Below, piece after piece: positions 1 to 37,594 of a stretch of 37,594 bases of DNA. The notes under the pieces were generated by a model. That model did not search any database. It saw only the letters and a program-made list of their open reading frames with translations, and was not told where the DNA came from. The stretch's first letter is position 1. Every line of letters begins with the position of its first letter. Location of the stretch: IMG/VR virus record IMGVR_UViG_3300044712_002656, positions 1 to 37,594 of that record. The stretch is one strand, 5' to 3'. The DNA comes from a virus. The translations under genes and the position numbers were made by a program.

Positions 1-924
1 TCAGGAAAGAGCATCTTCAACGATAGTTTGAATCTCCGATGACACCGGATTGTCGGCCAGCCATGAGTCCCACGAATTGCCGCTAAGAAAATCAACCACT
101 TCCTCGGGATCGATAAAATCATAGATTGAATCGCTGACCGGCTCACTGATCTTGTCCAGCTGAAACTTGTGGAGGAATTGCGGGGTGCACCGGCAATTAA
201 ACGAGATCGGAGGATATGGACCATTTCGAAAGAGTTTGCCGTTCAAGTTCCGATGCGACTGCCTGGTTCTATTGTCCAGGATCGATACATACCGCCAGAC
301 CGGGAAGCTCTCTTTTACTTGGTCGACCTGTTTAACAAGACCGGCCGTGTAGGATGTAAATAGATTGGTTCTAAAAATTGTGTCGATTCGAATTGCGTTG
401 TCCGGGACAATGCCGTAACTCTGATACAGCTGCCGGAAATTATTGACGAATTCCTGATAGGTAGAACCATCCGACAAAGCCCGCTCAAGAGACCGTTTTA
501 CTTCTGCAATAAACTTCTCATTCTCAATTCCACTGATCCAAAACGCTTTGTTTCTGAAATAGTCCAGAGCATTTTTAGGAGTGAGATCAAACGATATTTT
601 CACTCCGGAGTCGGCAGCTGAGATCCAACGGATACCGTCTGCCCGGGCGACATGTTTGCCGATTTTAAACTTGGCAGAAAGAACCTTTTTGCCATCGCTG
701 AACTCTTTATCCTTATTGACGATTTCACTGCGTCCAATTGAATCAGCAGCTGTGAGCGAATCGGTAAGTAGCGTTCCGAGGCTATTGATAAATTGGACGG
801 AAACAAGTGTTGGTATTGCCGCTTCAAATTCGGAGTATGAACCGGCTTTGTTAACAAGTTCATTGAGTGCTGAAATAAGAATGTCGTATACACCAATGCC
901 AGCCTCAACTTTATCCGAAGCCAA
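1..924 (-). CDS. Mu F-like minor head / head morphogenesis protein (gp30-like), probably the 3' half of a portal-MuF fusion
   Basis: This protein belongs to the phage Mu F / SPP1 gp7 family, minor capsid proteins that act at the portal vertex during head assembly. The family core is visible: an IFRTN stretch near residues 193-197, a DNRTRQSH motif near 217-224 and the terminal NCRC motif at 243-246. The MuF-type start (FDLTPKNALDYF) only appears near residue 112. The first ~100 residues, including an AGSYSEFEAAIP segment and an AADSIGRSEI segment, read instead like the C-terminal tail of DUF935 portals. The listed start is a TTG with no good ribosome site. The frame stays open 16 codons further upstream, to an A9 run just before the portal stop. 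The nearest ATG with a Shine-Dalgarno (944) is in another frame. I therefore infer that this frame is reached by a -1 shift from the portal gene. Confidence 0.88.
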   Translation of the reverse strand: MASDKVEAGIGVYDILISALNELVNKAGSYSEFEAAIPTLVSVQFINSLGTLLTDSLTAADSIGRSEIVNKDKEFSDGKKVLSAKFKIGKHVARADGIRWISAADSGVKISFDLTPKNALDYFRNKAFWISGIENEKFIAEVKRSLERALSDGSTYQEFVNNFRQLYQSYGIVPDNAIRIDTIFRTNLFTSYTAGLVKQVDQVKESFPVWRYVSILDNRTRQSHRNLNGKLFRNGPYPPISFNCRCTPQFLHKFQLDKISEPVSDSIYDFIDPEEVVDFLSGNSWDSWLADNPVSSEIQTIVEDALS

Positions 925-965
925 CTGAGCAAGAGTCCGAACATATAATTCTTCCTCAGTTTGGT

Positions 966-2324
966 TTAAAGTTTTTTTTTACTGTCGACCGCGAAGATCT
1001 GTTTTGCTGATACCGGTCCGACGAACGGACTTCCAAACGGTGATGTAACCGGCGCCGGAAGGACAACCTCTTCACCTTCGGCGGGAATTGGAATTCCAAC
1101 AGTCTCATAATAATACTGCTTGCTGATCGGCTGTTGGAACTTGTTCATCAAATCCAATTCGGAATTTCGGTCCTTCGGAGGAACAACAATTGTTTGAAAC
1201 GTCGGATAATACTTCTGTATCCCGAACTTGAAATTAATGAGCGGTTTAATAACCTGATCATTAAACGCAGCATCGAATGCAGATGCATCACTTTCAACAA
1301 GATCATAGATAGCGTCACCAGCATTATCCTCACCGCCAAGTTTCCCGGCTGTGGAGTCAATCGATGCACTGTGGCCGAGAATTGCTTTCGAATTCTGTTT
1401 GTCACAATAGTCTGCGAGCTTTTCAAAGGAATCGAACGATGAAGCTTTCTGAGCCGCTTCAATGAATTCAATTTTGGAATTATCCGGAATAATTGCCGTT
1501 GCATCCTGACCAATACTGACGAGCCCTCGCAGTAATTCTCTTCGTTCTTCATCACCGGTGCCCGGAGCATATTTCCCCAGCCGCAGCGGAAGACCATAAA
1601 GCTCGGCAAATTGAACCCACGCCTTCACATCAAAATTTTTGAACAAATAATACCAGGTGCACGTGCGAAGTAACCCGGCGCGGCCAATGTCGCCCGAGAC
1701 TGCTTTTATAATCGGGATAAACCATTTATTTTTTTCGATCTCAACACCGTCCAACAGCGCTTCATCGGTTAATCGGCGAAGTATATTCAAATCTGATTTT
1801 GGGTCCGATGCGATACCCGCACGGAAGTTCTTCTGATCCAGTGGAATAAACCTATCGATCACCGGATCTCCCGCATCATCGATTTTCCACATTATTTGTT
1901 GCGTAGAGAAAGCTTTTCCCACCGCATCCAATCCGTTGAACCGGACCCCCTGAAAATCTTTAATTCCCAGGATGACCTTGGTCGCAAATTCGGCATGCAG
2001 CTTATACGCCTCATCCTTTGTATCAGCAGCAATCACCTGGTATTTTCGTTTCAGAACAGAACGCCGCCGCCGGTCAAAGCAGCTGAAGATCTGAGGATCT
2101 TTCTGTTGGATCTCGCTAAGAAGTTCCATCTGCCTGGAGATATTGCCTTCATCGGCTTCCTTCAATATCGTTGCCAAAGTTTCAGGCGTCAACCCATTGG
2201 AAGGATATGTTCCGTAACGGTTGAAGAGTGACGCCGTGTTTATCTCTTCGGTGTTAGGACGTTCACCGTATGTTTTAATCCCTGCCTTCACAGCAAGCGA
2301 TAGTTTCTTGATTGGATTCATCAT
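966..2324 (-). CDS. Portal protein, DUF935 family (Mu gp29-like)
   Basis: This is the head-tail connector through which DNA is packaged. It resembles the DUF935 portal family along its length: an N-terminal segment rich in charged helices (RQMELLSEIQQKDPQI, then FDRRRRSVLKRKYQVI), and the family-typical middle with ...LLRTCTWYYLFKNFDVKAWVQFAELYGLPLRLGKY. It starts at an ATG that overlaps the stop of the upstream membrane-protein gene (ATGA), so translation is probably coupled. At 452 residues it ends early, in a lysine-rich stretch encoded by nine adenines. The portal-like C-terminal segment seems to lie in the -1 frame downstream, which would give a 774-residue portal-MuF product. An indel error in the homopolymer is the alternative explanation. 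Confidence 0.9.
   Translation of the reverse strand: MMNPIKKLSLAVKAGIKTYGERPNTEEINTASLFNRYGTYPSNGLTPETLATILKEADEGNISRQMELLSEIQQKDPQIFSCFDRRRRSVLKRKYQVIAADTKDEAYKLHAEFATKVILGIKDFQGVRFNGLDAVGKAFSTQQIMWKIDDAGDPVIDRFIPLDQKNFRAGIASDPKSDLNILRRLTDEALLDGVEIEKNKWFIPIIKAVSGDIGRAGLLRTCTWYYLFKNFDVKAWVQFAELYGLPLRLGKYAPGTGDEERRELLRGLVSIGQDATAIIPDNSKIEFIEAAQKASSFDSFEKLADYCDKQNSKAILGHSASIDSTAGKLGGEDNAGDAIYDLVESDASAFDAAFNDQVIKPLINFKFGIQKYYPTFQTIVVPPKDRNSELDLMNKFQQPISKQYYYETVGIPIPAEGEEVVLPAPVTSPFGSPFVGPVSAKQIFAVDSKKKL
972..980 (-). promoter_or_regulatory. A9 slippery run, candidate -1 frameshift site at the portal/MuF junction
   Basis: Nine adenines on the minus strand are read as AAA AAA AAA, followed by CTT TAA in the portal frame. 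A one-base backward slip would continue with ACT TTA AAC CAA ACT GAG and run openly into the Mu F frame with no stop. The run satisfies the A AAA AAA heptamer rule. Confidence 0.55.
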
Positions 2325-2932
2325 AATTGAAAACTCACATTGATTTTTATTGTGCGCTGCGCGTCTAAATAATTCCACATCAACAATGGTGTGACTGTAA
2401 GATCATAATAGAACTGATACCCGATTCCCATTCCGACGCTTTTCAAATCCGCCGCAAAGACCGGTGCGAATATTTTACCCTCTATTTTTAGAAGAGAGAT
2501 TGAGACGGAAGGCGAGGCGGCCGCCGATCCTAAATTAAACCCGGCAGCTGCAAAGATTCCAAATTGAAGTATTGGCGACGAATAATTTGTTAGCCGCACT
2601 TCTGTAGAGTCACCTTGCCGGGGAACATGGATCTCACCATTAATTGTCTCTATAATCTGCACGGTTTCTTTGCCTTTAATGGTGATCACTCTCTTTATAT
2701 CCGATTCTTTTACATTCCTGGGGAGTTTTGAAACTGGTTTCACCGGCTTTTCAAACGGCGTTGATTTGGGCTTATACTCCTGAATAACGACCGGCAAATA
2801 CGCGCTGTCCGTGGGAAGAACAACCCGGTCGGGCAAATCCCCGACCGGGCCACATTGTCGCAACGTGAGGCAAATGTACGCGATTACGAGGCTCACAATA
2901 ATGTAACTCGCGTATTTTAAACCATCTTTCAC
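2321..2932 (-). CDS. Membrane-anchored protein with proline-rich linker, unknown function
   Basis: I do not recognise a family. The 203-residue product has one N-terminal hydrophobic segment (about residues 7-24, YASYIIVSLVIAYICLTL) that could anchor it in the inner membrane. A proline/lysine-rich linker (about 50-70) follows, then a beta-rich C-terminal half ending in NVSFQL, a pattern common in outer-membrane strands. The start is GTG, overlapping the stop of the methylase gene (GTGA), and its own stop overlaps the portal start, so it is embedded in the packaging operon. An envelope-spanning role, for example in lysis, is possible from topology only; neither a lipobox nor a clear spanin coiled coil is seen. 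Confidence 0.7.
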   Translation of the reverse strand: MKDGLKYASYIIVSLVIAYICLTLRQCGPVGDLPDRVVLPTDSAYLPVVIQEYKPKSTPFEKPVKPVSKLPRNVKESDIKRVITIKGKETVQIIETINGEIHVPRQGDSTEVRLTNYSSPILQFGIFAAAGFNLGSAAASPSVSISLLKIEGKIFAPVFAADLKSVGMGIGYQFYYDLTVTPLLMWNYLDAQRTIKINVSFQL

Positions 2933-3798
2933 GCACGTTCCTTTGTTGATTGTTTTACCTTCACCCGACGATGATTCTTCGCCGCCGGTCGGTCCGCAGA
3001 ATATGCCGCTCCGGGCTTCAACACTTTCGGCATTGGATAATTGCTCACCAGAATTTCAGTACGCGGCTCCGGATTATTAATTTTTGCCAGAGTTACCCGG
3101 GCTTTGATCTTCTGAATCTGATACCCTTTGAATAGTTTCATCACAAACGGATCGTCATTGCACGACAGGAGAAACTTCCCTTTTATATTGTCAAGCAGAT
3201 CCTTCAGCTGCTGCCATTCCTCCAGCGATAAAAGATTGTAATTGCTCTCACCGCCTTTTGTGCCCGGGTATGGAGGGTCAAGATAAAAGAACGCATCCGG
3301 AGAGTCATACATTTTTATGCACTTATCAAAGCTGGCGCATTCAATGTGAACGCCCTTCAGCCGTTCCGATACCTGATCGATATAGTCCCGCGATTTGGTT
3401 ACCGAATGAATGCCATTCCTTGCGGTACCGAACGTCATCCCCATTGCTCCGAACGAATCCTGCAGCCGCGCCCAAAACATAAATGCGCGTTCAACCTCAT
3501 CGAGCGGCCGCGTTGTTGAATTCCGAAACTCATTCCAGAGTGCCCGGGAGTGAAGCCAATTCTTTGAACGCTCGGCGAGCTCAGCCGGTCGGTGTTTAAC
3601 AACACGGAAAAAATTAACGAGCATATCGTTCTTATCATTGAACACTTCTCCGGCAGAAGGCTCCTTCTCAAGAAGTATTGCAGCGGACCCACCGAACACA
3701 TCGATGTAGCCCTTGTAAGAATCGTGCGGAGGAAATGCCGATACCACTTGTTTGCGGATCGGCGATTTGCCTCCTGGATATGCGAACAGTTTGTTCAT
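2929..3798 (-). CDS. dam: DNA adenine N6-methyltransferase, D12/Dam class
   Basis: This protein transfers a methyl group from S-adenosylmethionine to adenine in DNA, probably at GATC judging by the family. The Dam-type order of motifs is present: YPGGKSPI near residue 7 and DVFGGSAAI near 33 (SAM binding), NDKNDMLVNFFR near 54, and the catalytic DPPY at about 174-177. The 289-residue length is normal for the class. I chose the ATG at 3798 because AGAGGTG lies at suitable distance upstream; the longer frame adds 19 unlikely residues. It sits inside the packaging operon between small unknown genes and the portal. It could protect phage DNA from host restriction or modulate transposition, as methylation does in other transposable elements. 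Confidence 0.93.
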   Translation of the reverse strand: MNKLFAYPGGKSPIRKQVVSAFPPHDSYKGYIDVFGGSAAILLEKEPSAGEVFNDKNDMLVNFFRVVKHRPAELAERSKNWLHSRALWNEFRNSTTRPLDEVERAFMFWARLQDSFGAMGMTFGTARNGIHSVTKSRDYIDQVSERLKGVHIECASFDKCIKMYDSPDAFFYLDPPYPGTKGGESNYNLLSLEEWQQLKDLLDNIKGKFLLSCNDDPFVMKLFKGYQIQKIKARVTLAKINNPEPRTEILVSNYPMPKVLKPGAAYSADRPAAKNHRRVKVKQSTKERA

Positions 3799-3826
3799 TA
3801 AATCTGCACCTCTATAAATAATTAAT

Positions 3827-3858
3827 AAAATGTTTATGCATTGGTGTTCGAACATTTT
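3827..3858 (-). other. AT-rich hairpin upstream of the methylase gene
   Basis: An 8-bp inverted repeat (AAAATGTT and AACATTTT) encloses a 16-nt loop in the short gap before the methylase ribosome site, in very AT-rich surroundings. It may act as a weak terminator or processing site in the leftward transcript. Confidence 0.3.
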
Positions 3859-3862
3859 ATAA

Positions 3863-4081
3863 TTATAATCCCCGCTCGTAGTTTGCCTTGGGGCGCTGTT
3901 TCAAATTCAATGTAACAGTTCCGTCACCATTCGTCCGGACATCGAAAATGAATTCCAGGAACAAAAATAGTCGACGATGTTTATTCCTCTGAATATTAAT
4001 TTTAACTCTTCTTTTCGGTTTAAAATTTACATTTGAAAAAAGCGACATGGTCGCAATAATGAACGCCTTAATTCGTCTCAT
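3863..4081 (-). CDS. Small basic hypothetical protein
   Basis: This is a 72-residue arginine- and lysine-rich product of unknown family, with a central FKPKRRVKINIQRNKHRR segment. The ATG chosen (4081) overlaps the end of the upstream gene by 14 nt, consistent with coupled translation. A longer frame starting at 4105 is open but overlaps more. Nothing in the sequence gives a function; its basic character would suit nucleic acid binding. Confidence 0.5.
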   Translation of the reverse strand: MRRIKAFIIATMSLFSNVNFKPKRRVKINIQRNKHRRLFLFLEFIFDVRTNGDGTVTLNLKQRPKANYERGL

Positions 4082-4382
4082 ACACTTCCCCGATTGAATG
4101 AACATGTTTTTTAAAGATATTTGGAAGTAATAATACCGTGATCAACGTGCTGTCGTGAAATAAATAAATATGTTCACCATAGATCCGAATATTATTTGCT
4201 TTCCTCTCAGTGAAATACAATTTTGAAAGATACCGGTTCAACCTTCCAACGGTATCTTTATGTTCTATTCCTTTTACTGCCGCCAACTCAACCATTCGCA
4301 CGGTAGTTGTTTTATTCCATCCAAGTCGCTCTTTCGAACGCTTGAATGCATGCTCAGTAATATGGATTGCCGCATCGTTCAA
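4068..4382 (-). CDS. Small phage hypothetical with HAFKRSKER motif
   Basis: A 104-residue protein resembling a family of small phage proteins that begin with a HAF/HA-x-R-x-KER helix, followed by a helical NKTTTVRMVELAAVKGI stretch and a beta-rich C-terminus (NIRIYGEHIYLF, TLITVLLLPN). That arrangement recalls DUF4258/RelE-like small folds, but I can assign no activity. Its start overlaps the stop of the upstream gene (ATGA), so it belongs to the packaging operon. Confidence 0.6.
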   Translation of the reverse strand: MNDAAIHITEHAFKRSKERLGWNKTTTVRMVELAAVKGIEHKDTVGRLNRYLSKLYFTERKANNIRIYGEHIYLFHDSTLITVLLLPNIFKKHVHSIGEVYETN

Positions 4383-4702
4383 AATTTGTCCAATAATTGA
4401 TCTAACGTTTGATCGACAATTTGAAAATACGCAGGGTTGCCGGTATGGAAACAGCCAGACTCACTTGCATTAATGCTCGGTTCAATTTTAATTCTGTGTT
4501 CTTCACGAGTCATTTTCCAAATATTTAAATATTTATTTCCACCGAATTTTGACACCGGATGAGTCTCCGATATTCGAATTGCCATCAGATGTTCATGAGT
4601 TGGATTTAAACAACGGAACCATAAAATTTCACAGACATTTTCGCCTAAGAACCAACTCGGATCTGCTTTATGAATTACTGCTTTTGGCAAATCCAAAATC
4701 AA
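4379..4702 (-). CDS. Hypothetical protein directly after large terminase
   Basis: A 107-residue product of unknown family. It starts with TTG overlapping the terminase stop codon (TTGA), so expression probably depends on translational coupling. The next in-frame ATG would remove about 40 residues. The sequence is mixed alpha/beta with several histidines and tryptophans, and no known motif was recognised. Confidence 0.6.
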   Translation of the reverse strand: MILDLPKAVIHKADPSWFLGENVCEILWFRCLNPTHEHLMAIRISETHPVSKFGGNKYLNIWKMTREEHRIKIEPSINASESGCFHTGNPAYFQIVDQTLDQLLDKF

Positions 4703-6357
4703 AACGCACCCGTCTTAAAACGTGCATCTCTTTTCTGTCCAGATGTATATTCATTCACCGAAGACCCGGCCGGAAATTGTTGAATAAGTTTCCAGCATTC
4801 GTAAAGAGCATCGGGTCCATCATCACCAATTCCACCCATCTTAACCGCCGTTTTATCCGGAAAACCTTTAAACTGCCGAATCAATAATGCCTGATCTCCT
4901 TGTGTCGGATCGAATTTGATCAAACCCGATCGTACCACTGGAACGAGTGATTCAATCTTTGCATCTTTATTCGTAACCGATTCCACTTTGTGTATCGGAA
5001 GCGGAATACCTTTTATTGCCATCATGCGCAGATATTCTCGCTCCAGGAGCGACGCAAAACCGATCATTTCCACACCAATAATTTTCATATTCCACAATTT
5101 GAAATCAGTCCATGCCATTTCGAGCATCGCGTCAATGGATTCCTGCCGTATCCAGGCGCTCAGAACAAATATTTCCATGACTTGTTTTTCAATGGGAACC
5201 CCGAGAGTGATCTGCGCTTTATAATCACTCGCTTTTTTTGCCGATGGATCGATAAACGTATACGCGATCAGTTTGCGGCCGTTGAGCTCGGACCGGGAAT
5301 AGAAGTGAAAATCATCATCTTTAAACTTCGCATTCTTTTTATCCTTCGGGCGCATCATCATTTCAGCGTCAAAGGTGTCTTCATCGGCGGCCCGTTCTTT
5401 TGCCAGCCGCAGTGTCGGGTGCCGAAACTCCCATGCCGACTTTTCATGGTCCGGAAGCTTATTCAACCTCAGCTGATGTGCAATCTCACGTTCTTCCTCG
5501 GTCTTCTTTGGATTGACGACCATTGCCCGGAAAATATTAAGGCCATAACCTAACTTACCGGCCTCAATTGCAAGCTCGTGTTCAACGGATTGCTTGCTCA
5601 CATAATTGCCAAGCAGAACGGCTCCCCACTTTGGCGAGTTGGCAGATTTTAGCACATCCTGTTTTATCGATGCAACGTATTTTTGAATGACTGAAGGATT
5701 CGTCTGCTTTGTGGGATCGAACACGTCATTAATAATGATCCAATCTGGCCGGTGACCGAAGTTTTCGCTCCCGCGCATTGTTTCGTCGCGGCCGAACGCC
5801 TGGACCTTCACTCCGTTCTTTGTAATAAATTCGGATTCTTCCCATTTTGTCGTACCGATCATGTCGCCAAAGTCGGAAATCAGTCTCTCGTTATGCTCGA
5901 ATTCAAGTTTTATCGGAATAATCTTCGAAGTGGCGTGATCATTGGAAAACGCTGTGTGTGTGTGGAACCAGATCTGATTTAAAACCATCTTCCGAATGGT
6001 TTCAATCTTTGCAATGAGCGTATCCTTTGCTGATTCGCGGAAGGCAAAGAGCAATTCAAATTTATTGTTGAGGTTGGAAATCTCAAAAAACTTGGAGTGG
6101 CAATCAGCAAAACCCGCTTTTACCCAATTGATCTTTGCTGCCGGATCTTTCCAAACATCCTTATATCCATCGGCCAGCTGAATGTAGTGCGGGAAATATG
6201 TTGCCGCAAAGAAAAATGGATCTGTCGAGGACCGCTTTTTACGTGCCTCTTTCTTTACGGTTGTATCATTCAGAAACGGTGTGGCCTGTTTCCGAATGTC
6301 CTCTATCAACCGCGAGAACTCTTTTTCGAATGATTTTTGACTGGTAACTTTAGCCAT
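4699..6357 (-). CDS. Terminase large subunit (Mu gp28-like)
   Basis: This is the DNA-packaging motor: an N-terminal ATPase drives DNA into the prohead and a C-terminal nuclease cuts it. The 552-residue length fits. Visible features are the ATPase region (LLFAFRESAKDT near residues 104-115, then RPDWIIINDVFDP near 210) and the RNase H-like nuclease start (YTFIDPSAKKASDYKAQ) near 370. A downstream acidic GDDGPDALYECW follows near 520. The ATG overlaps the small-terminase stop (TAATG), so the two subunits are translationally coupled. In a transposable phage, packaging would start near the integrated phage end by a headful mechanism. Confidence 0.93.
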   Translation of the reverse strand: MAKVTSQKSFEKEFSRLIEDIRKQATPFLNDTTVKKEARKKRSSTDPFFFAATYFPHYIQLADGYKDVWKDPAAKINWVKAGFADCHSKFFEISNLNNKFELLFAFRESAKDTLIAKIETIRKMVLNQIWFHTHTAFSNDHATSKIIPIKLEFEHNERLISDFGDMIGTTKWEESEFITKNGVKVQAFGRDETMRGSENFGHRPDWIIINDVFDPTKQTNPSVIQKYVASIKQDVLKSANSPKWGAVLLGNYVSKQSVEHELAIEAGKLGYGLNIFRAMVVNPKKTEEEREIAHQLRLNKLPDHEKSAWEFRHPTLRLAKERAADEDTFDAEMMMRPKDKKNAKFKDDDFHFYSRSELNGRKLIAYTFIDPSAKKASDYKAQITLGVPIEKQVMEIFVLSAWIRQESIDAMLEMAWTDFKLWNMKIIGVEMIGFASLLEREYLRMMAIKGIPLPIHKVESVTNKDAKIESLVPVVRSGLIKFDPTQGDQALLIRQFKGFPDKTAVKMGGIGDDGPDALYECWKLIQQFPAGSSVNEYTSGQKRDARFKTGAF

Positions 6358-6803
6358 TATGCCACATCCGGATACTGTTTAGAGACCCACTTCGGAAATT
6401 CACTGAAATAGGGAACAAAATCATTCACAACTTCGGGATGTTCCGAACGAATGAATTTTACGAACTCTTGCATGCCGAGAAGAATCGTCCCCCGCCGGTC
6501 AATGTCTTTCCCCATATCGCTGACGGTTTTAATCATCTGCTGCAGCAGCTGCAGATCTTCTTTTGAAACACCCTCCTGTGAACCGATCTCCTGGAATTTC
6601 TGGGTGAGCAATTGTTGAAAATTTTTAAAGGCTTCGAATTTATCCAGCACTCTATCGGTCCGATATTGTTTCCACGCACCCTCCTTAATCCATCGATAAA
6701 CCGTCTGCAGTGGAACACCAAGTTGAGTGTGGATCATTTTTGCATTTGCCTTGTCCTGTTCATACATCACTTGAGCAAGGGCTTTTTCTTCTTCGTATGC
6801 CAT
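6357..6803 (-). CDS. Terminase small subunit-like HTH protein (Mu gp27 / DUF1804-like)
   Basis: The 148-residue product begins with a helix-turn-helix (VMYEQDKANAKMIHTQLGVPLQTVYRWIKEG, about residues 12-42), followed by a helical body, as in small terminases that recognise the packaging site. It is directly followed by the large subunit. I chose the ATG at 6803 rather than 6830 because 6830 lies inside the terminator hairpin. The start lies only 12 nt downstream of the hairpin T tract at 6816-6857, within the ATTTTAAAC segment shared with the right-hand module. It is the first gene of the leftward late operon. Confidence 0.82.
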   Translation of the reverse strand: MAYEEEKALAQVMYEQDKANAKMIHTQLGVPLQTVYRWIKEGAWKQYRTDRVLDKFEAFKNFQQLLTQKFQEIGSQEGVSKEDLQLLQQMIKTVSDMGKDIDRRGTILLGMQEFVKFIRSEHPEVVNDFVPYFSEFPKWVSKQYPDVA

Positions 6804-6815
6804 AGGTTTAAAATG

Positions 6816-6857
6816 AAAAACCCCGATCATATCGATTGTTCATCGATTTGATCGGGG
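6816..6857 (-). terminator. Intrinsic terminator / attenuator hairpin before the packaging operon
   Basis: On the minus strand, CCCCGATCA (6857-6849) pairs with TGATCGGGG (6829-6821). An inner ATCGAT/ATCGAT stem lies between the two, and the hairpin is followed by TTTTT. It lies between the end of the early operon and the first packaging gene, and directly after a sigma70-like promoter, so it must be read through for terminase expression from that promoter. Confidence 0.85.
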
Positions 6858-6871
6858 CTTCTAAGTGATAA

Positions 6872-6920
6872 CCGCGATAATTATTTAATTCAAAATACCG
6901 AAATTACAATATTACGTCAA
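6872..6920 (-). promoter_or_regulatory. Predicted late promoter (left) with conserved ATCGCGG leader start
   Basis: TTGACG at 6920-6915, a 17-bp spacer and TATTTT at 6897-6892 form a good sigma70-type promoter. Transcription would begin just before ATAATTATCGCGG (6884-6872). This leader is shared with the right late module: ATCGCGG, then ATCACTT, then GCCCCGAT leading into the hairpin. The -35 lies at the 3' end of the upstream gene. Confidence 0.65.
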
Positions 6921-7135
6921 CCTTTATTTCTATGAACCATTCGAGGTTGCTCTTCTAAAACAATGCCATCCGGATTCCATTCATCCGCCTTCATTCCACT
7001 TATGCTTGGTGTCCAGCGCCACTGTTTCCCATCCCAATTCGCTTTCAATTCAACCTGTCTGCTTTGGGAAGTAATTTTCCAAATCAGCTTAATAAATTCT
7101 TTTATATTCCCCTTATTATCATCGGCAGTGTTCAT
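6917..7135 (-). CDS. Small hypothetical protein, last gene of the early operon
   Basis: A 72-residue, tryptophan-rich protein of unknown family. The start is supported by AGGGG five bases upstream of the ATG. It is preceded by an unusual structured intergenic stretch (7163-7288) that could influence its translation, and its 3' end overlaps the -35 of the left late promoter. As the last gene before the late module it is one candidate, among several, for a late-gene regulator. Confidence 0.6.
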   Translation of the reverse strand: MNTADDNKGNIKEFIKLIWKITSQSRQVELKANWDGKQWRWTPSISGMKADEWNPDGIVLEEQPRMVHRNKG

Positions 7136-7162
7136 TCAGACCCCTGCCTCTCGGATAATATA

Positions 7163-7263
7163 GCCGGACAACACCGTTCACGTCCCAATGCATGGTACGT
7201 CCTATCGCTCACGCAAATAGAAGTGTTGTCCGGCAATAATTTTGCCGAACAACATGCATTGGG
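7163..7263 (-). repeat. Interleaved inverted repeats with pseudoknot-like layout in a ~190-bp gap
   Basis: Arm A (7163-7174, GCCGGACAACAC) is perfectly complementary to A' (7223-7234). Arm B (7184-7194, CCCAATGCATG) is perfectly complementary to B' (7253-7263). The order A-B-A'-B' is interleaved. A' can also pair with a third arm at 7242-7252 across a short loop, so mutually exclusive folds are possible. I regard the gap 7136-7323 as non-coding; the only frame across it looks spurious. Confidence 0.75.
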
Positions 7264-7288
7264 TTTGAACAGTTTGAACGTTTTGAAC
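7264..7288. repeat. Three TTTGAAC direct repeats spaced 9 bp
   Basis: TTTGAAC occurs at 7264-7270, 7273-7279 and 7282-7288, an exact 9-bp period, adjoining the interleaved inverted repeats. Short regular iterations like this are often protein-binding sites, though no partner can be named. Confidence 0.6.
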
Positions 7289-7323
7289 ACAGACAATATA
7301 TTTAAAAAGTGAGGCATTATCAA

Positions 7324-7662
7324 TTATACTCTTGCACATCGTTGCTGATTCGAAAAGACCAACTTTGAAACATGTTCTTTTCCTGCCTTAGTCAAACGTA
7401 CTAACCGGATTCTCTTTCTACTATTTCTCTCCACCTCAAGGTATCCAATCCGTTTGAGTAACTCGATAGTCTCAATTAATCTGACCGCGAATTGTATCGG
7501 CTGTTTGTGCGAATCAACCGGCGCGGAGAAATTCTCCGCTGCACGGGCAGCGGCTCCCCATATCTCTCCGAACGTCAAAACACATAAATCACCTTCGTTC
7601 TTGAGCTTCTGCATTTCAAAGAGAATCACGTCATTGAAATCATCGATTGGAATTACTCTCAT
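7324..7662 (-). CDS. Small winged-helix-like protein
   Basis: The ATG at 7662 is preceded by GAGGATTAAT, a well-placed ribosome site; the longer frame overlaps the previous gene and is unlikely. The 112-residue product has a helical N-terminus and a C-terminal pattern of helix plus basic beta-hairpin (RIGYLEVERNSRKRIRLVRLTKAGKEHV) typical of winged-helix DNA-binding domains. It probably binds DNA, and its position near the end of the early operon makes it a possible regulator of later genes. Confidence 0.7.
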   Translation of the reverse strand: MRVIPIDDFNDVILFEMQKLKNEGDLCVLTFGEIWGAAARAAENFSAPVDSHKQPIQFAVRLIETIELLKRIGYLEVERNSRKRIRLVRLTKAGKEHVSKLVFSNQQRCARV

Positions 7663-7663
7663 A

Positions 7664-7996
7664 TTAATCCTCGTTCGGGAAGTCATCATCGCCGGACGCC
7701 AGTTGCCTTGTTTGTGGGATGTACGGTAAAACTGAATATTCAACACGAGCAGCAATAAACTTGCGACACCAATCTTCCGTTGTCGGTTGAATGCTAAATA
7801 TTGATGCCGGAGAATAAAGAACGGAATGAGAGAATCCGTCTTCGGGATTTGGTACATCAATTTGAAGCATTACCGCAACACCGACTTTCCTTTCAGAGAC
7901 ACGACCCGCCACCTTGTTGTGTCCCATAATCTCGACATACGCCCATGTTTCAATTGTTTCTTGGCTCTTATCGATTAGAATATTATCGTTTGTCAT
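7664..7996 (-). CDS. Conserved phage hypothetical (IMGHNKVAGRVSE type)
   Basis: The 110-residue product looks like a small family common in phages and integrative elements. Its signature is ETWAYVEIMGHNKVAGRVSE near the N-terminus, then a hydrophobic strand with IDVP, then a YSPASIFSIQPTTEDWC segment. Its function is not known to me. The ATG has GGAG upstream and overlaps the end of the preceding gene by 14 nt. Confidence 0.7.
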   Translation of the reverse strand: MTNDNILIDKSQETIETWAYVEIMGHNKVAGRVSERKVGVAVMLQIDVPNPEDGFSHSVLYSPASIFSIQPTTEDWCRKFIAARVEYSVLPYIPQTRQLASGDDDFPNED

Positions 7997-8546
7997 TGAA
8001 CTCTCCTGGTAAATAATTTTTAATGGTTACATCCTGGTTCAATACATCGTTCACGTTAAACCTTGTTCTACAATTACTGCAGACGGCTGTTTGGTCCCGG
8101 AACTTAAGCCATTTGGATCTCGGATTGGCCATCTTTTTTTTGCAATCCGGATTCTTGCATTGGTATATTAACATCACATCGCTGGCCGCTTCTCTTTTCA
8201 CCGGCGCGTATTTTTTAAAAGAACCGTATTGCTTTAAGAGGTATGCGAAATGAAAACCCCGCTCCTTTGCCGCGAACCGATCTTCAAAAAATGCGTTCAC
8301 TTCCTCGGTCCATTGTTCAATCGTCGGTATTTCCGGCTGCCCGGTCTCTTCGTCAACCCAATATTTAACGGCGTGCTGGTTAAGCATCTTCTTTAAAGCG
8401 CCGTATCCGAGTTTGCATTCTTCCGTTGTGGCATCTTTATATTTGAACCAAAAGATCCCCGCAAATATGTGTTGCCAAGATTTTGGAACCGCCGTTCCGG
8501 TTGTGGCATCAGCAACGGGTTCTATTAAATGCAGCTGCTGATTCAT
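7983..8546 (-). CDS. Zinc-ribbon protein of the early operon
   Basis: A 187-residue protein with a helical N-terminal two thirds and a C-terminal zinc ribbon: CKNPDC near residues 129-134 and CSNCRTRF near 156-163. Such ribbons bind nucleic acid or RNA polymerase; some lambdoid Q antiterminators carry zinc-binding segments. I do not recognise the family, but its position and fold make it a candidate for a late regulator. It overlaps the small gene upstream (ATGA). Confidence 0.7.
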   Translation of the reverse strand: MNQQLHLIEPVADATTGTAVPKSWQHIFAGIFWFKYKDATTEECKLGYGALKKMLNQHAVKYWVDEETGQPEIPTIEQWTEEVNAFFEDRFAAKERGFHFAYLLKQYGSFKKYAPVKREAASDVMLIYQCKNPDCKKKMANPRSKWLKFRDQTAVCSNCRTRFNVNDVLNQDVTIKNYLPGEFNDKR

Positions 8547-8707
8547 TTCTTATCCTTTGGGTGAATTTGTATCATAAAGCCCTGTTTAAGAGCGAGTTGA
8601 ATTTTCCCGAGGTCCATAACAGCCCCAAGGATAAACGTTCTATGTGTACCGGCAATTACTTCAAAGGTTTTATAATCAATTGGAATAAGGTTGATATAGT
8701 TATTCAT
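8543..8707 (-). CDS. 54-residue hypothetical protein
   Basis: A short frame (MNNYINLIPIDY... to ...IHPKDKK) fits exactly between its neighbours. Its ATG overlaps the stop of the gene upstream and its TGA overlaps the ATG of the gene downstream, a chain of 4-base overlaps that strongly supports translation. No family was recognised. Confidence 0.7.
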   Translation of the reverse strand: MNNYINLIPIDYKTFEVIAGTHRTFILGAVMDLGKIQLALKQGFMIQIHPKDKK

Positions 8708-8913
8708 TGTGCCCTCAGAAATATTACGTCGACATCCGGCCGAACATTCTTCTTTTCAATGGATCGAAGCTTTGTAACCTGTATCTTCTGCCCTTCATAT
8801 TGCCCTTCGTTTGGCTCACTGACGCTCCACACAGTTTTCTTCGGATCGCTCGGGAAATAGAACGTATTGCCGAACTTCAATTGGCTGATCATTACTTTAT
8901 CAAATCGTTTCAT
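8704..8913 (-). CDS. 69-residue hypothetical protein, small beta-rich
   Basis: A small protein with a pattern of strands around FPSDPKKTVWSVSEPNE and KIQVTKLRSIEKK, resembling small beta-barrel phage proteins of unknown role. It is linked by ATGA overlaps to both neighbours in the early operon. Confidence 0.65.
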   Translation of the reverse strand: MKRFDKVMISQLKFGNTFYFPSDPKKTVWSVSEPNEGQYEGQKIQVTKLRSIEKKNVRPDVDVIFLRAQ

Positions 8914-9020
8914 AATTGTTCTGTATATTTTAACAGCAGTTTTCTGATCATTCTAATTTTGAATCTTCTAATCCGTACCGATAACGGCGGCGGAATTACA
9001 TTGCCATCGAGCGAAATCAT
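8910..9020 (-). CDS. 36-residue basic peptide
   Basis: This very short frame (MISLDGNVIPPP... to ...LLKYTEQL) is rich in arginine and lysine. GGAGGGG lies immediately upstream of its ATG, and it shares ATGA overlaps with both neighbours, which is the evidence that it is a real gene. The function is unknown. Confidence 0.55.
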   Translation of the reverse strand: MISLDGNVIPPPLSVRIRRFKIRMIRKLLLKYTEQL

Positions 9021-9211
9021 ATCCCCTCCGGTTTGAATGGTAAATATTGAATTGTTGTAATTTTGATCCTGCGGCCGGTCTGATTACAATCGTTGCAAGG
9101 GACCTTTATCCATTCTGATTCATAACCGGACCGCCGTTGCTCGGCATCGGTCTCACCGGTCCCTTTGCACTCGCTGCAGATCTCAATTTCCTTATGCGAC
9201 GTGATCGACAT
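9017..9211 (-). CDS. Small DnaJ-type zinc finger protein
   Basis: The 64-residue product contains CSECKGTGETD at about residues 12-22 and CNDCNQTGRR near 39-48, two halves of a DnaJ-like CxxCxGxG zinc-binding motif. It is likely a small metal-stabilised binding protein, possibly for nucleic acid or protein. It overlaps the upstream winged-helix gene by 20 nt. Confidence 0.7.
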   Translation of the reverse strand: MSITSHKEIEICSECKGTGETDAEQRRSGYESEWIKVPCNDCNQTGRRIKITTIQYLPFKPEGI

Positions 9212-9581
9212 TGTTCACCCTCCAGGCTGTTACGATATTCTTTGTAATAGAGCACTGACGCTTTCTTGAAACAGTAATTAAACCGAGTTTACGGAGCTCA
9301 TTATTGCGTCCTGAAACGGTGCTCGCATCGATATTTAACATTGCGGCGATCTCTTTATTCGTTCCATCCGGGACCGAGCAGAAAGCGTCAAACACTTTCT
9401 GTTGCTCTACACCAATTTTGAATTGAATTGCCAGATGCGAGATCTTCCTGGTATCTGTAGCGACCGGTATCGATTTAGGAACGTGATTGATTCTCGCCTG
9501 AATATGCGCAGCGTTCCGTTCATCGAAGAGCGGCAGCCCGGCCGTAACGCCGTGGCGCTCAATCAATTCCTGCCGGTACAT
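9192..9581 (-). CDS. Winged-helix / MarR-like HTH protein
   Basis: The C-terminal half has the order of a winged helix-turn-helix: VFDAFCSVPDGTNKEIAAMLNI, then DASTVSGRNNELRKLGLI, then a basic wing (SRKRQC). It should bind DNA. The start is uncertain: the ATG at 9581 lacks a clear ribosome site, while an in-frame TTG at 9602 has GGTGA upstream. It could be a regulator of early or middle genes. Confidence 0.7.
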   Translation of the reverse strand: MYRQELIERHGVTAGLPLFDERNAAHIQARINHVPKSIPVATDTRKISHLAIQFKIGVEQQKVFDAFCSVPDGTNKEIAAMLNIDASTVSGRNNELRKLGLITVSRKRQCSITKNIVTAWRVNNVDHVA

Positions 9582-9646
9582 ATTTTTTTTATAAGGCCGC
9601 AAAGTATTTTCACCAATATTGTATCCGGATAATTATAAAAAATCCT

Positions 9647-9952
9647 TCAGCTCGCTGAAACAATGTTTGAATTGTCAAATAATGATAATTGATTACTTAC
9701 CCACCGGATGAATCTTGATTTGTGTATTCCAATCGGCAACACAAATTTATCCTGCACTTCAACACCCCATTCGTTGCCAGTTGTTTCTTGTAGCCGAGTA
9801 ACGTATGAGTCGTCGCATTCACCGATTATTCGAAATTCTCTTTCCTCACATAGCCATCCTTCGGGCAACTTATATTCATTCGGTACTATTTCCACTGAAA
9901 AAATACCGTATAGAGGATTTTCGTATGCTTTGTAATTGTATAATATCTTCAT
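9647..9952 (-). CDS. Hypothetical protein
   Basis: A 101-residue, mostly beta-type protein with no motif I recognise. A perfect hairpin (9960-9985) ends only eight bases upstream of its ATG and may control its translation. Confidence 0.55.
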   Translation of the reverse strand: MKILYNYKAYENPLYGIFSVEIVPNEYKLPEGWLCEEREFRIIGECDDSYVTRLQETTGNEWGVEVQDKFVLPIGIHKSRFIRWVSNQLSLFDNSNIVSAS

Positions 9953-9959
9953 ATTGTGC

Positions 9960-9985
9960 CCGGATGATCACCAAAGATCATCCGG
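9960..9985. other. Perfect 10-bp hairpin
   Basis: CCGGATGATC (9960-9969) and GATCATCCGG (9976-9985) are exact complements around a 6-nt loop. There is no T tract on either side, so a classic terminator is unlikely. It lies between the interrupted gene and the start of the next one. The stem contains two GATC sites, targets for a Dam-type methylase if that is its specificity. Confidence 0.7.
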
Positions 9986-9996
9986 CCATAAAACAA

Positions 9997-10278
9997 TTAT
10001 AGCGCCACCATTCCGAACACTGGCTCAATATGAACGGTTACCGAACCCGTCAATTGTTCGCCGTCCCGCGCATAGCCCGATCCGTTCGCGGTGAATTTGA
10101 TTACCGGGTCAGATGTGGTAAATCCCTCTTTGTCGAAATTCTGTCACACCAATGCCGTCATGTGCGGCAATGCGCGTTCGAATTCTTTCTTTGATTGACC
10201 CGAAAGTTTATTCGCCTCAGCATTCAATGCTTCGGCAATTTTTTCAGGCTTCCCAATAAATCCAACGGACCAGCTCAT
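9997..10278 (-). pseudogene. Small accessory gene interrupted by one in-frame TGA
   Basis: An ATG at 10278 with AAAGGA upstream opens a frame (MSWSVGFIGKPEKIAEALNA...) that meets TGA at codon 45 (10146-10144). It then continues without further stops for 48 codons to TAA at 9999-9997. The part after the stop (...GSGYARDGEQLTGSVTVHIEP...) still looks like protein and matches my memory of a small phage family beginning MSWSVGFIGKP. Many genes in this genome end in TGA, so general recoding is unlikely. A recent nonsense mutation or a base-call error fits best. Confidence 0.65.
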
Positions 10279-10304
10279 AGTGTATTCCTTTCGTTATATG
10301 ATGA

Positions 10305-10553
10305 TTAAAATCGCGGATCTTTCCGGTGATACTGTTGTTTGAAATCCCGCGTGGTGATAATTTTACATTCTTCAAAAAATGTCGGCGGGAAAAGGATCTC
10401 TTTATCCCCGACGGTGATTGATGAGTGTTCCATATTCTCCCGGACCGAGTGTCCGCATTGCAGGCAGACGATTCCAACCGTTTGAGTTCCTTCAATAATC
10501 GGATGCAAGTCATGTTTTCCGTACGGGCATTTATTATCGAGATTTATCGCCAT
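10305..10553 (-). CDS. Small zinc-binding protein
   Basis: The 82-residue product has CPYGKHDLHP near residue 9 and CLQCGHS near 30, a likely Cys/His zinc site. The C-terminal part is charged and its function is unknown. It overlaps the end of the upstream gene by 20 nt within the early operon. Confidence 0.65.
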   Translation of the reverse strand: MAINLDNKCPYGKHDLHPIIEGTQTVGIVCLQCGHSVRENMEHSSITVGDKEILFPPTFFEECKIITTRDFKQQYHRKDPRF

Positions 10554-11175
10554 CTTTCTTCCCCTTTAGGCCGCTGGCCTTATATTGATTGATAAATTGT
10601 TTTCCGGCATTGGTCAGTGACCAGAGAATAACTTTGTCCAACCTGTTCGTTGAAATGAGACCTTGCTTCCTGGAGTATTCCAGCAGACCCCGTACGGAAA
10701 AGACCGGAACCTGATAGCCCCGCTTGTTTAACAGATGGTGAATTTCCGGCGTTGTGGCGCCGTCTACACCGGCCGGTGAAAGATCTTGCAACACAACGAG
10801 AATGCGAAGGCGAATACTGTCGTTGAATGTTGCTTCATTCACGAGAGTAATGTTTCCGAACCGCTTATCGATGAGCTGCTGATCGTTCCGGGTAAAATCA
10901 TCAATGTGTGGAAATCGTCCTTTTTCATCCCGCATCCGCCGGACGATCTGTTTCACATCGTCATCGGTGAGCAATCGGTAATTGGTGCCGATCCCGATTG
11001 CCGCTTCAACGGCTTTTTGCCAGCTGCCGTAAATTTTTACCAGGTGTTTATTGGTTGACTGACCGCGTTCACACGCTTCAGACTTTGGTGCAACACCATG
11101 TTTCGCATAGTAATCACGAATGCGTTGCAGATACGTTTCTACCGGGGTATGTGGTTTATGCGGCACGTTTTTCAT
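10534..11175 (-). CDS. DNA-binding protein with two HNH-associated repeats and a C-terminal winged helix
   Basis: With the ATG at 11175 the product has 213 residues. Two related helical repeats are visible. The first is YLQRIRDYYAKHGVAPKSEAC...IYGSWQKAVEAAIG; the second is VKQIVRRMRDEKGRFPHIDDF...RFGNITLVNEATF. They resemble the repeats found next to homing endonuclease domains ("g..P...e" followed by a "FGsw..A" helix). The C-terminal third looks like a winged helix (LRILVVLQDLSPAGVDGATTPEIHHLL, then a YSRKQGLIST wing). No nuclease motif is present, so it is probably a sequence-specific DNA-binding protein. Confidence 0.65.
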   Translation of the reverse strand: MKNVPHKPHTPVETYLQRIRDYYAKHGVAPKSEACERGQSTNKHLVKIYGSWQKAVEAAIGIGTNYRLLTDDDVKQIVRRMRDEKGRFPHIDDFTRNDQQLIDKRFGNITLVNEATFNDSIRLRILVVLQDLSPAGVDGATTPEIHHLLNKRGYQVPVFSVRGLLEYSRKQGLISTNRLDKVILWSLTNAGKQFINQYKASGLKGKKDGDKSR

Positions 11176-11512
11176 TCTGTTCTTTCTGTTCATTAACAAA
11201 TTGAGTGATGACCACAGCTGCAGCAACAGCTGCGTCGGAGATTGTTCGCGGAGGAACGACATGATATTTATTTGTCAGAAACCGGATGGCATCCGTGAAA
11301 TCCGACACCATTTCGAGATCCTTCGGATACTTCCTCCGCGCCACCGCAACAATTGCCTGAACGCGGGGATTATTGATCTTCGATTTTTCTACCGACAGCC
11401 GTTCCTTTGTTATTGTATCCTGAAAGAATACATACTGGCCGTCTGCTTCAATGAACGCAACCCCGGCTTCCGTGCAGATCTGCTGATACTTTTCGTTCTC
11501 TATTGTGTTCAC
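11156..11512 (-). CDS. Hypothetical protein
   Basis: A 118-residue product of unknown family. I chose a GTG start at 11512 because it overlaps the upstream stop as GTGA and has AGGGG at the right distance; the ATG at 11551 would require a 43-nt overlap. The C-terminus contains a hydrophobic helix (DAAVAAAVVITQFV) that may be amphipathic. Confidence 0.6.
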   Translation of the reverse strand: MNTIENEKYQQICTEAGVAFIEADGQYVFFQDTITKERLSVEKSKINNPRVQAIVAVARRKYPKDLEMVSDFTDAIRFLTNKYHVVPPRTISDAAVAAAVVITQFVNEQKEQNEKRAA

Positions 11513-11718
11513 CAGTGCACCCCTAAATGAATGTTCCAAAGACGGTTCCATTGCTCTTGACTTGATGCTTCTCTGCGCGGTTTGCGTCCTGTTTTATTTT
11601 GGTAGTAAAGCACGCTCAGTCTATCTCTATGTGCTGCGTGGCAGCGAACACACCGCGTGCGTTTCCCTTTTGTCCGGATAAATTCTTCACCGCAATCTTC
11701 GCATTTCAATTTTTTCAT
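11509..11718 (-). CDS. Small zinc-ribbon protein
   Basis: The 69-residue product begins MKKLKCEDCGEEF and has CVRCHAAHR near residue 23, giving a two-CxxC zinc ribbon followed by a basic tail. Such proteins often bind DNA or RNA. GGGGATG precedes the start. It lies directly downstream of the tRNA-like element. Confidence 0.7.
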   Translation of the reverse strand: MKKLKCEDCGEEFIRTKGKRTRCVRCHAAHRDRLSVLYYQNKTGRKPRREASSQEQWNRLWNIHLGVHW

Positions 11719-11737
11719 TGTTCATCCCCTTTCGTAG

Positions 11738-11799
11738 CGGCCGCCCGGGAGTCGAACCCGATCCAATCGATTATGAGTCGATGGCACCACACGCGGCCT
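11738..11799 (-). tRNA. tRNA-like element, anticodon CAT, D-arm shortened
   Basis: The minus strand shows an acceptor-like pairing (GGCCGC with GCGGCC), a perfect 5-bp anticodon stem (ATCGA/TCGAT) around the loop CTCATAA, and a T-arm (TCGGG TTCGACT CCCGG). Only 10 nt lie between the acceptor and anticodon stems, so the normal D-arm is missing, and the outermost acceptor pair is a mismatch. No CCA is encoded. At 62 nt it is either a degenerate tRNA-Met/Ile-type gene or a tRNA mimic with another role. Confidence 0.55.
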
Positions 11800-11828
11800 G
11801 CAGCGTTATGCGCAGTCCACAAAACGCA

Positions 11829-12149
11829 TCACGCCTTTTCATCCGGCGCCAGAATTTCGGCGTCAAAAGTCTTTGTATATTTTTTCTCCACCAGTCCGGA
11901 TTCTTCGGCATTCAATTTTTGTGCATCGAGCTTTGCCTTCAAATCATCGAGCATTTTCTGAACGCTCTCCGGATAGATGGTTTCTTTTAACTTCTGTGTC
12001 ATGTGGAACTTCACTCCGCCGACCGTCGTAATCTTATCGGGAATTGCGTTCAGTTCCTTTTTTGCCTCCTTGCGCAGCGCCTTCATTGCAGCTTCGTGCT
12101 CTGCTGCTTTCTTCAAATGCTCCGCGTATTGTTTTAATGCCGATGCCAT
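11829..12149 (-). CDS. Conserved phage hypothetical, helical
   Basis: A 106-residue lysine- and alanine-rich protein with a predicted N-terminal coiled coil (residues 1-35), a short strand (VGGVKFHMTQ) and a second helical region (VQKMLDDLKAKLDAQ). It has an excellent ribosome site (AGGAGG). I recognise it only as a type often seen in Mu-like early operons. Its position recalls Mu gam or accessory genes, but the sequence does not establish that. Confidence 0.65.
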   Translation of the reverse strand: MASALKQYAEHLKKAAEHEAAMKALRKEAKKELNAIPDKITTVGGVKFHMTQKLKETIYPESVQKMLDDLKAKLDAQKLNAEESGLVEKKYTKTFDAEILAPDEKA

Positions 12150-12177
12150 TGTGTGCCTCCTGTTATAGATAATTGAA

Positions 12178-12552
12178 TTAAACCCGTGCTGCCGTTAGAA
12201 CGCTGAACTTCGAATTGTTTTCCACTTCCAAATGAATCATCCGGGAGATCTCCTGCAGCAGCAGAGTCCGGTCCCGCAAAACGGACTTTAACGCTTCAAC
12301 CACATCCGTATTAAGCGCGTTATGGCGAAGCGTTTGAATATGATTCTCCAGATCGAAATAATACTGCTGAACGGCGCCAAGTTTGGAATGCGCCGGGTAC
12401 CGCTGCATTGCTTCCTGCATCAGCATATCGGTCCGCTTACTGTCGGCCAACATCTCGGACATTTCAGCGTCAACATTTTGAAAGTGACGCGCCGCTAACC
12501 GCGCAAGAATTACTGCTGCCACTGTCAGAACAATAATTGGTGTTAGTTGCAT
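12178..12552 (-). CDS. Membrane-anchored helical protein
   Basis: The ATG at 12552 has AAGGAG upstream, giving 124 residues. One N-terminal transmembrane segment (about residues 3-19, LTPIIVLTVAAVILARL) is followed by a long cytoplasmic or periplasmic helical domain. I recognise no family. Its expression with replication genes suggests a membrane-linked early function, which I cannot specify. Confidence 0.65.
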   Translation of the reverse strand: MQLTPIIVLTVAAVILARLAARHFQNVDAEMSEMLADSKRTDMLMQEAMQRYPAHSKLGAVQQYYFDLENHIQTLRHNALNTDVVEALKSVLRDRTLLLQEISRMIHLEVENNSKFSVLTAARV

Positions 12553-12566
12553 TTTAAGCTCCTTTC

Positions 12567-13058
12567 TCATTGGTTTGCGCAGGGCATTTCTGCCTCAGCT
12601 GTTGATCTGTGATTTTTTGTGTAGCGGTAATACTTCATTTTGGTATCTCCGGAGAGGACAATCTTTCCGGAGGCAATATCTTTATCAATGATGGCAACCA
12701 TTCCACGGATCACTTTGGAAAGCTCGGAAGTGCTGCACTTGCTGGTGTGATGTTTCCCGGTGATCTTAAAAATGAACCGCGATGTATTGGTCCAGTTCCA
12801 TTTTAAATAATCCATTAACCGGGCAATAAATTTCTCCTGGTCATTTTGTTTAATCACTTCATGGGTGGAGAACTTCTTCTCAGCCAATTGCTGCAGATGG
12901 ATCAACACAAGGTTCGCCATTTCATCATCGCAGTTCCGTACGAACCCGCCGCTGTTGTTATCAATAGAGTGAACGATCGTACGGTAATGATCCTCCGGAA
13001 GCTTCAGCTTCGCGTGTACCAGAATGCCGATCTGTTTATTGATTTCGGTGCGTGTCAT
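12567..13058 (-). CDS. gemA: GemA-like regulatory protein (Mu gp16 / DUF1018-like)
   Basis: The 163-residue product resembles GemA of Mu, an early protein reported to affect host gene expression. Matching features are the N-terminal helix with LVHAKLKLPEDHYRTIVHSI, which parallels the GemA "IH.ak..Lgl.dd.YR.il" pattern, and a C-terminal helical domain with FIFKITGKHH and a VIRGMVAIID helix. Its place downstream of the transposition genes matches the Mu order. The assignment is by motif reading, and the middle is divergent. Confidence 0.65.
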   Translation of the reverse strand: MTRTEINKQIGILVHAKLKLPEDHYRTIVHSIDNNSGGFVRNCDDEMANLVLIHLQQLAEKKFSTHEVIKQNDQEKFIARLMDYLKWNWTNTSRFIFKITGKHHTSKCSTSELSKVIRGMVAIIDKDIASGKIVLSGDTKMKYYRYTKNHRSTAEAEMPCANQ

Positions 13059-13216
13059 GCTCTGCTCGAGTCAAACCGTTTAATTGATTGTAAGGGATAA
13101 TATGAGGCCCTATATCGTGCTGTATATAGTTTTAGACAATCGTCTTTAACTTCCCAGGATTCGCAGGTAATAGTATCGTCGGTTCCGTCGAGAAAAAATA
13201 TTTTTACAGTGAACAT
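13055..13216 (-). CDS. 53-residue hypothetical protein
   Basis: A short beta-rich protein beginning MFTVKIFFLDGTDD. I chose the ATG at 13216 because AAGGA lies upstream, and its stop overlaps the start of the GemA-like gene. The function is unknown. Confidence 0.55.
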   Translation of the reverse strand: MFTVKIFFLDGTDDTITCESWEVKDDCLKLYTARYRASYYPLQSIKRFDSSRA

Positions 13217-13238
13217 TAGACTTATCCTTCCGTGCGCG

Positions 13239-13469
13239 TCATTTTTTATACCGCAGCTTTCGTTCTGCAAATTCTTTTAACGTCCCCTTGCGAAGTGCTT
13301 GAACAAACTCAACGCATTCTGAACAAACGCCGATCTCCTGTGAGTAATCAACAAACACCCAGTAGCACGGCGCACCATTAACAGATCCGTGACAGGCACT
13401 ATTATCTGTACAACCGCAGATAAGACAGGTTGCCACCGGCATGTAGGTTTTATGATTTTGTTTTGCCAT
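13239..13469 (-). CDS. Small cysteine-rich zinc-binding protein
   Basis: The 76-residue product carries CLICGCTDNSAC, a PCYWV segment and CSECV, a cysteine pattern common in small phage proteins (CxxCGCTxxxAC...CSxC). It is likely a zinc-stabilised fold of unknown role. The start overlaps the stop of the preceding gene (TAATG). Confidence 0.7.
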   Translation of the reverse strand: MAKQNHKTYMPVATCLICGCTDNSACHGSVNGAPCYWVFVDYSQEIGVCSECVEFVQALRKGTLKEFAERKLRYKK

Positions 13470-13828
13470 TAGAATAGACCTTCCGTATATCTGAATCCCT
13501 GAAATCCCTTCATTGGGATCTCCCCGGGCGCCGGGATAACTGGTCCGGTGATCCATGCCCATGCTCGCCCCTTCACCACACGGCGGCCGGGGAAAACAAT
13601 AGTCCGTGGTCCTTCAAATTTTGCGATGTTCCCACGGTAACGGATAAACCCGTCATAGAGTAAATAGAAATGAAGCACATCATATTTCGGTACGGACGAT
13701 AACGTGAACAGAAAACACGATCCATCATTTCCATTTGGGCGCCGGACAAAATCATTGATGAAGTTGTCATATCCATATTCATCATAGATAAATTTGTGCG
13801 GCATCGTTTTTATTATTCCAGTGATCAT
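13469..13828 (-). CDS. Conserved phage hypothetical, beta-rich (possibly ASCH/PUA-like)
   Basis: A 119-residue product with a YLLYDGFIRYRGNIAKF segment, an AWAWITGPVIPAPGEIPMKG segment and a GFRYTE terminus. This strand pattern is seen in phage proteins resembling ASCH/EVE/PUA-type beta barrels, which often recognise nucleic acid or modified bases. The assignment is weak. The ATG at 13828 overlaps the upstream stop; an internal ATG at 13804 is also possible. Confidence 0.6.
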   Translation of the reverse strand: MITGIIKTMPHKFIYDEYGYDNFINDFVRRPNGNDGSCFLFTLSSVPKYDVLHFYLLYDGFIRYRGNIAKFEGPRTIVFPGRRVVKGRAWAWITGPVIPAPGEIPMKGFQGFRYTEGLF

Positions 13829-14013
13829 TGTTGGAATTGAATCCGTTTACGTTCAATTGCTTCGTCCAGTGTTTCATTATTTTGAAGAACAAACGTCCCG
13901 TATTTCAGGTGTGTAAACATCGGCATCGGTTTCCCGTTGGGTACATTCTGAAATCCGTTGAATGTTACGCCGTCGTACTGGTACGCTAAGTCTCTGTAAT
14001 ATTCTTTTTCCAT
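13825..14013 (-). CDS. 62-residue hypothetical protein after MuB
   Basis: This small protein begins MEKEYYRDLAYQYDG and starts two bases after the MuB stop codon, which favours the short start at 14013 over the long frame overlapping MuB. No family was recognised. Confidence 0.6.
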   Translation of the reverse strand: MEKEYYRDLAYQYDGVTFNGFQNVPNGKPMPMFTHLKYGTFVLQNNETLDEAIERKRIQFQQ

Positions 14014-14015
14014 AA

Positions 14016-14948
14016 TTAGTCCACTATCCAGCTGTATGCTTCTTCCAGGTGATCGCTGTCGATGGATTTCTTCCCATCCATCTGCGCAACGTCGTATGCC
14101 CGGTTCATTAAAGCCACCAGCGATCTGAGCGAGTATTGTTTGTTCGACCATGAATATGCTTTTTCCATGTCCGCTTTTTTCAACTTGTGGCTCCAGAAAT
14201 CCATGATCTTTTTTGCTTCTGCAAACGATGTATCCCGGATCTCTCTCTTTATAGTGATGCGGCTGCGCAGGTATCCGAGCTCGGGCCGAGTGATCAGTTT
14301 ATCGAAGCGGTGGGTGACGATCATTACCAGAGCACAATATTCACCGTCGCCGTGTATATCTCGAAGGATTGCCAGCGTGCGCGGATTGAGCTCATCGGCT
14401 TCATCGATGATCAGCATTAATGGTTTGCGTTTCAGGTGCCGAATAATTGCCTGAAGTTTATCTTCCTTCGAACCGGTGAGAGAATTAAGACCGATGGCAT
14501 CAGCAATTCTGTGAAGAATGGAAATCGTATTGGTGGAAGAATTCAGCTGAACGAACCGGGCGAATTCATAATCACCGCAGAAGCTGTGGCATGCCTTGGT
14601 CTTTCCTTTTCCAAAATCTCCGCGTATCATCCCGATTGCTTTGCGTTTCCAGCAGAGCATGAGTGTTGCATAGATCTCTTCCACCGCTTCGGTCTTAACA
14701 ACATATTGTTTGGTCATCCATGACTGATAGAACCTGACCAGCGCATCGGTGATTGCCTGCGGATCGGCGCCATAATTTCCATTGAGCACCTGCGAGATTG
14801 TCGGAGCTTTGAATGTTGTGAACACTTCAATCTCTCGGGTTTTAATCTTTCCGCTTTCAAGTCCCGCTTTCAGAAACTTGAGCGCCTCGGCCGGTGAATC
14901 CGAGGTGAAGGATGATTTTTCAATGAGCTGTAATGTTTCTTGCGGCAT
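14016..14948 (-). CDS. MuB-like AAA+ ATPase, transposition target-selection protein
   Basis: MuB binds target DNA in an ATP-dependent way, stimulates the transposase and gives target immunity. The 310-residue protein has an N-terminal HTH-like region (TTFKAPTISQVLNGNYGA, about 44-61), a Walker A motif GDFGKGKT at 110-117, a Walker B motif LMLIIDEADE ending near 186, and a helical C-terminal domain. The length is that of MuB. It follows the transposase gene by 18 bp, as in Mu. Confidence 0.92.
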   Translation of the reverse strand: MPQETLQLIEKSSFTSDSPAEALKFLKAGLESGKIKTREIEVFTTFKAPTISQVLNGNYGADPQAITDALVRFYQSWMTKQYVVKTEAVEEIYATLMLCWKRKAIGMIRGDFGKGKTKACHSFCGDYEFARFVQLNSSTNTISILHRIADAIGLNSLTGSKEDKLQAIIRHLKRKPLMLIIDEADELNPRTLAILRDIHGDGEYCALVMIVTHRFDKLITRPELGYLRSRITIKREIRDTSFAEAKKIMDFWSHKLKKADMEKAYSWSNKQYSLRSLVALMNRAYDVAQMDGKKSIDSDHLEEAYSWIVD

Positions 14949-14966
14949 ACGTATCCCCTATTGGAA

Positions 14967-22667: not shown

Positions 22668-22922
22668 ATGCAGTCATACAACATTGTACCCGTGACAGTC
22701 TTTGGAAAGACCTACAACCGTTTGGAGATCAGCCCGGTCACAGCATTGCTGAACAGCTCCGCGTCGTGGGAATCAAAAGTATATACCGTTGACGGAGATC
22801 CCGCACAGGCAAGCGTAAAGCAGCACCACATTGAAGGGGCCGCCTACGACGCATGGGGGAATGACGATCAATACATTATCGATCGTACGCTGGAAGACGT
22901 GGGTGTTGAGCTGGCCGCATAA
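22668..22922 (+). CDS. Small structural-operon protein
   Basis: The 84-residue product starts with a good ribosome site (AAGGAG). It has beta strands around YNIVPVTVFGKTYNRLEI and an acidic helix near the C-terminus. Lying between two fibre-type genes, it may be a fibre linker or chaperone; the sequence does not decide this. Confidence 0.5.
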   Translation: MQSYNIVPVTVFGKTYNRLEISPVTALLNSSASWESKVYTVDGDPAQASVKQHHIEGAAYDAWGNDDQYIIDRTLEDVGVELAA

Positions 22923-22952
22923 TAAATCAATTAATCGTTTTTCAACTTACTT

Positions 22953-24209
22953 ATGTATTCAAAAATCATACTTCTGAAAGAATCCGGACAATCGCAGGGA
23001 TATGCTTCTGTGCAGGGAGCATTGGATGCGTCATCTGGTTTGGATCTTGTTTTGGTGTATCCCGGTTCTTATGCAGAAAATGTCATTGTTGGATCTGGAA
23101 AACGATTGGTCGAATTCGGAGAAGCATCCTATACATCTATTATTGTGTCGCCCGGTGGTTCTCGCAATCAATTAACAAAAAATGGATTGGTGTTAGACGC
23201 GGTTCGAGTTGCTATCACCACCGCTCTCCCGGCCAACACATATAACAACGGCGTGATCACCGCAAACGCCAACGGCGCCATCCCGACACAGGATGGAATA
23301 TCCTTAGACGTCGGTGATAGAATTTTGTTGGCCGTCGATACGGATTTAAAGAGTGGTCCTTATGAAGTTTCTCAGGTTGGAGATGGAGCCCAACCGTTTG
23401 TTCTTACACGCACCGCTGATGCCAATACCAGTGCAAAGATGGTGGGTGGCATTATTGTTCCCGTAAACGCAGGCGCCATATATGCTGGAAGTATTTTTAT
23501 GCTTACGACAGCAGGGACCATAGTGTTGGGCACTACTCCATTAACATTTTCACTCCCTAATACACAAGGCTTTGGACGGAATTCAAGATATACCGAGCTG
23601 TTCGATGATTTTGATACCGGCAATACTTCCACCGGAACAGTGGGAAGATTAAAATGGTGGTTTACCGGAACCGGCGGAACGCCAACCATTGCTTACGATA
23701 CGTATGGTGCAATTGCCGGTCGGCCTGGGATTTTACGGTTCTCTGTCGCGGGACCTGGCGCGGTGATGTATCTATTGCCCGGCGGATCTTCCGGCGCAAC
23801 GGTTGGATATATCGGCAACACTCCGAACATGCGCTACAAACTTGCATTGGCCAATGTAGCGGGAACCCGCGTGTTACGTTTTGGAATGACACAAACCATT
23901 AACGGAACACCTGCTTATGGAATATTTTTTAAGTGCACCAATGCGGGTAACTGGTTTGCCGAATCGGTCACCGCCGATGGAACTGAATCAACGGATACTG
24001 GTATAGCACAATCGACCTCATTTAAATCTTTTGAATTTGTTGTTTCGCCGGACGGATTAAGCATAAAATTTTTCATTGATAGTGTGCTGGTTGCCACACA
24101 CACCTTAAGGATTCCTACAACCGGATTAAAGCACGAAATATACTGCAGCAATACCGGCTCTATGGATATTGATTTATTTGATTTTTCAATTCCCGGATTG
24201 AATCGATAA
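22953..24209 (+). CDS. Tail fibre / receptor-binding protein
   Basis: The 418-residue product begins with a segment like the first coils of a beta-helix (YASVQGALDASSGLDLVLVYPGSYAENV). It continues with a module frequent in phage fibres (LPANTYNNGV...DVGDRILLAVDTDLKSGPYEV), and ends in a jelly-roll lectin-like domain (KSFEFVVSPDGLSIKFFIDSVLVATHTL). This is consistent with a host-recognition fibre. It precedes the lysis genes. Confidence 0.7.
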   Translation: MYSKIILLKESGQSQGYASVQGALDASSGLDLVLVYPGSYAENVIVGSGKRLVEFGEASYTSIIVSPGGSRNQLTKNGLVLDAVRVAITTALPANTYNNGVITANANGAIPTQDGISLDVGDRILLAVDTDLKSGPYEVSQVGDGAQPFVLTRTADANTSAKMVGGIIVPVNAGAIYAGSIFMLTTAGTIVLGTTPLTFSLPNTQGFGRNSRYTELFDDFDTGNTSTGTVGRLKWWFTGTGGTPTIAYDTYGAIAGRPGILRFSVAGPGAVMYLLPGGSSGATVGYIGNTPNMRYKLALANVAGTRVLRFGMTQTINGTPAYGIFFKCTNAGNWFAESVTADGTESTDTGIAQSTSFKSFEFVVSPDGLSIKFFIDSVLVATHTLRIPTTGLKHEIYCSNTGSMDIDLFDFSIPGLNR

Positions 24210-24210
24210 C

Positions 24211-24864
24211 ATGAATAATATCAAACCTCTTATTGGAACGCTTCTCGCCGGAATAATCATCGGCTTTTCCGTCGCCCGGATATACACGTACCAAAAAGCG
24301 AATGAATCTGTGCACGAAGCGTACGGGATTGTTGATTTTATTATTGCGGACTGGACCGGGATTTCCGACGAAGACTCTATTATAGATCCCGACACTTCTT
24401 TCTCCGCACAGATGTCTGCCCGGAAAGAACTGCCGGTGGCCAGACTTGGTTTTTTCCCGGACACCATCAGATCGCTGGCGTTGATGGTACAGGGACGGTA
24501 CAAGGTTCCGGCGGCAGTAACAATGGCACAGTGGGCATTAGAAAGTTCTTGGGGGACAAATAATCTCGGCGTCAGTAATTATTTTGGGCACACCTATAAT
24601 GCAACAATGCAATACTCACAGCTGCGATCCTTTGTTATACGCACGGAAAAGATTGGGAACAAAAGAACTTTAAAGTTCACCGTTTATAAAAACATTGCAG
24701 AATGCTTTGATGCACATGGGAAATATCTATCATCATCCAAACATTATCGCGCAGCATTTTATACTTCTTCGCCGGAGAATTTTGCCCGGGCGCTTGGCAT
24801 TTATGCCGAGGATAATGAATACACGACAAAACTGATCGGCATTATGCGCCGATATAAATTGTAA
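24211..24864 (+). CDS. Endolysin: glucosaminidase (GH73/FlgJ-type) with signal-anchor N-terminus
   Basis: The 217-residue enzyme should cleave peptidoglycan glycan strands. An uncleaved hydrophobic N-terminus (about residues 5-22, glycine- and alanine-containing, as in SAR endolysins) would carry it to the inner membrane. The GH73 domain covers about residues 80-217, with the catalytic glutamate in WALESSWG (E111) and NNLGVSNYFGH following. The neighbouring holin-like gene supports a lysis cassette. Confidence 0.85.
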   Translation: MNNIKPLIGTLLAGIIIGFSVARIYTYQKANESVHEAYGIVDFIIADWTGISDEDSIIDPDTSFSAQMSARKELPVARLGFFPDTIRSLALMVQGRYKVPAAVTMAQWALESSWGTNNLGVSNYFGHTYNATMQYSQLRSFVIRTEKIGNKRTLKFTVYKNIAECFDAHGKYLSSSKHYRAAFYTSSPENFARALGIYAEDNEYTTKLIGIMRRYKL

Positions 24865-24873
24865 GGATAATCT

Positions 24874-25167
24874 ATGGACTCGCTTGAATTATCCGCTCAA
24901 TCAGAGCGTGAACAAAGAATTGGTAAACGGACATTGCTGGTGCAGCAGCAAACCAATATTCGAATTCACATTGATGCGATTATCCGGTCCGTCCGGCAGG
25001 ACCACCTCGGCATTCGAGATGCGGAAAACAGGTATGTAGAAACCATTGATTATACCAAAGCAATTTTCTTGCTGAGAGAAGCTTCAAAAAAGCGCAAAGA
25101 ACTTGAAACCATCAATAAAGAGATCGCCGCTTTGAATGCAGCGCTCGGAAATGACGGTAACGAGTGA
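24874..25167 (+). CDS. Coiled-coil protein of the lysis region
   Basis: A 97-residue highly charged, helical protein with long predicted coiled coils and no membrane segment. It has AAGGA upstream of the start and lies between the endolysin and the holin candidate. It could be a lysis accessory or a head-assembly factor; no family was recognised. Confidence 0.55.
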   Translation: MDSLELSAQSEREQRIGKRTLLVQQQTNIRIHIDAIIRSVRQDHLGIRDAENRYVETIDYTKAIFLLREASKKRKELETINKEIAALNAALGNDGNE

Positions 25168-25463
25168 TGATTACACCAAAATACATCGCGGCGATCAGCT
25201 CTATAATTGCAAGCATCAATTCATTGCTGTTCATTCCAGGAATAGACACCGTGCTTATCGTTGCTCTGATCTTTTTAGTGATCATCATTTCGTTGATCGT
25301 AAATCTGTTCTTTTTCTGGGAAGCCCTGCGGAAGATCCTTTTCAAAGAGCTCTTGTCAAAATTTTATTTGGATCTGTATTCGAACGATGAGTTCGTTGAT
25401 TTCTTGATCGAGAAACGCAACACCCGCAAAAACAAAACACATAAGAGCGTGCATGAAAATTAA
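25167..25463 (+). CDS. Holin-like membrane protein
   Basis: The 98-residue product has two hydrophobic segments (about residues 6-24 and 29-52, the second very long: VLIVALIFLVIIISLIVNLFFFW) and a basic, charged C-terminal tail. That topology, together with its position right after the endolysin, suggests the pore-former that times lysis. Its ATG overlaps the preceding stop (TGATG), and its end overlaps the protease gene start by 11 nt. Confidence 0.65.
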   Translation: MITPKYIAAISSIIASINSLLFIPGIDTVLIVALIFLVIIISLIVNLFFFWEALRKILFKELLSKFYLDLYSNDEFVDFLIEKRNTRKNKTHKSVHEN

Positions 25464-26658
25464 ACTCAAAGACAATACGATGGTGGTGGTCCGTGCAACG
25501 GACATGCAGCAGTTATCCGGTATCCCAACGGAGATTATGGTTGCACCGTTTGGTAAATGGAAAGGCTACACCACGGACGACGGATCGCTTGTTGAGTTTG
25601 AGATAACCAAAGAGCTCGCAGCCAAAGCTGTTGAATACCATCGCTCACTGAAACAGCGCTTTCCCTCCCGAGATCTGGTGATCGATTACGAACATCAAAC
25701 CGGCGACGATTCACAGGCACCGGCGGCCGGATGGATTGAATCCGACATCTATCTTAAAGACGATGGCCTCTATGCCCGGGTAAAAGAATGGACAGCGAAA
25801 GCAGCAGAATATATCCGGAACAAGGAATACCGGTATCTCTCACCGGTACTGGTCTATAATTCTCCGGATAAACAAACCGGTGTCCGGGTTCCACTGCGAT
25901 TGGTGAATGTTGCGCTGACGAATGAACCGTTTATCGACAGCATTAAACCGATCACCGCAAAAGATAATACAGTACCGACAATTATTTATTTAACCGATAC
26001 TATTTCACAACCAACAAAAGGAGATACAACCATGTTAGAACAAATTCTGCAACTGCTCGGCCTGGCTGCCGGAGCAACATTCGAAGATGTCAAAAAGGTG
26101 ATCGAAGGCTGGAAGAATTCCGCATCGACCGTCGCTGCCAAGTACAAAGCCGCCATGACCGAGCTCGGTATGACCGATGAAACTCCGGTTGCCGACGTGA
26201 AGGCATTTGCTCTGAAGTATAACACGATCCTGCAGGAGCTGGGTGTAAAGCCAACCGACTCTGTCGATTCAATCAAACAGGTGATTGTTGCTGCAAAGGA
26301 TAAAGGTCAATCACAGCAGTTCGATCTGAAAGACTACGTAAAGAAGTCCGATCACGATGCACTGGCCCTGCAGCTGAAGACCCGTGATGCAAAAGAGATT
26401 ATTGCAAAGCATGTTGCACGCGGCGCCGTTGCTGCGTATGAAGTCGATGATCTGCTCGCCGATGTTACCGGCAATAAATTGGAATTAAAGGATCTTGGTG
26501 CGCGGCTGGAAAAACGCGCCGACTTTTCCATTGTGCCGCTGAATGAGATCGATACAAAAACGATCACTGCGAAAGACCCCGCCGCCGATCCGGAAACGAT
26601 CAGGATTGCAGCAATGGCCGGTGTAACTGCAGATGACATCAAAAAACACGGAAAATAA
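25453..26658 (+). CDS. Head maturation protease / scaffold (Mu I-like)
   Basis: The 401-residue product matches the Mu I protease layout. An N-terminal protease (about 1-160) includes VIDYEHQT at 76-83, APAAGWI at 89-95 and YLSPVLVY near 128; a helical scaffold domain follows. It shapes the prohead and is then degraded. A strong internal ribosome site and in-frame ATG at 26032 should yield the scaffold alone, as Z is nested in I of Mu. It is followed by the decoration and capsid genes. Confidence 0.88.
   Translation: MKIKLKDNTMVVVRATDMQQLSGIPTEIMVAPFGKWKGYTTDDGSLVEFEITKELAAKAVEYHRSLKQRFPSRDLVIDYEHQTGDDSQAPAAGWIESDIYLKDDGLYARVKEWTAKAAEYIRNKEYRYLSPVLVYNSPDKQTGVRVPLRLVNVALTNEPFIDSIKPITAKDNTVPTIIYLTDTISQPTKGDTTMLEQILQLLGLAAGATFEDVKKVIEGWKNSASTVAAKYKAAMTELGMTDETPVADVKAFALKYNTILQELGVKPTDSVDSIKQVIVAAKDKGQSQQFDLKDYVKKSDHDALALQLKTRDAKEIIAKHVARGAVAAYEVDDLLADVTGNKLELKDLGARLEKRADFSIVPLNEIDTKTITAKDPAADPETIRIAAMAGVTADDIKKHGK
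26032..26658 (+). CDS. Nested scaffold protein from an internal start
   Basis: AAAGGAG eight bases before an in-frame ATG (26032) inside the protease gene predicts a separate 208-residue product. It is helical, with regular lysine/aspartate-rich segments and no protease motifs. By analogy with Mu Z nested in I, it would be the main scaffold, made in excess of the protease. Confidence 0.7.
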   Translation: MLEQILQLLGLAAGATFEDVKKVIEGWKNSASTVAAKYKAAMTELGMTDETPVADVKAFALKYNTILQELGVKPTDSVDSIKQVIVAAKDKGQSQQFDLKDYVKKSDHDALALQLKTRDAKEIIAKHVARGAVAAYEVDDLLADVTGNKLELKDLGARLEKRADFSIVPLNEIDTKTITAKDPAADPETIRIAAMAGVTADDIKKHGK

Positions 26659-26668
26659 TGTAATCGGT

Positions 26669-26690
26669 ATCCCGGCAGAAATGCCGGGAT
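26669..26690 (+). other. Strong 9-bp hairpin with GAAA tetraloop
   Basis: ATCCCGGCA and TGCCGGGAT pair around GAAA, followed by CTTCTTCT. The weak T content suggests a partial terminator or an mRNA 3' stabiliser after the scaffold gene. Confidence 0.65.
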
Positions 26691-26748
26691 CTTCTTCTGA
26701 AATAATGTTGTATCAATTATCTATCACAATATAAAAGGAGTTTGAATT

Positions 26749-27531
26749 ATGAAATATCTGCGTGAAACATTCGCAAAGCTTTACTCCGGTCCTCGCATTA
26801 TTGTTTTGTTGCTGATTGGCGTGGCAATGACGGTGGACCATTTAATGGCATCAACGCTGGGTGCATATTCTCTGGCAATGGCAGCGCTGGCCGAAGATCG
26901 ATCAACAGAAGAGCGTCCAGGTCAGTACCGAACGTATGGCGTGAAAGCAGCCACAAAAATTTATGCCGGAAGTATGGTGTGCGTTGACGCCGACGGGTAT
27001 GCCGTTCCTGCAGCTGATACGGCCGGATTAATTTTTGTTGGCCGGGCTGAAGAGCAAATTGATAATACCGACGGCTCCAGCGGTGATCTGAGCATTACTG
27101 TTAAGCGCGGAACGTTTAATTGGGATGCAACCGGTTTGACGGCGGCTAATGTTGGTGATGCAGTATTTGTTCTGGATGATCAGACGGTCGGTATCGCTTC
27201 CGGTTCGACGAACAAAGTATTTGCCGGTGTCATCAGCGAAGTTGTTTCCTCAACATCCGCATGGGTGGAACAGGACTTCACCCTGCAGCAAGTATCGGCA
27301 GCCATTGCAATTGCCGATGCAGCTGCGTTAACCGTGGTTGATACCAATTTAGCGGTTGTCACTGGTGTTGACGGTGCGGGAAGCAACGCTGCTTCTAAGG
27401 CAGATGTTGATACTCGTTTGGCAACACAGGAAACATTTAACGACCGAGTGATTGTCGATCTTGGCGTGCTGCGAACAAAGCTTAACGCACTGCTCACGGC
27501 GCTCCGGAACGCGGGAATTATCAAAACGTAA
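26749..27531 (+). CDS. Head decoration / stabilisation protein with hydrophobic N-terminus (DUF2190-like)
   Basis: The central part (YRTYGVKAATKIYAGSMVC, then GLIFVGRAEEQIDNTDGSS, then ITVKRGTFNWD) reads like DUF2190-type capsid cement proteins placed between scaffold and capsid genes. The first ~48 residues are unusual: a basic start, then a long hydrophobic stretch (RIIVLLLIGVAMTV), then AMAALA-ED, which could be a signal-type cleavage site. The start is not in doubt: AAAAGGAG precedes the ATG. A C-terminal helix (FNDRVIVDLGVLRTKLNALL) may trimerise it. Confidence 0.7.
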   Translation: MKYLRETFAKLYSGPRIIVLLLIGVAMTVDHLMASTLGAYSLAMAALAEDRSTEERPGQYRTYGVKAATKIYAGSMVCVDADGYAVPAADTAGLIFVGRAEEQIDNTDGSSGDLSITVKRGTFNWDATGLTAANVGDAVFVLDDQTVGIASGSTNKVFAGVISEVVSSTSAWVEQDFTLQQVSAAIAIADAAALTVVDTNLAVVTGVDGAGSNAASKADVDTRLATQETFNDRVIVDLGVLRTKLNALLTALRNAGIIKT

Positions 27532-27541
27532 AATTAATAAT

Positions 27542-27570
27542 CCGCCATCCCCGCTCGTAAAGGGGATGGC
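27542..27570 (+). other. Strong 10-bp hairpin between decoration and capsid genes
   Basis: CGCCATCCCC (27542-27551) pairs exactly with GGGGATGGCG (27561-27570). No T tract follows, so it is more likely an mRNA processing or stability element that lets capsid mRNA accumulate than a full terminator. Confidence 0.65.
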
Positions 27571-27627
27571 GATTGCTTTGCGATCAAAGTTGTTTTTATT
27601 CATTCACCAAAAAAGGAGATACTTGTT

Positions 27628-28665
27628 ATGTTGAACAAATTCTTTCACAAGTCAATCGGAATGATGATCGGGATTTTCTCTCTCCTCGTCATGTCGGTTG
27701 TTCCGGCATTTGCTGGCCAGGGATATTCGGTCCCGTCCGCTCTGTACGGTATTGGCGGTGCGTTCGTGGTTGGGTTGGTGGTCAACAGCTCAACATTGAC
27801 GTCGTTGTATACGACGTTCAAAACCGTTTTCAATAAGGCATTTTCTGAAGCCACACCGCAATATACCAAAATTGCAATGGTGGTCCCCTCTACGACAAAA
27901 ACAGAAATTCACGAATGGATCGGCGCGTTTCCCAAAATGCGTCAATGGATCAAAGAACGGAAAATTTCCAATCTGAAGGGCTTTAAATGGTCCATTGAAA
28001 ATAAGGATTGGGAATCAACGGTCGCTGTTCCCCGGAACGATATTGAAGATGATACGTTCGGACTGTTCACCAATTTGTTTTCGTCAATGGGTGGTTCGGC
28101 GAAAAAACATCCCGACCAAATCGTGTTCAAGCTTCTTAATGACGGCTTCACCGCTTTGTGTTATGATGGCAAAGCATTCTTCGCCACAGATCACCAGGGC
28201 GGATCGAATAAAGCAACTGCTGTTCTTAGTCCGACGAGTTATGCCGCAGCCCTTGCATCGATTGGCCGCATGAAGGATGATACCGGCGAAGCGATCTTTG
28301 ACGGTACGGAGAAATTGACCCTCATTACCGGTCCGGAACTGGAAGCCACGGCCAAAAAGATTCTCTTTAACGATTATGTTTCCGTCGCTAACGGTTCGCA
28401 GGAAAACAACATCCATAAAGGATCGGCGGAATATGTTAAATCGCCGCAGATTACCAGCGCGACGGCGTGGTTCATTACCATTGAAAACAATGGTATTAAA
28501 CCGCTGATCTTCCAGGAGCGCAAGAAACCTGAGTTCCTTGCACTCAACGACCCGAAGGACGCGAATGTTTTTATGAGCAAGGAATTCCTCTTCGGCGTCG
28601 ATTCGCGTGACAATGCGGGGTATGGCCTGTACCACTTTGCGTACGGCAGCACCGGTTTAGGTTAA
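27628..28665 (+). CDS. Major capsid protein (Mu T-like) with signal-peptide-like N-terminus
   Basis: From about residue 54 the protein follows Mu gpT: SLYTTFKTVFNKAF, YTKIAMVVPSTTKTEIHEW, FKWSIENKDWESTVAVPRNDIEDD, KLLNDGFTALCYDGKAFF, a terminal FLFGVDSRDNAGYGLY. It forms the icosahedral shell. Residues 1-29 instead look like a Sec signal peptide (basic start, hydrophobic core, cleavage-like PAFA-GQ), and a second hydrophobic stretch follows at 40-52. The AAAAGGAG ribosome site fixes the ATG at 27628, so the extension is translated. Its removal by the head protease is one explanation. Confidence 0.92.
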   Translation: MLNKFFHKSIGMMIGIFSLLVMSVVPAFAGQGYSVPSALYGIGGAFVVGLVVNSSTLTSLYTTFKTVFNKAFSEATPQYTKIAMVVPSTTKTEIHEWIGAFPKMRQWIKERKISNLKGFKWSIENKDWESTVAVPRNDIEDDTFGLFTNLFSSMGGSAKKHPDQIVFKLLNDGFTALCYDGKAFFATDHQGGSNKATAVLSPTSYAAALASIGRMKDDTGEAIFDGTEKLTLITGPELEATAKKILFNDYVSVANGSQENNIHKGSAEYVKSPQITSATAWFITIENNGIKPLIFQERKKPEFLALNDPKDANVFMSKEFLFGVDSRDNAGYGLYHFAYGSTGLG

Positions 28666-28673
28666 TAAAATAT

Positions 28674-28710
28674 TTGTCTTCCGGCTGGCCTCCCCTCCGG
28701 CCCAAGACAA
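28674..28710 (+). other. Hairpin after the capsid gene
   Basis: TTGTCTT (28674-28680) pairs with AAGACAA (28704-28710), with an inner GC-rich stem between. It is placed directly after the capsid stop codon, as expected for an mRNA stabiliser or a partial terminator. Confidence 0.55.
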
Positions 28711-28767
28711 TCGGGTGTGCGCGGAGAATATCTGCGCACATTCTCTAACGATCAGAAAGTACACATT

Positions 28768-29211
28768 ATGAGTTATTGCACACAAACAGGAATTACCGCA
28801 GGCGACATTATGCCAGCTCGGATCTCGGAAGCGCAGCTGCTGCAGCTTTCAACCGAGGACGATGTTGTGGTGCAATCGGTTATTGATGATGCTATCGAAG
28901 CCGCTGATTCTGAAATCAATAGCTATTGCGGAGTTAAATATTCCGTTCCATTTACGACTGTTCCGAACCGGGTAAAGAATTTATCGGCGGACATGGCAAC
29001 GTATAATTTATTTAAGAAACGCTCTGCCACAGTGGGAATGCCGGAACCGATCCGTCAATCGTATGAAGACGCCATTGCCTTTTTAAAAGATGTATCACGA
29101 GGCATTGCATCGCTCGGCATCGATCCGGAACCGGCGGCAAGCAGCACCACGACGATTAAAACGTCGAGCAACGAGCGGCAGTTCACCACCACGAAGTTGA
29201 ACGGATTTTGA
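28768..29211 (+). CDS. Mu gp36-like head-tail connector (DUF1320)
   Basis: The 147-residue product has the DUF1320 pattern: an N-terminal ...ITAGDIMPARISEAQLLQLS, then VIDDAIEAADSEINSYCGVKYSVPF, then VKNLSADMATYNLFKKR. It follows the capsid gene as in Mu and completes the connector. The ATG at 28768 matches the family start; the longer frame begins in the hairpin region. Confidence 0.88.
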   Translation: MSYCTQTGITAGDIMPARISEAQLLQLSTEDDVVVQSVIDDAIEAADSEINSYCGVKYSVPFTTVPNRVKNLSADMATYNLFKKRSATVGMPEPIRQSYEDAIAFLKDVSRGIASLGIDPEPAASSTTTIKTSSNERQFTTTKLNGF

Positions 29212-29308
29212 TACACTTACTCCGGTGTATGGGCCAGGCGGTTTCACCGATCAATAATGAATCGTCCGAGTGCTCTACATCCGGAGTTTAATCTTTGAGT
29301 TCACAATA

Positions 29309-29752
29309 ATGGAAATCATCCCGGGCGGAATTCGAAATATTATTTTTGCCGACAATGTAAACTTCACGGATTACACTGAGATCAAAAGTATTTTAAAGCG
29401 CGGGACGTCCATTGTTCCGGGAACAATTGCGGAAGAATTTGGAAACGATGAATCATTTGGGGCATTGAAGAAAACTGAACTTGATATTACTTCTGCCGAT
29501 TATGATTCTGTGAAATATACTCTGCTTGAAGCTGCAGAGGCAGCGAGGACTCCGCTGTATTTCAGAATCTTTACAATGCATCCGCACTATTATTTGGATC
29601 TCTTCGCTGTCGAGATCTATTGCGACCGGCAATTAAATGAACTCGGTAAATTCAACGCAATTACCATTTCAGGCATGAATGAAGGACCGGTGGAATCAAA
29701 CATCCTTAATCTGGTCTACATGTTTAACCCGTTCAACCCGGAGAACCTCTAA
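29309..29752 (+). CDS. Tail-tube-like protein, paralogue 1
   Basis: The 147-residue product shares a clear pattern with two later genes: a GG near the start, a DN..FT motif, a K.GTS..P.T..EEF segment, and a helix ending ARTPLYFR. It also ends, like them, with a KFNAITISGMNEG-type segment. These are probably tail tube or tube-related proteins. This copy lies before the tail completion genes and may be a tube initiator, head-proximal variant or tail terminator partner. Confidence 0.6.
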   Translation: MEIIPGGIRNIIFADNVNFTDYTEIKSILKRGTSIVPGTIAEEFGNDESFGALKKTELDITSADYDSVKYTLLEAAEAARTPLYFRIFTMHPHYYLDLFAVEIYCDRQLNELGKFNAITISGMNEGPVESNILNLVYMFNPFNPENL

Positions 29753-30285
29753 TGGGTGAAATGGATCTCAGACAATTCAATCGCACCTTCGGTCAGTTGA
29801 TTGCCAACGCATCCGACATCCGGAAGCCGCTTACAGAAATTGGTGTTCTGATGACGTCCGAAATGAAAGAAGATATTCGTGTTCAGGGCCGTCCGGAGCC
29901 GTGGGTTCAATCACAACGAGCAAAACGAGAAGGGGGCCAAACGCTGCGGGACACAGGGACCCTGATGACCGGTCTTATTGCAGAGGTTGGCGAAAAATCT
30001 GTTGCCGCCGGACCGACGATGGTTGGCAAAGATCATATTACCGATCCCCGGGTGCTGGAGCTGCTCGCGTATGGTGGAAGTGTTAAAAGATATTCCCGTT
30101 CGGAGATTTATCTTCGCAAACGGGGTGCTAATGGCCGATTCAAAAAAGGAAGATCCGATGTCCGGGGAAAAGGAATGACGCTTGGTGATCATACGGCTAA
30201 CTATCCGAAAAGGGATTACACATACATCCCTCCGGAGAGCACACAAACGTTTGGCGAAATAATGCAGGACCATTTACTCAGATAA
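29752..30285 (+). CDS. Mu gpG-like virion morphogenesis / tail completion protein
   Basis: The 177-residue product fits the phage virion morphogenesis (gpG / tail_S) family: TEIGVLMTSEMKEDIRVQGRPEPWVQSQ near 27-55, then TLRDTGTLMTGLIAEVG, then the DPRVLELLAYGG region. It acts in joining head and tail. The ATG overlaps the preceding stop (TAATG). Confidence 0.82.
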   Translation: MGEMDLRQFNRTFGQLIANASDIRKPLTEIGVLMTSEMKEDIRVQGRPEPWVQSQRAKREGGQTLRDTGTLMTGLIAEVGEKSVAAGPTMVGKDHITDPRVLELLAYGGSVKRYSRSEIYLRKRGANGRFKKGRSDVRGKGMTLGDHTANYPKRDYTYIPPESTQTFGEIMQDHLLR

Positions 30286-30287
30286 TT

Positions 30288-30722
30288 ATGCTGCAGTTAA
30301 AAAATATTGAAGATGCGTTGATCGCCGATGTTCTTGCAAACATTGCAGGGATTAAAACGTGTGCAACACACGAAAGAGAATTTGACGATATGCTTTTATC
30401 GGCGCTCCTGCCGCGTGTGCCGTTTGTACTTATTCGGTACGGCGGAACGAACCCGACAGAATCCGAACGGAAAGCGAACGGTGCCAGCGGTCTTAACGGC
30501 CGCGAGTTTCATTTGACCATCGGGGCAGAATCGCTTCGATCAATAAAGGAATCACAGCGCGGGTGCTATGACATTATTGATGATCTCAGAGAACGGTACG
30601 ATGGGTATAATTTATCCGTCTCCGGAGAGAGTGTTACGCTGACCTATGATGGAGACAATCATCGATTCACCGGTCAGGGCGTGGTTGTGTATAATCTATT
30701 TTTGAAGTGGGACGAAAATTAA
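30288..30722 (+). CDS. Mu gp37-like tail terminator-type protein (DUF1834)
   Basis: The 144-residue product begins IEDALIADVLANIAGI, has PRVPFVLIRYGGTNP in the first third and a GYNLSVSGESVTLTYDG C-terminal region, the layout of Mu gp37. It lies directly after gpG, as in Mu-like phages. It is likely to cap the tail tube before head joining. Confidence 0.75.
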   Translation: MLQLKNIEDALIADVLANIAGIKTCATHEREFDDMLLSALLPRVPFVLIRYGGTNPTESERKANGASGLNGREFHLTIGAESLRSIKESQRGCYDIIDDLRERYDGYNLSVSGESVTLTYDGDNHRFTGQGVVVYNLFLKWDEN

Positions 30723-30724
30723 GT

Positions 30725-30750
30725 GCGCCGACGGCGCTGTTGTTAACAGC
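30725..30750 (+). other. Pair of small hairpins between tail genes
   Basis: GCGCCG/CGGCGC (30725-30737) and GCTGTT/AACAGC (30736-30750) are adjoining short inverted repeats just upstream of the second tube-like gene. They may form a processing or stability element. Confidence 0.4.
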
Positions 30751-30768
30751 AATTAAAAGAGGCTCGTT

Positions 30769-31638
30769 ATGCAGATTATTAAAGGCGGTTATTCGGTTGT
30801 TGAATTTGATGACAATGCATCATTCACCAACCCGAGAAGGCTGAGCAAACTGTTGAAGGCGGGAACGTCGTTTCTGCCGAAGACGTTGACGGAGGAATTT
30901 GCGGACAACAAATCCGTTGCTGCCGCTAAAGCAGTCGACGTGAGTGTGCGCGATGCGAATGTCGACAACGCTGCGGGTTCCGCGTATGCCGCATTGAAGG
31001 CGTACGAAGAAGCCCGCACACCGCTATATTTTCGTTTTGTTAAATCGTTGTCCGAAAGCATTGTGGTTCATGCCTGCGATGCTGCCTGGCAAGAATCGGT
31101 TGCGGCCGATGTTGTGTCGGCAGTTGACAACGAGGATTTAAAGGAAGGAACTGCAAGCATTGCATTGAGTTTTTCAAATGCGATTGCTCCCAACACAATT
31201 CTTGCAACAGTGGCGGTGGTAAAAAATCTCACCACTGTAAAGATCATACGGCTCTGGGTGAAGAGTGCTCTTGCTAAATCGGCAGGAGATTTGGTATTTC
31301 TGATTGATAATACGGCCAATTGCGCATCTCCGCTTGAAACACTTCCTCTGCCCGCTTTAGCAGCAGCTACCTGGACAGAGGTAAATTTAGTCCTTTTAAA
31401 TCCGTCCTTGCTTGGCAGTGTAATATCGATTGGCCTGAAAGCGGTCACCGGCGCCGAACTCACCGATGCTATTTTAATTGACAACGTGCGAGGCGTGACC
31501 GGTGTTGTTACAGTCCTGAACAATATCATCCCAAAGGTAAACTTTGAAATGAATGAATCAGGAAAACATAATGCAATAAAAGTAACCGGCGAAGGGTTTG
31601 CCGATACCGAAGCGAATTTGTTAACAACTAATTTCTAA
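30769..31638 (+). CDS. Tail-tube-like protein, paralogue 2, with an inserted jelly-roll-like domain
   Basis: The first ~100 residues share the pattern of the two neighbouring paralogues (GGYSVVEFDDNASFT, KAGTSFLPKTLTEEFADN, ARTPLYFRFV). The end resumes the same fold (NFEMNESGKHNAIKVTGEGF). About 130-150 residues are inserted between: a serine/alanine-rich beta domain with TIALSF-like strands, a LWVKSALAKSAGDLVF strand and TWTEVNLVLLN, resembling a carbohydrate-binding module. It could decorate the tail with a surface-binding domain. Confidence 0.7.
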   Translation: MQIIKGGYSVVEFDDNASFTNPRRLSKLLKAGTSFLPKTLTEEFADNKSVAAAKAVDVSVRDANVDNAAGSAYAALKAYEEARTPLYFRFVKSLSESIVVHACDAAWQESVAADVVSAVDNEDLKEGTASIALSFSNAIAPNTILATVAVVKNLTTVKIIRLWVKSALAKSAGDLVFLIDNTANCASPLETLPLPALAAATWTEVNLVLLNPSLLGSVISIGLKAVTGAELTDAILIDNVRGVTGVVTVLNNIIPKVNFEMNESGKHNAIKVTGEGFADTEANLLTTNF

Positions 31639-31661
31639 CAATAATTAAGGAGCATTAAGCC

Positions 31662-32075
31662 ATGACATTATTCAAAGGCGGTATCAGCAAAGTAGAGTAT
31701 GACGACAACGTCGACTTCACCACTGCTACAGAAATTCCGGGCATTATGAAATCTTCGAAGATCGAGTTTTCGACCCCGACCGAAGAGAATGCCGCGAACA
31801 AAAATGTGGGCGCCGGTAAAGCAGTGAAATTTAACTTCGACAGTGAAGATTTGACGGCGGCCGTCTATACCGAATTGATTGCTGCAGAAGCGGCGCACAC
31901 CACGGTCTTTATTCGTGTTACCGGGATCAACACCGCACAGAAATTGGTGCTGAAGAATTGTGCACCGATTGTTGATCTGAAACCGGAGGAGGCCGGAAAG
32001 AACTGGAAGCGTGTGGTTAGCGGCACTGGTTTTGCGGCATCGGAATCAGATCTGATGACATTGACGCTTTCGTAA
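31662..32075 (+). CDS. Major tail tube protein candidate, paralogue 3
   Basis: The 137-residue product begins MTLFKGGISKVEYDDNVDFT and has the shared SSKIEFSTPTEENAANKN and VGAGKAVKF segments. It ends KNWKRVVSGTGFAASESDL. With AAGGAG upstream, followed by a strong terminator and then by frameshifting tail chaperones and the tape measure, it sits exactly where the abundant tube subunit is expected. Confidence 0.68.
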   Translation: MTLFKGGISKVEYDDNVDFTTATEIPGIMKSSKIEFSTPTEENAANKNVGAGKAVKFNFDSEDLTAAVYTELIAAEAAHTTVFIRVTGINTAQKLVLKNCAPIVDLKPEEAGKNWKRVVSGTGFAASESDLMTLTLS

Positions 32076-32104
32076 TCCAAACTGATCTATTTCACAAATA
32101 ACCC

Positions 32105-32152
32105 GGGGCGCGGCAGCGAAGAGCGAGAGCAGCTACCGCGCCCCTTTTCTTT
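32105..32152 (+). terminator. Intrinsic terminator after the tail tube gene
   Basis: GGGGCGCGG (32105-32113) pairs perfectly with CCGCGCCCC (32136-32144) and is followed by TTTTCTTT. It would lower expression of the downstream chaperone, tape measure and tip genes relative to the tube protein. Confidence 0.82.
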
Positions 32153-32173
32153 AACACAAACGGGGATCTCCAC

Positions 32174-32683
32174 ATGGAAACAATCATCTCTGATAAGAAA
32201 TACATTGCAACAATTTCCTTGCGACAAGACGAACTGCTGGCGCCGATCATTTATGAAATGATGAACGAATGCCCGGATACAATCAATCATACGAACAAAT
32301 CAACGCTTGATATTCTTGGTAATCTCCGGGAAGGTCAACACCATGTTGAGGCGCTGGCATCCGGCGACGACAGTAAGATCGACCTATCGGAGATTAAAAA
32401 GAATATTGAGGCAACGCAATCGTCAACAGTGGCCGTTGCTATGGATATGATCATGGTGAATGCGTGGATCTATTCAAAAGGATATGCCTCAAAGATTATG
32501 TCAATTCTGCTCGTTCCGGAGGGTGAAAAATTTGACGAATCAAAGATCCCGGCCCTGCAGGAATTGTTCGGTGCCCAGGCCTCCAGAGAAATTGCCAACG
32601 AGGTGATTAACTATTTTTTTCAGAGAAGCGGCGTCTTCGGGATCGGTATGCAAGCATTTTCTCCGAAGGCAGCGACGAAGTAA
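32174..32683 (+). CDS. Tail assembly chaperone, short form (gpG-type)
   Basis: The 169-residue product lies between tube and tape measure genes, the standard place of the lambda G-type chaperone that coats the tape measure. It is acidic and helical. Near its end the sequence AAC TAT TTT TTT CAG contains a T TTT TTT heptamer; a -1 slip there produces a longer protein. The normal product ends 20 residues after the slip site. Confidence 0.8.
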   Translation: METIISDKKYIATISLRQDELLAPIIYEMMNECPDTINHTNKSTLDILGNLREGQHHVEALASGDDSKIDLSEIKKNIEATQSSTVAVAMDMIMVNAWIYSKGYASKIMSILLVPEGEKFDESKIPALQELFGAQASREIANEVINYFFQRSGVFGIGMQAFSPKAATK

Positions 32684-32844
32684 ATACAGCGATCACGCCG
32701 CAGGATCGTTTAGCCTTCACGCTGTGCGGAACCGACAAGTCCCGGTTTCAATCTGTAAAACTGCAGGATTTGGAAGTTGTGTATAAACAAATATTTCTTT
32801 TGAACGAAGAGATCGACAGGCAAAAACAAGCTGCCAATAAATAA
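32174..32844 (+). CDS. Tail assembly chaperone, frameshifted long form (gpGT-type)
   Basis: A -1 slip at the T7 run (32614-32620) joins the first 149 codons to a 74-codon open stretch in the other frame, reading SEKRRLRDRYASIFSEGSDE through to RQKQAANK and ending in TAA at 32842-32844. The shifted frame has no good start of its own and fills the gap up to the tape measure ATG, with which it overlaps (TAATG). This is the conserved G/GT arrangement of long-tailed phages, giving about 223 residues. Confidence 0.88.
32614..32620 (+). promoter_or_regulatory. Programmed -1 frameshift site, T TTT TTT
   Basis: Seven thymines are read TAT TTT TTT in frame zero, matching the X XXY YYZ rule. The -1 frame opens only a few codons upstream, after a TAA created across ATT AAC. 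Short stems (GAAG/CTTC, CTTCGG/CCGAAG) lie shortly downstream and could stimulate the shift. Confidence 0.85.
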
Positions 32845-35180
32845 TGGGAAATTTAACTGAAATAAAAACCGTCTTTACAATTGATTTAAGTCCGTACATG
32901 ACCGGGCTAAAATCGATGTTAACCATGACGCAGCAGACCGGTGCGCAGCTGAAGCCGCTGCTGAACCTGGAGATCGATCAGGCGAGCTTTTCTGAACTGG
33001 AAAAAGTATACGATGATTATCTCAAACAGGTGAAAGCTTCCGTTCCGGTTTCAACGGACGCGGCGGCGGCCGCTGATGTGCTCGGTGCGGCCCGGGTTGG
33101 TGAAGGCAAGGTCACTGAGAAGGCAACGAAAATACAGGGAGATCACGCTGTTACACTCCACAAAGGAAAGCGTGAAGCGCTTGAAGCATTCGGAGCCATT
33201 TCGTTTTTGACTCAGGGAATGGTTCAACTTGCCTCTTCGAGTGATCCTGCAAATAAAAGCCTTGAAAAACTTAATCAAGGAATGTCGCAGGGAATCTCCG
33301 CAGGGTTCGGTTTGGCCGGTATGCTAACGATGGTGAACCCGGCGTTAGGTGGTACCGCTGTTATGATTGGCGCTGTGGTTGCAGGCAGTGTTGCATTATT
33401 ATCCTTTCTGGACACCGGCACGAAAAAAACAAAAGAATACACCGAAGCGTTAAAGGATTTTGGTGATCAATTTCGGGGAGCGGCAACGAAAGATCTGTTG
33501 GCTTGGGCCGCCAATACAAAAAAAGCTTATGAAGAGGCTCAACAGAATGTACAAAAACAAGAACAATTGATTAAGGGTCTTGATGCGGCAGCAAAAGATT
33601 CCTTGGACGATCGTGTAAAGCGAGCTCAGGTAATTGATGTTGAAAAAAAGAAACTTGAAGAACTTACTACAATAGCCACGGCACATCATGAGGCTTGGGT
33701 TGCAGTGGAAAAAGCAGTGACCGCCTCTCTACTCAATAATTCAGAGGTTCGGAAACTGACCCGCGATTCTGAAATAGCTGCTATCCGGAATAATTATACA
33801 CGTCAACGTGCCGAGGCTACAGAGGCGTTGAAGGAAGAAAAAACACGGATCAATGAATCAACGGCATCCGCAGAAGAAAAACAACGAGCTCTCGTTGCCG
33901 TTGCCGGTAAGTACAGAACGCGGATTGCCGAAATAAATCAGGCTGAAAAGGAAGCTGCCGAACAAAAAGAAAAAGAGATCACCGCAGTAAAGAAAAGTGA
34001 ATCCGACAAACGGATGCGACTGGCCGAAGAGGAAGCCAGATTTATTGAACGAATGGCCGAACTTCAGCTGCAGGAAATATTAAACCGCGTTCGATTGTAC
34101 GGCCTGTCACTGGGAAAATCTGAAGAAGAAATATCGAAGGCGATTCATGATAGAAAAGTTATGGCTGCAAACGCCGAACTTAAAATTATTACTGACAAAG
34201 AATTACGTGGAGAAGCGCTCGATCAGGATACATTATTAAAAAAACAGGGATTGGAAACAACGCTCACGGCACTTGCCGCTGAAGGTGCGGAAATGCGTAT
34301 CCGAGCGACTGAACGGGAACGGCAAGCTGTTATTGATAGCATGCAGGCTATCACAGCAAATATCAGCATGGTATTTGGTAATCTGTTCCAATTGGAACAA
34401 CAGCGAACAGTTAAAACGGTTGGCGAAGAGAAAAAAAGGCGCCAGACGATGCTCGATGCTGAGCGAGATAAACGTTTAGCCGCTGCTGAAACTGCCGAAG
34501 CCAGAGCAGTAGTTGATCAGGAGTTTGCCAATAAAAAAGAAGCGCTTGATGCTGAAATGGATGAAAAAGCAAAAGCACAAATGCGCTCCTCGTTTCAGCT
34601 TCAAAAGGCAGCTCAAATTGCAAACGCAATGGTCGCAACTTATTCAGCGGCAGCTGCTGCGCTCGCTCCTCCTCCGCTCGGTTTAGGTCCGGTTTTCGGT
34701 CCGATTGTAGCAGCAACAGCTATTGCTGCAGGGTTAGCAAATATTGCCGTCATCAGTCAGCAAGAAATTCCGGGGCTGGCGTTGGGTGCTAAAGTGACAC
34801 AGCCCGGCGTGTTTCAGGTGGGCGAAGCGGGAACCGAGTGGGTTGTTCCGGAGAATAATTTTATCCAGGCATTCCGTGATGATCTTTCCCCTCGGCTCAG
34901 TCAGATTATGGCGCCGCAGATTAATCAGAATATTCTCGCCTCCATTAACGGCGGCGGTTCATTTGGCCAATCCAATCTTGTTCCAGCCGTTTCAATAAGT
35001 ATATCGATAGGAAATTATTATGGAACTGAAGATCATTTTCAAAACGTCCTTAAACCTGTGATTGAAGAAGAGATGAGAAAGGCTGGAATTCCAACGCTGG
35101 TCCGCCTATTTAGAAATCCGGTAAAACCTCAAAAGGTCGGTATCGTCCCCGGCGGATCATTCATCAGCGAGACTCCATAA
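32844..35180 (+). CDS. Tape measure protein
   Basis: The 778-residue protein sets tail length and is ejected with DNA. It is mostly helical with long coiled coils (about 205-600, rich in EKK and AEE repeats). There is a hydrophobic membrane-active segment near 160-190 (MVNPALGGTAVMIGAVVAGS) and another near 610-640. A C-terminal GVFQVGEAGTEWVVP motif is typical of tape measures. If helical at about 1.5 angstrom per residue, the tail would be near 115 nm, an inference only. Confidence 0.92.
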   Translation: MGNLTEIKTVFTIDLSPYMTGLKSMLTMTQQTGAQLKPLLNLEIDQASFSELEKVYDDYLKQVKASVPVSTDAAAAADVLGAARVGEGKVTEKATKIQGDHAVTLHKGKREALEAFGAISFLTQGMVQLASSSDPANKSLEKLNQGMSQGISAGFGLAGMLTMVNPALGGTAVMIGAVVAGSVALLSFLDTGTKKTKEYTEALKDFGDQFRGAATKDLLAWAANTKKAYEEAQQNVQKQEQLIKGLDAAAKDSLDDRVKRAQVIDVEKKKLEELTTIATAHHEAWVAVEKAVTASLLNNSEVRKLTRDSEIAAIRNNYTRQRAEATEALKEEKTRINESTASAEEKQRALVAVAGKYRTRIAEINQAEKEAAEQKEKEITAVKKSESDKRMRLAEEEARFIERMAELQLQEILNRVRLYGLSLGKSEEEISKAIHDRKVMAANAELKIITDKELRGEALDQDTLLKKQGLETTLTALAAEGAEMRIRATERERQAVIDSMQAITANISMVFGNLFQLEQQRTVKTVGEEKKRRQTMLDAERDKRLAAAETAEARAVVDQEFANKKEALDAEMDEKAKAQMRSSFQLQKAAQIANAMVATYSAAAAALAPPPLGLGPVFGPIVAATAIAAGLANIAVISQQEIPGLALGAKVTQPGVFQVGEAGTEWVVPENNFIQAFRDDLSPRLSQIMAPQINQNILASINGGGSFGQSNLVPAVSISISIGNYYGTEDHFQNVLKPVIEEEMRKAGIPTLVRLFRNPVKPQKVGIVPGGSFISETP

Positions 35181-35182
35181 CA

Positions 35183-37594
35183 ATGAGACTAACGGCCACA
35201 GCAGCATTTTTAATGGCAGCCCGCGCAGCAGGCCGGACCGTTGTGCCCAAATTTTCAATAAAGAAAACGGCGGACCGCTCCGAGCTGTTATCCGCCGGAA
35301 CGTGGATTGATGTAACAAATTACATTTCAAAAAAGAACATCCCGACGTTTAAGAACGATTTAGAGATCAATCTTTCCCAATTCTCCGCGAGCAAGCTTTC
35401 ACTTATTGGTCTCGATATTAGTTTGTGGGATACTAATTTTTTTAACTACGCTAATTTTCTTGAATTGAAGGTGGAATATATTCTCAGCGGTCTCACCGGT
35501 GAAGCTGTTGTTGTGTTTGCCGGTTGGGTAGAGAAGAAAAAAGGATCGTTTGTTGTTAAACGCCAGGAGCGTGCAAATACGGTTCACTTTGATGTGTGGA
35601 GTTATCCGGACTATGCGGATGAAGTTCATGCCTCCAGTATGGTTGCTCAGTACATTGATGAAGATATAGATGGTGCTGGTGCGTCGGGCTTGGTTCTTCC
35701 ACATATCAAAAGCCTTTATGTTACTGATGCAAATATCACCTCCTTTGTTCTTAAAAAAGGTGTGCACACCATTAGCTATCAGGTTGACGGTGTAAATAAA
35801 CAGGCAAAGCTTGACGACGGTGATTGGGTTACGCTTTCCACCGGCAACAATACATTAATTAATGGAGATGCCGATCAAAAAGTAACGGTGTATGCTAAGT
35901 CAACCATACCCGCTGCTGGTGAATTTTCTGACGACATTATTGTTGATACTCCGGCCGACACCTTCCCTAAAAATTGGTATTACACTGTTGGTGTACGGTT
36001 CCTGTTAACAACGTTGTTTGGTATGGCCGGAATAACCGCCTTAAGTTTTGATGCTTTGGAATATGATACGGCTGATGGTGGAAAGAAGATCTCGTTCCTG
36101 GATCTGGTCCCGAATGATGCGAGCATTACGCTGGCCCGTGATGCAATGGAGAGCGACGGCACATATTTATGGTGCGGGGTTGGCAATAAATTATATCGTC
36201 GTAACATGACCACCGGTGAATATGTGTTGAAACAAACATTAACCGCCGGTTACAGAATCCGCCGAATATTATTTAATGCCCGGAACGGGCACTTATGGAT
36301 TTTTTATTATACCGGCGCGAATGTTACAAAGCTTCGCCGGTACATTATTGGGACCGATACACTCAGTGCCGAGATTGCAATAACAGATGCCCACCCGCAA
36401 TCGATCACTATTTCTGATTACAATTCTTTGCTCAGTGGTTATGTATATTCAGTGGTTTATCTTGATACCACAGGATATGTGAAAGAGGTGGACGGTTCTA
36501 CGTTAGCCATTACAACAATTGTTACAACGTCTTCATCAAACGATTTCGTTCTTTTCAGCAGCTCAACTCGGCAAATATACTATTTTCGCGGCGCGGCAAT
36601 GTATTTAATTTCCCGCGATATTGATACCGGCATTTGGGCGGACGATGGGCTGCAGTATACATATTCAATTGGTTACACTCGGTGGGCCTATCACGCCAGT
36701 GAACAGCGCGTGTATTTTTTTATGTCTGAGGGTTCGCCTTCCCACTATAAAATTAAATCGCATACGCTGGTATCGAACACCATCACGGAGGTTCTTGATC
36801 TCGGAGTGGCCGGGAACGATAATTTTGTTTCTGCCATGCATTATAGCACGACCGAAACCTCGGTTGCCTTCACCACAGCAGGACAAGATTTATATTTGCT
36901 CGCTTCAAACGCCGGAACATTAGTTGATGCTGGCGTGTATCATAAGTGGCACACAATGGCCGATCATGGGTCCAGACTGTACGGTGTTGATGTTCTTGGC
37001 CGGTTATATCACTATGCAAATGTTGTGGCGCTCTATGTTGAAACGGCTAAGTTTACCGGAATGAAAGTTCGCGGCGCCATTGAAAAAGCGTGCAGTTCCT
37101 TTAATTTGGTCTATAAAATAAGTTCTATAAAAAATGCTCGCGTGCAGCGCCGGTCGGACTCAAACGGGAATGTTGTTACATCCGGGCAGACTGTAGCATT
37201 GACCTCAGATAACATGCGGGATATTAGCGATGAATCTTTTTACGGCGACGCTTATGATATTGTTAAGGTGAGCAACGGCACCAATGAAGTGAATTATGAT
37301 GGCAGCGTGTTTGATGCGATCGCCTTTGATAAAGAAAAGGTGTATCCGCTTGAAAGTGACTGGATTCCGAACGAAATATTAGAGGATCTCGCGTTTAATT
37401 TGTACCAATTCTTTTCGGTCTTTCACAAGATCTATATGGTCCCGTCCCCTGCAGCATTAATGCAGTATGAGTGTTTAGATGGTGCAACGATTGTTCACAC
37501 TGGGAAAATGACACTTAATGAATCCGGTGTAATTGTCTCTGATTCGATAGACAATGCCGGTCGGCCTGAATTTAAAATATTGGCAAATGCATGA
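35183..37594 (+). CDS. Tail-tip / baseplate hub protein with an inserted beta-propeller
   Basis: The 803-residue product follows the tape measure, where the distal tail and hub proteins belong. The N-terminal ~300 residues are beta-rich and hub-like (ELKVEYILSG..VVFAGWVEKK). Residues ~310-625 contain about seven related blades, each with a strand pair such as GTYLWCGVGNKLYRR, GHLWIFYYTGANVTKLRR, RQIYYFRGAAMYLISRD and SRLYGVDVLGRLYHY, suggesting a seven-bladed propeller. The C-terminal part returns to a hub-like fold. The propeller probably binds a host surface ligand. Confidence 0.65.
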   Translation: MRLTATAAFLMAARAAGRTVVPKFSIKKTADRSELLSAGTWIDVTNYISKKNIPTFKNDLEINLSQFSASKLSLIGLDISLWDTNFFNYANFLELKVEYILSGLTGEAVVVFAGWVEKKKGSFVVKRQERANTVHFDVWSYPDYADEVHASSMVAQYIDEDIDGAGASGLVLPHIKSLYVTDANITSFVLKKGVHTISYQVDGVNKQAKLDDGDWVTLSTGNNTLINGDADQKVTVYAKSTIPAAGEFSDDIIVDTPADTFPKNWYYTVGVRFLLTTLFGMAGITALSFDALEYDTADGGKKISFLDLVPNDASITLARDAMESDGTYLWCGVGNKLYRRNMTTGEYVLKQTLTAGYRIRRILFNARNGHLWIFYYTGANVTKLRRYIIGTDTLSAEIAITDAHPQSITISDYNSLLSGYVYSVVYLDTTGYVKEVDGSTLAITTIVTTSSSNDFVLFSSSTRQIYYFRGAAMYLISRDIDTGIWADDGLQYTYSIGYTRWAYHASEQRVYFFMSEGSPSHYKIKSHTLVSNTITEVLDLGVAGNDNFVSAMHYSTTETSVAFTTAGQDLYLLASNAGTLVDAGVYHKWHTMADHGSRLYGVDVLGRLYHYANVVALYVETAKFTGMKVRGAIEKACSSFNLVYKISSIKNARVQRRSDSNGNVVTSGQTVALTSDNMRDISDESFYGDAYDIVKVSNGTNEVNYDGSVFDAIAFDKEKVYPLESDWIPNEILEDLAFNLYQFFSVFHKIYMVPSPAALMQYECLDGATIVHTGKMTLNESGVIVSDSIDNAGRPEFKILANA

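Follow-up and report, generated by a model that had tools for sequence, protein, structure and literature searches.

Hydrophobic extensions on two head proteins of a Mu-like phage

Two adjacent head genes of a Mu-like phage, encoding the major capsid protein and a decoration-type protein, begin with hydrophobic N-terminal extensions that precede the start used by most of their homologues. Comparison with relatives shows a segment of about 30–70 residues, with its own predicted ribosome site, upstream of the ancestral start, and this segment has been gained repeatedly. The extension is an accessory trait that comes and goes, and it may be found on just one of the two proteins. We propose, with belief and doubt about evenly balanced, that these extensions are lineage-specific, recurrently gained membrane-targeting modules, resembling signal peptides or signal anchors, on ordinary Mu-type head proteins.

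The window, i.e. the whole stretch of DNA analysed, covers positions 1–37,594 (37.6 kb) of the Mu-like phage record IMGVR_UViG_3300044712_002656. It encodes a Mu portal, F, an I/Z protease-scaffold, gpT, Gp36, a Mu-type transposase and a CI-like repressor; a D12-class adenine DNA methyltransferase (2929–3855) adjoins the portal and terminase genes. The gene of the phrog_1731 family sits between the protease and capsid genes. The features considered below are the following:

25453..26658, + strand: Mu I-type head protease / Z scaffold (PF10123, E=4.3e-45, residues 28–398), full length and retained
26733..26740, + strand: ribosome-binding site of the decoration gene, AAAAGGAG, read directly; a strong Shine-Dalgarno is present in extended relatives too
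26749..27531, + strand: decoration-type head protein, 260 aa, phrog_1731 (PHROGs E=3.1e-37, match from residue 44)
26749..26880, + strand: decoration N-terminal extension, about residues 1–44, with its hydrophobic core at residues 17–33
26881..26901, + strand: AALAEDR (the 'ALA-E site'), homologous to the M-[TA]-A-L-[AT]-x-D-R N-terminus of unextended relatives
27610..27619, + strand: ribosome-binding site of the capsid gene, AAAAAGGAGA, read directly
27628..28665, + strand: major capsid protein, 345 aa, Mu gpT family (PF10124 E=2.5e-82 from residue 57; PHROGs E=2.9e-83)
27628..27777, + strand: capsid N-terminal extension, residues 1–50, the ancestral start lying at about residue 50
27652..27702, + strand: hydrophobic core of the capsid extension, residues 9–25, SIGMMIGIFSLLVMSVV, after a start of net charge +2
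27706..27717, + strand: AFA-G, candidate signal-peptidase-like site, residues 27–30
27739..27783, + strand: second, weak hydrophobic/glycine stretch, residues 38–52, ALYGIGGAFVVGLVV, ending at the ancestral start

Start and translation of the capsid extension

The capsid protein of the window begins with MLNKFFHKSIGMMIGIFSLLVMSVVPAFAGQGYSVPSALYGIGGAFVVGLVVN. Its match to gpT starts at residue 57 with Pfam and at residue 52 with PHROGs, which bears out the extension ahead of the Mu T homology described in the first-pass annotation, and the solved relatives 9jod and 8rkc align from residue 51–52. The match covers PF10124 in full, and the core is of the HK97 type. In most surveyed loci the protein starts with M-[ILV]-[IV]-N, and this ancestral start aligns to residues 50–53 of the window protein. 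At this point the window reads GLVVN, while L001 and L044 read GMVVN, so that the old start survives there as an internal methionine. Since nearly all gpT relatives begin at M-[ILV]-[IV]-N, the extension of the window capsid was added upstream. Mu gpT and JBD30 gp38 (Casadabanvirus) share the family and core with the window protein and have the protease/scaffold gene upstream, with a phrog_1731 gene between the two in many relatives; the Mu and JBD30 proteins start at the ancestral methionine and have no hydrophobic extension, whereas the window protein has about 50 extra residues.

A Shine-Dalgarno run of at least four nucleotides is found at every extended start except that of L091, and almost none at internal starts near the ancestral position. 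Between the window and L087, L044 and L001, dN of the capsid extension is 0.34–0.44 with dS above 1 or saturated, and hydrophobic-for-hydrophobic swaps make up over half of the substitutions in capsid extensions. With conserved Shine-Dalgarno sites and dN/dS below 1, the capsid and decoration extensions both appear to be translated, as had been proposed from the strong ribosome sites of the window. Dual starts, yielding a long membrane form and a short form, were considered and rejected, the internal starts being without ribosome sites apart from single weak cases such as L196. Extensions overlooked through the choice of start were looked for and none was found. Most homologues do lack the extension and have a conserved downstream start, which the first-pass annotation had named as evidence against its claim, yet the finding stands because in the extended relatives the upstream start is conserved together with its ribosome site, and no such site precedes the ancestral internal start. 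An AlphaFold2 model of the capsid protein (8-row alignment, mean pLDDT 46) was too poor to place the extension.

Membrane-like segments and candidate cleavage sites

Hydrophobicity was expressed as the best 17-residue score near the N-terminus on a simple residue scale, lower values being more membrane-like. The window proteins score −0.5 (capsid) and 1.8 (decoration), to be compared with a minimum of 4.0 and a median of 10.8 for canonical capsid homologues (n=228) and with 8.6 and 19.9, respectively, for canonical decoration homologues (n=190). Both values are thus below those of every canonical homologue, and the hydrophobicity exceeds chance. The net charge of the n-region is +2 for the capsid and +3 for the decoration protein, and about +2 in almost all capsid extensions; a membrane-grade segment is present in nearly all extensions of relatives. 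The description of both N-termini as signal-like is therefore confirmed, each having a basic start and a hydrophobic core. Among the other window genes checked, such N-termini occur only in the lysozyme, a holin-like protein and two further proteins of 203 and 195 aa. The lysozyme (24211–24864) is of the glucosaminidase type and its N-terminal membrane segment is signal-anchor-release-like; between its gene and that of the protease, a protein of 99 aa with very hydrophobic segments (25164–25463), kept in L001 and L044, is a likely holin.

A/V-x-A sites are found in 11 of the 15 capsid extensions, for 7.2 expected from shuffles (p=0.02, or p=0.064 with one sequence per lineage), and the candidate site of the window appears as AFA, VFA or AIA in L001, L087 and L044. 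These data weakly support the capsid AFA-G as a plausible signal-peptidase site, in line with its first reading as cleavage-like. A-x-A sites vanish within the L112 lineage and L268 has lost the site, so cleavage at A-x-A cannot be universal. No enrichment was seen in decoration extensions (4 of 16, for 4.8 expected). Capsid extensions, often with A-x-A, thus resemble a cleavable signal peptide, and decoration extensions, without this enrichment, a signal anchor. With Sec signal peptides and anchors both window proteins share the basic start and hydrophobic core, and the capsid alone has a candidate A-x-A site; here these predicted elements stand on a tailed-phage capsid protein.

An M13 procoat-like hairpin was looked for in the capsid extension and not found, the second stretch being weakly hydrophobic and, in L088–L090, very short or absent. 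This stretch of the window capsid recalls M13 procoat, but in several members it is too weak or missing.

The decoration-type protein

The N-terminus of this protein in the window is MKYLRETFAKLYSGPRIIVLLLIGVAMTVDHLMASTLGAYSLAMAALAEDRS. Proteins of phrog_1731 have in common a conserved beta-rich core and a position just upstream of the capsid gene; most of them start at M-[TA]-A-L, whereas the window protein has about 44 added hydrophobic residues. Its extension stops at the ancestral M-[TA]-A-L-x-x-D-R start, the canonical start corresponding to about Met44. Unextended relatives begin with MTALAEDRNT or MTALAKDRNT, which align to the ALA-E motif of the window. This motif, first taken for a cleavage site, is therefore not one, because it is homologous to the ordinary N-terminus of these relatives. 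The protein is assigned as a decoration protein from its PHROGs match, the position of its gene and a weak fold match: with an AlphaFold2 model of mean pLDDT 57 (7-row alignment), a confidence at which the extension could not be placed, the top Foldseek matches were mainly phage or capsid decoration proteins, none below E=0.001. A viral scan with the window protein as sole query retrieved no relatives, whereas an alignment query did.

In L044 (1721–1935) the hydrophobic extension is still encoded by the decoration gene, but at the junction about 28 nt stand in place of 21 nt, so that the frame is shifted; what is left is a short membrane peptide and a core lacking a good start. The locus may represent an assembly error, or a gene that is broken or split.

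Distribution among relatives and repeated gain

The nearest kin of the window phage are prophages of one bacterial class: L087, from an Ignavibacteriales genome, with 80% capsid identity, and L044, from a MAG of the same order, with 71%. In Ignavibacteria-class genomes, all gpT matches of at least 36% identity (80–36%; n=6: L087, L044, L088, L089, L090 and L091) carry the capsid extension, and the more distant matches L092–L094 of the searched class do not. The window, L087, L001, L090 and L091 have the decoration extension; in L044 it is present but cut off by the frameshift, and L088 and L089 lack it. On first reading, two adjacent head genes with such N-termini were not known in other Mu-like phages; the trait is not peculiar to the window phage, its relatives carrying one or both extensions.

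A wider survey of viral contigs gave further extended cases, including capsid-only, decoration-only and double extensions. As this survey was seeded with extended proteins, its counts hold among the matches listed and do not measure prevalence. On a quick tree, 15 of 161 dereplicated capsid cores among these matches are extended, which requires 10 changes, 8 of them forced by strongly supported branches; decoration extensions require 9. One of the 15, L246, has only 16 extra residues and no membrane-grade segment. These residues (L246, 6001–6100; MAEGVEPLSFVGFAGLLVN) match the second glycine/hydrophobic stretch without the signal-like part.

A search of cultured phages with the extension only returned no related extension, and none of B23, Mushu, two Salinibacter phages, phi3LM21 and ThpS-P1 has a hydrophobic extension. 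The N-terminus of L078 joined to an approximate downstream part was also negative as a query, a weak result because the query was approximate. The literature search found no paper describing such head-protein extensions.

The gain of a capsid extension by an insertion of about 120–140 nt is visible in the L112 lineage (L265–L268). In relatives at 58–69% identity, many of which have isolate-type record numbers, a gap of about 20–27 nt with a ribosome site precedes the capsid ATG. In the extended members about 120–140 additional nt supply a new ribosome site and ATG; of the old start, the ATG persists within GGMIVN and its ribosome site has been lost. L300 represents a further gain. In the closest pair of the lineage the extension is 86% identical and the core 97%, and in the other five pairs the values are 38–46% and 90–92%, respectively. 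For these five pairs, dN/dS of the extension is about 0.3–0.6; for the core it is about 0.05–0.15 in the lineage. Every member nevertheless keeps a membrane-grade segment, which survives in only 4–8% of neutral simulations to equal divergence. As the segment rarely survives random mutation, what selection seems to preserve is bulk hydrophobicity and position, not the sequence itself.

In a test of common origin between capsid and decoration extensions, 11 of 130 pairs gave p<0.01 under plain shuffling, mostly because both share the basic-then-hydrophobic layout; a block-preserving test, on one pair of clades chosen after the fact, gave p=0.0056. A shared module is possible, these values being only a hint. 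The block-preserving value concerns the decoration N-termini of L186, L183, L199, L191, L203 and L196, which start with MK/R-x-(I/F)-I-x-x-x-FG-x-M and resemble window-clade capsid N-termini.

Discussion

If the extensions are membrane-targeting modules, their basic start and hydrophobic helix would take the capsid protein, the decoration protein or both, as nascent chains, to the inner membrane by the SRP/Sec/YidC route, and the subunits would be held there until they join a head. A precedent exists in T4, where the prohead is assembled on the inner membrane in contact with YidC, via the portal (PMC9958956); head assembly is membrane-linked there too (gp20, gp40, YidC), but the membrane-bound part is the portal initiator and not the capsid or decoration subunits. 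A closed shell cannot remain anchored through every subunit, so an anchored segment must be removed or returned first. Because the N-arm of the capsid protein is engaged in lattice contacts (PMC11445458), the capsid segment would probably be removed before or during assembly, either by the host signal peptidase at A-x-A or by the head protease of the phage. The decoration segment would probably stay as an uncleaved anchor. Membrane targeting accounts for the extension of either protein, for the conservation of hydrophobicity alone and for the fact that the other such N-termini of the window belong to lysis- or exported-type proteins; fast drift with kept hydrophobicity is also more readily reconciled with a membrane signal or anchor than with a shape-specific scaffold. 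Against it, a single helix following the positive-inside rule would put the capsid domain in the periplasm unless the domain folded first or a second segment returned the chain, and the candidate for this role, the weakly hydrophobic second stretch, is almost absent from L088–L090; the A-x-A sites, too, show weak enrichment and disappear within the L112 lineage. The most explicit form of the proposal, in which acquired signals bring both capsid and decoration subunits to the inner membrane, signal peptidase trims the capsid and heads form at the membrane, is put forward as a tentative scheme that we think rather unlikely to hold in full.

Three meanings had been offered in the first-pass annotation, i.e. 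assembly at the inner membrane, a delta-domain-like scaffold and genuine export. Our results favour membrane association; the scaffold is weakened by the fast drift of the extension and by the retention of a separate protease/scaffold gene. As a delta-like arm, the extension would lie inside the procapsid, help the subunits to meet and be removed by the Mu I-type head protease, whose gene is present in the window. The extension joins the N-arm, which in JBD30 (residues 6–25) is helical in the procapsid and, as the head matures, unfolds to reach across to the neighbouring capsomer (PMC11445458), and T4 gp23 loses 65 N-terminal residues to the T4 protease (PMC9958956). The HK97 delta domain and the gp23 propeptide are likewise N-terminal capsid segments, perhaps removed here as well; unlike them, the window extension is hydrophobic and evolves fast, was added late and occurs alongside a separate protease/scaffold. 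The latter has kept its normal length in those extended phages in which it was found, which means that no scaffold is being replaced, and drift far faster than that of the core is unlike a lattice-fitting part. Moreover, the decoration-type protein has the same kind of extension, and it would miss an internal protease if it joined only mature heads, as do the minor capsid proteins of JBD30, which are of a family different from phrog_1731 (PMC11445458). We consider such an arm improbable, though worth keeping in mind. That the extensions stay in the virion as hydrophobic arms or tails, stabilising contacts between capsomers or making heads stick to membranes, vesicles or surfaces, would suit the missing cleavage-site enrichment of decoration extensions, the position of decoration proteins outside the shell and a sporadic distribution, as expected of an accessory adhesion trait; however, basic-start membrane-grade helices on hundreds of exposed subunits should aggregate virions and the capsid sites are signal-peptidase-like in several lineages, which makes this quite unlikely in our view.

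Genuine Sec export of some or all of the capsid protein to the periplasm, for example as a decoy or to interfere with other phages, the remainder building heads, would agree with the order of n-region, hydrophobic core and A-x-A in most capsid extensions. It appears highly improbable, given that genome packaging is cytoplasmic, that internal starts without ribosome site leave no separate cytoplasmic form evident and that strong selection acts on the core as a capsid protein (dN/dS about 0.05–0.15 in the L112 lineage). Sporadic gains and a fast-evolving sequence could also be expected from a neutral translated by-product of intergenic insertions, tolerated at the capsid N-terminus; this is very doubtful in view of the dN/dS of the extension of about 0.25–0.6, of a hydrophobicity kept against neutral expectation and of the persistence of the window-clade extension from about 80% down to 46% capsid identity.

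Capsid proteins of tailed phages are usually regarded as soluble cytoplasmic building blocks. Here, two abundant head proteins have, separately or together, acquired hydrophobic signal-like N-termini on many independent occasions. Thanks to the insertion history, relatives with the trait can be cleanly paired with relatives that lack it, so that the question is open to direct testing; tools that correct start codons may wrongly trim such extended genes. If the extensions work at the membrane, they would reveal that head assembly includes a localisation step so far unrecognised, or else that heads have a new accessory function. Their recurrent gain points to a delivery of head proteins to the cell membrane in some tailed phages; should heads also form there, this would amount to a membrane-staged assembly route for tailed-phage shells that evolved repeatedly.
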